From assembly GCA_016647705.1 (NCBI GenBank), contig CM028335.1, forward strand, positions 2,790,001 through 2,854,000: a stretch of 64,000 nucleotides of DNA. The letters are read 5' to 3'. Positions within the stretch are counted from its first letter, which is position 1. Every line of letters begins with the position of its first letter. The translations under genes and the position numbers were made by a program. Source of the DNA: Eucommia ulmoides (Eukaryota > Streptophyta > Magnoliopsida > Garryales > Eucommiaceae). Shown here piece after piece: positions 1-64,000 of this stretch. The notes under the pieces are model-generated. The model made no database searches and was not told the DNA's origin. It saw nothing but the letters and a program-made list of their open reading frames with translations.

Positions 1-599
1 TATTTATTTCAATTATCGATACCCTTAATGGTAATTTAACATAGGGGTAAAATTGTAGTAAAAATGCATTAAAAATGGGTGTACATCTAGCAAATTTGGG
101 TGTACATATAGAAACTCCCATTATGAAAAATGTAGAAGTGCTTTGTCGATATAATAGGAGTGTCTCAAGTAAAAACGTTTATAAATTCACCATAATCGGT
201 GTGAGATTTTTGTAATAATTTGAATAATATATTTTTTTTTTGTAAATGGTATTTTGTCAAAAATAAAATTCGGCCTATTCTAATTTTCAGCTTAAAATTA
301 GGATTTAACTCCAATTATTTTTTTTTCTTTTTTCCCACTATTTTTACTCATATTTTTTTAAGTTCCCACTTTTTTTTGGTACAATTTTACCCTTAAAATA
401 AAATCAATAGGGCTAAAAATTAAAGCAAAATTCAAAAACTCAACCTTTATTTGTGAAAAAAAAATCAAGAAACATTTATAAATTCACCATAATCATTATG
501 GGATTCTTGTAATAATTTTGAAAATAAAAATGAAAATATATTTTTTTAATTAAAAGTAAATTTTAAATGGTTGTGGGGTCTATCCGAAAATAAGGTGCT
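1..599. other. AT-rich intergenic spacer
   Basis: No gene is visible. The stretch is very AT-rich with poly-T runs. The phrase ataaattcaccataatc occurs near 181 and 477 and again near 5404, so it belongs to dispersed repeat material. Confidence 0.6.
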
Positions 600-1092
600 T
601 GAATGCTTCATTGATTTTAAAAAACATGTAAAATTAAGTAAACAATAATTTAATGCATTTATTGCAATTTGTTATGGAATTTATTACTCTAACCTCCACT
701 TTTGGCTGACTCTCAAAAAGAATTGAAGTCAATCAATTAAAAAATGGAGGAAAATAAAATTAAAATTGAAGAGAAAATCAAGTGACCGACCTCTTTTATT
801 TGGTAAAAAAAAATCTATTAATTGTCTCAAATGACAAAGAAAAATCTATCAAGCAATCAAGTGATCAAGAAAATTGGTCTGAGTGGCCATAAATTTTTGA
901 GTTTCTTGAAGAACCGTGTACAAAGTCAAAATTTTTGTCCATACAAAATTTAAATTTTTTGTTTGACTTGATAAGTAATTCTTTTTAAAAATCTAAAGTT
1001 ACTGTATTACATGAAAGTCACTATAATTTTTTCATATACAAAATTATAGTAACTTTCATGTTGTGCAGTGACTTTTAATTTTTTACTTATGA
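600..1092 (+). repeat. first fragment of the recurring array unit (U0)
   Basis: This is a diverged copy of the unit that recurs from 11.2 kb to 60.6 kb. It has the same order of landmarks: the block around 'ttggctgactc', the 'aaatggaggaaaataaaat' block (about 744), then an 80-bp foldback at 995-1075 whose arms pair over roughly 36 bases. A MITE interrupts it after 1092 and it resumes at 1561. Confidence 0.7.
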
Positions 1093-1560
1093 GAAAATTG
1101 TCATTTTGATCCCTAAAGTATAGGGTCTATGCAGACCCCGAGATTTGTCAAACTGCACATTTGATCCCTCTAGTTTCATATTTGTTCCAATCCCCCAAAA
1201 TTGAAAATGTTATTAATGATTTTGAATGAAAAAATAAAGAGTTCTCAACACGTGGTCTTCTAATAGAGAGATATTGTCGTCATTTCATCACTCCACTAAA
1301 CTTAAGACGTTTTTTTTAACCATTGTTCATGTTTTCCTCTCTCATTCTCATAAGAAGTATTGTCAGAAAAAGATTAGGGAAAAACACTTTAAGTTTAGTG
1401 GAGCTATTAGAAGGCCACCAAGTTGAGTAAAATCTATTTTCCATCTAAAATTATTAACAATATTTTTAATTTTGTGCAATTAAAATTAATATTAACTTTG
1501 AAAATTAAATGTGTAATTTGACAAATATCAGGGTCCACATACACCTATCCCATATTTTAA
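1093..1560. mobile_element. MITE-like insert with about 60-bp imperfect terminal inverted repeats
   Basis: The left end (about 1093-1155: CTAAAGTATAGGG...GACCCCGAGATTTGTCAAA...) reappears inverted at about 1500-1558. The arms share ATTTGTCAAA and CACATTT blocks with scattered mismatches. There is no coding capacity. The flanks are contiguous in other copies of the array unit, so this is an insertion. The target duplication is not resolved and the ends are uncertain by about 10 bases. Confidence 0.6.
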
Positions 1561-1800
1561 GTACAAAAAATATGATTTTTTTAGAATTATTGAATTTTTA
1601 AAAAAATTACTTGATTGAGTAGGTGGGTTGTAAAACTTGGAGCTAATCGCAATTTTTTTTTAGCAATATCTACTGAATATTTGTATAAATCATGTGAGTT
1701 TATCTAATATTTCAAAGATGAGAAATTTATTATTTCGTCTTACAAAGATAGTAAAATTATAAAAAAAATAAAAATAAAAAATTTGACTCAAATAATTAAG
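1561..1800 (+). repeat. array-unit fragment (U0 continued)
   Basis: It continues the unit after the MITE: 'gagtaggtgggttgtaaaacttggagc' matches the 'gagtaggttgact...ttggagccc' block of the other copies. The unit is interrupted again after about 1800 and resumes near 4990. Confidence 0.6.
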
Positions 1801-2124
1801 GTAATGATTCATTTTGGGTTTGGAATGAAGTTGAAAATGACCATTCAATTCTTATATTTGGTTGGTGTGATTAATTTTCATTCTCATTCTCAAGTAATGA
1901 TTAATTCTACATCTCATGGAATTAGTCAATTCCAAATAAAATAAGATATTAGTTAATCATAGGATTACCTAATCCAAAATGAAATGAGGTATTCTGTAAG
2001 AAAAATGGTCTATACTTCTGTTTCCATATTTTTCACAACAGAAAATAAAATTCTGAGAACAAAAATAAAAATATGGTGGTGTTGCTTTCATGTTTCTGTT
2101 CCTAGAAAACATGGAACAGAAACA

Positions 2125-2275
2125 GAAATATGGGAACGAAATCTGGGAACAAAAATAAAAACAGAAATCTGGGAACGAAAACAAAAATCTGGGAACAAGA
2201 TAAAAACAGAAATCTGGGAACGAAAACAAAAATCTGGGAACAAGATAAAAACAAAAACAGAAATTTGGGAACATA
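2125..2275. repeat. 45-bp direct repeat (two full copies plus partials)
   Basis: A 45-bp unit containing 'acagaaatctgggaacg' and 'aaaatctgggaacaag' is present at 2161-2205 and 2206-2250, with degenerate half-copies on both sides. A stretch around 2088-2125 is self-complementary around 'gttcctagaaaacatggaac'. A long open frame through it encodes a repetitive Lys/Glu/Trp peptide, which is a by-product of the repeat. Confidence 0.8.
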
Positions 2276-2407
2276 TTTTTGTTTTTGATCCCAAATTTCT
2301 GTTTTTGTTCCAAGAAAACCTGAAATATAAATATAAAACTCGGAATAAACAACTTTTCCACCATATGTTTATTTATATTTCCAATTTTATGAGAACAGAA
2401 ACACTAA

Positions 2408-2982
2408 GGTGGCGTTTGGTTAGTGTTCCCACTTTTCTGAACCCAACTGGGATAGATTGAGTTGAGAATTTTGGGAACAGAATTGCGTTTGGTAACGACA
2501 ATTTTTATTTTGTGCTAAGAACAGAATCGTATTTGGTAACGATTTTATTTTAAAACTATTTTTTTTGAGATTTTGTTTTTGTGTTTGGTGGAGGCGGACG
2601 ATGGTGGCCAGACGGTGGTGGCTGCGGCGGACGGTGGCTGGACAGCCGGACGCCGGCGACGGCGGTGGTGGCCGGACGGTGGCCAACGGCGACGCCTGGA
2701 CAACGATGGACGGTGGCCGGCGACGATCGCCGGCCGACGGCGGCGGACGGTGACCAACGGGTGGTCGTCAGACGGTGGCCGGAGTTGAGAGGGTTGGGTT
2801 GAGTTTTTTGGGAAAAAAAAAAAACAAGTTTTTTTTGTTTCTCATTTCCTTAACATTTTGAGAATCAATTCTTATTTTTTGGGTTGAGTTGGTTGAATTT
2901 TGGAATTGCCAAACGCGTTCCCAAAAATCAAACTTAGAATTTTTGGGTTGGGTTTAGTTGGGAACACTAACCAAACGGGGCC
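2408..2982 (+). mobile_element. Harbinger/Tourist-like MITE with a GC-rich core
   Basis: The termini are inverted: GGTGGCGTTTGGTTAGTGTT at the left, and the complement of GGCCCCGTTTGGTTAGTGTT at the right (about 2963-2982). The inner arms share 'gttggg/cccaac' and 'aacgcg/cgcgtt' blocks. The core at 2590-2790 is strongly GC-rich (repeats of GGACGGTGG/GGCCGG type), in sharp contrast to the flanks. The same ends occur at 33600, 38100, 45675 and, reversed, 53129-53695. No transposase is encoded and the 3-bp target duplication is not clear here. Confidence 0.75.
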
Positions 2983-3621
2983 AACAAATGAGACATAAGT
3001 GGGATTTGGTGTTTTAATATCTTAAATCTGTTAACAAAATGATTAGAATATAATCAGTAAAATAGGAAAAAATTTGTTATGTTCTGTTTTCATATTTTTA
3101 CAATAAAATCCTGAAATCAGAATATAAGCAAATTATTAATATTTTTTTTTTTTTTTTGTTTCAGTTATAAGTATTTTTGGGAACAGAAAAAAAGGAAACA
3201 GAAACACGAAAATACTTCCATGCCCTTTAGTTTGTCGGGTTAAAGGATAACCTAGGTGACATTAGTGTCTCTGAATAATTCTATTATGTTCCCAAAATTT
3301 TGTTCTAAAATTTTCGAATATTTTCAAATATTGTTTCATAATTATTTATCGTTTATTCAAATATCATGTTTAATGTATTTTGTAACTAAACGTAGGAATG
3401 GTAATGGTCATTCCAATACCATGTTTAATCCCGTTTGTTACCAAACATAGGAATGATAATGGTCATTCCATTCCAATACCATATTCATTCTAATACCACA
3501 CTCATTCCATTCTATTCTATTTCATTTCAGCGTACCAAACGTCGCGTAAGTTTATAGTCCTCACATAAACAAATGCCCTCCCTAGCTATTTATTCTTATT
3601 TACAAACTTTGTCATTTAACT
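2983..3621. other. AT-rich spacer with a MITE-end relic
   Basis: No gene is visible. At 3390-3545 there are several 'aatggtcattcca' and 'accaaac' phrases, the usual look of a decayed MITE end, without a recognisable partner end. Confidence 0.4.
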
Positions 3622-3962
3622 TCTGTGTGAATGTTCACTTAGTATTTTCGAACAATATTTAAGTTCACTCAAAATTTCGCTCACATAACTATTCATATGT
3701 TCTGCGCGAATGTTCACTCAAATTTTCAGAACAAATATTTCAGTTCACTCAAATTTTGCTCAAACAATGGTTTACACATTCTATGTGAATGTTCACTTAT
3801 AATTTCTGAATAAATATTTCATTTCATTTAATATTTCATTCAAATAATGGTTCACATTTTTTGTGTGAATGTCTATTAGTATTTCAGAACAATATTTTAG
3901 TTCACTTAAATTTTACTCAACAATTGTTCACACGTTCTGTGTGAATGTTCATTCAGTATTTG
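3622..3962 (+). repeat. 80-bp minisatellite, about 4.3 copies
   Basis: The phrase 'TGTGTGAATGTTCACT' and its variants recur near 3622, 3702, 3781, 3862 and 3937, a spacing of about 80 bases, with 'cagaacaatattt' and 'agttcactcaaatttt' in the same relative positions. Copies are diverged by substitutions. The core GTGAATGTTCAC is nearly palindromic. Confidence 0.85.
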
Positions 3963-4989
3963 AAAATTATCAAAACACATCGGTGAATAAACAAAAACTC
4001 CCTAAAAATCAACAAAAAAAAATCACATGAATATTCACTAATCACCAAACCATAATGAACATTCATCAAAACACAGACAAAACGAAATGAACATTCACAA
4101 ATAACAACAAATTCTAGATTTGAACGCCAAATCTAAACACAAATAAAATTCCAAGAACAATAAATCAGCAAAATACAACCAAGAACAACTATAGACCAAA
4201 ATGAAGAGAGAGAGAGACGACCAGATCTTGAAAAACAAATCGTTGCACCAATCACTGATACAGGAGAGAAGGACGACCTCCTTCGTCGTCTCGTTGTCTT
4301 GTCCGACGACTGGAGGAACAGATGGGGAACGACACGGTGAACACATCTCGTCCGACAACTAGAAGAACAAACGTCTCATTCGGTGACTGGAAGAATAGAC
4401 GGCAATCTCAACAAACGGAGCGACGAACACATCTTGGCGAACGTATCTTCATCCAGGCTCAATGTGTAAAAAATATACGAAAAATAATACTAGAAATCTG
4501 TAAATTTGAGTAGAATACATACACACATATATATAAAGGGAAAAACGTAGAAAAACAAGTGATTTTCTAGATTTAAGAACAATAAGTGATTTTCTAAATT
4601 TTCACAAAAATAATAGCACTTGAATTATAAAAAACAATAGGATAAGAAATCATAACATATCTTTTCGTGAAGTGTAGACTTGTGCTTGCGGATCGTGATT
4701 TTGTAATAAACCCATTTGAGAGAATTCGATTTGTCTCGTATTGGGTCTCTCTTTTTGGAGGGCTAGTGAGAGAGACAGACGGTTGGTGAGGTAAGATTAG
4801 GGTTTCTAAATATTTACTCTATTTTTTATTTATTTATTTATATATATAAGGATATAAATATTTTTTCATAAAATTAGTCAACGGTCAAAAAACTATACAT
4901 TAACAATATTTCACTAAATGGCTATATTACAGAATAACTATTTAAAATGATTTTTTCCATATGAACTCTTAAATAAGGGTTACCAAATA
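3963..4989. other. non-coding stretch, no recognised gene
   Basis: At 4000-4100 there are inverted versions of the minisatellite core ('tgaacattca'). At 4200-4460 there is a GC-richer, gene-like stretch ('gacgacctccttcgtcgtc') with a GA run. Only short frames exist and none resembles a protein I recognise. From 4500 it is AT-rich. Confidence 0.4.
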
Positions 4990-5420
4990 AAAACTTCTTC
5001 AAAGATTTTAATAATTTGTTTCATAAAATAAGAATAAAAATAAAAATTTCAAAATTTAGGGAAGACTGGAGTCTCCAAATGTATTCGTTGTTGTTTATGA
5101 TTAGTTTGGTGAATCATCTTAAGATTTTAAACTGCATTTTAAAAATCTCAAATCTCTGATTTCGACTTGCCAAAGAGCCCTTACCCTCCAACAAGTCAAG
5201 ACATTATTATTTGGTACCTATTCTTAGCTCCAAACTGAATATGTCGAGTCATTTTTAGTCTTATAAATCTCCTCAATTAGGTCCAGAGCAATTTTAAATT
5301 CATCTATTTTTTAAATTAAAATATATTTTATATTTAAGACATTTTCGACCGTGCGATCAATTTTAAATTTAATAGTTAAAATCAAACAATATTTTAAATT
5401 TTTATAAATTCACCATAATC
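4990..5420 (+). repeat. array-unit fragment (U0 end)
   Basis: It carries the unit's landmarks 'tggagtctccaaatgtatt' (about 5070), 'cgacttgcc...gtcaagacattatt' (about 5163-5210) and the 'cttagctccaaa' block. It therefore continues U0 after the 1.8-4.99 kb insertion. Confidence 0.65.
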
Positions 5421-5942
5421 AGTGTGGGATTCTTTAATGAAAGGGGCATGTATCAGGAGGTCATTTTTTGCAATTTCATGAATCAATCAAACCCACATGT
5501 CTTTTTTTTTTTGTACCAACAACTTCTTTTGCCATTTTTCTTAACAAAATATCCTCATCCAATTTTACCCTAATTCTTTTGCAGCTGCAAAAAGATCCCC
5601 ACCCCACCGTCACTATTCCCTTGCCGTCGCGGATCGAATTCGCAGCTGTCGTTCATCCATCTCCGTTGTCTTCGCTATCGTTGTCGCCGTCTCTGTCCCC
5701 CGTCGTTGGTCGCCCTTTGACTTCGCCGTTCGATTTCGTCATTCGCCGCAACTATCCATGGTCAGATCCGACTTTCCCTCGCTGTTTTCCTTACCGTTCG
5801 TCCTTCGCTTTTCTCCGTCTCCATTTGTCATCGTCATCTGCCGTCGCCGATCGTCCTTCTCCGTCGCCTTCGCCGTTCGTCCTTCAGCGTTCATCTTTGA
5901 TATACCGTCGAAGCTCCACAGCCGCAAAAGAAAGATGGAGGC
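5421..5942. other. GC-richer stretch with no recognised product
   Basis: Between 5580 and 5940 the base composition is markedly less AT-rich, with repeated TCGCCGTC/CCGTTCGTC phrases that open frames of 60-176 codons on both strands. The peptides are low-complexity Ser/Arg/Pro-rich and resemble nothing I know. It could be a captured 5' leader or part of an unrecognised transposon that also includes the repeat field downstream. Confidence 0.35.
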
Positions 5943-8900
5943 TAGGGTTCCAATTCAGAACCATTTATTACATTTTTTTATCCCCTTATTTTATTTGAGA
6001 TTCGAATTTTACTCTTTTTTTTTTTTTTTTACACTTTCCTCCCTAAAAACCTTCACATGCATGTTTTAGGGTTTTCCGAAAATTATTTATTTTTAGAAAT
6101 TTCAACAATTGAACCTCATCCTCATTGGTTTAGTTTGTGCTGAATGTAACACTTCCAAAAAATGCCAAAAAAATCAAAATTCAAATGCGTGTTGAATGTA
6201 ATACTGTCTGATTTTATCACATATTCAAAAATAAAATTTGTGTGTTAAATGTAACACTGTCTGTGTGTTGAATGTAACACTGCCTAATATTCTCAAAAAT
6301 TAATTTTTTAGAAAATTCAACAATTGAACCCGCTTGTTTCAGTGTGTGTTGAATGTAACACTTTTAAAATTGCAAAGTGTTTGATTGAAAAAATGTTACA
6401 TTTTTAAAATGTTGAATGTTACGCTTCTAAATGTAATACTGTCTGATTGAATCAATTTACTAAATTTTCAAATTTAGGCAGAAATAATTTCATTGGAAAA
6501 TATTAGACACACCGCCCCCTCCCATACCTAAACAGATCTCAGACAATTGCCAAATATTCAAAATGCAAAGTATTCTTAAAAATCAATTTTTTACATGCAT
6601 GTTTAATGTAACACTGTCTATATTTGTAATAATATTTACATGCATGTTGAATGTAATATTATCTACATGTTGAATGTAACACTATTTAATATTCTCAAAA
6701 ATTAATTTTTTTAAAAAAAATCAACAAATGAACCCCATTATTTCAGTGTGTGTGTTGAATGTAACACTTCTAAAATTATCAAAAATTCAAAATGCAAAGT
6801 GTCTAGTTGAAAAATGTTACATTTCTAAATTGTTGAAAGTAATCCGATTGAATCAATTTGTTTAAGAATAATATCAACATGCATGTTGAATGTAACATTA
6901 TCTGAATTAAACATAGGAAACAAATGACCTATCACTCCCAAAACATGTGAGATGTCTTCTCATCATCCAGAACACTTTAATCGAACTAACTCAACCAATT
7001 TTAAATTCTCATCATGCTAAAAAATTGATATATCCAAATATCATAATTTAATATTGTCTGATTGAATCAATTTGTCAATTATTCAAAATTAGACAGAAAT
7101 AATTTCATTGGAATATTAGACATACCGCCCCCTCCCATACCTAAACAGATCTCAGACAATTGCCAAAAATTCAAAATGCAAAGTATTCTCAAAAATCAAT
7201 TTTTTACATGCATGTTGAATATAACGCTGTCTATGTTTGTAATAATATTTATATGCATGTTGAATGTAACACTGTCTACGTGTTAAATATAACACTGTCT
7301 AATATTTTCAAAAATCAATTTTTAAAAAAAATCAACAAATGAACCCTATTGTTTCAGTGTGTATGTTGAACGTAACACTTCTAAAATTTTCAAAAATTCA
7401 AAATGCAAAATGTCTGGTTGAAAAATGTTACACTTCTAAATTGTTGAAAGTAATCTGATTGAACCAATTTGTTTCAGAATAATATTAACATGCATATTGA
7501 ATGTAACATTGTCTAAATTAAACATATGAAACAATGACCTATCAATCCCAAAACATAGGAGATGTCTTCTCATCATCCAAAACACTTTTATCGGCCTAAC
7601 TCAACCAAATTTAAATTCTCATCATGCTCAAAAATTGATATATCCAAACATCGTAACTTGAAGTAAACTTCTAATAAATCTAAAAATATTGTATGGACTA
7701 TACAAATGTGCGTGTTGAAGTGTAACACTCAATCCAACCATAGGGGGATACTTCTCATCATGCTCGAAATTTGAGAAAATCAACCGAATAACAAAATAAG
7801 AAGTGTCAATGCTCACAAATAATAGGGTTTCAATTCAGAACCATTTATTACATTTTTTTATCCCCTTATTTTATTTTAGATTCGAATTTTACTCTTTTTT
7901 TTTTTTTTTTTTTTTACGCTTTCCTCCCTAAAAACTTTCACAACTGTTCATGCATGTTTTAGGGTTTTCCCATTTTTTTTTTTTTTTTTAGAAATTTCAA
8001 TAATTGAATCTCATCCTCATTGATTTAGTTTGTGTTGAATGTAACACTTCCAAAAATGCCAAAAAAATCAAAATTCAAATGCGTGTTGAATGTAATACTG
8101 TCTGATCTTGTCACATATTCAAAAACAAAATTTGTGTGTTAAATGTAACACTGCCTAATATTCTCAAAAATCAAATTTTTAGAAAATTCAACAATTGAAC
8201 CCGCTTGTTTCAGTGTGTGTTGAATGTAACACTTTTAAAATTGCAAAGTGTTTGATTGAAAAAATGTTACACTTTTAAAATGTTGAATGTTACACTTCTA
8301 AATGTAATACTGTCTGATTGAATCAATTTTACCAAATTTTCAAATTTAGACAGAAATAATTTCATTGGAATATTAGACATACCGCCCCCTCCCATACCTA
8401 AACAGATCTCAGACAATTGCCAAATATTCAAATGCAAAGTATTCTCAAAAATCAATTTTTTACATGCATGTTTAATGTAACACTGTCTATATTTGTAATA
8501 ATATTTACATGCATATTGAATGTAATATTGTCTACATGTTGAATATAACACTGTCTAATATTCTCAAAATTTATTTTTTTTTCAAAAAATCAACAAATGA
8601 ACCCCATTGTTTCGATGTGTGTGTTGAATGTAACACTTCTAAAATTGTCAAAAAATCAAAATGCAAAGTGTCTGGTTGAAAAATGTTACATTTTTAAATT
8701 GTTGAAAGTAATCCGATTGAACCAATTTGTTTAAGAATAATATCAACATGCAAGTTGAATGTAACATTGTCTGAATTAAACATAGGAAACAAATGACCTA
8801 TCACTCCCAAAACATGTGAGATGTCTTCTCATCATCCAGAACACTTTAATCGAACTAACTCAACCAATTTTAAATTCTCATCATGCTAAAAAATTGATAT

Positions 8901-9649
8901 ATCCAAATATCATAACTTAATATTGTCTGATTGAATCAATTTGTCAATTATTCAAAATTAGACAGAAATAATTTCATTGGAATAGTAGACATACTGCCCC
9001 TTCCCATACCTAAACAGATCTCAGACAATTGCCAAAAATTCAAAATGCAAAGTATTCTGAAAAATCAATTTTTTACATGCATGTTGAATATAACACTGTC
9101 TATGTTTGTAATAATATTTACATGCATGTTGAATGTAACACTGTCTAATATTTTCAAAAATCAATTTTTTAAAAAAAATCAACAAATGAACCCTATTGTT
9201 TCAGTGTGTGTGTTAAACGTAACACTTCTAAAATTTCCAAAAATTCAAAATGCAAAATGTCTGGTTGAAAAATGTTACACTTCTAAATTGTTGAAAGTAA
9301 TCTGATTGAACCAATTTGTTTTAGAATAATATTAACATGCATGTTGAATGTAACATTGTCTAAATTAAACATATGAAACAATGACCTATCAATCCCAAAA
9401 CATAGGAGATGTCTTCTCATCATCCAAAACATCGTAAATTCTCATCATGCTCAAAAATTGATATATCCAAACATCGTAACTTGAAGTAAACTTCTAATAA
9501 ATCTAAAAATATTGTATGGACTATACAAATGTGTGTGTTGAAGTGTAACACTCAATCCAACCATAGGGGGATACTTCTCATCATGCTCGAAATTTGAGAA
9601 AATCAACCGAATAACAAAATAAGAAGTGTCGATGCTCACAAATAATAGT
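5943..9649 (+). repeat. 1.88-kb tandem duplication inside a TGTTGAATGTAACAC-motif field
   Basis: The text beginning 'agggttccaattcagaacc' at 5946 recurs at 7826 and the two copies stay aligned to 'gctcacaaataa' (7811 and 9638), giving a period of about 1880 bases with a few indels. Within each copy there is a second, smaller duplication: the 'accgccccctcccatacc' block lies at about 6513 and 7123 in copy 1, and at 8383 and 8994 in copy 2. The motif TGTTGAATGTAACACT(GTCT) occurs dozens of times. Nothing in it is convincingly coding. Confidence 0.85.
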
Positions 9650-10140
9650 ATACGTGTTGAATGTAATACTGTCTAATTTTGTCAAAAATTTCAAAACAAT
9701 ATGCGTGTTGAATGTAACATCTGTGCGTGTTGAATGTAACACTCAATCCAAACATAGGGAAAAAAGTGAAAAACAAATAATGTTCTAATCAATCCAAAAT
9801 TATTGAAAACAAAAGCAAAACTTCATGCTAAAAATTGAAAAACTCAACAATCAACGGCGCTAAAAACAAAGAATGTTCTAATCAATCCAAAAAATACTGT
9901 CTGAACTAACCAACTGTGAGTGTTGAATGTAACCCTCAATCCAAACACAAGGGGATAACTTCTCGTCGTGCTCAAAATTTGATAAAATCAACCGAATAAC
10001 AACACAGGAAGATGTCAATGCTCGTAGGCAATATACGTGTTGAATGTAACACTGTCTGATCTTGTCAAAATTCAAAAATAAAATATGTGTTGAATGTAAC
10101 AACCGTGCGTGTTGAATATAACACTGAATTTAAACATCGG
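9650..10140 (+). repeat. continuation of the TGTTGAATGTAACAC motif field
   Basis: Copies of the motif continue at about 9655, 9706, 9727, 9918, 10037, 10087 and 10108 outside the 1.88-kb duplication, separated by unrelated text. The field stops abruptly near 10140. Confidence 0.75.
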
Positions 10141-11240
10141 GGAAAAAGGGGAGGAAATGATTGAAATCATAGCTTCACGAAAGTACTAGGGCTTCGGTAG
10201 CAAATTATTGAGGACAAAACAAAATTTCGTGCTCAAAACGGATAAATTCTACAATCGACGATGACAAACACAAGAATCAAGAAACGAAAAACGAGAACCG
10301 CTTGAATTGAATCGAAGCTAAACAAAAATAATTTCAATTTCCCATACCTAAACAAATCTCAGACAATTATGACTTGAGACATGGACTTGGATGCTATTGA
10401 AGGTTGTGGTGGACATAGCTTTGTTCAATCACTTTGAGAAAGGGAGAGAAAATAGGGAGAGAGGGCGCAACAATGGGGTTGTAGGTGACTAGGATTGATG
10501 GCGATGGACAATGTTCCACGAACAGAGATAAACAAACATCCAGCAAAGAGCTATCCAACACTACAAAGATGAACAATGGTTGACCGATAATAATTTCATT
10601 AATTATTTCATCTAGCAAAGATCCATCCAACACTGAAATATTTTCATCAATTATTTCATCCCTAAAACTCTAAAAACAATTCTGCAAACTGAAATCAAAA
10701 TAAAAAATTAGAAAATTGAGAGAGAGAGAAAGAGAGAGAGAGGAGCTTACAGAGATGGTTGATGGAGGATACCAAAAATCATCGTTGATGGAGGGCATCC
10801 CTAAACCCTAAAAATCGATTTTTGGAAAAATGAAATAAAAAATCGAAATCAACAAATTGAAAAATCGAAAAATGAAATCGACCGAGACAAAGAAAGATGG
10901 AGTTTACACGGATGCCAGTGGAGACGATGACAATGACGATGGCACTGTAGACGACGATGGAGATTACTTATGGCAACGACGGAGGGAAGTATACGACAAC
11001 GATGGAGGTGAAGACGATTACATCAGTGGAGAGTCGAGAACAGCGAATGGGGAAGAGTATTCGACAGCGAATGGAGAAGAACAATTGAGAAGACGGCGAT
11101 GGAGAAGAGCAACGACGATGGAAGGTTGAGACGGTGATAAAGCTTGGCAACTGAGAAGTGTGAAGACGCACGAATGAGAGAGAGGGAGTAGGGTTAATGA
11201 GTAAGGGAAAAATAGTAATCTGACATTTGAGATTTTTTTA
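10141..11240. other. non-coding stretch with GA microsatellite, no recognised gene
   Basis: It has a GA run at about 10717-10742 and GC-richer 'gatggagaagagcaacgacgatgg' text at 10870-11130. The plus-strand frame at 10857-11129 gives an Asp/Glu/Gly-rich low-complexity peptide with no recognisable domain. The region mirrors 5421-5940 in texture, so both may flank one larger unrecognised insertion, but I could not find matching ends. Confidence 0.35.
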
Positions 11241-11523
11241 AAATAGGACTAATCAGTTAAAACACATGTAAAATTAAGTAAATAATAATTTAATGTTGCA
11301 ATTTGTTATGAATTTATTACTCTAATTTCCACTTTTGGATGACTCCCAAAAATATTTGAAGTCAAGTACCTAAAAATAAAGGAAAATAAAATGAAATTTG
11401 AAGAGAAAATCAAGCGATCAACCTCTTGTATTGGAAAAAATAAAAATACAAAATTTGTCTCAGATGGTAAATAAAGAGAAAAATAAAATATTTTTTTTTT
11501 CTGATTATTTTCAATTTGTTTCT
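11241..11523 (+). repeat. array unit U1, part 1 (left flank of the copia insertion)
   Basis: It carries the 'atgactcccaaaaatatttgaagtcaag' block and runs to 'tttcaatttgtttct', where other copies continue with 'tatgattag'. The break is the copia insertion, and the unit resumes at 26739. Confidence 0.85.
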
Positions 11524-11720
11524 TATTAGAATTTGAGAATGAAAGATTCTTTTTCATTGATCTTCAAAGTAGAGAGAATACAGTATATATAGGCATATGA
11601 AAGCTCTCAACAACTAATAACAACTAAGCATAACAAACTCCAATACTCTCAACAACTAACAAACTCAATATAACAAACTAACAGTAGAATGTTCTAGAGA
11701 GAATGTTCTTGATTCTAATA
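11524..11720 (-). repeat. copia 3' LTR (197 bp)
   Basis: It begins TATTAGAATTTG and ends GATTCTAATA on the plus strand. It matches the other LTR with three substitutions over the shared 155 bases, and has about 42 extra bases around 11616-11660 ('aacaactaagcataacaaac') that the partner lacks. The termini are TA..TA rather than TG..CA. Confidence 0.93.
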
Positions 11721-11733
11721 CTCCCCCTCAAGA
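11721..11733 (-). other. copia polypurine tract
   Basis: On the minus strand the sequence TCTTGAGGGGGAG abuts the 3' LTR directly, the expected position and composition for the plus-strand primer of a copia element. Confidence 0.85.
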
Positions 11734-14719
11734 TGGAGAATAAAAATTATGGATTCCCATCTTGCTTAGTAAGAGATGAAACTGAGATGTATGTAATGCT
11801 TTGGTGAACGGATCAACTAGCTGATTATGTGTAGCAACATACATGGTTTTAATGATCCCAGTCTGTATCTTTTCACGCACAAGATGGCAATCGATCTCAA
11901 TGTGCTTGGTACGCTCATGGTAAATTGGATTGGCGGCAATGTGAAGTGCAGCCTGATTATCACAATAAAGCAAGATAGGTCCTGGATGAAGAATATGAAG
12001 TTCTCGAAGAAGACCAAGTAACTAGACAATCTTCCAAGTAGTGTTAGCCATAACACGATACTCTGTTTCCGCGGAAGAGCGAGAAATGACTTGCTGTTTC
12101 TTGGATCGCCATGAAATAAGAAAAGATCCAAGAAACACACAAAAACCAGTGAGAGATCGTCGTATGTCAGGACATATGCCCCAGTTGGCGTCAGCAAAGG
12201 CCTTGAGTTGGATCGTAGATTTGGCAGAAAAGAAAAGACCTTAGCCTGGAGCCTTTTTTAAATACTAAAGAATACGAAAGGCTCCTTGAAGATGCGAAAT
12301 ACGTGGAGCAGCTAAATACTGACTGAGACGATCAACCGAGTAGCTGAGATCGGGTCTGGTGATAGTAAGGTATAGTACCTTTCCAATCAGTCGTCTGTAT
12401 CTAGTAGGATCAGAAAGCAAGTCACCATCGGAGGCCGATAATTTGAGATTTGGTTCCATAGGAACAAAAACAGGTTTACACCCCAAATATCCTGCATCAA
12501 AAAACAACTCCAGTGCATATTGTGTTGGCAAATTGAGATTCCTACTGCGGAACGTGCTACCTCGATACCCAAAAAATACTTAAGATGACCCAAATCTTTT
12601 ATTTTGAACTTCTTACCAAGGGTTGATTTAAGAGTCTCCATGACTGATGAATTATTGCTAGCAATAATAATATCATCGACATAAACCAACAATGCCAAAG
12701 ACAAATTACCAGCAACTTTGATAAACAAGGAGTGATCACAAGCAGACTGAGTAAATCCTTCGGAAAGCAAGACAATGGAGAACTTATGGAACCATTGTCT
12801 GGAAGCTTGTCGTAAGCCGTATATAGATTTGTGGAATTTATAAACGGCATTTAGAGGTAAAATGTCCCCCTGTCGACGAGAATAACCTGGTGGTATGTTC
12901 ATATAAATTTCTTCAGCGAGATCACCATGGAGAAATGCATTGATGACATCCAGTTGGGTAAGATTCCACCCTGAAGTAGCAGCTAAAGAGTAAAATTTTA
13001 ACAGTAACCAATTTGGCTATGGGGGCAAAAGTGTCAAGAAAATCAATGCCCTCGTGTTGGGTAAATCTCTTGGCCATGAGACGTGCCTTATAACATTCAA
13101 CAGTACCATCCGCTAGAAATTTGGTTTTGTAGACCTATTTACAACCCACCGAATGTTTGCCAGGAGGTAATAAAACAATAGACCAAGTTCCATTGCTTTC
13201 CAAAGCACCCAATTCCACGTTCATGGCCTCACGCCAAACCTGGTGCTCAACGGCATCGAAAAAAGATGTGGGATCAGTGTAGGAAGAAATAGTTAATATG
13301 AAATGGTGATAGGATTGGAAAAGGCGATGATAACTAATAGAAGAAGACAATGAATAGGGAGCGGATTTGGAGGAAGTAACCACAGAAGCAGTACGAGAAT
13401 GAGTGACAATGTAACAATGATAATCTGATAAGTGGGACGGTCGTTTAGTGACATGATGAGGACGATAAGGAATAGTGGAAGATGAAGAAGGTTAGAGAAG
13501 TAATGGGAGGCACGTCCGAAGAAGGAGGAATGTCAGGGCCGGGAGAGATATGAAGAGGAAGAACATGATCATGAAAGAAGTCATGAAGAACGGATGGAGA
13601 TTGGGAATTAGAAAATGGAAAGATGGTTTCATTGAAGTGAACATTTGCGAGAAATGTAGACGGTATTACTCTCTAAGTCAAGAAGTTTGCATCCTTTGTA
13701 CCCGAAAGGATAACCAAGGAATACAGAACTGCGAGTACGAAGAGAAAACTTGGTACGATGGTTAGGAAGAGTGGAACCATAACAGAGACACCCAAAAGTA
13801 CGTAAGTGGGTGTAAGTAGGTTCGGTACCATGTAACATCTCAAATGGAGTTTTGTTGGCTAAGAAGGGTAATAGTGTTCGATTAATCAAATAAACAGCGG
13901 TGAGAATACAATCACCCCAATAACAAAGAGGAACACAAGATTGAAAGAGAAGTGCCCGAGCTACATTAAGGATATGTTGGTGTTTTTGCTCAACAACATA
14001 ATTTTTTTCCGGTGTGTCAACACAAGAATGATAAGGAAGAATACCTTTAGAGCGAAAAAAATTAGTAAAGGCCAATTCAGGGGCATTATCGACGCGAACA
14101 AATTTGATGGATTTGGTATATTGGGTGTGGTTGAGATTGTAAAACTCGAGAAAAATGTTGAGCACATCAGATTTAGCCCGTAAAAGATAAACCCAAGTAG
14201 CTCGAGTGCAATCATCAACAATAGTGAGAAAATATATGTGTCCGGCGATAGTGGAAAGATGAAAAGGTCCCCAAATGTCAATATGAATGAGATCAAAAGG
14301 TTGGGCGAACATGTGATTATGATAAATGAAAGGGAGACGTTTTTGTTTAGCCATATGACAAATGCAAAATGAGAAAAAAAAAATGGGACGAAGAATTGGG
14401 AAATTGTAATTCATTATGAAGCATTTGAACTTTTACATGAGATAGATGTCCAAGGCGAAAATGCCAAATATCACATTTAGACATTAAAGAACAAGAAGAA
14501 ACTGAATAAAAAAATGAAACTCCCAATTCCAAAAAATGGAGGTTGTGATGGCGGCTACTCTTCCTAATCGTCAAGCCCCAAGTAGGGTCCTAAATAACAC
14601 ATGTAGAAAACGAAAAAGTAATAAGGCAAGAATGGGTAAGAGTGAGAGCACTTACACTAAGAAGATTAAATGAAAACGTGGGAACAAACAGTACATTGTG
14701 TAAGATTAAGGAATTGGAT
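11728..14719 (-). pseudogene. copia pol remnant: preintegrase, integrase, reverse transcriptase, RNase H
   Basis: On the minus strand from high to low coordinate there is a GAG-preintegrase block (WHFRLGHLSH, about 14470), then integrase at 13629-14414. The integrase DDE residues sit in HIDIWGP (D46 of that frame), VRVDNAPEL (D109) and VVEQKHQHIL (E142). Reverse transcriptase is at 12265-12902 with YGLRQASRQW and the catalytic YVDD at about 12672-12683. RNase H ([28 protein letters not shown]) ends with a stop at 11728. Frameshifts lie near 12530, 12200, 13135-13600 and 14420, so no single open frame remains. The catalytic motifs are still readable but the gene is dead. Confidence 0.93.
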
Positions 14720-14724
14720 AAGGG

Positions 14725-15612
14725 TGACGCGCCCCGTTTTTTCAAAAAGGAAAAGAATATTAAATAATAAATAATAATTAAGCTTAAGGAAAGAGGGATT
14801 TTTAAAACGCCGATTTTCTCAAAAATATAATTAGGCCGTTTTAAAAAATAAAGAGTCACCACCTAGTATTGGGTTTAAATGGTGTGTTAGGTCACCGAAT
14901 TTTTAGAAAATAATTTAAAAGGCCTAAGTAAAAATTAACTCCAAAAAATGTGGTCAAGCCAAAGATTCATTTAAAGGCTCGGGGGTCAGTTACGCTCGGG
15001 GAATGTGTTAGGCACCCCAAACGCCCGTTCGAAAACGGTACCTTATGTCCAATTAAGTCCAATTAGTTTAGTCCGAATGTTTTATTTTATTTTGAAATCA
15101 TTCCCTTCTTATAAAATCCTTTTGGTATTTTCACAAATACGGTGGGACGAGTTTTTGAATTTTTTGGGAATGTTCCCCGGGTATAACCTCTTATCGAATA
15201 TTAAGGATTCGACAAGGATAGTCCTTGGGGGGTTTTATGTATGTTTCCAAGGGACTTCTTTAATTTGAATAGGCAAACTAAAAATAGAAAAATGAGATTT
15301 GAAAATATGAATGTAAAACTACATCTAAATGAATTTTATTTTTTTATTTTTTTTAAGTGACTAAATAAAAAAATAAATGATTAAATTTAATGAATGAAAA
15401 GTGTAAGTGGTGAAAGTGTACTAAACATGCCGTCTAAATAGTGCAACGAGTAAATATGCTAGATGGATGCAAAAAAAAATTATTTTTAAGTTTGCTCGAT
15501 TAATTTAAAAAAGTCTCGATTTGAAATTTTCTCAAATTCTATGGATATGAGAATTAAGGGAGGTTTCGCAGAAACAATTTAGGTGAAATTAATCTTTCCG
15601 AAACTTAAACGA
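14725..15612 (-). repeat. Tat-like 3' LTR, truncated
   Basis: It is collinear with 20109-20988 from TGACGCGCCCC to 'ctttccgaaacttaaacgaaa', then the two diverge completely. About 1.46 kb of the LTR present in the partner is missing here, either deleted or replaced by recombination. Confidence 0.8.
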
Positions 15613-15912
15613 AATTGTCCGTTTAAAGGATCATTTAAAGTGATGAAAAAAAAAAGACTCATGACGAGACTCGTGACGAACAATTGTCCATTTAAGGATC
15701 GTTTCGAGTAAATAAAGAATGATTCATGACGATACTCATGACGAACAATTGTCCGTTTAGAGGATCGTTTAGAGTAATGAAAAAAAGGGACTCATGATGA
15801 TACTCATGATGAACAATTGTCCGTTTAGAGGATCGTTTAGAGTAAATAAAGAATGACTCGTGACGATACTCATGACGAACAGTGTCTGTTTAGAGGATCG
15901 TTTAGAATAATC
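15612..15912 (-). repeat. about 68-bp tandem repeat at the truncated LTR junction
   Basis: Four to five imperfect units contain 'gacgaacaattgtccgttta' and 'aggatcgtttagagtaa', alternating with 'gactcatgacgatactcatg'. It begins exactly where the two LTR copies stop matching. Confidence 0.8.
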
Positions 15913-17683
15913 TAAAAATAACTCAAGCTCCAAACCACTTAGCTGGGGACAAAAGAAAGTCCAAAGATATAAAATATGCCCCAGCTTGTAGCTGGGCAAA
16001 AATAAGAGAGCAAAGATATAAAATGTGCCCCAGCCTTTGGCTGGGGCCATTCTTGGATGACCGAACCTTTACAGGTTGCCTACGTACCTTAGCATTATGC
16101 CAAGGATCAGGTTTAGTGTAATTTACTGAACGCCCCTTTCAGGGCAAAACACATACCTGGATGCTTATTTAGAACTTCTGAATTTTCAGTAATAAGAGTT
16201 TCTAATTTGAGTAGGAGGGTAAGAAGTCCTAGTGATAGGGAAATCCAAGCTTCTAGTCCCTTTGAGATCCATGTAAAATAACACTTTCAAAACAAAATCT
16301 TAGTCTGAAAAATTGTTACCTTTGATGACTCACAATTCCGTTCCCCCCTTTCATCCTTAATCGCTTCGGCTGATGGTGCTTGGATCGGAGTGATATCGAG
16401 ATATTATTCCATTTGATTTTAGAAGCTTCTCTTTCCAACTCAGGGCCTGACATGCCACGGGGATGATTCAATGAGACTTTTTTTTTTTTTTTTTTACTTC
16501 TGATATTTCACTTTTCAACTCATGGGAGGGTCTAACATGCTTCATCAAGGTCTCTTTAGCTTACTCGACTGAATTCTTGTCTTTTCAAATTTCTAGGTGA
16601 TTCATTGCTTGGGGTTTTAATACTCTTGTTTGCTCTGTGTTTTCTCAAGTTCTGCAAAACTGATTTAGTCCAAAAAAAATGGAAAAATGTCAAAAATTAC
16701 TAAAACGAGTACCTTCAATGCCCGATATGATTTTATGTGAGATCTTGAGTCGGATTGTAGAGGAATACGATTTCAATACATTTTCAGACCATGACCAATG
16801 TTTCTTTTCACAGATTCTAATTCCATTCAAATACATCAAGTTCTGATTCTGAAAAATATTGTTTGCCCGCCAATTTGGACCGAGGCGAAAAACTTGAACA
16901 AATCAATCTATCATCTTTCTTTCATCTTCAAATCTCTTCCACATTTGCAGTAACGCTTCTTGTTCAGTTACCCCACATTTTTATTTTTATTTTTAATAGA
17001 TGATCGAACTTACATTGGTTCAGAGGCAGCCGAGCTTATCAATGAACTTGATCTTCTTTGCGAATTAAGACCTTCTTGCAACATTTGAGAGTTTCTTCAT
17101 TGGGATCTTTGGCCTGGGATGATTGTGTTATCATTTTTCTATTGACAGCAAACGAACCAAGATGTTGACACCCGATTTTATCAAATCATTAAAGGACCAC
17201 TGGAGACGGCTTGATCAACTTGCAACGATATATCAAGGAATCGTTAGGGAAATGGAAGCCAATCTTGATTTTTTAATCCTTCAGTACTCTGGAATTGCTG
17301 TCGGATTCAGGGGGCCTTTTGGATCTCACCATCGTTTGGCTGAACATAATCTTTCTTTGTTGCTATTCCCATTGGATCGTGGTCTAGTTCTGTATTGAAA
17401 TCATATACTTTCATCCTCGCTCCGTCACATCACATACAACATATGCAGGCAATTTTGGGTACCTGAAAGAGTAATATTCAAACATTAGACCACAATTTTG
17501 GATAAAACAGTATTGCATTTATTGAAATTTAAAATCCATTACAGAGCAAATCCTTTTCCATCCGAAAGACCAATGGGGATGGAAAGGTAAGTGAAGATTT
17601 TTCAATTTTATCAAAAATACCTAGCAAATTGAAAGTAAACAAAAAACTCAGTTTTGCAGCCTTTAGATTTTTCAAATCGAGTC
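15913..17683 (-). other. non-coding interior of the Tat-like element
   Basis: This is where pol would be expected, but no reverse transcriptase, RNase H or integrase motif is seen in any frame. Two neat hairpins are present: 15977-15998 (TGCCCCAGCTtgtaGCTGGGCA, one imperfect position) and 16027-16047 (perfect nine-base stem around TTT). A plus-strand frame at 17123-17398 matches nothing I know. Confidence 0.6.
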
Positions 17684-19536
17684 TCAGGCACATAACTCGC
17701 TCCCATCTTCACCAATATTTTGGTAAAGATTAACTTCACCACTCTTTGAAGGTGTATGCTCAGGTACCGGATTCTGCTGACAGTTTGGTGAACCAGTCTC
17801 AGGTTTTTTAGGAAACGTGATGGCTCCCGTCCGTATGAACTCCTGGATCTTGTCTTTTAGCTGAAAGCACTGCTCGGTCGCATGTTCTCTGGTTCCCGAG
17901 TGGTATTTACAGAAAGCATTTGAAGAAGCTGCTTTACTCCCAGGTTTAACTTCGTAGAATGGAAGGGGTGTCAGCATCCCCTGCTTCAAACAACTCTGGT
18001 ACAACTCGGTGATTGAGATCAGAAGGTCTAGTGATTTCTTGTCATCGTTTCGGAAGTTTCCCCCAGTAGCACGAGGCAAATTGCCTTGATGGTATTAGGT
18101 TCTTAGCTTTAAGGTGTGGTTAGGAATTTGAGATGGTAGATTTTGGTTTGGATGATATGAGGGTGTTTGGTAGGCTTGGGGATAATATTGGGGAGTGTGG
18201 TTTTGGTAAGGTAGAGATGCGTTTTGGTTGTAGCGGGGATAGCTTTGGGAATAGGGTTGGTTCCGAGGGTAATGTTAGCTTTGGCGATTTTAAGAGGAAT
18301 AGTTGCGATATTGGTTATTCTGGTTCAGGTGGTTTTAGGGACAAGAAGCATGGGGATTGTTTTGGTGGAGGGTTTGTTGGGGGGAAAACGATGACGGCTA
18401 CCTCATCTTCTCTTTTCTTTGGAGGAGCTAACCTTTTTGTCGAGTCGAGCGAGGCCCCTTCAATCTTTATATTTCTTATTCCTTCTTCTGTCACCTCGAC
18501 TTGCTTGATCGAATCACCGAATGATGTCATTGCTATGCTCGATAGATCTCGATAGAACGGTGGTGTCTGGATTGACTTGAATATCTCCAACTGAGCCTCC
18601 TCGCTCAGCCTAGGGACAACTTTGGTAGCTTCTTCCCTTCAACGGGTAGTATACCTTCGAAAGCTTTCATCTTTTCTCTTTAATATCTAGTAGAGAGTAT
18701 TACGGTCCGGCGCAACATCTTTATTGTACACATACTATTCACAAAAGGCCTCTACCAGATCCTTGAACGTCTTAATCTGCACCAGGTCTAAGGTCATGTA
18801 CCAGCTAAGCGTCGGTCCTTTCAATGATCGACGGAACATCTTCAGACAAAGGTCTTCGTTCTGAGCATGAACCCCCAACTCCTTGTTGTAGATACTGACA
18901 TGCCATTCGGGGGGGGCCAATACCGTCATACTTCGTGAACTCCAGAACTACAAAGTTTTCTGGATACACCACCCGGGGTGGTGTTGACAGGTCTTTGTAC
19001 GCCGCTTTTCTGGATGGCTTCTTCCTTTTTAGTTATTCTATGGTTTTCTCCAATTCCTTCATTTTTAGAACCTAGGCTGGAGGAGGTCCATCTTCGTTTC
19101 TGTTTATAATTTCAACGTTCGGGGCCGGTCGATTAGCATTTGGATCATTCAGCGGAGCAACGACCCTCTCCAGGTGGATGAAGATCTGGGCTGCGGAAGA
19201 GGCCAAACCTTCGGGTGGAGCCTGATAGATATGCCCCTGGCTGGGGTATACTGGTGCTCCATAGGTGAAAGGATGAGGGCCCATCTGGGGTCCATAGTAG
19301 ACTGATCCCGCGAAGTTCGGGCCGACATGGTTCGGATTCAGCACAGAGTTCTCCATCTCAATACTTGGAGGGTTTCCAGTTGGTGATTCAATCACAGGAG
19401 TTTCACTAGATGGGGGAACAGGTGCCTCCTCAGGTCGGCTAAGTTCGTTAATCTTTTCCCTCAGCATGTCAATGGTTTCCTGCATACGAGCCATCTGGGC
19501 CGCACGGGGAGATTCAGGATTGCTTTCTGATGTCAT
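17684..19536 (-). pseudogene. Tat-like gag remnant
   Basis: Reading starts at MTSESNPESPRAAQMARMQET (about 19536), followed by a short coiled-coil-like stretch and a Pro/Gly/Tyr-rich region to 19072. Past a stop and a frameshift comes the retrotransposon gag core (ELGVHAQNEDLCLKMFRRSLKGPTLSWY, 18735-18929), then a Lys/Pro-rich linker. At 17684-18079 there is a zinc-knuckle-like CKYHSGTREHATEQC block. At least five stops and one frameshift disrupt it. A longer open frame begins 29 codons upstream at 19623, but the MTSES start matches family style better. Confidence 0.82.
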
Positions 19537-19623
19537 CTTGGAGTGAGTCTGGGCCCGGCTGCGAGTAAAGATCGGACTTCGGATGGGAAAAACCAGAATT
19601 GCTTTTCTTGGACCAATTTTCAT

Positions 19624-20086
19624 GTCTCGTCATGTTCTTACAACAAACCCATTTATTAGTCCACGTGGGTTTTATGTAGTCTTAAAATCCATTCGAGTTC
19701 GAAGTTTTCAATTCCGATAACGACCAATCAAAACAGATAATGATTTGTGAAAATTCTTTTGTTACTTAATCGGTATTGGAAACTTTAAACTGTTCGGTTT
19801 TCAAGACTTCCTAAGACATCATTAATCCATCAGGTATCAAACCCTCTTCCACGTCTCATACTCATAGAATCCTGTGGGGATAATATGGATACAAGATGAC
19901 CGTACTTGTGTCGGAGGTTTTACAACAATATAAGAGTCCGAGAGAAAATAACGAAAAGAAGAAAGGAAACAAACATCACAACTCATTTACAAAAATAAAA
20001 GAAAAAGATAACAAAAAAAATAAATATAACATTCGGACATGGAATACTTGGACTTATTTGGATATATTAGGCTCGACCCTCTAATT
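19624..20086 (-). other. untranslated leader of the Tat-like element
   Basis: This is the stretch between the primer binding site and gag on the minus strand. It has an A-rich tract at 19930-20040 on the plus strand. No coding sequence is recognised. Confidence 0.5.
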
Positions 20087-20106
20087 GATCCCCAACGAAG
20101 TTGTCA
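20087..20106 (-). other. Tat-like primer binding site
   Basis: Two bases inside the 5' LTR, the minus strand reads TGACAACTTCGTTGGGGATC. This resembles the TGGCGACTCCGTTGGGGATC type of primer site used by Tat/Ogre-group elements, with changes of the kind C/G-to-T/A decay produces. The tRNA identity (probably Arg) is from memory of the family. Confidence 0.6.
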
Positions 20107-20108
20107 GT

Positions 20109-22454
20109 TGACGCGCCCCATTTTTTCAAAAAGGAAAAGAATATTAAATAATAAATAATAATTAAGTTTAAGGAGAGAGGGATTTTTAAAGAGCCGATTT
20201 TCTCAAAAATATACTTAGGCCGTTTTAAAAAATAAGGAGCTGCCACCTAGCATTGGGTTTAAATGGTGTGCTAGGTCACCGAATTTTTAGAAAATAATTT
20301 AAAAGTCCTAAGTAAAAATTGACTACAAAAAATATGGTCAAACCAAATATTCATTTAAAGGCTCGGGGGTCGGTTATGCTCGGGGAAGGTGTTAGGTACC
20401 CCAAGACGCCCGTCCAAAAACTGTACCTTATGTCCAATTAAGTTCAATTAGTTTAGTCCGAGTGCTTTATTTTATTTTGAAATCATTCCCTTCTTATAAA
20501 ATCTTTTTGGTATTTTCACAAATAAGGTGGGACGAGTTTTTGAATTTTTTGGGAATGTTCCCCCGGTATAACCTCTTATCGAATATTAAGGATTCGACAA
20601 GGATGGTCCTCGGGGGGTTTTATGTATGTTTCCGAGGGACTTCCTTAATTTAACTAGGCAAACTAAAAATAGAAAAATGAGATTTGAAAATATGAATGCA
20701 AAACTGCATCTAAATGATTTTTTTTTTTTAAGTGACTAAATAAAAAAATAAATGATTAAATTTAATGAATGAAAAGTGTAAGTGGTGAAAGTGTACTAAA
20801 CATGCCGTCTAAATAGTGCAACGAGTAAATATGCTAGATGGATGCAAAAAAAATTATTTTAAGTTTGCCCGATTAATTTAAAAATGTCTCGATTTGAAAT
20901 TTCCTCAAATTCTATAGATATGAAAATTAAAGGAGGTTTCTCGGAAACAATTTAGGTGAAATTAATCTTTCCGAAATTTAAACGAAATCCCACGAAAAAT
21001 TTATCGAGGGAAGGGATTTCTTAAAACCGTTCGTTTCTAAATTCCACTCGGGTCGGGGAATGAAAACGAGGCCATGGAAAACTCTCATGCGATTTATCGG
21101 ATCGTCGGATTTAACTTGAGGTTCGTAAAGATTAAGTTCTACCAATAAAATTTTTTTTTTTTTTTTTTATTTTCTCCTTTTTGATTTTTGATTTTTCTTT
21201 TATTTCTTAGAGTTTTGATAAAAAGAATAAAATAAACAAAAATAAAAATTGCAGGAAAATAAAAAAATCAAATGCAACAATATAAATAATGAAACATCCT
21301 TCACCTCACGCTCGGGGTTAAGGGAAACCCGTTCCGACGTTTTCACCGGATCATCAGACGACTTTTCTTTTTCTTTTTCTTTTTTTTTTTGTAAACGAAA
21401 CAAAAAATACAAAAACAAAATAAATAAAAAACAACGAGTGTCCTCGTCTAAACGATTAAAGGTTTAGATTGAGAATGGAGAATCTCGTCCTGGCATTTTT
21501 CATTGAGTCATCGGACGACAATAAATAAATAAAATTTGTAAGAATTTAAACTATCGAGATATTTAAATAAACTGGAAAAAAAAAAAAAAAACCCATACTT
21601 GTTCTAGGTTAAGAATCTTGACGCTTGAGTTTTTCTCTCACGCGGATAGCTTCCCGATTTTTTTTTGAGAATCACGCTTCTAAAGGGGGTGACTCATCTC
21701 AATTTCTGAATGAATAAAGTGGGAGGAGGAGGGTCCTATTTATAGGAAAAGATTAAGCATGAAAAATACTTTAGGAAACCCTAAAACTAGGTCTGGCCAC
21801 TAAAGCCTAGTCCACGTTGGACTGGGAAAGGGCAAAATCGTAAATAAATGACAAAAATGAGAGCTCTAGGGTTGCGTGCACATGTAAAACACGCTCCCCT
21901 ACCGTCGCCTTACCAGGTTTCGCCACGTAACAGTGATTTTATTTTTTTACCTGTATGCGCCGACAGGGGTAGGACCCCCGCCACCCCTATCTCTTCCTTT
22001 CTCTCTCTTCTCTCTCTCTCTCTCTAGCACTGTAGGCGATGGGCAGGCCGCCCCACCTGCCTTCCTCCCTCTCTCTCTCTCTCTCTCTCTCTAGCACTGT
22101 AGGCGATGGGCAGGCCGCCCCACCTGCCTTCCTCTCTCTTTCTCTCTTTTCTTCTATTTTCTTCTCTCTTTTACCGATCTCTCTCTCTCTCTCTCTCTCT
22201 CAAGTTTTGGACCCAAAGAGGTCCCACTCCTTTTCCTTTTTTCATTTCACTCCTATTTTTCTCATTATTTCAATTTCAATCCCATTTTATTTTCTTCTTC
22301 CAATTTCACACCCCCTTTCCATATTTTATTTTATTTTATTTATTTATTTATTTTATTTTTTTGGAACAAATGAAATAAAACAAATTTAGCTATAAAATGA
22401 AGCATAATTATTTTTATTATTTTTTAGCGGGACGGTCAAAATGTCGTGTTTATA
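20109..22454 (-). repeat. Tat-like 5' LTR (about 2.35 kb)
   Basis: The low-coordinate edge is TGACGCGCC. The high-coordinate edge ends in TA, probably a decayed CA. It contains poly-T and CT microsatellite runs (21360-21390, 22000-22200) and a duplicated 'agcactgtaggcgatgggc' block. It matches 14725-15612 for about 890 bases with roughly 7% differences. Confidence 0.8.
22010..22131. repeat. duplicated 67-bp block with CT microsatellites inside the Tat LTR
   Basis: The phrase 'agcactgtaggcgatgggc' plus 'aggccgccccacctgccttcc' occurs at about 22025 and 22092, each preceded by a CT run. A third CT run follows at 22169-22201. This is ordinary microsatellite-assisted duplication. Confidence 0.85.
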
Positions 22455-23821
22455 AATGGCACAGTACCAATACGAGTGATAGAAACATTATAACCGTTGG
22501 GAAGTGTAATAATGGTGTTGTGTATTATGGTGGAATGAGAAAACAAAGAAATAGAGCAACAAACGTGATGTGTGGCACCAGTGTCAATAACCCAAGTATT
22601 TGGAAGAACCAAACGTTTACTATTGAGATTAGGAACCGAAGATGTCATGGCAGTTGGAGACTCAGAAGTGGAGATGCCAGTAGAATGAAGCTGCAAGTTG
22701 AGATAGGAAATGAGTTGTTGAACTTGATTAGGAGAAAGATAGTCGGAAGGGGTGGAAATTGCCGAAATAGTAGCAACGATTGGTGAAGGAGTGGTCAAAC
22801 AGTGGTGGGTTGGTTTGAATGAAAGAAAATTGTGATGGGTTGAGGATTGAATTTTGGGCTGGGGTTTATATCCAGGAGGGAAACCATGAAGCTTGTAACA
22901 CTGGTCCACCGTATGGTTAGTGAGCCCACAATAAGAACACTAGGTTTTGTGACGCCGATAGCGAAACGACGAAGAGAATGAATTCTCCATGGCCGAAGCA
23001 ATTGAAGGCGAAGAGGCTGTGACACCGAAAACAAGAGAATCAAGCGGTGCAGAAGATCCAACACCTAGGGTTCGTTGCCTCTTCTCCTGAACAACGAGAT
23101 TGAACGCTTTGACAATAGAAGGTAGATGATCCATCATCAAAATTTGGCCACGAATACCAACATAGGATTCGTTGAGGCCTATGAGAAATTGCATTACACG
23201 TTCATGTGATTACTAATCGGTCCATAATTTCATACCCCCACATTGACAAAGAGGAACGGGTTGGAAGTTCTTGAGCTCATCCCAAAGGGTTTTCAATCGA
23301 GTAAAGTAAGTGTTGATGTCAAGATATCCTTGAGAAAGATCATGAAGTCGCTGCTTGATCTGGAAGATATGAGGAGCATTGCTCTGACGAAATCGTTCTT
23401 GAAGATCAGTCCAGACAGCTTGTGCAGTATCGAGGTAGAGAAGACTATCGGCGATATTTTTGGCGACGGCATTGAGAAGCCAGGAGATTACCATACTATT
23501 GTAACGAGACCATATACCAGCAGATGGATCATCGGAAGGGGGTTAATGAAGAGTGCCATCAACGAAGCCAAGCTTATTCTTGGTATTGAGGGCCATCGTC
23601 ATCGCACGCGTCCAGGTACTGTAATTAGGGCCAGTAAGTATGTGAGAAACAAGGGCTATGTCCGGATGATCCCCACTATGGAGGAAGAAGAGGCTATGAA
23701 TGTTATCCATGGGAGTGGGTTCCATTTGAGATTGGGTAGTGGTGGAAGAAGAAAGTGGAGTGAGTGGTTGAAAGCGATTATTGATGGCGATAGGCTATTG
23801 ATTGCCACCGCTATGAGCCAT
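22455..23821 (-). pseudogene. copia gag and protease remnant
   Basis: It starts at an ATG read from 23821, the first Met downstream of the primer binding site, but has a stop after eight codons. Then come the gag N-terminal block (LTGPNYSTWTRAM, about 23640), the UBN2-type gag core (VWTDLQERFRQS...TYFTRLKTLWDEL, 23260-23410), an intact CCHC zinc knuckle (C-x2-C-x4-H-x4-C at 22898-22939) and the protease motif WVIDTGATHH (about 22565-22591). The Tat element interrupts the frame just after IGTVP. Several nonsense mutations and at least two frame changes separate the pieces. Confidence 0.93.
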
Positions 23822-23865
23822 GATGGCTTAACTGAAGATTTGCTATGTGCAAAAAAGAGAAAATT

Positions 23866-23877
23866 CTTCTGATGCCA
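23866..23877 (-). other. copia primer binding site, split by an insertion
   Basis: The minus strand reads TGGCATCAGAAG, close to the plant initiator-Met primer site TGGTATCAGAGC. It should abut the 5' LTR, but a 2.7-kb LTR-type element separates it from the LTR edge at 26579. The first five bases are duplicated as TGGTA at 26574-26578. Confidence 0.85.
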
Positions 23878-25286
23878 TGTCACGACCCGTTCCGAACACC
23901 CGTCATCCCGGGGCCGGCGTAACGTCGACATGATATCCCCTGACCATCCATTCTAACTTCCTTGAATGACCATACACATAAAACATTATAAAATCATCTA
24001 TACAATATTTAAATAAGTGCTATAGGGACACCCGTCCCAAAAATAAAAACAACAAAAGCTATCACATATCATGAACCTTTCTGAGGTTCACCCCTTATAG
24101 CTCATTTCACAATACACCCATCGAACTCCATCGCATGACGCGCATAACTCTAACTAGTACCAGTAGGAGATCAACTCACTCCTAACTATTTTACCTGTGA
24201 GTGTACTGCTTTCTTAGTAAAAAATATTTTAAAAATAATAATACATTCTGAGTAATACTACATTTAAATGGATCAAGTATAAGTATACAAACATCACATA
24301 TCTAATAAAAATCACCATAATATAAGCAATGAAAGTAAATCAAAATATATAAGTTCCATTCAAACCCATCCAATATAAAATAATATCAATCACCATATAT
24401 AATAAATCACCAAATATAAGTAAAACACCACATCTCAAAACATCACACCACCACACCACTCACTGGCTAGCCATAGTGATCGTTTTAACCTCACAATTGG
24501 GAGTTGCAACGGTACCGTATCACCCTTAGGATATGCTTTCCTAGCGGGACAAATGTCCACCTGCTCGGACACTAATCGGAACAGATCATAATATCAATAA
24601 ACGTCTGTTGGACGCCCATCGGCTAAATATAATATCAATAACCATCTGTCGGACGCCCATCGGTAGGACATAACAACGCTATGCCGTAGCAGATAAAAAT
24701 CAATAGCATCACCAAATCAATAACAACATTATCAAATTAAAAATCAATAACATCGACATTTGTCTCCAAAACTAATTTAATCTACATTTCCAAAATACCC
24801 AAATTCGCTTGATCCATATAAGTTATAAATTCGCCTAATTTTAAATAAACACATTTTTTCATCATATATATATGAAAATAGATTTAGCAAGAAGACAGTA
24901 CACTCACCTGATAATCTGCTCTCAAAAGCTCCACCGACTTTCCGCTACTGATCTTCTAGGAATTGGGAACCTATTTGCGACCGGGCCTACATTAATATCT
25001 TAGAGAAAATTAACCTAATCATGCAATGCAACCCCTGTGTTCATTAATTTCCCATTCCCCACGTTTTGTTAAGTAAAAAATATTATTCGACTAGTTTTAG
25101 CGCCGTTAAGGTTTACCATTTAAACCTACTCACATAAACGATCTCATTTATTATATATCTTTCATTTTGATATTTTAAGGTAAGGAACTTAATTTAGAAA
25201 TCATAAAAGTAAATTAGAAATGTTACCCGTTCCAAACCGATTGTCGATCTCCTTAAAATTTTATTAGTTTTTTATCCAACTCTTAC

Positions 25287-25470
25287 CGCCTCGGCGCAAA
25301 CTCCACCGCCGCGGCGAACAAGCTCCTTCCCTTCTCTAGTTCACCTACTAACGCTCATCCGCCTAGGCCGTAGATCCTCCGCCTAGGCGAACTCACTCCT
25401 CTTCCTTCTGATCTATACACTGCTCCCCCTCCGCCTAGGCGAACACCTTTCTGCCTAGGCAAACTCGCCA
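25287..25470. repeat. cluster of GCCTAGGC palindromes
   Basis: Six occurrences of a decamer-like palindrome (CCGCCTAGGCGAACTC and variants CCGCCTCGGCG, CCGCCGCGGCG, TGCCTAGGCAA) lie at about 25287, 25306, 25359, 25379, 25431 and 25452. Spacing is irregular (19-53 bases). It lies inside the probable solo LTR. Confidence 0.8.
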
Positions 25471-26273
25471 TCCCCTGTTCCTCTGTTTTTTTTCCTGCGA
25501 ACCAGTCATCTCTCTCTTTCTCACTCTTCTTGCCAACTCCGACGACAACACACCCAACAGCAATGGCGGATCAAAACCCACACATGAAACACTTGCCCTA
25601 TGCAAACCACCCTCACTAATCACACACATACACCCACACGACAGCACCAAGGAAAACATAAAACATACATATACATGCACAGTACCGCCAACACACACAC
25701 ACACTCGGTTCATGATCACCCACACACACACTGATCACACACAATATACACCCACATCAACACCACCATCAGAACCCATGCACACGCAGTATCACCAAAA
25801 CAGAAAACAAGGGAACACACACCCACTGGTCTCTCGTTCTCTAACTTCCATTCACTGCCGGCCAACCAACCGACGGCGACCCACACACAGTCCGGCGACG
25901 TAGGTGACCATCAAACAATGCACCATAGCCACCGTCGTTAGACCAAATCACACAAAACCCACGACACACATACATACCCAACAACACACACATGCAACAG
26001 ACACGGCGACCCACCGCCGAAAGATTACCACTACCGTCAACTGGACCACACTCATCATATATGCATACACAACCAAAAAATTTGAGAAAAACACCCACAC
26101 ACTCACACGCAGCACCCACACACAGACAGAAAAACACACAAACTCACCGCCGGCGACCCTACACGATTGAAAACAGAGCAACCCATTCCGTCGGATCCCT
26201 CTCTCCCTTCTTTCTCTTTCTTTCTCTCTTCGGTTTTGGACTCTTTTTCGTTATCTATATTTGTATGTATATT

Positions 26274-26300
26274 TATGTGTGTGTGTGCGCGCGCGCGCGC
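26274..26300. repeat. alternating purine-pyrimidine TG/CG run
   Basis: There is an unbroken pyrimidine-purine alternation for 27 bases: TATG, then a TG run, then nine bases of GC dinucleotides. Such runs can adopt left-handed Z-DNA; that is a general property, not shown here. Confidence 0.85.
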
Positions 26301-26578
26301 TCATAGGCCGGACATGTGGCCATCTCCTCTCCACAATTGTCTATCGACTCTCTCTTTCTCTATATATATAATATTATAATTTGCACTAAACCCCCTTCAT
26401 TTTAGTTAGTTTTATAATTTAAACCAAATTATGTTTTTAATGTTTGAAAAAATTACGAGTTAACCCCTAAAATTTTCGATTAAAAGAAATAAATAACATG
26501 ATCAGCCCCGTTATTCTCAAATATTTTAAAACGCGACTTAAACTATACATATATCAAGAATCGGGGTCTTACATACCA

Positions 26579-26733
26579 TATTAGAATTTGAGAATGAAAG
26601 ATTGTTTTTCATTAATCTTCAAAGTAGAGAGAATACAGTATATATACGCATATGAAAGCTCTCAACAACTCATAAACTCAATATAACAAACTAACAGTAG
26701 AATGTTCTAGAGAGAATGTTCTTGATTCTAATA
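26579..26733 (-). repeat. copia 5' LTR (155 bp)
   Basis: It has the same termini (TATTAG...CTAATA) as the partner at 11524-11720 and lacks about 42 bases in the middle. A TATA-like 'agtatatata' lies at about 26637-26646. Confidence 0.92.
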
Positions 26734-26738
26734 TTTCT

Positions 26739-27507
26739 TATGGTTAGTAGTGGATCGAGAAACTGGTCAGGTAAGAACTAAATTTTCAGGGTTTTTGATC
26801 AACAGTACAATAATTTTTTTGTTGTCCATACAGTTCACGCGCTTCAATAATTTTTTTCAGAAATTCAAAGTTACTGCACTACATGAAAGTTACTATAATT
26901 TTTCAATGTAAAAAATTACAGTGACTTTCATTTTGTGCAGTGGTTTTGAATTTTTTACAAAAGTATTAGATTTTTTAAAAAGTTATTCTAACGCGTAGGT
27001 TAGATGAAAGTTGGGTTATAAAATTTGGAGCCCATGACAATTTTTGGTAATGGGATCTACCTGATATTTCTATAAAGCAGAGTCTTATATAATATTTTAA
27101 AGATTTTAATTATTTTTCTACAAAATAACAATAAAAATGAAAATTTTCAAAGCTTAGGGAGGCCTGGAGTCCCCAAATGTATTCTGCTATATTTGGTGGA
27201 TCGTCATAAGATTTCGAACAACAGTTTAAAAATCTCAAAACTCTTATTTCGACTTGTCAAACAACCCTTGCTCTCCAACCAGTCAAGACATTATTACTTG
27301 GTACATTTCGAAATTTAATGTCTCCTCATTGTTTTAACTCTTTTCAATCCCCTCAATTAATTTTTGATTTATCTATTCTATAAATTTTGACTGTTGACCT
27401 TCAATCAACTTTAAAATCAATAATTAAAATTAAAGAATATTTAAAAAAAATATAATCTTATATTATATAATATCTCTAACAAATTAACAATGTATTTCAA
27501 AAATATC
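26739..27507 (+). repeat. array unit U1, part 2
   Basis: It resumes the unit after the copia insertion ('tatggttagtagtggatcgag') and includes the foldback at 26861-26955 and the 'gtcaagacattattacttgg' block. It ends at 'caatgtatttcaaaaatatc', where the MULE inserted. Confidence 0.88.
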
Positions 27508-27624
27508 GATTTCTTGACGAAAAAAGTATTTTTTTAAAAATTAATTTATGAAAACTGATATCTTCAAACTTATTTACGGAAGTAATGTAAAACACATTCT
27601 TGAAATGCATTTTTATTAAAACGC
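27508..27624 (+). repeat. MULE left terminal inverted repeat
   Basis: It pairs with the reverse complement of about 31387-31503. Shared blocks are TTCTTGACG, TTAATTT.TGAAAAC, TCTTCAAACTTATTTACG, GTAAAACACATT and GAAATGCATTTTTAT.AAAACGC. Confidence 0.9.
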
Positions 27625-27954
27625 AAAAACAATATGTGTTTTTTAAAACGAAAAATAAAATTAAAAACATATTATTAAAATGCGTTTATACCGTTCAAAT
27701 TAATTTCCTGCCCAAACTGAAGAAACGCAAAAAGTTTTTGCGTTTCTTTAAAAACGCAGAACACTTCTACGTTTTTAACCCCCTTCTACTCCTTTCCTTT
27801 GCGTTTCAAATTTCCAGTCTAGGTTTATACTATTTGCGTTTCAATTTCCTCGATCGTTGTTCGCCTGAGCCACCTTCACCATGATTCCTTCGGTCGTCAT
27901 CTCATAAAATAGGTCAACGTTTTATTTTTTTTGTTTATTTTTGGGTTTTATCAT

Positions 27955-28062
27955 ATATATGTGTGTATATACACATGTGTATATATGTGTGTATGTGTGT
28001 ATCGTATATATGTTTGTTTTTGTTTGTATATGTATGTGTGTATATATATACGAAATGTATGT
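27955..28062. repeat. TATG/TATA microsatellite in the MULE
   Basis: A low-complexity run of 'atatatgtgtgtatatac' type text upstream of the transposase remnant. It opens a spurious Tyr/Cys-rich frame at 27931-28119. Confidence 0.8.
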
Positions 28063-28207
28063 GTATATATGGATTTTTTGCATTTTTGGTTAGTAATGTG
28101 TAGATCTAAATCTATATAATTTGGAAATATGGATGTAGAGCAATTTTTTTCTTTTCTTTTTTCGGTTTTTTCCTTTTTTTTTTTTTAAATTTTTTTCAAT
28201 TTTATTT

Positions 28208-28249
28208 TGTGTGTGTGTGTGTGTGTATGTGTGTGTGTGTGTGTGTGTA
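28208..28249. repeat. GT dinucleotide microsatellite
   Basis: About 20 TG repeats with one A interruption, following a T-rich stretch, upstream of the MULE transposase remnant. Confidence 0.9.
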
Positions 28250-28489
28250 TTATCTCAATTAAAAATTTTATTTTCGGTTTAAGAAATAAATTTATTTATG
28301 TTTAGGTTTGTGTTTACTAATTATTAACTATTTAGGTTTGTTCGGTTTTAACGAATGATAATTAAGTTCAACAGTTTTTATGAAGTTTTAATTGGGCAAT
28401 TTAATTTTTTTTAGTAACATGATTGATAATCATAATAATACCTTACATGTTTTGTTTTGATTTGTGAAAAATTATAGTTGTTGTTTGAA

Positions 28490-29628
28490 ATGGAGAATGT
28501 TACATTATATCTGTATTGGGGTGGAAAGATATTGGAAAGAACTGAATTTGGGGTGTCGTATAGTAGTCTGTGGTTAAATCATTGGATGTTTGTCTAGGGA
28601 TTACGTTAAACGAATTAATTGTCATGTTACGACCTTATATCATCAAGGATGGAGTTGATGGAACTTTAAAGTTAAAGTGTAGGTTGCCGATAGCTACTAT
28701 TGGTCTTGGAAATTATAGACACATGTTGTTTTCAATCAGTGACGACGCGGCACGAGACCATGTTCTTCAATTACCTCTTAAGGTGCCCTCACTGCTTGGT
28801 GTTGAGGTGTATGTCGAGGTAGAGTAAGCTTTTGATCACGCTCCAATATTTTCTACCCAACCTGGTCGTTTTACCTAATTTTTAAGTCAAAGTTTCAATT
28901 CTCATGTTACCGTGTTATCTGGACAATTTTCTTCGTATAATATTCCCATGTTCAACCCCCAAGTTGTTCAATCCAGTTACACTCACTGATCACCCTACAT
29001 TCCTGAAGAATATCATCCCCATATAGTGATTGATCATGATACAGGCACCAGTTCTGGCACTCCACATCAGCATCATTCGCCAATTAGTCCACCGCACGAC
29101 AACAATTGCGGTAGGTATGATGGAAATGTGGAGGGTGGGACGAATACAATCGATAGTTTTTACGATGTCGAACAGACAGAGTTAGATGGTGCTTTTGCAT
29201 TAGAGGAAGAGGAGAATGGTGGGGATGAAGATGAAGATATGAATGTCGAGCCGACAAGGCAAGGGAGTGAATAGTTACCGTTGCACAAGATTCCTTTATT
29301 CTATAATCAGTTGGAATGGGGTGATGATGATGATATAGCAAAGTATGAGTCAAATTTGCGATAGAATTTTTGGACCCCAGAAATGGACGAATTCAATTGT
29401 GGCATGGTCTTTAAGGATAAGAAACATATTCAGAATGCCATGAAATATTACCATGTTGTGAAAAATAAAAAGTATTGTGTGGTGGAGACGAACTTTAAAA
29501 TTTGGTCGATTAAATGCAAGCATAGTTGCGGGTGGAGGATGTGGGCGACTCTAAAAAAGAGTCGCGGATTGTTCCAGATTACGCAGTACAATAAGCGAGC
29601 TGATGCACGTATTGATTGTGTATCGTGA
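28490..29628 (+). pseudogene. MULE transposase N-terminal part (MuDR DNA-binding domain)
   Basis: ATG at 28490 opens MENVTLYLYWGGKILERTEFG, the usual start of plant MuDR-type transposases. After about 35 codons the frame shifts, and the rest reads in one frame from 28570 to 29628. It contains LNELIVMLRPYI, an acidic linker (EEEENGGDEDEDMN, about 29205-29250) and the MuDR DNA-binding domain (MVFKDKKHIQNAMKYYHVVKNKKYCVVE...CKHSCGWRMWATLKKSRGLFQI). Stops at 28825, 28876, 28987, 29272, 29362 and 29626 all fall in that frame. The DDE domain that should follow is absent. Confidence 0.85.
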
Positions 29629-29644
29629 TTAATTAGATTATCTA

Positions 29645-30888
29645 CAGGATAACGAGGTCAGTTACAGATTTACGTAAGATGCTACTGATGTTTATTTATG
29701 ATTATATTTATTATTTAATTAATTTATTTTTATGTTGTTTGCAAGGTGATTTGGATGCCGTATCTAGCTTACCTCTTGGAGCAATTACCAGCATATTGTA
29801 GAGATGGCCAAGCAATTTGGATGACGTCTGTGCCTTTAATATGCTACGAAATCGTAGAGTACCATTACCCTCATCGTACGCTACAACAGTTTGGATTTCG
29901 CCAAGAGATTCCACGGCTAAGCGACACGTATAAGGATTTGCATTTGAATAGCCGAAGAGGAAAATTTGGTATAGACTGGTCGATAGTGCACGAGGCACAT
30001 ATACGGGTATGGGACAGCCGACGACCACCTGATTTGAGTAACCTCAAGGTTGGTACAAGCGTCCTTAATGATTATATGCCCTGGTACTAGGAAGTCACCA
30101 AACGGTTCATAGTGAACCAATTTTACCAACCGAACTTCGGCTATCATAAAGTAGGAGGTCGTCCGACAATAGAGGTATAATTTAATTAGAACATATATTT
30201 ATTATTCTGTGCAATGTTAATTTACTTAGGTGCAATCAACTTTATGTTGCAGGAACCAGATATTTATACCTTGATACGTATGAGCGTGCTTGTATTGCGA
30301 ACAAGACAACCAGGAGACTTTGAACAGGTTGCACACTTATCACACAACATTTGTTCCAAGGCCTATCATCGACAATTGTCATACCAGATGCCGAGTGACA
30401 TTGCTCCGGGATAAGAGCACATACCAGATCCGCCGTTGGAGTCGTCTTCCAGGTTTGCCGTAAATCAAGATGGTGACGTGTACCGAGCAGGCAATGCAGT
30501 AATGGACGACACCAGTGCCGGACCATCTACGTACGGGATGGACGATTTCTTTTCAGATTATGGCACCAAACTAGGTGTCAATTGTGGATTGTCACTGGGT
30601 AGCACATTTGTCACCCCGATGATAGAGCATCCATCATTGAGCTTAGCACCTATTCCTAGTGTGACACATGGCGTATCCAGATGAATTCAAAGACATGTGT
30701 CGCCGGCCCTTTGGGCGCCAAACGATGAACATTTGTTGGCTATCGTGGAGGAACTGCTGTATCCATCTACCATGGATTTGAGACACATTACTCAAGTCGA
30801 TCATCTTCAGGCAGATGAGACGGAGGAATTTTCACTTTCTTTACGATGGCAACGGAGAAGCATCAAACGTAAGGGATGTGGTACATAA
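29645..30888 (+). pseudogene. plant mobile domain (MAIN-like), C-terminal part
   Basis: This resembles proteins annotated as 'serine/threonine-protein phosphatase 7 long form homolog' (MAIN/MAIL family, plant mobile domain). Landmarks are VIWMPYLAYLLEQLPAYCRDGQAIW, VPLICYEIVEYHYPHRTLQQFG and DWSIVHEAHIRVWDSR. GT..AG introns are likely at about 29674-29745 and 30176-30252. The frame is otherwise continuous, but stops occur at 30088, 30412, 30682 and 30886 (the last near the natural end). The N-terminal part of the domain is missing. MAIN-type proteins act in nuclear silencing and genome maintenance, and transposon-borne versions are known; a role in the element is not established here. Confidence 0.82.
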
Positions 30889-31386
30889 AACCCAATGACA
30901 TGTATTATAATTTGTAGAAATGTATTATATATTAACGTGCATATTTTTTTTCCCATTCCAATTAGTGTGAAGGTATAATTTTATTTCCATTCCAATTAGT
31001 GTAAAGGTGTAATTTTATTTCCATTCCAATTAGTGTGATTTTTTATTTTTATTTTTATAAAAATGCATGTGTTATTTACGTTTTTTGTGGGATCATTTTG
31101 CACTAATCAAAAAACGGAAAAGCGCACTATAATGTTTTTTTGCGTTTTTGGTCCACACCACACTGTAATTTTTTTTATTTTTTTAAATGCAAAAGCATTT
31201 TGTGTTTTAATTAAAAAAATAATTTTTTTTTTAGAAAACGCAAAAGCATTTTGCGTTTCTTCAAAAACGCAAAACGCTTTTGCGTTTTCGTATTTGCGTA
31301 AAAAAAAATAATTCTGAGCAACTATAGAAACGCATTTTAAGAATGCGTTTTTCAATTTTTTTTTTTTTAAAATGCATATTGAATAT

Positions 31387-31503
31387 GCGTTTTTATAAAA
31401 ATGCATTTCCCAAATGTGTTTTACTCCGGTTTCGTAAATAAGTTTGAAGATTGATGTTTTCAAAAATTAATTTTTTTAAAAATATTTTTTCCGTCAAGAA
31501 CTC
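31387..31503 (-). repeat. MULE right terminal inverted repeat
   Basis: It is the inverted partner of 27508-27624. Subterminal AACGC motifs inside both ends (27720-27780 and 31190-31345) form additional short hairpins such as AACGCAAAA..TTTTGCGTT. Confidence 0.9.
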
Positions 31504-33599
31504 CAAAAATATCTAACGAAAAATTTCATACCCCTACATTTTGAAACAATTAGATAAAAGTATCTTTTATATTCTTTAAATTTTATATTTGTATTAATTG
31601 GTCAATTCTTTTATTATTCATTATCTTTTTATACTTATAAATTAAAAAAAAATCAATATTTATCTTTTAATATAATGTATTTAAATTAATTTTGTTATTT
31701 TTATTTTTGTTAAATTGAATGAAAAATGATCATATGCAGTACACATGATAAAATTTAAGGGTAAAACAGATAATCCAATTATTTTCTTTTTTTAGTCATT
31801 ATTTTATGTTTTAAGGATAAAATAGGTAAATCAAATTAAATTTAAAGATAAAATAAGTAAAAAGAGAAAAGAAAAATAATAAATTGATTTACCTATTTTA
31901 TTTTCAAATTTTGTCATGCACACTAGACATGATCATTTCTCATAAAGATTTAACAGGAAAAAAATTACAAAACCGAAATTTAAAAACATTATAAAATATA
32001 CAAGGTTAAAAGTGCAACATGTTTAATCCCACATCAATATTGGGCTCCTCGATATTTGTTTGCAGTGGTTTGTAAAAAGTCCACCTTGCACGTGAAAGCG
32101 CGTGTTGAATCCCACAACGATGTTGAGCTATTTTTCCAATATTCGTTTGCAGTAATTTGTCAAAATTCACCCTACACGTGAGGGGGAGTATTGAATCTCA
32201 CGTCACTTGTGTTACTTGATCTTGAGCTATATATAAATCTAAAGGCAATTTTCATTTTACAATACCTCTTTTGAAAGTGAATTAGCCCCATTAAATTTTT
32301 ATACATTAGACATAAGTTAACCAAATGTCAAGTATCAAAAGTATAATTTACCTTGAAAATATGATTCATGGGAAGAAACGACTTGAAAGTGGGTTTGAAA
32401 ATTAATTTATGTCATTAATTAATATTAAATTAATTACAAAATTTGTTTCAATTTTTTTTAAATCATAATGATAAGAAGAAATATCATTATTTTTTAAGAC
32501 TATTAAATTTAATTATGATTTATTTTTTTTGGAATTATGAACCAACAAGGATTAGGTAAATGTTTGTCTAACATTGATCAGGTCGCGTTTGGGTTAGGAA
32601 TTTGATAAATTCTTTGAAATTTATAAATGATGAAAGTTTGAAAGTTTTCATTTTGAAATCTCATTATTCACAAATCACTTGTTAGGTTAACTATTTTAGA
32701 TGAAAAATTTAATTGTATAATTTTATAATTTTCTTATTTGGATATTCAAGTATTTGTAAGCAGAATTTAAAAATTCATTAAACTTTAAACTTTTATAAAT
32801 ATTAACGAGGTACCGCAATTCAAAACAATAAATCCAAGACAAGAGCTTTAAATAAACAAGGATTCTTCGAATCAAATAAAACATGATTTCCCACAAACAA
32901 AAATACATGGTTATCCAACTAAAAACTTGAAAACAATTTAAGAAAATAAAATTGAACGATTCATAATTGGCCGATCTATTAGTTGGCAAACTTTTGAAGA
33001 TGTTTTTTCCCCTTGTCTTTAGGAAACTATTTTTAAGTAATTGAAACTTTTTCTCTTCTTTCATAAGCCAATAGCGGGCTACTAAGGTGGCGTTTGGTTA
33101 GGGTTTCCACTTCTAATATACTTGAATGAGAATTTTGTTTCCGTTCTCAAATCTTTCAGAAATAGAAACATATTTAGTAACGATCATTGTCATGAAGTTG
33201 TAGGAATTGTGGCGGCTTTATGTTTAATGAAGAATATAACATTATTTTTATAAATTGCACAACATACACAAAGAAATTCATAGTAGAAGAAAAATATAGA
33301 ATAGACGAGAACGAAAGTATCCCAAGACTTGTAACCTAATGGATATCTAATTTATTTCTTTTGTGGAAGGTTTAGAGCTCAACCCCACTCCCAATATGTG
33401 TACCAAAAAAAGACTGAAAAATGACATGAAGGTGTTGAAACATAAATAGTCATATGGACACATCTTTAATTATGGAAGGTGACATAAGCTAGGCAATTGA
33501 GACATTCCTATTGAATCCTTTACCTAATTAGAGGACAATACTAGTTATCAAAAATAGTTTAATGCATTAATTGAAATTTGTTATGAATTTATTACTCTA
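31504..33599 (+). repeat. array unit U1, part 3
   Basis: It resumes at 'caaaaatatctaacg' after the MULE. It contains a two-module G-box/TATA array (about 32017-32240), an orphan GGTGGCGTTTGGTTAG terminus at about 33083, and a fossil SINE-like insert at about 33313-33415. It ends at the cta target of the next MITE. A minus-strand 113-codon frame at 32723-33064 is probably fortuitous. Confidence 0.88.
32017..32240 (+). promoter_or_regulatory. promoter-like module array, 2 modules + TATA
   Basis: Modules of about 85 bases start TTTAATCCCACATC or TTGAATCCCACAAC, and each ends in a CACGTG-type G-box phrase (GCACGTGAAAG, ACACGTGAGGG). A truncated module with 'gagctatatataaat' (32224-32238) follows. 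The layout resembles the U3 part of a plant LTR; promoter activity is inference. Confidence 0.6.
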
Positions 33600-34823
33600 G
33601 GTGGCGTTTCGTTAATATTCCCACTTTTCTCAATCCAACTGAAATGGGTTGGATTGAGTTAAGTTGAAAATTCTGATTTCTACTGGGAACAGAATTGCGT
33701 TTGGTAATGATAATTTTTTTTTTGTGCTGAGAACAAAATCGCGTTTGGTAACTATAATATCTTAGAATTGATTTCATAAACCAACCCTAGAATTGATTCA
33801 ACTAAACATGCAAATTCAGCCAAAATTCTCAAATCAAGAACCAACCCTAGAATTGATTTCATGAAATTCAACCAAACCCCCAAATTCAATCAAATTCCCA
33901 AATCAAATCAAGAACTAACTCTAAACCAAAATCAAGAACGAGTATGATAATCAGGAGAATTTTTTATCCTCCTTGTCTGAGGGGCCTTCACGATTATTCC
34001 ATTCACCGTTGCCGATGACCTCGGGTGTATTCTCTCGCCATTTCCAAGTATGAAATCGCAACCCAAAACAACGAAATTGCAACCCAGAACCAACTTCCAA
34101 ATATGAAATCGCAACCCAGAACAACGAAATTGAAATGAAAACAAAATAAAAATTGAAATCGAAATGAAAACCACCAGCGAAATCGGAATGAAATCGAAAT
34201 CGAAATGAAAACCAACGAAATCGAAATGAAATCGAAATCGATTTCACAAACCCTAGCTCGTTGACGAAATCGATTTCCTAAACGAAATCGATTTCGTCAT
34301 CGAGCTAGGGTTTCAATTTTGTAGGCGATGGCGATTTCGTTGGCCTTCTGAACGACGAAGTCGTTATTCTTCGCCGTTGTTCGTCGTTGACTAGGCGATG
34401 GCGAGCAACAACCAAACGGAGATAACAGTGATGGCAAGAGTAATGGAATAGCGAGACAACGAAGACGATGATGGCAACGAGAAGATGAAGACAATGATGG
34501 TAGCGGAAGACGAATAGAGAGGCGAGAGCAATGGAGAGATTGCAAAGCATGACCGGCAAAAAAAGAAAAATAAAAATTTGTTGTTTGCGCTTAACGAAAG
34601 TAGAATAGGGAACTCAGTAACAATTGAGTTAATTTCGAGCGTGTCCTTTTTTCTGGATTGAATTTTTTGGATAAAAAAAAAAAGTTTTATTTGTTTCTCA
34701 TTTCCTTAGAATTTTGATAATTAATTCTCATTTTTTGGGTTAAGTTTTGTATTTACCAAACACATTCCTAATCAAACTCAACCCAAAATTGGGTTTGATT
34801 AGGAACACTAACCAAACGGGGCC
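33600..34823 (+). mobile_element. Harbinger-like MITE/non-autonomous element, 1224 bp
   Basis: The termini are GGTGGCGTTT and the complement of GGCCCCGTTTGGTTAGTGTT. The flanking trinucleotides are cta (33597-33599) and tta (34824-34826), the TWA-type 3-bp target of PIF/Harbinger elements. Copies without it read straight through 'attactctaatttcc'. The interior is rich in GAAATCGAAAT repeats and holds a long palindrome at 34248-34313. Frames near 34300-34560 on the minus strand are low-complexity. Confidence 0.85.
34248..34313. repeat. 66-bp near-perfect palindrome
   Basis: AAACCCTAGCTCG...GACGAAATCGATTTC, a short spacer, then the mirror complement ending CGAGCTAGGGTTT. Each arm contains the smaller palindrome GAAATCGATTTC. 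Conserved copies lie at 38716-38781 and 46322-46385. Confidence 0.9.
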
Positions 34824-37800
34824 TTAATTTCCTCTTTTGGCTGACTCAAAAATATTTGAAGTCAAGCACTCAAAAAATGGAGGAAAATAAAATGAAATTT
34901 GAAGAGAAAATCGAGTGATCAACCTCTTGTATTGGAAAAAATACAAATCCAAAATTCGTCTCAAATTATAAATAAAGAGAAAAATAAAATATTTTTCTGA
35001 TAATTTTCAATTTGTTTCTTATTATTAACGGTGGATCAAGAAAATTAGTCAAGTAAGGATTAAATTTTTAGGGTTCTTGATCGACAGTGTAATAACTTAT
35101 TTTTTTCGTCTATACAGTCCACGAACTACAATAATTATTTTCAGAAATTCAAAATTACTGCACAACATGAAAGTCACTGTAATTTTTTGATGTAATTACA
35201 ACGACTTTCATTTTGTGCAGTAATTTTGAATTTTTGACAAAATTATTAGATTTTTCAAAAAAAATTATTGTAACGAGTAGGTTGACTAAAAGTTAGGTTA
35301 TAAAATTTGGTGCCCATGACAATTTTTTTAAACGGGATCTACCAGATATTTCACGGATCATCTTAAAATTTTGAACTATAGTTTAAAAACCTCAAAACTC
35401 CGACTTCGACTTGCCAAACAATCCTTACTCTCCAACTAGTCAAGACATTATTACTTGGTACATTTTCCTATTCTTAGCTCCAAATTGAATGTCTAGTCAT
35501 TGTTTTTAGTCTTTTCAATTCCCTCAATTTGTTCCAGATTAATTTTTTATTTATCTATTCTATAAATCATATTTAAGACATTTTCGATCGTTTAATTAAC
35601 TTTAAAACCAATGGTTAAAATTAAATAATATTTTAAATTTTTATAATTGTATATCATATAATATTTTTAACAAATTAACAATGTATTCCAAAAATATCTT
35701 TCAAAGAATTTCATACCCTCTGCTCTTAAATCGATTAAATTTTACATAGGTCAATTCTTTTATTAGTTATTATTTTTTTATACTTATAAATTAAGAAATC
35801 AATATTTGGAGAATTCTTAAAAATGTCATCTTCTCTATTTTTATGAGTCTTGATTCGTTGGTGGTGGTGTAGGCCTTCGGTTTCATAAATAGCCCCGCCA
35901 CCTCTTAATCACCCACTCATTGGAAATATGGAAAATTATATTTTTAATTTTGATTATATTTTATGTTATCTGTTAATTTTAATGTGTTGCACTTCAGTTT
36001 TACAATGTATTTAAACTAATTCTGTCATTTTTTTTATTAAATTGGATGAAAAATGATCATATGCAGTACTCATGATATAATTTAAGGGTAAAACAAGTAA
36101 TCAAATTATTTTCTTTTTTTAGTCATTGTTTTATATTTGAAGGATAAAATAGGTAAATCAAATTAAATTTAAAGACAAAATAACTAAAAATAAATAAAAA
36201 AAATTGATTTACCTATTTTACTTTCAAGTTTTGTCATGCACACTAGACATAATCATTTTTCATAAAGATTTAACGGGAAAAAATTACAAAACCGAAATTT
36301 AAAAATATTATAAAATATACAAGGTCAAAAGTGCAACATGTTTAATCCCACATCAATGTTGGGCTTCTTGATATTTGTTTACAGTGGTTTGTAAAAAGTC
36401 CACACTACACGTGAAAGCGCGTGTTGAATCCCACAACGATGTTGAGTCATTCTCCCGATATTTATTTGCAATAGTTTGGCAAAATTCACCATGCGCGTGA
36501 GGAGGCGTGTCGAATCTTACATCAATGTTGGGGTCCTTCCCCCTATATTTGTGTACAATAGTTTAGCAAAATTCACCCTACACGTGAGGGAGAGTGTTGA
36601 ACCTCACATCGCTTGTGTTACCTAATCTTGAGCTATATATAAATCTAAAGGCAATTTTCATCTTACAATACCTCTTTTGATAGTGAATTAGTCGCCATTG
36701 AATTTTTGTACATTAGACATATTAGACATAAGTTAACAGACAACATACAAATATGTTCAAATGTCAAGTATAAAAAAGTATAATTTACCTTGAAAATATG
36801 ATACATGGGAAGAAACGACTTGAAAGTGACAATGTAGGGTTTGAAAATTAATTTATGTCATTAATTGATTTTAAATTAATTACAAAATTTGTTTCAATTC
36901 TTTTTTTAAATCACACAACATGATAACAAGAAATATCAATATTTTTTAAGACTTTATTAAATTTAATTACGAATTTTTTTTTTTCGAATTATGAACCAAC
37001 GGGGATTAGGTAAATGTTTGTCTAACATTGATCAGGTCTCGTTTGGGTCAGGAATTTGACAAATTCTTTGAAATTTATAAATGATGAAATTTTAAAATTT
37101 TGCATTTTAAAATCTCATTATTCACAAATCACTTGTTAGGTTAATTATTTTAGATGAAGAATTTAATTGTATAATTTTATAATTCTCTTATTTAGATATC
37201 CAAGTATTTGTAAGTAGAATTTAAAAATCTATTGAATTTTAAACTTTTATAAATATCAACGAGATAACGTAATTCAAAACAATAAATCCAAGACAAGAGC
37301 TTTAAATAAACAAGGATTCTTCGAATCAAATAAAAATACATGGTTATCCAACTAAAAACTTGAAAACAATTTAAGAAAATAAAATTGAACGATTCATAAT
37401 TGGTCGATCTATTAGTTGGCAAACTTTTGAAGATGTTTTTTCCCCTTGTCTTTAGGAAAACTATTTTTAAGTAATTGAAACTTTTTCTCTTCTTTCATAA
37501 GCCAATAGCGGGCTACTAAGGTGACGTTTGGTTAGGGTTTCCACTTCTAATATATTGGAATGAGAATTTTGTTTCCGTTCTCAAATCTTTCAGAAATAAA
37601 AACATATTTAGTAACAATCATTATCGTGAAATTGTAGGAATTGTGGCGGCTTTATGTTTAATGAAGAATATAACATTATTTCTATATATTGCACAACATA
37701 CACAAAGAAATTCATAGTTAGAAGAAAAACATAGAATAGACGAGGGCGAAAGTATCCCAAGACTTGTAGCCTAGTAGATATCTAATTTATTTCGTTTATG

Positions 37801-38099
37801 GAAGATTTAGAGATCAACCCCACTCTTAATATGTGTACCAAAAAAAGACATGAAGGTGTTGAAACATAGTCATATGGACACATCTTTAATTATGGAAGGT
37901 GAGATAAGCTAGGCAATCGAGACATTCCTATTGAATCATTCATAAATAGTCCTATGGACACATCTTTAATTATGGAAGGTGACATAAGCTGGGCAATTGA
38001 GACATTCCTATTGAATCCTTTACCTAATTAGAGGACAATACTAGTTATCAAAAATAGTTTAATGCATTAATTGCAATTTGTTATGAATTTATTACTCTA
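34824..38099 (+). repeat. array unit U2 (full length, about 3.28 kb)
   Basis: Order: 'tggctgactcaaaaatattt' block, foldback at 35145-35236, 'gtcaagacattattacttgg', 'ggtggtggtgtaggcc' (about 35860), three-module G-box/TATA array (36338-36650), 'tcgtttgggtcaggaattt' (37034), orphan Harbinger-type terminus (37518), fossil SINE-like insert (about 37750-37850), and a local roughly 100-bp duplication at 37864-38010 around 'atggacacatctttaattat'. Confidence 0.9.
36338..36650 (+). promoter_or_regulatory. promoter-like module array, 3 modules + TATA
   Basis: Three modules of about 85 bases begin TTTAATCCCACATC, TTGAATCCCACAAC and TCGAATCTTACATC. Modules 1 and 3 end with intact CACGTG, and module 2 has the decayed GCGCGTG. 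The last partial module carries 'gagctatatataaat' at about 36630-36644. Confidence 0.6.
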
Positions 38100-39311
38100 G
38101 GTGGCATTTGGTTAATGTTCTCACTTTTCTCAACCCAACTGCGATGGGTTGGGTTAAGTTGAGAATTCTGTTTTCTACTGAGAACAGAATTGCGTTTGAT
38201 AATGATAATTTTTTTTTGTGTGTTGAGAACAAAATCGCGTTTGATAGCTATAATATCTTAGAATTGATTTCATGAACCAACCCTAGAATTGATTCAACTA
38301 AACCCGCAAATTCAGCCAAAATCCCCAAATCAAGAGCCAACCTTAGAATAGATTTCATGAAATTTAACCAAACTCCTAAATTCAATCAAATTCCCAAATC
38401 AAATCAAGAACCAACTCTAAACCAAAATCAAGAACGAGTATGATAATCAGGAGAATTTTCGCTCTTCCCTGTTTGAGGAGCCTTCACGATTATTCCGTTC
38501 ACCGTTGCCGATGACCTCCGGTGTGTTCCCTTGACATTTCCAAGTATGAAATCGCAACCCAAAACAACGAAATCGCAACCTAGAACCAGCTTCCAAATAT
38601 GAAATTGCAACCCAGAACAACGAAAACGAAATAAAAATTAAAATCGAAATGAAAACCACCAGTGAAATCGGAATGAAATCGAAATGAAAACCAACGAAAT
38701 CGAAATCGATTTCACAAACTCTAGCTCGTTGACGAAATCGATTTCCTGAACGAAATCGATTTCGTCATCGAGCTAGGGTTTCGATTTTGTAGGCGATGGC
38801 GATTCCGTTGGCCTCTTGAACAACAAATTCATTGTTCTTCGTCGTTGACTAGGCGATGGCAAGCAACAACGAAACGGAGATAACAGTGATGGCAAGAGTG
38901 ATGGAGCAGCGAGACGACGAAGACGATGATGGCAACGAGAAGACGAAGACGATGATGGTAGCGGAAGACGAATAGAGAGGCGAGAGCGATGAAGAGATCG
39001 CAGAGCATGGCCGGCAAAAAAAGAAAAATAAAAATTTGTTGTTTGCGCTTAACGAAAGTAGAATAGGGAACTCAGTAACAATTTAGTTAATTTCGAGCGT
39101 GTCTTGTTTTTTTGGGTTGAATTTTTTGGGAAAAAAAAAAAACAAGTTTTATTTGTTTCTCATTTTTTTAGGATTTTGAGAATCAATTCTCACTTTTTGG
39201 ATTGGATTGGATTGAATTTTGTGTTTACCAAACACATTCCCAAAAATTAATTCCAAAAATTTTAGGTTGAGTTGGGCTGAGTTTGGTTAGGAACACTAAC
39301 CAAACGGGGCC
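38100..39311 (+). mobile_element. Harbinger-like MITE, 1212 bp (copy of the 33600 element)
   Basis: Same ends and same position in the unit as 33600-34823, flanked by cta (38097-38099) and tta (39312-39314). The palindrome is at 38716-38781. A shared insertion site means it was amplified with its unit, not inserted independently. Confidence 0.87.
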
Positions 39312-42300
39312 TTAATTTCCTCTTTTGGCTGACCCAAAAGTATTTGAAGTCAAGCACTCAAAAAATGGAGGAAAATAAAATGAAATTTGAAGAGAAAATC
39401 GAGTGATCAACCTCTTGTATTGGAAAAAATACAAATCCAAAATTCGTCTCAAATTATAAATAAAGAGAAAAATAAAATATTTTTCTGATAATTTTCAATT
39501 TGTTTCTTATGATTAAAGGTGGATCAAGAAAACTGGTCAAGTAAGGACTAAATTTTTAGGGTTCTTGATCGACAGTGTAATAACTTATTTTTTTCGTCCA
39601 TATAATCCACGCGCTACAATAATTATTTTCAGAAATTCAAAATTACTGCACAACACGAAAGTCATTGTAATTTTTTGATGTAATTACAGTGACTTTCATT
39701 TTGTGCAATGATTTTGAATTTTTGACAAAATTATTAAATTTTTCAAAAAGTTATTGTAACGAATAGGTTGACTAAAAGTTAGGTTATAAAATTTGGAGCT
39801 CATGACAATGTTTTTAAACGGGATCTACCAGATATTTCATGGATCATCTTAAAATTTTGAACTATAGTTTAAAAACCTCAAAACTCCGACTTCGACTTGC
39901 CAAACAATCCTTACTCTCCAACTAGTCAAGACATTATTACTTGGTACATTTTCCTATTCTTAGCTTCAAATTGAATGTCTAGTCATTGTTTTTAGTCTTT
40001 TCAATTCCCTCAATTTGTTCTAGAGCAATTTTTTATTTATCTATTCTATAAATCATATTTAAGACATTTTCGATCGTTTAATTAACTTTAAAACTAATGG
40101 TTAAAATTAAATAATATTTTAAATTTTTATAATCGTATATCATATAATATCTTTAACAAATTAACAATGTATTCCAAAAATATCTTTCAAAGAATTTCAT
40201 ACCCCTGCTTTTAAATCGATTAAATTTTACATAGGTAAATTCTTTTATTAGTTATTATTTTTTTCAATATTTGGAGAATTCTTAAAAATATCATCTTCTC
40301 TATTTTTATGAGTCTTGATTCGTTGGTGGTGGTGTAGGCCTTTTGGTTTCATAAATAGCCCCACCCCCTCTTAATCACCCACTCACTGGAAATATGGAAA
40401 ATTATATTTTTAATTTTGATTATATTTTATGTTATCAGTTAATTTTAATCCGTTGCACTCCAGTTTTACAATGTATTTAAACTAATTATGTCATTTTTTT
40501 TTTTATTAAATTAGATGAAAAATGGTCATATGCAGTACACATGATATAATTTAAAGGTGAAAAAGGTAATCAAATTATTTTCTTTTTTTAGTCATTGTTT
40601 TATATTTTAAGGATAAAATAGGTAAATCAAATTAAATTTAAAGACAAAATAAGTAAAAATAAATAAAAAATTGATTTACCTATTTTACTTTCAAGTTTTG
40701 TCATGCACACTAGACATAATCATTTCTCATAAAGATTTAACAGGAAAAAATTACAAAACCGAAATTTAAAAATATTATAAAATATACAAGGTTAAAAGTG
40801 CAATATATTTAATCCCACATCAATGTTGGGCTTCTTGATATTTGTTTACAGTGGTTTTTAAAAAGTCCACACTACACGTGAAAGCGCTTGTTGAATCCCA
40901 CAACGATGTTGAGTCATTCTCCCGATATTCATTTGCAATAGTTTGGCAAAATTCACCATGCGCGTGAGGAGGCGTGTCGAATCTTACATCAATGTTGGGG
41001 TCCTTCCCCCTATATTCGTGTACAATAGTTTAGCAAAATTCACCCTACACGTGAGGGAGAGTGTTGAACTTCACATCTCTTGTATTACCTAATCTTGAGC
41101 TATATATAAATCTAAAGGCAATTTTCATCTTACAATACCTCTTTTGATAGTGAATTAGTCGCCATTGAATTTTTGTACATTAGACATATTAGACATAAGT
41201 TAACAGACAACATAAAAATATGTTCAAATGTCAAGTATAAAAAAGTATAATTTACCTTGAAAATATGATACATGGGAAGAAACGACTTGAAAGTGACAAT
41301 GTAGGGTTTGAAAATTAATTTATGTCATTAATTGATTTTAAATTAATTACAAAATTTGTTTCAATTCTTTTTTTAAATCACACAAAATGATAACAAGAAA
41401 TATCAATATTTTTTAAGACTTTATTAAATTTAATTATGATTTTTTTTTTTTCCAATTATGAACCAACAGGGATTACGTAAATGTTTGTCTAACATTGATC
41501 AGGTCTCGTTTGGGTCAGGAATTTGACAAATTCTTTGAAATTTATAAATGATGAAATTTTAAAATTTTGCATTTTAAAATCTCATTATTCACAAATCACT
41601 TCTTAGGTTAACTATTTTAGATGAAAAATTTAATTGTATAATTTTATAATTCTCTTATTTAGATATCCAAGTATTTGTAAGCAGAATTTAAAAATCTATT
41701 GAATTTTAAACTTTTATAAATATCAACGAGATAACGTAATTCAAAACATAAATCCAAGACGAGCTGTAAATAAACAAAGATTTTTTGAATCAAATAAAAC
41801 ACGATTTCCCATAAACAAAATACATGGTTGTCCAACTAAAAACTTGAAAACAATTTAAGAAAATAAAATTAAACGATTCATAATTGGCCGATCTATTAGT
41901 TGGCAAAGTTTTGAAGATGTTTTTTCCCTTGTCTTTCCAAAACTCTTTTAAAGTAATTGAAACTTTTTCTCGTCTTTCATAAGCCAATAGCCGGCTACTA
42001 AGGTGGCGTTTGGCTAGTGTTTCCACTTCTAATATACTGGAATGAGAATTTTGTTTCCGTTATGAAATCTTTCAGGAATAGAAACATATTTAGTAACGAT
42101 CATTGTCCTGAAATTGTAGGAATTGTGGTAGCTTCATGTTCAATGAAGAATATAACATTATTTCTATAAATTGCACAACATACACAAAGAAATTCATAGT
42201 TCGAAGAAAAACATAGAATAGACGAGGAGGAAAGTATCTCAAGGCTTGTAGCCGAGTAGATAACTAATTTGTTTATTTCGTGAAAGATTTAGAGTTCAAC

Positions 42301-42490
42301 CCCCTTCCCTAACATGTGTACCAAAAAAAGACTGGAAAGTGACGTAAAGGTGTTGAGACATAAATAGTCATAGGGACACATCTTTAATTATGGAGGTGAC
42401 ATAAGGCAATTGAGACATTCCTATTGAATCCTTTACCTAATTAGAGGGCAATACTAGGCATCAAAAATAATTTAATGCATTAATTACAAT
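39312..42490 (+). repeat. array unit U3 (full length, about 3.2 kb)
   Basis: Foldback at 39633-39722, three-module G-box/TATA array (40806-41112), 'tcgtttgggtcaggaattt' at about 41505, orphan GGTGGCGTTTGG terminus at 42003, fossil SINE-like insert at about 42236-42335. It continues into the next unit without a MITE, giving an empty site. Confidence 0.9.
40806..41112 (+). promoter_or_regulatory. promoter-like module array, 3 modules + TATA
   Basis: Closely similar to the 36338-36650 array, with the same three modules in the same order and a 'gagctatatataaat' box at about 41097-41111. Confidence 0.6.
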
Positions 42491-44040
42491 TTGTTATGAA
42501 TTTATTACTCTAATTTCCACTTTTGGTTGACTCAAAAATATTTGAAGTCAAGCACTCAAAAAATGGAGGAAAATAAAATGAAATTTGAAGAGAAAATTAA
42601 GTGATCAACCTCTTGTATTGGAAAAAATAAAAATCCAAAATTTGTCTCAAATGGTAAATAAAGAGAAAAATAAATATTTTTTCTTATAATTTTCAATTTG
42701 TTTCTTATGATTAGTGTTGGATCAAAAAATTGGTCAGGTAATAACTAAATTTTCAAGGTTCTTGACAAACAGTGTAATAACTTTTTTTTGTCCATAGAGT
42801 CGATGCGCTACAATAATTTTTTTCAAAAATTCAAAATTACTGCACTACATGAAAGTCACTATAATTTTTTAATGTAATTACAATGACTTTCATTTTGTGC
42901 AGTGATTTTGAGTTTTTAACAAAATTATTAGATTTTTCAAAAAAAATTATTGTAACGAGTAGGTTGACTAAAAGTTAGGTTATAAAATTTGGTGCCCATG
43001 ACAATTTTTTTAAACGGGATCTACCAGATATTTCACGGATCATCTTAAAATTTTGAACTATAGTTTAAAAACCTCAAAACTCCGACTTCGACTTGCCAAA
43101 CAATCCTTACTCTCCAACTAGTCAAGACATTATTACTTGGTACATTTTCCAATTCTTAGCTCCAAATTGAATGTCTAGTCATTGTTTTTAGTCTTTTCAA
43201 TTCTCTCAATTTGTTCTAGAGCAATTTTTTATTTATCTATTCCATAAATCATATTTAAGACATTTTCGATCGTTTGATTAACTTTAAAACCAATAGTTAA
43301 AATTAAATAATATTTTAAATTTTTATAATCATATATCATATAATATCTTTAACAAATTAACAATGTATTCCAAAAATATCTTTCAAAGAATTTCATACCC
43401 CTGCTTTTAAATCGATTAAATTTTACATAGGTCAATTCTTTTATTAGTTATTATTTTTTATACTTATAAATTAAGAAATCAATATTTATCTTTAGTCGCG
43501 GAGAATTCCTAATAATATCATCTTCTCTATTTTTATGAGTCTTCATTCGTTGGTGGTGGTGTAGGCCTTTGGTTTCATAAATAGCCCCACCCCCTCTCAA
43601 TCACCCACTCATTGGAAACATATTTAGTAAGGATAATTGTCCTGAAATTGTAGGAATTGTGGCGGCTTTATGTTCAATGAAGAATATAACATTATTTCTA
43701 TAAATTGCACAACATACACAAAGAAATTCATAGTTCGAAGAAAAACATAGAATAGACGAGGAGGAAAGTATCCCAAGACTTGTAGCCGAGTGGATAACTA
43801 ATTTATTTATTTTGTGGAAGATTTAGAGTTCAACCCCCTCTCCCAATATGTGTACTAAAAAAGACAGGAAAGTTACACGAAGGTGTTGAGACATAAATAG
43901 TCATAGGGACACATCTTTAATTATGGAAGGTGACATTAGCCAATTGAGACATTCCTATTGAATCCTTTACCTAATTAGAGGACAATACTAGTTATCAAAA
44001 ATAGTTTAATGCATTAATTGCAATTTGTTATGAATTTATT
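42491..44040 (+). repeat. array unit U4 (short form, about 1.54 kb)
   Basis: It has the foldback (42827-42917), then at about 43612 jumps from 'cccactcattggaa' straight to 'acatatttagta', skipping the promoter-like array and the middle of the full unit. The same junction recurs at 51592 and 57542. The best-preserved SINE-like insert lies at 43770-43865. Confidence 0.88.
43770..43865 (+). mobile_element. fossil tRNA-derived SINE-like insert, 96 bp
   Basis: It is flanked by identical octamers aggaaagt (43762-43769 and 43866-43873). It contains a Pol III A-box-like TAGCCGAGTGG (about 43783), a decayed B-box-like AGTTCAACCCC about 35 bases later (about 43828), and a tail 'gtactaaaaaagac'. Related copies at the same place in other units (about 33320, 37755, 42240, 45325, 49510, 51760, 55460, 57710) often have longer A-tails. 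The SINE assignment is inference from boxes, tail and target duplication. Confidence 0.55.
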
Positions 44041-45674
44041 ACCTTTACCTTAATTAACTCTTTTGGCTGACTCAAAAATATTTGAAGTCAAGCACTCAAA
44101 AAATGGAGAAAAATAAAATGAAATTTGAAGAGAAAATCGAGTGATCAACCTCTTGTATTGGTAAAAATACAAATCCAAAATTTGTCTCAAATTATAAATA
44201 AAGAGAAAAATAAAATATTTTTCTGATAATTTTCAATTTATTTCTTATGATTAACGGTGGATCAAGAAAATTGGTCAAGTAAGGACTAAATTTTTGGGGT
44301 TCTTGATCGACAATGTAATAACTTATTTTTTTTGTCCATACAGCCCATGCGCTACAATAATTATTTTCAGAAATTCAAAATTACTGCACTACATAAAAAT
44401 CACTGTAATTCTTCGATGTAATTACAGTGATTTTCATTTTGTGCAGTGGATATTTTTATAAACCAGTGCCTTATATAATATTTTAAAATTTTTAATTATT
44501 TTTTTCAAAAAAATAACGATAAAATTAAAAAAATTTATAATTGTATATCATATAATAACTCTAACAAACTAATAATGTTTGTCTAACATTGATCAGGTCG
44601 CGTTTGGGTTAGGAATTTGACAAATTCTTTGAAATTTATAAATGATGAAATTTTGTATTTTGAAATCTCATTATTCACAAATCACTTGTTAGGTTAACTA
44701 TTTTGGATGAAGAATTTAATTGTATAATTTTATAATTTTCTTATTTGGATATTCAAGTATTTGTAAGCAGAATTTAAAAATTCATTGAATTTTAAACTTT
44801 TATAAATATTAACGAGGTACCGCAATTCAAAACAATAAATCCAAGACAAGAGCTTTAAATAAACAAGGATTCTTCGAATCAAATAAAACATGATTTCCCA
44901 CAAACAAAAATACATGCTTATCCAACTAAAAACTTGAAAATAATTTAAGAAAATAAAATTGAACGATTCATAATTGGCCAATCTATTAGTTGGCAAACTT
45001 TTGAAGATGTTTTTTCCCCTTGTCTTTAGGAAACTATTTTTAAGTAATTGAAACTTTTTCTCTTCTTTCATAAGCCAATAGCGTGCTACTAAGGTGGCGT
45101 TTGGTTAGGGTTTCCACTTCTAATATATTGGAATGAGAATTTTGTTTCCGTTCTCAAATCTTTCAGAAATAAAAACATATTTAGTAACAATCATTGTCGT
45201 GAAATTGTAGGAATTGTGGCGGCTTTATGTTTAATGAAGAATATGACATTATTTCTATATATTGCACAACATACACAAAGAAATTCATGGTTAGAAGAAA
45301 AATATAGAATAGACGAGGACGAAAGTATCCCAAGACTTGTAACCTAGTGGATATCTAATTTATTTCTTTTGTGAAAGGTTTAGAGATCAACCCCACTCCC
45401 AATGTGTACCAAAAAAAGACACGAAGGTGTTGAAACATAACTAGTCATATGGACACATCTTTAATTATGGAAGGTGAGATAAGCTAGGCAATTGAGACAT
45501 TCCTATTGAATCCTTCATAAATAGTCATATGGACACATCTTTAATTATGGAAGGTGACATAAGCTAGGCAATTGAGACATTCCTATTGAATCCTTTACCT
45601 AATTAGAGGACAATACTAGTTATCAAAAATAGTTTAATGCATTAATTGCAATTTGTAATGAATTTATTACTCTA
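44041..45674 (+). repeat. array unit U5 (short form, about 1.63 kb)
   Basis: The foldback (44371-44449) has a truncated right arm. A junction at about 44577 links 'caaactaataatg' to 'tttgtctaacattgatcagg', a different deletion from U4. It shares with U2 the local duplication of the 'atggacacatctttaattat' block (45449-45600). It ends at the cta target of a MITE. Confidence 0.88.
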
Positions 45675-46918
45675 GGTGGCATTTGGTTAATGTTCCCACT
45701 TTTCTCAATCCAACTACGATGGGTTGGGTTGAGTTGGGTTAAATTGAAAATTATGTTTTTTACTGGAAACAGAATTGCGTTTGGTAATGATAATTTTTTT
45801 TTTTTTTTTTTGTTGAGAACAAAATCGCGTTTGGTAACTATAATATCTTAGAATTGATTTCATAAACCAACCCTAGAATTGATTCAACTAAACCTGCAAA
45901 TTCAGCTAAAATCCTCAAATCAAGAGCCAACCCTAGAATTGATCTCATGAAATTCAACAAAACTCCCAAATTCAATCAAATTCCCAAATCAAATCAAGAA
46001 CCAATTCTGAACCAAAATCAAGAACGAGTATGATAATCAGGAGAATTTTCACTCCTCCCTGTCTGAGGGGCCTTCCCGATTATTCCGTTCACCGTTGCCG
46101 ATGACCTCCAGTGTATTCCCTTGCCATCCAAGTATGAAATCGCAACCCAGAACAACGAAATCGCAACCTAGAACCAGCTTCCAAATATGAAATCACAACC
46201 CAAAACAACGAAAACGAAATCAAAATCAAAATCAAAATGAAAACCACCAGTGAAATCGGAATGAAATCGAAATCGAAATGAAAACCAACGAAATCGAAAT
46301 GAAATCGAAATTGATTTCACGAACCCTAACTCGTTGACGAAATCGATTTCCTGAACGAAATCGATTTCGTCATCGAGCTAGGGTTTCGATTTTGTAGGCG
46401 ATGGCGATTTCGTTGACCTCCTGAACGACGAATTCATTGTTCTTCGTCGTTGTTCATCGTTGACTAGGCGATGGCGAGCAACAACGAAATGGAGATAACA
46501 GTGATGGCGAGAGTGATGGAGCAGCGAGACGACGAAGACGATGATGGCAACGAGAAGACGAAGATGGTAGCGGAAGACGAATAGTGAGGCGAGAGCGATG
46601 GAGAGATCGCAGAGCATGGCCGGCAAAAAAAGAAAAATAAAAATTTGTTGTTTGCGCTTAACGAAAGTAGAATAGGGATCTCAGTAACAATTGGCTTAAT
46701 TTCGAGCGTGTCCTTTTTTTTGGGTTGAATTTTTTGGGTAAAAAAAAAACAAGTTTTATTTGTTTCTTATTTCCTTAGGATTATGATAATCAATTCTCAT
46801 TTTTTAGATTGAATTGGGTTGAATTTTGTGTTTACCAAACACATTCCCAAAAATTAATTCCAAAATTTTTTGGTTGAGTTGGGCTGAGTTTGGTTAGGAA
46901 CACTAACCAAACGGGGCC
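45675..46918 (+). mobile_element. Harbinger-like MITE, 1244 bp (third copy)
   Basis: Ends and site are as at 33600 and 38100, with cta (45672-45674) and tta (46919-46921). The palindrome is at 46322-46385 with a few mismatches. Confidence 0.87.
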
Positions 46919-49790
46919 TTAATTTCCTCTTTTGGTTGACTCAAAAATATTTGAAGTCAAGCACTCAAAAAATGGAGGAAAATAAAATGAAATTTGAAGA
47001 GAAAATCGAGTGATCAACCTCTTGTATCGGAAAAAATACAAATCCAAAATTCGTCTCAAATTATAAATAAAGAGAAAAATAAAATATTTTTCTGATAATT
47101 TTCAATTTGTTTCTTATTATTAACGGTGGATCAAGAAAATTAGTCAAGTAAGGATTAAATTTTTAGGGTTCTTGATCGACAGTGTAATAACTTATTTTTT
47201 TCGTTTATACAGTCCACGCGCTACAATAATTATTTTCAGAAATTCAAAATTACTGCACAACACAAAAGTCACTGTAATTTTTTGATGTAATTTCAGTGAC
47301 TTTCATTTTGTGCAATGGTTTTGAATTTTTGACAAAATTATTAGATTTTTTAAAAAGTTATTGTAACGAATAGGTTGACTAAAAGTTAGGTTATAAAATT
47401 TGGAACCATGACAATTTTTTTAAACGAGATCTACCAGATATTTCATAGATCATCTTAAGATTTTGAACTGTAGTTTAAAAACCTCAAAACTCCGACTTCG
47501 ACTTGCCAAACAACCCTTACTCTCCAACTAGTCAAGACATTATTACTTGGTACATTTTCCTGTTCTTAGCTCCAAATTGAATGTCTGGTCATTGTTTTTA
47601 GTATTTTCAATCCCCTCAATTTGTTCTAGAGCAAATTTTTATTTATCTATTCTACAAGTCATATATAATAAATTTTCGACCGTTTAATTAACTTTAAAAC
47701 CAATGGTTAAAATTAAATAATACTTTAAATTTTTATAATCGCATATCATATAATATCTTAAACAAATTAACAATGTATTCCAAAAATATCTAACAAATAA
47801 TTTCATATCCCTACTTTTAAATCGATTAAATTTTATATAGGTCAATTCTTTTATTAGTTATTTTTTTATACTTATAAATTAAGAAATCAATATTTGGAGA
47901 ATTACTAATAATATCATCTTCTCTATTTTTGTGAGTCTTGATTCGTTGGTGGTGGTGTAGGCCTTCGGTTTCATAAATAGCCTCACCCCCTCTTAATCAC
48001 CCACTCATTGGAAATATGGAAAATTATATTTTTAATTTTGATTATATTTTATGTTATCTGTTAATTTTAATGTGTTGCACTTCAGTTTTACAATGTATTT
48101 AAACTAATTCTGTCATTTTTTTAATTAAATTGGATAAAAAATGCTCATATGCAGTACACATGATATAATTTAGGGGTAAAACAGGTAATCAAATTATTTT
48201 ATTTTTTTAGTCATTATTTTATATTTTAAGGATAAAATAGGTAATCAAATTAAATTTAAAGACAAAATAAGTAAAATAAAAAAAATAATAATTTGATTTA
48301 CCTATTTTACTTTCAAATTTTGTCATGCACATCATTTCTCATAAAGATTTAACGGAAAAAAAATTACAAAACCGAAATTTAAAAATATTATAAAATATAC
48401 AAGGTTAAAAGTGCAACATGTTTAATCCCGCATCAATATTGGGCTCCTCGATATTTGCTTACAGTGGTTTGTAAAAAGTTCACCCTACACATGAAAGTGC
48501 ATGTTGAATCTCGCGTCGCTTGTGTTACTTGATCTTGAGCTATATATAAACTTAGAGACAATTTTTATCTTACAATACGTCTTTTGAGAGTGAATTAGTG
48601 CCATTGAATTTTTATACATTAGACAAAGTTAACCGAAAATATAAAAATATGGTTAAATGTCAAGTATCAAAAGTATAATTTACCTTGAAAATATGATTCA
48701 TGGGAAGAAACGACTTGAAAGTGACAATGTAGGGTTTGAAAATTAATTTATGTCATTAATTGATTTTAAATTAATTACAAAAGTTGTTTCAATTCTTTTT
48801 TTAATTAAATCATACAAAATGACAACAAGAAATATTAAAATTTTGTATTTTGAGATCTCATTATTCACAAATCACTTGTTAGGTTAATTATTTTAGATGA
48901 AAATTTTAATTGTATAATTTTCTTATTTGGATATCCAAGTATTTGTAAACAGAATTTAAAAATTCATTGAGTTTTAAACTTTTATAAATATTAACGAGGT
49001 ACCATAATTCAAAACAATAAATCTAAGACAAAAGCTTTAAATAAACAAAGATTATTCAAATCAAATAAAACACGATTTCCCAAAAACAAAAATACATGGT
49101 TGTCCAACTAAAAACTTGAAAAAAAATTAAGAAAATAAAATTGAACGATTCATAATTGGCCGATCTATTAGTTGGCAAACTTTTGAAGATGTTTTTATCC
49201 CTTGTCTTTAGGAAACTATTTTTAAGTAATTGAAACTTTTTCTCACCTTTCATAAACCAATAGTAGGCTACTAAGGTGGCGTTTGGTTAGTGTTTCCTAT
49301 TCTAATATACTGAAATGAGAATTTTGTTTTTGTTATGAAATCTTTCAGGAATATAAACATATTTAGTAACGATCATTGTCCTGAAATTGTAGGAATTGTG
49401 GCGTCTTTATGTTCAATGAAGAATATAACATTATTTCTAAAAATTCCACAACATACACAAAGAAATTCGTAGTTAGAAGAAAAACGTAGAATGGACAAGA
49501 AGGAAAGTATCATAAGGATTGTAGCCTAGTAGATATATTTTTCTTTTTTCTTTTTTTTTTCTTTTTTTTTAATGAAAGGTTTAGAGTTCAATCCCCTCCC
49601 CCAATATGTGTGCCAAAAAAATACAGGAAAATGATGTGAAGGTTTTGAGACATAAATAGTCATAGGGACACATCTTTAATTATGGAAAGTGACATAAGCT
49701 AGGCAATTGAGACATTCCTATCGAATCCTTTCCCAAATTACAGGGCAATACTAGTTATCAAAAATAATTTAATGCATTAATTGCAATTTG
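46919..49790 (+). repeat. array unit U6 (about 2.9 kb)
   Basis: Foldback at 47239-47328, one-module G-box/TATA array at 48417-48550, and a local deletion at about 48835 that removes the 'cgtttgggt.aggaattt' block. The orphan GGTGGCGTTTGG terminus is at 49276 and the SINE-like insert at about 49510-49620, with an expanded CT/T run inside. Confidence 0.88.
48417..48550 (+). promoter_or_regulatory. promoter-like module, 1 module + TATA
   Basis: A single 85-bp module whose G-box is decayed to CACATG, followed directly by the truncated module with 'gagctatatataaac' at about 48537-48551. It is the shortest version of the array. Confidence 0.55.
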
Positions 49791-52020
49791 TTATGAATTT
49801 ATTACTCTAATTTCTACTTTTGGCTGACTCAAAAATATTTGAAGTCAAGCAGTCAAAAAATGGAGGAAAATACAATGAAATTTGAAGAGAAAATTAAGTG
49901 ATCAACCTCTTGTATTGGAAAAAATAAAAATCCAAAATTTGTCTCAAATGGTAAATAAAGAGAAAAATAAATATTTTTTCTTATAATTTTCAATTTGTTT
50001 CTTATGATTAGTGCTGGATAAAAAAAATTGGTCAGATAAGAATGAAATTTTCAAGGTTCTTGACGAACAGTGTAATAACTTTTTTTTGTCCATAGAATCG
50101 ATGTGCTACAATAATTTTTTTCAGAAATTCAAAATTACTGATAAAAGTCACTGTAATTTTTTGATGTAATTACAATGACTTTCATTTTGTGCAGTGATTT
50201 TGAGTTTTTAACAAAATTATTGAATTTCTCAAAAAATTACTGGAACGAGTAGGCTGACTGAAAGTTGAGTTATAAAATTTGGAGCCCATGACAATTTTTT
50301 TTTAAACGGGATCTACCGGATATTTCTATAAACCAGAGCCTTATATAATATTTTTAAGATTTTAATTATTTATTTTGAAAAAATAACGATAAAATTTAAA
50401 GTTTTCAAAGTTTAGGAAAATCTACGGCATATTTGGTTGGATGGAATCGTCATTCCGTCTTCAATTCTCATTTTGTTGTTTGGTTCTTCAATTGAATCAC
50501 AAAAGTGATTCTATTGGAATGAAAACCAATGGAATGGGATTCCATTTGAAATGGACTTAAATCAAGTCCAGCCCAATGTAATTAAAATTAAAATTACAAA
50601 AACAATCATCACTAATCCAGCCCAATCCAGAATTTAGAGAACCAAAAAAGAAAATTAGAGAACATAAACAAAAAATTGAGAACAGAAAATTGAGTGAAAA
50701 TTAAATAATAGAAAAAGAAAATTGAGAACAAAAATAAAAATTAGAGAACAAAAACTGAAAATTGAATGGAATAGTGAAATATGATAAAATGAGGGAAGGA
50801 ATGGAATAGTGAAATGTAATAAAATTTTATTATAAGAACATAATGGGAATTTTATTATACTTCACTATTACATTCTTTCCCTCATTCCATACCAACCAAA
50901 CAAGTTAATAAAATAGTAATTCCTTTGATAATTTAATTTCATTCTTTCTCTCATTCCATTACTTCGTCCATTCTATTCTACCCTCATTTCATTCCTTCCA
51001 ACCAAACGAGCCGCTAGAGTCTCCAAATGTATTTGTCATTGCTTATGATAAGTTTGATAGATCATCTTAAGATTTCGAACTGCTATTTAAAAACCTCAAA
51101 ACTCCGATTTCGACTTGGTACATTTTCCAATTCTTAGCTCCAAATTGAATGTCTAGCCATTGTTTTTAGTCTTTTCAATTCTCTCAATTTGTTCTAGAGC
51201 AATTTTTTATTTATCTATTCTATAAATCATATTTAAGACATTTTTTATCGTTTAATTAACTTTAAAACCAATAGTTAAAATTAAATAATATTTTAAATTT
51301 TTATAATCGTATATCATATAATATCTTTAACAAATTAACAATGCATTCCAAAAATATCTTTCAAAGAATTTCATACTCCTGCTTTTAAATCGATTAAATT
51401 TTACATAGGTCAATTCTTTTATTAGTTATTATTTTTTTATACTTATAAATTAAGAAATCAATATTTATCTTTAGTCACGGAGAATTCTCAATAATATCAT
51501 CTTCTCTATTTTTATGAGTCTTCATTAGTTGGTGGTGGTGTAGGCCTTTGGTTTCATAAATAGCCCCACCCCCTCTTAATCACCTACTCATTGGAAACAT
51601 ATTTAGTAACGATCATTGTCCTGAAATTGTAGGAATTGTGGCAGCTTTATGTTCAATGAAGAATATAACATTATTTCTATAAATTGCACAACATACACAA
51701 AGAAATTCATAGTTCGAAGAAAAACATAGAATAGACGAGGAGGAAAGTATCTCAAGGCTTGTAGCCGAATGGATAACTAATTTATTTATTTCGTGGAAGA
51801 TTTAGAGTTCAACCCCCTCTCCCAATATGTGTACTAAAAAAGACAGGAAAGTGCCATGAAGGTGTTGAGACATAAATAGTCATAGGGAGACATCTTTAAT
51901 TATGGAAGGTGACATTAGCCAATTGAGACATTCCTATTGAATCCTTTACCTAATTAGAGGACAATACTAGTTATCAAAAATAGTTTAATGCATTAATTGC
52001 AATTTGTTATGATTTTATTA
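49791..52020 (+). repeat. array unit U7 (short form plus MITE)
   Basis: Foldback at 50124-50217, MITE at 50425-51013, the 'cattggaaacatatttag' deletion junction at about 51592, and a SINE-like insert at about 51757-51850. Without the MITE it is about 1.6 kb. It is closely similar to U9, including the MITE site. Confidence 0.88.
50425..51013. mobile_element. Harbinger/Tourist-like MITE, 589 bp, second family
   Basis: The termini are CGGCATATTTGGTTGGATGGAA and the complement of CGGCTCGTTTGGTTGGAAGGAA, with a perfect cta target duplication (50422-50424 and 51014-51016). The interior is AT-rich with repeated 'aaaattgagaacaaa' and long matches between 'tgaaat.taataaaattttatta' and its complement. 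Non-coding. Confidence 0.88.
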
Positions 52021-53128
52021 CCTTAATTAACTCTTTTGGCTAACTCAAAAATATTTGAAGTCAAGCACTCAAAAAATGGAGGAAAATAAAATGAAATTTG
52101 AAGAGAAAATCGAGTGATCAACCTCTTGTATTGGAAAAAATACAAATCCAAAATTCGTCTCAAATTGTAAATAAAGAGAAAAATAAAATATTTTTCTGAT
52201 AATTTTCAATTTGTTTCTTATGATTAACGGTGGATCAAAAAAATTGGTCAAGTAAGGACTAAATTTTTAGGGTTCTTGATCGACAGTGTAATAACTTATT
52301 TTTTTTCGTCCATACAGTCCATGCGCTACAATAATTATTTTCAGAAATTCAAAATTACTGCACAACACGAAAGTCACTGTAATTTTTTGATGTAATTACA
52401 GTGACTTTCATTTTGTGTAATGGTTTTGAATTTTTGACAAAATTATTAGATTTTTCAAAAAGTTATTGTAACGAGTAAGTTGACTGAAAATTAGGTTATA
52501 AAATTTGGAGCCCGTGACAATTTTTTTAAACGGGATCTACCAGATATTTCATGGATTATCTTAAGATTTTGAACTGCAGTTTAAAAACCTCAAAACTCCG
52601 ATTCCGACTTGCCAAACAGCCCTTACTCTCCAACTAGTCAAGACATTATTACTTGGTACATTTTCCTATTCTTAGCTCCAAATTGAATGTCTAGTCATTG
52701 TTTTTAGTCTTTTCAATTCCCTCAATTTGTTCTAGAGCAATTTTTTATTTATCTATTCTATAAATCATATTTAAGAATCGTTTGATTAACTTTAAAACCA
52801 ATGATTAAAATTAAATAATATTTTAAACTTTTATAATCATATATCATATAATATCTTTAACAAATTAATAATGTATTCCAAAAATATCTTTCAAAGAATT
52901 TCATACCCCTGCTTTTAAATCGATTAAATTTTACATAGGTCAATTCTTTTATTAGTTATTATTTTTTTATACTTATAAATTAAGAAATTAATATTTGGAG
53001 AATTACTAATAATATCATCTTCTCTATTTTTATGAGTCTTGATTCGTTGGTGGTGGCGTAGGCCTTCGGTTTCATAAATAGCCCCACCCCCTCTTAATCA
53101 CCCACTCATTGGAAATATGAAAAATTAT

Positions 53129-53695
53129 GGCCCTTTGTTAATCATTTCCATTCCACAAATTCTCATTCTATTCCCATATTTTTGTTTCCGTTTCCATTTC
53201 ATTCCCATTTAAGAATTGTGTCCACTTTTTTCTTAAAAAATAAGAAACAAAAAAAAATTGTTTCTCATTATTCCCATTCCATTCCCAAAACACATGGTCA
53301 TTGTTCACCTACCGGCCGGCTACCTTCCGCTGCCGTCCACCGCCGGCCATCTCCGGCGACTGTCGCCGGTCACTGTCCGGCCAGAAATTTTCCGGCCACT
53401 TCCGGCCGTCGCCGGCGACGGCGCCATTGCCTCCCGGCCGGCGTCGCCGGCGCCGGGGGGCCACCGCTGCCCGCCGTCTCCGGCGACGGCGCCAGAGCCA
53501 CCGCCGTCAGGCCAAAACAGAAAAGAAAAAAAAAAAAAAAAGATTTTAGTATAAAATCGTTACCAAACACAATTCCCTTCCCAAAACAAAAAAAAAATAT
53601 CATTACCAAACGCGATTTTGCTCCCAAAAAGAAAACAAAATTCTCATCCCATCCCACTGCTGGAATGGAAACAGAAACGGTTACCAAACGCCACC
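53129..53695 (-). mobile_element. Harbinger-like MITE with GC-rich core, 567 bp, reverse orientation
   Basis: It begins GGCCCTTTGTTAATC and ends with the complement of GGTGGCGTTTGGTAACC. The core at 53310-53515 is strongly GC-rich ('ccggcgacggcgcc' type), like the mirror image of the 2408-2982 element. Other units read 'aaaattatatttttaatttt' uninterrupted here. The exact 3-bp target duplication is ambiguous. The open frames across the core in all phases are compositional artefacts. Confidence 0.82.
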
Positions 53696-54096
53696 TCTAT
53701 TTTTAATTTTGATTATATTTTATGTTATCAGTTAATTTTAATCCGTTGCACTTCAGTTTTACAATGTATTTAAACTAATTCTGTCATTTTTTTAATTAGA
53801 TTGGATAAAAAATGCTCATATGCAGTACACATGATATAATTTAAGGGTAAAACAGGTAATCAAATTATTTTCTTTTTTTAGTCATTATTTTATATTTTAA
53901 GGATAAAATAGGTAATCAAATTAAATTTAAAGACAAAATAAGTAAAATAAAAAAATAATAATTTGATTTACCTATTTTACTTTCAAATTTTGTCATGCAC
54001 ACTAGACACGATCATTTCTCATAAAGATTTAACGGAAAAAAATTACAAAACCGAAATTTAAAAATATTATAAAATATACAAGGTTAAAAGTGCAAC

Positions 54097-54345
54097 AAGT
54101 TTAATCCCACATTAATGTTGGGCTTCTCGATATTTGTTTACAGTGGTTTGTAAAAAGTCCACACTACACGTGAAAGCGCGTGTTGAAGCCATTCTCCCGA
54201 TATTCATTTGCAATAGTTTGGCAAAATTCACCATGCGCGTGAGGAGGCGTGTACAATAGTTTAGCAAAATTCACCCTACACGTGAGGGGGAGTGTTGAAC
54301 CTCACGTCGTTTGTGTTACCTAATCTTGAACTATATATAAATCTA
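54097..54345 (+). promoter_or_regulatory. promoter-like module array, partly deleted, + TATA
   Basis: The first module is complete with CACGTG. The second lacks its TTGAATCCCACATC start, and the third retains only its last half ('acacgtgagggggagtg'). The TATA segment reads 'gaactatatataaat' at about 54328-54342. Confidence 0.55.
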
Positions 54346-55740
54346 AAGGCAATTTTCATCTTACAATACCTCTTTTGATAGTGAATTAGTCGCCATTGAA
54401 TTTTTGTACATTAGACATACGTTAACAGACAACATAAAAATATGTTCAAATGTCAAGTATCAAAAGTATAATTTACCTTGAAAATATGATACATGGGAAG
54501 AAACGACTTGAAAGTGACAATGTAGGGTTTGAAAATTAATTTATGTCATTAATTGATTTTAAATTAATTACAAAATTTGTTTCAATTCTTTTTTTAAATC
54601 ATACAAAATGATAACAAGAAATATCAATATTTTTTAAGACTTTATTAAATTTAATTACGAATTTTTTTTTTCGAATTATGAACCAACGGGGATTAGGTAA
54701 ATGTTTGTCTAACATTGATTAGGTCTCGTTTGGGTCAGGAATTTGACAAATTCTTTGAAATTTATAAATGATGAAATTTTAAAATTTTGCATTTTAAAAT
54801 CTCATTATTCACAAATCACTTCTTAGGTTAACTATTTTAGACGAAGAATTTAATTGTATAATTTTATAATTCTCTTATTTGGATATCCAAGTATTTGTAA
54901 GCAGAATTTAAAAATCTATTGAATTTTAAACTTTTATAAATATCAACGAGATAACGTAATTCAAAACAATAAATCCAAGACAAGAGCTGTAAATAAACAA
55001 AGATTTTTCGAATCAAATAAAACACGATTTCCCATAAACAAAATACACGGTTTTCCAACTAAAAACTTGAAAACAATTTAAGAAAATAAAATTGAACGAT
55101 TCATAATTGGCCGATATATTAGTTGGCAATCTTTTGAATATGTTTTTTTCCCTTGTCTTTAGGAAACTCTTTTTAAGTAATTGAAACTTATTTCTCATCT
55201 TTCATAAGCCAATAGCGGGCTACTAAGGTGGCGTTTGGTTAGTGTTTCCACTTCTAATATACTGGAATGAGAATTTTGTTTCCGTTATGAAATCTTTCAA
55301 GAATAGAAACATATTTAGTAACAATCATTGTCTTAAAATTGTAGGAATTGTGGCGGCTTTATGTTCAATGAAAATATAACATTATTTCTATAAGTTGCAC
55401 AACATACACAAAGAAATTCATAGTTAGAGGAAAAACATAGAATAGACGAGAAGAGAAGTATCCCAAAGCTTGTAGCCTAATAGATATCTATTTTTTTTAT
55501 TTTTTTATTTTTGAAGGTTTAAAGTTTAACCCCTCCCCCAACATGTCCCCCAACATGTGTACCAAAAAAAAAAGACAGAAAATGAAAGGTGTTGAGACAT
55601 AAATAGTCATAGGGACACATCTTTAACTATGGCAGGTGACATAAGCTAGGCAATTGAGACATTCCTATTGAATCCTTTACGTAATTAGAGGGCAATACTA
55701 GTTATCAAAAATAATTTAATGCATTAATTGCAATTTGTTA

Positions 55741-57961
55741 TGAATTTATTACTCTAATTCCTACTTTTGGCTGACTCAAAAATATTTGAAGTCAAGCACT
55801 CAAAAAATGGAGGAAAATAAAATGAAATTTGAAGAGAAAATTAAGTGATCAACCTCTTGTATTGGAAAAAATAAAAATCCAAAATTTGTCTCAAATGGTA
55901 AATAAAGAGAAAAATAAATATTTTTTCTTATAATTTTCAATTTGTTTCTTATGATTAGTGCTGGATCAAAAAAATTGGTCAGGTAAGAACTAAATTTTCA
56001 AGGTTCTTGACGAACAGTGTAATAATTTTTTTCAGAAATTCAAAATTACTGATGAAAGTCACTGTAATTTTTTATGTAATTACAATGACTTTCATTTTGT
56101 GCAGTGATTTTGAGTTTTTAACAAAATTATTAAATTTCTCAAAAAGTTATTGTAACGAGTAGGCTGACTGAAAGTTGGGTTATAAAATTTAGAGCCCATG
56201 ACAAAAAAAATTTAAACGGGATCTACAGAATATTTCTATAAACTAGAGTCTTATATAATATTTTTAAGATTTTAATTGTTTATTTCGAAAAAATAACGAT
56301 AAAATTTAAAGTTTTCAAAGTTTAGGAAAACCTACGGCATATTTGGTTGGATGGAATCGCCATTCCGCCTTCAATTCTCATTTTGTTGTTTGTTTCTTCA
56401 ATGGAATCACAAAAGTTATTCTATTGGAATGAAAATCAAGGAAATGAGACTCCATTTAAAATTGACTTAAATCAAGTCCAGCCCAATGTAATTAAAATTA
56501 AAATTACAAAGAAATTCATCACTAATCCAACCCAATTCAGAATTTAGAGAACAAAAAAAGAAAATTAGAGAACATAAACAAAAAATTGAAAACAGAAAAT
56601 TGAGTGAAAATTAAAGAATAGAAAAAGAAAATTGAGAACAGAAACAAAAATTAGAGAATAAAAACTGAAAATTGAATGGAATAGTGAAATATGATAAAAT
56701 GAGGGAAGAAATGGAATAGTGAAATGTAATAAAATTTTATTATAAGGGTATAATGGAAATTTTATTATACTTCATTATTACATTCTTTCCCTCATTCCAT
56801 ACCAACCAAACAAGTTAATAAAATAGTAATTCGTTTGACAATTTCATTTCATTCCTTCTCTCATTCCATTACTTCGTCCATTCTATTCTACCCTCATTTC
56901 ATTCCGTTCAACCAAACGAGCCGCTAGAGTCTCCAAATGTATTTGTCATTGCTTATGATAAGTTTGATAGATCATCTTAAGATTTCGAACTGCAATTTAA
57001 AAACCTCAAAACTCCGATTTCGACTTGCCAAACAGCCCAAACTCTCCGACTAGTCAAGACATTATTACTTGGTACATTTTCCAATTCTTAGCTCCAAATT
57101 GAATGTCTAGTCATTGTTTTTAGTCTTTTCAATTCTCTCAATTTGTTCTAGAGCAATTTTTTATTTATCTATTCCATAAATCATATTTAAGACATTTTCG
57201 ATCGTTTGATTAACTTTAAAACCAATAGTTAAAATTAAATAATATTTTAAATTTTTATAATCATATATCATATAATATCTTTAACAAATTAACAATGTAT
57301 TCCAAAAATATCTTTCAAAGAATTTCATACCCCTGCTTTTAAATCGATCAAATTTTACATAGATCAATTCTTTTATTAGTTATTATTTTTTATACTTATA
57401 AATTAAGAAATCAACATTTATCTTTAGTCACATAGAATTCCTAATAATATCATCTTCTCTATTTTTATGAGTCTTCATTCGTTGGTGGTGGTGTAGGCCT
57501 TTGGTTTCATAAATAGCCCCACCCCCTCTTAATCACCTACTCATTGGAAACATATTTAGTAACGATCATTGTCCTGAAATTATAGGAATTGTGGTGGCTT
57601 TATGTTTAATGAAGAATATAACATTATTTCTATAAATTGCACAACATACACAAAGAAATTCATAGTTCGAAGAAAAACATAGAATAGACGAGGAGGAAAG
57701 TATCTCAAGGCTTGTAGCCGAATGGATAACTAATTTATTTATTTCGTGGAAGATTTAGAGTTCAACCCCCTCTTCCAATATGTATACTAAAAAAGACAGG
57801 AAAGTGACATGAAGGTGTTGAGACATAAATAGTCATAGGGACACATCTTTAATTATGGAAGGTGACATTAGCCAATTGAGACATTCCTATTGAATCCTTT
57901 ACCTAATTAGAGGACAATACTAGTTATCAAAAATAATTTAATGCATTAATTGCAATTTGTT
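55741..57961 (+). repeat. array unit U9 (short form plus MITE)
   Basis: Foldback at 56034-56117, MITE at 56335-56923, deletion junction at about 57542, SINE-like insert at about 57705-57800. It follows the same plan as U7, so the U7 and U9 segments descend from one MITE-bearing ancestor. Confidence 0.88.
56335..56923. mobile_element. Harbinger/Tourist-like MITE, 589 bp (copy of the 50425 element)
   Basis: Same termini, length and site as 50425-51013, with cta duplications at 56332-56334 and 56924-56926. A plus-strand 66-codon frame at 56347 is fortuitous. Confidence 0.88.
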
Positions 57962-60600
57962 ATGAATTTATTACCTTAATTAACTCTTTTGGCTGACTCA
58001 AAAATATTTGAAGTCAAGCACTCAAAAAATGGAGAAAAATAAAATGAAATTTGAAGAGAAAATCGAGTGATCAACCTCTTGTATTGGTAAAAATACAAAT
58101 CCAAAATTTGTCTCAAATTATAAATAAAGAGAAAAATAAAATATTTTTCTGATAATTTTCAATTTATTTCTTATGATTAACGGTGGATCAAGAAAATTGG
58201 TCAAGTAAGGACTAAATTTTTGGGGTTCTTGATCGACAATGTAATAACTTATTTTTTTTGTCCATACAGTCCATGCGCTACAATAATTATTTTCAGAAAT
58301 TCAAAATTACTGCACTACATAAAAATCACTGTAATTCTTCGATGTAATTACAGTGATTTTCATTTTGTGCAGTGGATATTTTTATAAACCAGTGCCTTAT
58401 ATAATATTTTAAAATTTTTAATTATTTTTTTCAAAAAAATAACGATAAAATTGAAAATTTTTATAATTGTATATCATATAATAACTCTAACAAACTAATA
58501 ATGTATTCCAAAAATATGTGACAAAAAAATTTTGTACTCCTACTTTTAAATAGATTAAATAAAATTATTTTAATTTATATCCTTTAAATTTTGTATTTGT
58601 ATTAATTGGTTAATAATTTTATTATTTATTGTCTTTTTATACCAATAAATTAAAAAACAATATTTATCTATAGGCGCGGAGAATCCACCCACTCATTGAA
58701 TATGGAAAATGATAATTTTTTATTTTGATTATATTTTTATTTTTATTTTATCAATTAATTTTAATCAATTTTAGTTCAATTTTACAACGTATTTAAATTA
58801 ATTCTATATTTTTTTTAGATTTGATGAAAAATGTTCATATGTAGTGCACATGATAAAATTTAAGGATAAAAGAGGTAATCAAATTATTTTTATTTTTATT
58901 TTTATTTATTATTTTATATTTTAAGAATAAAATAGGTAAATCAAATTAAATTTAAAGATACAATAAGTAAAAAGAAAATAAATAAAAAGAAAAAAATTAC
59001 AAAATGGAAATTTAAAAATATTATAAAATATATAAGGTTAAAAGTGCAACATGTTTTACCCTACATCAATGTTGGCCCCCCTTGTTATCCATTCCCAGTG
59101 GTTTGTATAAAGTCCACCCTACGCACGTGAGGGGTCGTGTTGAATCTCAAGTCGTTTGTTGAATTCCACATCGATATTGAGTCATTCTCTCAATATTCAT
59201 TTGCAATAGTTTGGCAAAATCAACCATGTGCGTGAAGGGGCGTGTTGAATCTTACATTAATGTTGGGTTCTTCCTCCGATATTCGTTTACAATAGTTTGG
59301 CAAAATCTGCCCTACACGTGAGGAGTCGTGTTGAATCTCAAGTCGTTTGTGTTACTTGATCTTAAGCTATATATTAAGTCTAGATGCCATATTCATCTTA
59401 CGAGGCGTCCTTTGAGATTGCATTAACTCCATTGAATTTTTAGACAGACAACACAAAAATATGTTCAAAAGATCAAAAAGAATAATTTACCTTTGAAAAT
59501 ATGGTTCATGGGAAGAAATAAATGTGACTTGAAAGTGACAACTTAGGGTTTGAAAAATAATTTATGTCATTAATTGATTTTCAATTAATTGCAAAATTAG
59601 TTTCAATTCTTTTTTCTTTTTTTTTTTAATTATACAAAATGATAACAAGAAATATTAATATTTTTTAAGACTATTAAATTTAATTATGATTTTTTTTTTT
59701 CCGAATTATGAACCAAACATGGATTAGTAATTGTTTGACTGTATTTACGTTTGTGTTAGGAATTTGACAAATTCTTGAAATTTATAAAAGATGAAATTTT
59801 AAAAAAAAATCATTTTGAAATCTCATCGTTTACAAATAACTTGCTTGTATAACTATTTTAGATGAAAATTTTTATTGTATAATTTTATAATTATCTTATT
59901 TAGATGTGTAAATATTTTTAAACAGAATTTAAAAATTCGTTGAATTTTTAAATTTCTAAAAATATTAACAATGAGGTAACATAATTCAAAATAACAAGAG
60001 CTATAAATAAAGAAAGATTCTTCAAATCAAATAAAACGCGATTTCCCATAAACACCCATTGTTCACAAAAACAAAATACATCGTTGTCCAACTAAAAACT
60101 TGAAAACAATTTAAGAAAATAAAATTGAACGATCCATAATTGCCCGATCTATTAGTTGGCAAACTTTTGAAGATGTTTTTTTCCTTGTCTTTCAGAAACT
60201 CTTTTAAGTAATTGAAACATTTTCTCGTCTTTCATAAGTTAATGGCAGGCTACCAAGATGGCATTTGGTCAGGGTTTCCACTTCTAATGGACTGAAATGA
60301 GAATTCCATTTTCGTTCTGAAATCTTTCAAGAATAGAAACATATTTAATAACAACCATTTTCCTAAAATTGTAGAAATTGTATCGGCTTTATATTCAATG
60401 AAGAATATAACATTAGTCCTATGAAAGAAATTCATTGCTGGAAAAAAAACATAGAATAGACAAGGAGGAAAGTGACATAAATTGAGACATAAATAGTCAT
60501 AGGGACAATCTTTAATTAAAGAAATTGACATAACCTAGCCAATTGAGACATAATTGAATCCTTTACCTAATTGAGAGGGCAATGCTTGATATCAAAAATT
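57962..60600 (+). repeat. array unit U10 (last copy, most diverged at its end)
   Basis: Foldback at 58297-58375 with a truncated right arm, as in U5. From 58500 on it is visibly more diverged than other copies. G-box/TATA array at 59050-59380, 'tttgtgttaggaatttgac' at about 59750, orphan terminus relic at about 60259. The array stops here, next to the tRNA. Confidence 0.85.
59050..59380 (+). promoter_or_regulatory. promoter-like module array, 3 modules plus a partial, + TATA
   Basis: Three modules of about 85 bases, with an extra 19-base partial ('ttgaatctcaagtcgtttg') between the first two, matching the start of the terminal module. CACGTG is retained in modules 1 and 3. The TATA segment has decayed to 'taagctatatattaag'. 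Confidence 0.55.
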
Positions 60601-60601
60601 T

Positions 60602-60690
60602 AATGAGATTTTCTCTCATCCAAGGGTCCATAGCTCAGTGGTATATAATGAGATTTTCTCTCATCTATGGGTCCATAGCTCAGTGGTAGA
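60602..60690 (+). repeat. 45-bp tandem duplication including the 5' end of the tRNA gene
   Basis: The 45-bp unit starting 'aatgagattttctctcatc' at 60602 recurs at 60647. The first copy includes 20 bases of the tRNA-Cys 5' end (60624-60643); the second leads into the complete gene. Confidence 0.92.
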
Positions 60691-60740
60691 GCATTTGACT
60701 GCAGATCAAGAGGGCACCAGTTCGAACCTGGTTGGGCCCT
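60669..60740 (+). tRNA. tRNA-Cys (GCA)
   Basis: A complete 72-base cloverleaf: acceptor GGGUCCA/UGGGCCC (one U-G pair), D-stem GCUC/GAGC, anticodon stem UUUGA/UCAAG with loop CUGCAGA (anticodon GCA), T-arm ACCAG-UUCGAAC-CUGGU, and U at the discriminator position as usual for Cys. No intron. A-box TAGCTCAGTGG and B-box GTTCGAACC are intact, and a T run directly after the gene (60740-60744) can terminate Pol III. All stems pair, so it should be functional. Confidence 0.96.
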
Positions 60741-61010
60741 TTTTGTTTTTTATTTTTTTCTTAATTTTTAAAACAAAACCACAATATATCCAATTTTTAA
60801 TTTAATTTGTAATTTAAAAATAAATATTCAATATTCGAACATATTTGCGAATAATTTTCTTTTTTTTTTTTTTTTTATAGTCGTTAACTAAATAATATCC
60901 TCGAAAAATATCATAATAACTCTATATATATCAGAACGGAAAGACATTTTAACAGTTGTAAATAATTTTATTTTATTTTTTACAGTGATGAACTAAATAA
61001 TTTTATTTTA

Positions 61011-61240
61011 TTCGAACCTGGTTAGGCCTTTTTGTTCTTTTTTTTTTTCATTTTTAAAAGGAACCACAATATATCCAATTTTTAATTTAGTTTGTAATTT
61101 AAAAATAAATATTCAATATTCAAACATATTTGCAAATATTTTACTTTAATTTTTACATTCAAAGTAAATAATACCCCCAAAAATATCATAATAACTCTAC
61201 ATATGAATCAGAGCGAAAATACATTTTGACAGTTGTGATT
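61011..61240 (+). repeat. duplicate of the tRNA 3' end and its downstream flank
   Basis: TTCGAACCTGGTTAGGCC at 61011 matches the T-loop to the 3' end of the tRNA (60721). The following text ('ccacaatatatccaattttt...aatattcaatattc', then 'ataactcta', 'cagttgt') parallels 60722-60960 with small indels. Only the last 18 or so bases of the tRNA are included, so this is a pseudogene fragment. Confidence 0.88.
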
Positions 61241-61309
61241 GGTTCAGGATGAAACTATGATTGAGATTAAAAAAAAAAAAAAAAAAAAAATCCATTACCT
61301 ACAAGCACC

Positions 61310-61640
61310 TCATTCACAATGGACCCCCATCCCGTATTCACTCGCGTCCATATACATCCTGAAGTACCACCCTTCATTGGGATCCATGTACGGGATGAAC
61401 AACTCCAACATAAAATCTTTGTACATCGTGTTCCTCGGCTCACCGGTTTCCGAGTCCTGAAAAATCATCATCCCGACCCGTGGGTTCGCTTTCACGTGGA
61501 AAACCCAGTTTGCCCATTTTAGGGCGTGCCCGTCTTTGATTGTGAAACTTGGTACTTTCGATTGCTCCATGAAAATCGGATTGATTGGCTCCATTTCCAG
61601 CATGTAATCCATTTTCCGATACAAGTAATTGATGTTCACA
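61310..61640 (-). pseudogene. copper amine oxidase exon fragment
   Basis: The minus strand encodes an interior piece of a plant copper-containing primary amine oxidase, an enzyme that oxidises amines such as putrescine to aldehydes with release of peroxide and ammonia. Recognisable text: EPINPIFMEQSKVPSFTIKDG, KWANWVFHVKANPRVGMMI, GEPRNTMYKDFMLELFIPYMDP and EGWYFRMYMDASEYGMG. It stops (TGA at 61310) just before the segment that normally carries the catalytic-base Asp. The topaquinone Tyr and copper histidines lie further on and are absent. An upstream Phe/Tyr-rich extension to 61765 looks non-coding. The fragment is much less AT-rich than its flanks. No other exon is nearby. Confidence 0.8.
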
Positions 61641-62372
61641 ACTTTTGAAATTGATAACCGATTCTTATAAAAAAAAAAAATCAAAAAATAATATTTTATT
61701 GAAGGAGGTTTGAATTTTGAATTGTACAAATAAAGGAGACTTGGCAAAAAAAAAAATATCCCCATATTTTTTGCTCAGTATTTTCTGTATTGATTGTATA
61801 CGTTTTATTGAATTTTTATTTTTTTTTCTGTTGTATTGTTTATTTTACTTAATCAATTGTATTATTTTTTATATTAAATTAACTATTAATTTAACAATGA
61901 AAAAATTACCCGTACCTTCAAGAACAAAATACACAACGATGACAATATGAAGAAAAACTCCTCAGAATATGAAAACAAAGTACAACATAAATCAAAATCT
62001 ATCAAATTTCTTGAATTTAAAGTAAATAAAGAAAAATTACAGTTGACATTTCTGTACAAATCCATTTATCTAAAATATTTATCGAAATTTAAAATTACAT
62101 TAATCAAATTGCTTATTCTAACATAAAACATATATAATAGTAATAATAATTTAAAAAAAAAAAAAACCTATTGCCACTGATTTTCTCCGGCGTGCTAGGG
62201 CGGGCGATATCTATCTACGTACATGAAAACACGATACTGAGTCGATCGACGAATCTGCACATGAACTTGTTTCGATTTACTTCACTTCAACCTAAAAGAA
62301 ACAAAAAATAAATATAAATATCGATTCACAAAGTGATTCGAGTTGTAATCATTCCCGGTTTATATAGAGTAA
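61641..62372. other. AT-rich spacer, no gene seen
   Basis: Poly-A and poly-T runs (61670-61682, 61747-61757, 62153-62165) with only short AT-rich frames. A small GC-richer patch at 62180-62290 matches nothing recognised. Confidence 0.5.
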
Positions 62373-62671
62373 GGTGGCGCTTGTTTAGTGTTTCTGTTCC
62401 CCAAAAATGTTGAACAACTATGCTGTGTTCCCAGAATTTTTGTTGTGATAACCTGGGAGCAGCAGAGAAACAGGTCTATTTTGTTCACGTGTTTTTATTT
62501 AACTGAGAACAAAAACAGAAACTCTAATGTGGTAGATCCCAGATTTGTGTTTCTGTTCCCAGAAAACGGTTTTAAAAATCTGGGAGCAGAGCAGAAAGAA
62601 TTATTTTTTTTTAACAACCATATTTTTTTGTTTCTGTTCTCTGGCAACAGAACCACTAAACAAAGGCAAGT
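62373..62671 (+). mobile_element. MITE-like element of about 300 bp
   Basis: It starts GGTGGCGCTTGTTTAGTGTTTCTGTT and ends with the complement of GCCTTTGTTTAGTGGTTCTGTT. The preceding trinucleotide is taa; the right edge is uncertain by a few bases. The interior repeats 'gttcccagaa' and 'tgggagcagagcag' phrases resembling the 2.1-kb repeat region. Confidence 0.65.
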
Positions 62672-63115
62672 TTTAAAAGGAGAACATGGTAGGAAGATAA
62701 AGAAATAGGGAGCAATAGAGAAACATGAAAGCATTTCAATTTAATATAAAACAAAAAACAAGACCATTTTCTCCAGAAAAAACGGAACAATTCCATTCTC
62801 TCTCTCTCTCTTTATATATATATAGAGATATATATAATTCAATATGCAATATGCAATGTTAAAACTTGAATATTAGTAGTAAGCAGGCGTGTTATGAACC
62901 CATCTCAAATCTATGTATACCATCGAATTCATACCCATGAAAATTACCAAAAATCAGTTGAACCCGTTTTTCTTGTGTTTTCGTTCTCAAATTTCAATTT
63001 ATGTTCCCAAAAAATTAAGAACGGAAACAGAGACATATTGGAAAAGAAAAACACGTTAAAATTAAAATCAAGAGGAGACTTACAGTAAATGCTCTAGTTG
63101 ATACCCTTTTTTTTT
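62672..63115. other. AT-rich region downstream of the MYB3R gene
   Basis: A TC microsatellite (62798-62813) runs into a TATATA tract (62814-62837). The minus strand here should include the 3' untranslated region of the MYB3R gene. A good donor-like ACTGTAAGT lies on the minus strand at about 63080-63088, so an intron in the 3' UTR or alternative splicing cannot be excluded. Confidence 0.45.
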
Positions 63116-63962
63116 TCACACATGGAGACCGTCTTTGGAATCTTTGGCTTCCGGATCAGAATTGGAATCAAAATCCAGCCTCTTCTCTAATGATTTCAAC
63201 ACAGACGTCCGCTTCCCTCTTAATCGATAAGGAGGAGAACCATTGAACGTGGGCCTGTCGCTGCAATATATGCTGACATCATCACTATGGGAAGCTGACA
63301 TTGTCTCCAAATTGTTTTCACTTTGTTCTTGTTCATCAGAAGAAGCGTTCCTAACACCCTCAACCGTTTTCGTTTCTGTTCCTGCTTCTACCCTCCCGGT
63401 TTTATTCAGAGGAGAACAAGTTTGCGTTCCCGTTTTTCTCTTCCTCAATATGGAGGGCGTGTTTGGGAAGCTTCGAGCAGCAATTTTCAATATAGATTCT
63501 GGAGTTTGTAGGCAAAAAGGACTACCGCTCTTCGCAAGCAATGGGCTCGAGCCATAATAATAATACGAGCTCAGTTGGGGTGGTTGATAATATAATGAGC
63601 CGTAGGTTGGACTTTCAACTGACGGAACAGCAGAAGCGTTTTCGATAGGTGAAGTAGAAACGTTCTGAGAATGGGTTGATGAATCGAATTGATCCTTATC
63701 ATCCTCATCGTCATCTTCTTCATCATCTTCTCCTGCTTTACATGGATTAGTAGCAGTACATTCAGATGAATTTTGGGCCATTGATTCTGACTCCTTGTTT
63801 GAAGATGGAGGCGGCGTTCCAGTTGATGTTGTTATATTTATCTCTTTAGAACCATTTTCGGGTACGTTCTTAGAAGCGGGTGGCAAGTCGCCAGTGGCCA
63901 AATAGAAATCTAGCTTCTTTCTTAAAGAGCTGTTCCAGTGATTCTTGATTGCGTTATCGGTC
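63116..63962 (-). CDS. 3R-type MYB transcription factor (MYB3R), C-terminal exon, 5' part outside the window
   Basis: MYB3R proteins bind MSA elements in promoters of G2/M cell-cycle genes and activate or repress them in the nucleus. The exon opens after a TTGCAG acceptor (AG at 63963-63964) with TDNAIKNHWNSSLRKKLDFYLATG, the end of the third MYB repeat (recognition helix and following basic stretch). An acidic run (DDEEDDDEDD, about 63700-63730) follows. The family's conserved C-terminal blocks are present: TPESILKIAARSFPNTPSILRKRK (about 63430-63510) and GSPPYRLRGKRTSVLKSLEKRLDF (about 63165-63240). It is open for 281 codons to a TGA at 63116-63118, and the intact frame suggests a live gene. 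The length beyond the last block is short, nearer the MYB3R3/5 type than the long MYB3R1/4 type; this is inference. Confidence 0.92.
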
Positions 63963-64000
63963 CTGCAACAACCGAAAAAAACATCAATAATTAAAAAAAA

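Follow-up and report, generated by a model that had tools for sequence, protein, structure and literature searches.

A decayed MULE copy in Eucommia ulmoides and its relatives with a probable second gene for a plant mobile domain

Maize MuDR is a MULE with two genes, mudrA and mudrB. The MULEs described here resemble MuDR in also having two genes and, in one lineage (B), in having converging genes that each have element-end sequence upstream. They differ in that the second gene encodes a plant mobile domain (PMD) in place of mudrB, and in that the genes of the family present in our window, a stretch of 64,000 nucleotides from Eucommia ulmoides contig CM028335.1, lie in tandem.

PMDs have been found in mobile elements before. 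According to passages of Ikeda et al. (2017; PMC5418596), the first PMD in a MULE was described in rice (Babu et al. 2006, as cited there), and fusion proteins of PMD-C and a MULE transposase occur in grasses and in Amborella trichopoda. As in those systems, the MULEs described here carry a PMD along with a transposase; here, however, the PMD is encoded separately, from a start codon of its own, in four lineages and two layouts. Compared with the fusions reported in those passages, a separate, selectively kept PMD second gene in MULEs of a eudicot genome is probably new. In this genome, RuBisCO yielded fragments only; a PAL gene had its best PDB match in 1w27 (parsley, 1154 bits), ahead of Joinvillea (1027 bits) and 6at7 (sorghum, 944 bits), which places it with eudicot-type PALs. 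Parts of PMC5418596 and PMC9289625 describe PMD-A in Ty3/gypsy retrotransposons, which likewise place a PMD in a mobile element. Those are class I elements, while ours are class II, with PMD introns at positions that a host PMD gene also has. Transposon silencing by the host requires the proteins MAIN and MAIL1, and an element-borne PMD has been proposed as a counter-measure to silencing (both in parts of PMC5418596 and PMC8616336).

Other DNA transposons carry additional genes or domains. In the accounts given in passages of PMC6419827 and PMC13317346, VANC21 of the Arabidopsis element VANDAL21 counters silencing and binds a 9-bp motif, often in repeats, in noncoding parts of the element. The likeness to our elements, drawn from these descriptions and not from sequence, is that of a DNA transposon with an extra gene, and AAAACGCA repeats crowd both ends here; VANDALs are described as non-TIR, whereas our element has TIRs. 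Kaonashi (KIU) MULEs have long retained a captured domain, as ours appear to have, although theirs is Ulp1 and not a PMD (a passage of PMC13317346).

Ends, insertion site and content of the window copy

The MULE copy spans positions 27508-31503 of the window, with ends that are exact to the base. The sequence CAAAAATATC flanks it on the left (27498-27507) and on the right (31504-31513), identical over 10 bp. MULE target duplications are 8-11 bp, usually 9 bp. In seven of the eight paralogous array copies that align here, the empty site is uninterrupted and contains a single CAAAAATATC; the eighth copy (near 58518) has the 10-mer with one mismatch. The inverted ends are 81% identical over 149 nt without gaps (27508-27656 and 31355-31503) and 76% identical over ~268 bp when gaps are allowed. 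The left TIR (27508-27775, + strand) has subterminal AAACGCA repeats and, over its outer stretch, matches three relatives (L010, L017, and L026) at their ends; the right TIR (31235-31503, - strand) has subterminal AAAACGCA repeats. A sequence-only reading of this DNA had described inverted ends of more than 110 bp, a perfect 10-bp target duplication, and empty sites in the array copies, and all three descriptions held.

Within these ends, the first recognizable remains are those of the transposase N terminus (28490-29364, + strand). They begin with an ATG at 28490, 3′ of an acceptor-like AG at 28476-28477, and are 83-85% identical in amino acids to six relatives, with several stops and a change of frame between 28490 and about 28600. 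The MuDR DNA-binding domain (PF03108; 29365-29594, + strand) runs up to the deletion junction. At 24.0 bits (E 3.1e-5), against a Pfam cut-off of 25, the window match taken alone falls just under Pfam's line, and a longer stretch scored 22.8 bits; the same region of a relative (L009) clears the cut-off with 29.6 bits. At the junction is the motif GCGA (29595-29598, + strand), which is found at both edges of 2,924 bp that are present in L010 and absent here.

Beyond the junction, also on the + strand, lie the end of PMD-gene exon 3 (29599-29656), in a reading frame other than the transposase's; an intron (29657-29745) whose position is shared with a host gene, L028, that we take to be MAIL-like; exon 4 (29746-30174), which covers PF10536 positions 238-346 and has one internal stop; a second intron (30175-30252); and exon 5 (30253-30888), which encodes the C-terminal tail and ends in GCGT and a stop codon, as in family-A relatives. 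Both introns are GT...AG and phase 0 and fall at exon borders of L009, bearing out the earlier suggestion that they were plausible. PF10536 matched with 67.9 bits (profile 238-346 of 347), and with 76.4 bits (225-346) once the introns were removed and the end of exon 3 was added. Thus, of the proposal that a MuDR domain is followed by the C-terminal half of a MAIN-like PMD, both domains were found, but the PMD part is about a C-terminal third. Neither the catalytic domain nor the start of the PMD gave a Pfam match in the eight frames of the window copy that were scanned, and both lie within the stretch that L010 retains, in agreement with the earlier statement that they are missing here. A PDB sequence search with the window's PMD part returned no matches, and of three pattern matches in viral contigs, none was confirmed. 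Among ten other ORFs of the window, a Pfam scan gave a single match, to a copper amine oxidase fragment.

Longer relatives and the deletion

Three relatives in the same genome (L010, L017, and L026) were recovered end to end and are 7.1-7.2 kb long. All three of these two-ended copies have perfect 10-bp target duplications (CATCCCTTTC, TTAATTTTTA, and TGATAAAATG, respectively), so that TIRs together with a 10-bp duplication, as expected of MULEs, are found in the window copy and in each of them. A fourth relative, L009, matched PF10551 (59.7 bits), PF03108 (29.6 bits), and PF04434 (27.6 bits), as well as the PMD in two pieces (208 and 60.3 bits). Its transposase, at 866 amino acids, combines the three domains expected of a MULE: the DNA-binding domain of MuDR, the MULE catalytic domain, and SWIM. 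In the window copy, nothing of this set but the DNA-binding part is left. The PMD gene encodes a complete domain in five exons and lies ~0.2 kb 3′ of the transposase stop on the same strand. In all six family-A copies, the transposase stop and the PMD start co-align.

Positions 867-2091 of the window element match L010 1190-2339, while element positions 2087-3461 match L010 5259-6625. Among the matches listed, those to other 5′ halves end by element position 2091 and those to 3′ halves start at 2083 at the least; thus no listed relative has the window junction. Between the two sides of the junction, the relatives have the catalytic domain, the SWIM finger, the stop codon, and the start of the PMD. 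Judging from these alignments, the adjacency of MuDR domain and PMD in the window copy is a deletion scar and not a fusion: a loss of ~2.9 kb between two GCGA sites joined the DNA-binding domain to PMD exon 3, with decay afterwards. The idea that the DNA-binding domain is directly followed by the PMD was therefore right as to order, but the adjacency is that of a deletion junction. Full-length relatives were what the sequence-only reading had proposed to look for, and besides the three recovered end to end, L009 encodes both transposase and PMD. We conclude, with a probability of roughly 0.88, that the window copy is a decayed internal-deletion member of a MULE family of ~7.1-7.2 kb that has a transposase and a separate five-exon PMD gene. 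To move, such a copy would probably depend on a complete sibling, whose transposase would have to act on the ends of the copy. An adjacent, separate element as the source of the PMD was rejected for this family, since L010, L017, and L026 each contain the two genes within inverted ends that are flanked by 10-bp duplications.

A second gene in four lineages

PMD sequence was present in 19 of the 21 close relatives sampled; in the other two, the transposase matches are truncated as well. Among the matches listed, 13 relatives showed only the PMD half. Twenty regions were selected from PMD matches and are thus uninformative on the number of MULEs without a PMD. The sampled relatives bear on whether the window copy arose by chance capture of a PMD fragment, as a chimera of the Pack-MULE kind, with no meaning for the family. 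Such a capture would fit a PMD that is reduced to about its C-terminal third and is in a different frame from the transposase. It is nevertheless extremely improbable, and we rejected it, given the 19 relatives with PMD sequence and given that longer, complete copies with the same ends have the PMD gene in full at the corresponding position; the association of PMD and MULE thus goes beyond chance. The window copy also retains transposase remains, and its family has members with a whole second gene, which sets it apart from the Pack-MULE class. Whether the PMD is a second gene or part of a fusion had been left open. Judged from its own start codon, it is a second gene at the DNA level. Of 11 copies, 10 have an AG shortly before the start codon of the transposase, and TTTCAG precedes the PMD ATG in 13 of 16. 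Because an acceptor lies just 5′ of most start codons, a single leader exon may reach both reading frames through alternative splicing. A true fusion, in which the two frames are spliced into one protein as in the grass and Amborella MULEs, draws on the PMD-C-transposase joins reported in passages of PMC5418596 and on a family-A splice acceptor 12 nt 5′ of the PMD ATG; as the sequence from this acceptor to the PMD start is open, some family-A transcripts could encode such a protein. As a description of these elements it is very unlikely: all six family-A copies share the TGA that terminates the transposase after its zinc knuckle, the PMD begins at a start codon of its own and with a first exon resembling that of a host PMD gene, and the two genes are on opposite strands in all five lineage-B copies. 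The conserved TGA and the opposite strands likewise led us to reject a single-frame fusion at the DNA level.

The pair of transposase and PMD occurs in four related MULE lineages (A, B, C, and D) of one genome, in tandem in A, C, and D and converging in B. Synonymous divergence (dS) of transposase and PMD, respectively, was 0.39 and 0.43 for B-D, 0.69 and 0.81 for B-C, and 0.65 and 0.77 for C-D. The agreement between the two genes points to shared inheritance of the pair among B, C, and D. Between A and the other lineages, PMD dS was saturated, and the PMD gene of A may have been acquired apart from that of the B/C/D ancestor. In the PMD tree (22 of 23 rows kept, the other having too few filled residues), the host PMD gene L028 and L013 fall between A and B/C/D with support of 95/95, and L028 alone with 81/83 when L013 is omitted. 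However, both sit on long branches, which the program flagged, the AU test does not reject a single clade of all MULE PMDs (p-AU 0.07 when L013 is included and 0.20 when it is left out; 20 PMD rows, with L022, L023, and L025 omitted), and A, C, and D agree in gene order and strand, so we regard two captures as tentative, with the odds leaning against them. The transposase tree retained 18 of 23 rows, the rest having too few filled residues, and its bootstrap had not settled. In the PMD tree, which was built without named PMD-A/B/C references, the element PMD groups with L028, away from the intronless L001 and L003, and two intron positions are common to the element gene and L028.

Codons for dN/dS were projected by tblastn onto L009, with stops and gaps skipped, and Fisher tests were made on eight chosen pairs. 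In the three between-lineage pairs tested, the PMD has a nonsynonymous deficit (p 1.9e-9 to 1.6e-23), and by this measure it is under purifying selection and retained in several related lineages. That the PMD is a passenger of no benefit to the element carrying it would be consistent with its weaker constraint (between-lineage pN/pS of 0.37-0.48 vs 0.17-0.28 for the transposase) and with the two sampled relatives that have no PMD. Drift would be expected of a passenger, though, and the significant deficit at dS of ~0.4-0.8, together with survival of the gene through the rearrangement in lineage B, makes this reading unlikely. In the C-terminal tail, two family-A pairs gave pN/pS of 0.86 and 0.39 (p 0.54 and 0.14), so that constraint was not significant there.

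End repeats and a possible role for the PMD

In three complete elements, AAAACGCA has 23-27 occurrences within the outermost 900 bp at both ends and none in between; it does not rank among the most frequent 8-mers in those termini of lineages B, C, and D that were examined. An anti-silencing or regulatory function of the PMD is conceivable, at somewhat less than even odds. In this role, the PMD protein would aid the element against host silencing, acting at the AAAACGCA end repeats in the manner of VANC; alternatively, it would compete with host MAIN/MAIL1. A fuller scenario, which we consider rather speculative and on balance improbable, is that a gene of the host silencing pathway became a dedicated MULE gene whose PMD would shield the elements, through the AAAACGCA end repeats, from silencing of the MAIN/MAIL1 or MORC type. 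The PMD protein would be made through alternative splicing from a leader shared with the transposase in the tandem layout or, in the converging layout of B, from a copy of the element's 5′ end belonging to the PMD gene itself; the change from tandem to converging genes would then be an independent return to the MuDR plan.

The family encodes its whole PMD in a separate gene and has closely similar copies on different chromosomes. These features make the counter-measure idea testable, as expressing or removing the PMD alone leaves the transposase untouched, which is impossible with a fusion. Lineages B and D, at dS of ~0.4, show the change from tandem to converging genes in a two-gene element.

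Ends, insertion site and internal deletion of the window element

The MULE at 27508-31503 is flanked on both sides by CAAAAATATC and has inverted repeats at its ends (149 nt, 81%, in an ungapped alignment; ~268 bp, 76%, with gaps), as expected from the long inverted ends and 10-bp target duplication of the sequence-only reading. The empty sites it had described were also found: seven of the eight aligned copies of the paralogous array at window 32000-60200, the source of these sites, read straight through the insertion site and had just one copy of CAAAAATATC; in the remaining copy, the 10-mer carried one mismatch.

Within the element, the MuDR DNA-binding domain (PF03108) scored 24.0 bits, 1 bit under the Pfam cut-off of 25 (E 3.1e-5). 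The end of a plant mobile domain (PMD; PF10536), in a different reading frame, scored 67.9 bits, and up to 76.4 bits, from profile position 225, once the end of the preceding exon was included. Alignment to L010, a longer copy of the same lineage (family A), placed element positions 867-2091 at L010 1190-2339 and positions 2087-3461 at L010 5259-6625, with GCGA at both edges of the 2,924 bp absent from the window copy. The absent segment includes the transposase catalytic domain, SWIM finger, zinc knuckle and stop codon, as well as the intergenic sequence and the first PMD exons. Thus, both domains noted earlier are present, but their direct succession is a deletion junction. By alignment, the longer family A copies explain the content of the window copy, which is an ordinary deletion derivative.

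Searching the genome with the window element gave at least 154 matches (best 40 of 2,474 candidates scored). Among the matches listed, the window itself excepted, those to the 5′ half ended by element position 2091 and those to the 3′ half started at or after 2083, so this deletion is common to no relative among them. The window copy has five stops in 341 aligned transposase codons and further stops in its PMD part; its dS to six family A copies was 0.20-0.25 for the transposase and 0.52-0.56 for the PMD. Short family A-like copies lie at C17:37387777-37392498, C5:50503564-50506837 and C9:15410555-15414226. Their listed matches suggest different internal losses, and internal deletion may therefore have recurred in family A.

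A separate PMD gene in longer relatives

We searched the genome (946.7 Mb, 391 contigs; window at C11:2790001-2854000) for PMDs and obtained at least 143 matches (best 117 of 2,460 candidates scored). Many broke off at profile positions ~191-196 and resumed at 238; in the window copy also, an intron immediately precedes position 238. A PMD gene cluster at C4:2505973-2606271 (L001-L008) holds six uninterrupted frames of 784-909 aa, with full-length PF10536 matches of 371-380 bits, plus decayed copies.

Comparison of 20 regions around PMD matches identified six close relatives with matching end sequence as family A (L009, L010, L015, L017, L023 and L026). L010 (7,144 bp), L017 (7,198 bp) and L026 (7,083 bp) are complete end to end, and the 10-bp target duplication is perfect in all three. 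Since L009 and L023 are 98.5% alike across 6.7 kb on different chromosomes, family A moved fairly recently.

Whether the family carries the domain as a second gene or as a fusion had been left to the coding content of full-length relatives. In all six family A copies, one shared TGA located past the zinc knuckle terminates the transposase, and a separate PMD frame with its own ATG begins ~0.2 kb downstream on the same strand (L009: transposase end 3640, PMD ATG 3826). The PMD gene of these MULEs has five exons. Ten of the 11 tandem copies examined, and the window copy as well, have an AG acceptor directly ahead of the transposase ATG; L027 has lost it. TTTCAG lies 2 or 12 nt upstream of the PMD ATG in 13 of 16 copies, the exceptions being L019 (ATTCAG), L027 (TTTAAG) and L024 (none). 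These acceptors point to a noncoding leader exon that could be spliced to either frame; some transcripts might also carry a spliced transposase-PMD fusion.

Most relatives of the 5′ half carry the domain as well. At least 21 such relatives were found among the matches listed, the window excluded. The PMD half was also seen in nine of them, and reading parts of the remaining 12 revealed PMD sequence in 10, bringing the total to 19 of 21, though not always as a whole gene. In the parts read, the relatives at C1:31.5 Mb and C5:25.47 Mb showed no PMD, and their transposase matches are truncated as well, at residues 688 (with the right element end found beyond) and 503, respectively.

Selection, origin and number of captures

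The PMD gene showed a nonsynonymous deficit in three between-lineage pairs (pN/pS 0.37-0.48; Fisher p 1.9e-9 to 1.6e-23) and in four pairs within families A, C and D (pN/pS 0.33-0.58; p 2.5e-6 to 0.023). Between lineages, the transposase is more constrained (pN/pS 0.17-0.28). The PMD tail is under looser constraint, not significant within family A.

MULE PMD genes have two phase-0 intron positions in common with L028, a host PMD gene that we take to be MAIL-like. One, after VWxxx in exon 1, is plainly present in those copies of B, C and D that were read and shifted in A; the other, just before V(D/I)W, was read in A, L013 and L028. Because these positions are shared, the gene structures would fit capture of the PMD from an intron-bearing host-type gene.

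Transposase and PMD are in tandem in 11 of the 20 regions (six in family A, two in C, three in D) and converge on opposite strands in five, all family B (L012, L016, L019, L021 and L022). L020 has a PMD and a transposase end fragment, and L025 and L028 gave no transposase match. L013 (C9:5406000-5415900) may represent a further PMD-MULE lineage: its distant PMD directly follows a MULE transposase that is decayed and distantly related (30-44% identity).

The transposase tree separated A from C, D and B, and C from D plus B (99-100% support, with the bootstrap not fully settled); the PMD tree also separated A from C, D and B, whose order it does not give. Where unsaturated, dS for transposase and PMD agreed (B-D 0.39/0.43; B-C 0.69/0.81; C-D 0.65/0.77), so the simplest reading is that B, C and D inherited one pair in common. 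A separate uptake of the PMD by lineage A would fit the PMD tree, which places L028 and L013 on the B/C/D side with 95/95 support. However, support for L028 dropped to 81/83 without L013, a single clade of all MULE PMDs was not rejected (p-AU 0.07 and 0.20), and the program warned of long branches.

Segments of L014 (D) align with L021 (B) in both orientations: 3558-6184 with 4026-6724 on the plus strand, and 2209-3750 with 9901-8350 on the minus strand. Both L014 segments include a stretch of 193 bp of which B carries two copies, forming an inverted repeat of ~204 bp. These alignments indicate that the layout of lineage B derives from a tandem-like arrangement. In B (L021 at C3:2435000-2444900; L022, L012, L016 and L019), ~1.9 kb separates the converging genes. 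Several kilobases upstream of the PMD (L021 535-4026) consist of repeated sequence that is related to L014's 5′ portion; thus, the PMD in B has its own 5′-end-like region, as mudrB does in MuDR. A tail-to-tail origin might explain a ~64-bp end-like match between the two genes in L021.

Element ends and known PMD-MULEs

L010, L017 and L026 carry 24, 27 and 23 copies of AAAACGCA, respectively, within the outer 900 bp at both ends and none in their middle parts. In those B, C and D termini that were inspected, AAAACGCA did not rank with the most frequent words. The window copy's ends contain AAAACGC nine times (0.8 expected under a first-order model; maximum 4 in 500 draws). VANC21, the anti-silencing protein of Arabidopsis VANDAL21, recognises its own motif and relieves silencing (PMC6419827); family A ends, with motifs crowded in noncoding repeats, would resemble this system. 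The likeness supports a test of a VANC-like role, not a conclusion.

Ikeda et al. (2017; PMC5418596) describe PMD-C proteins of several grasses and of Amborella in which the domain is fused to a MULE transposase. They infer that capture happened twice and suggest, as speculation, a role against silencing, an idea repeated in a review (PMC8616336). The host proteins MAIN and MAIL1 work with PP7L, and partly via MORC1 (PMC7156037 and PMC9899485). The literature searched, as listings and main-text passages that took in PMC9289625, PMC5240378, PMC13317346, PMC4583175 and PMC10673657 besides the papers cited above, yielded no account of a MULE carrying its PMD as a gene of its own. In contrast to the fusions described by Ikeda et al., related lineages in Eucommia have kept the PMD as a separate second gene, arranged in two layouts. 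This is a new variety of PMD-MULE and, as the PAL of this plant is closest to PALs of eudicot type, probably extends these elements past the groups named by Ikeda et al.

Elsewhere in the window, a copper amine oxidase fragment lies at 61313-61774 on the minus strand (PF01179, 63.9 bits, profile 4-83). The ORF scanned at 63119-64000, also minus strand, had no Pfam match at E 0.01; we take this frame to resemble the end of a three-repeat MYB region.
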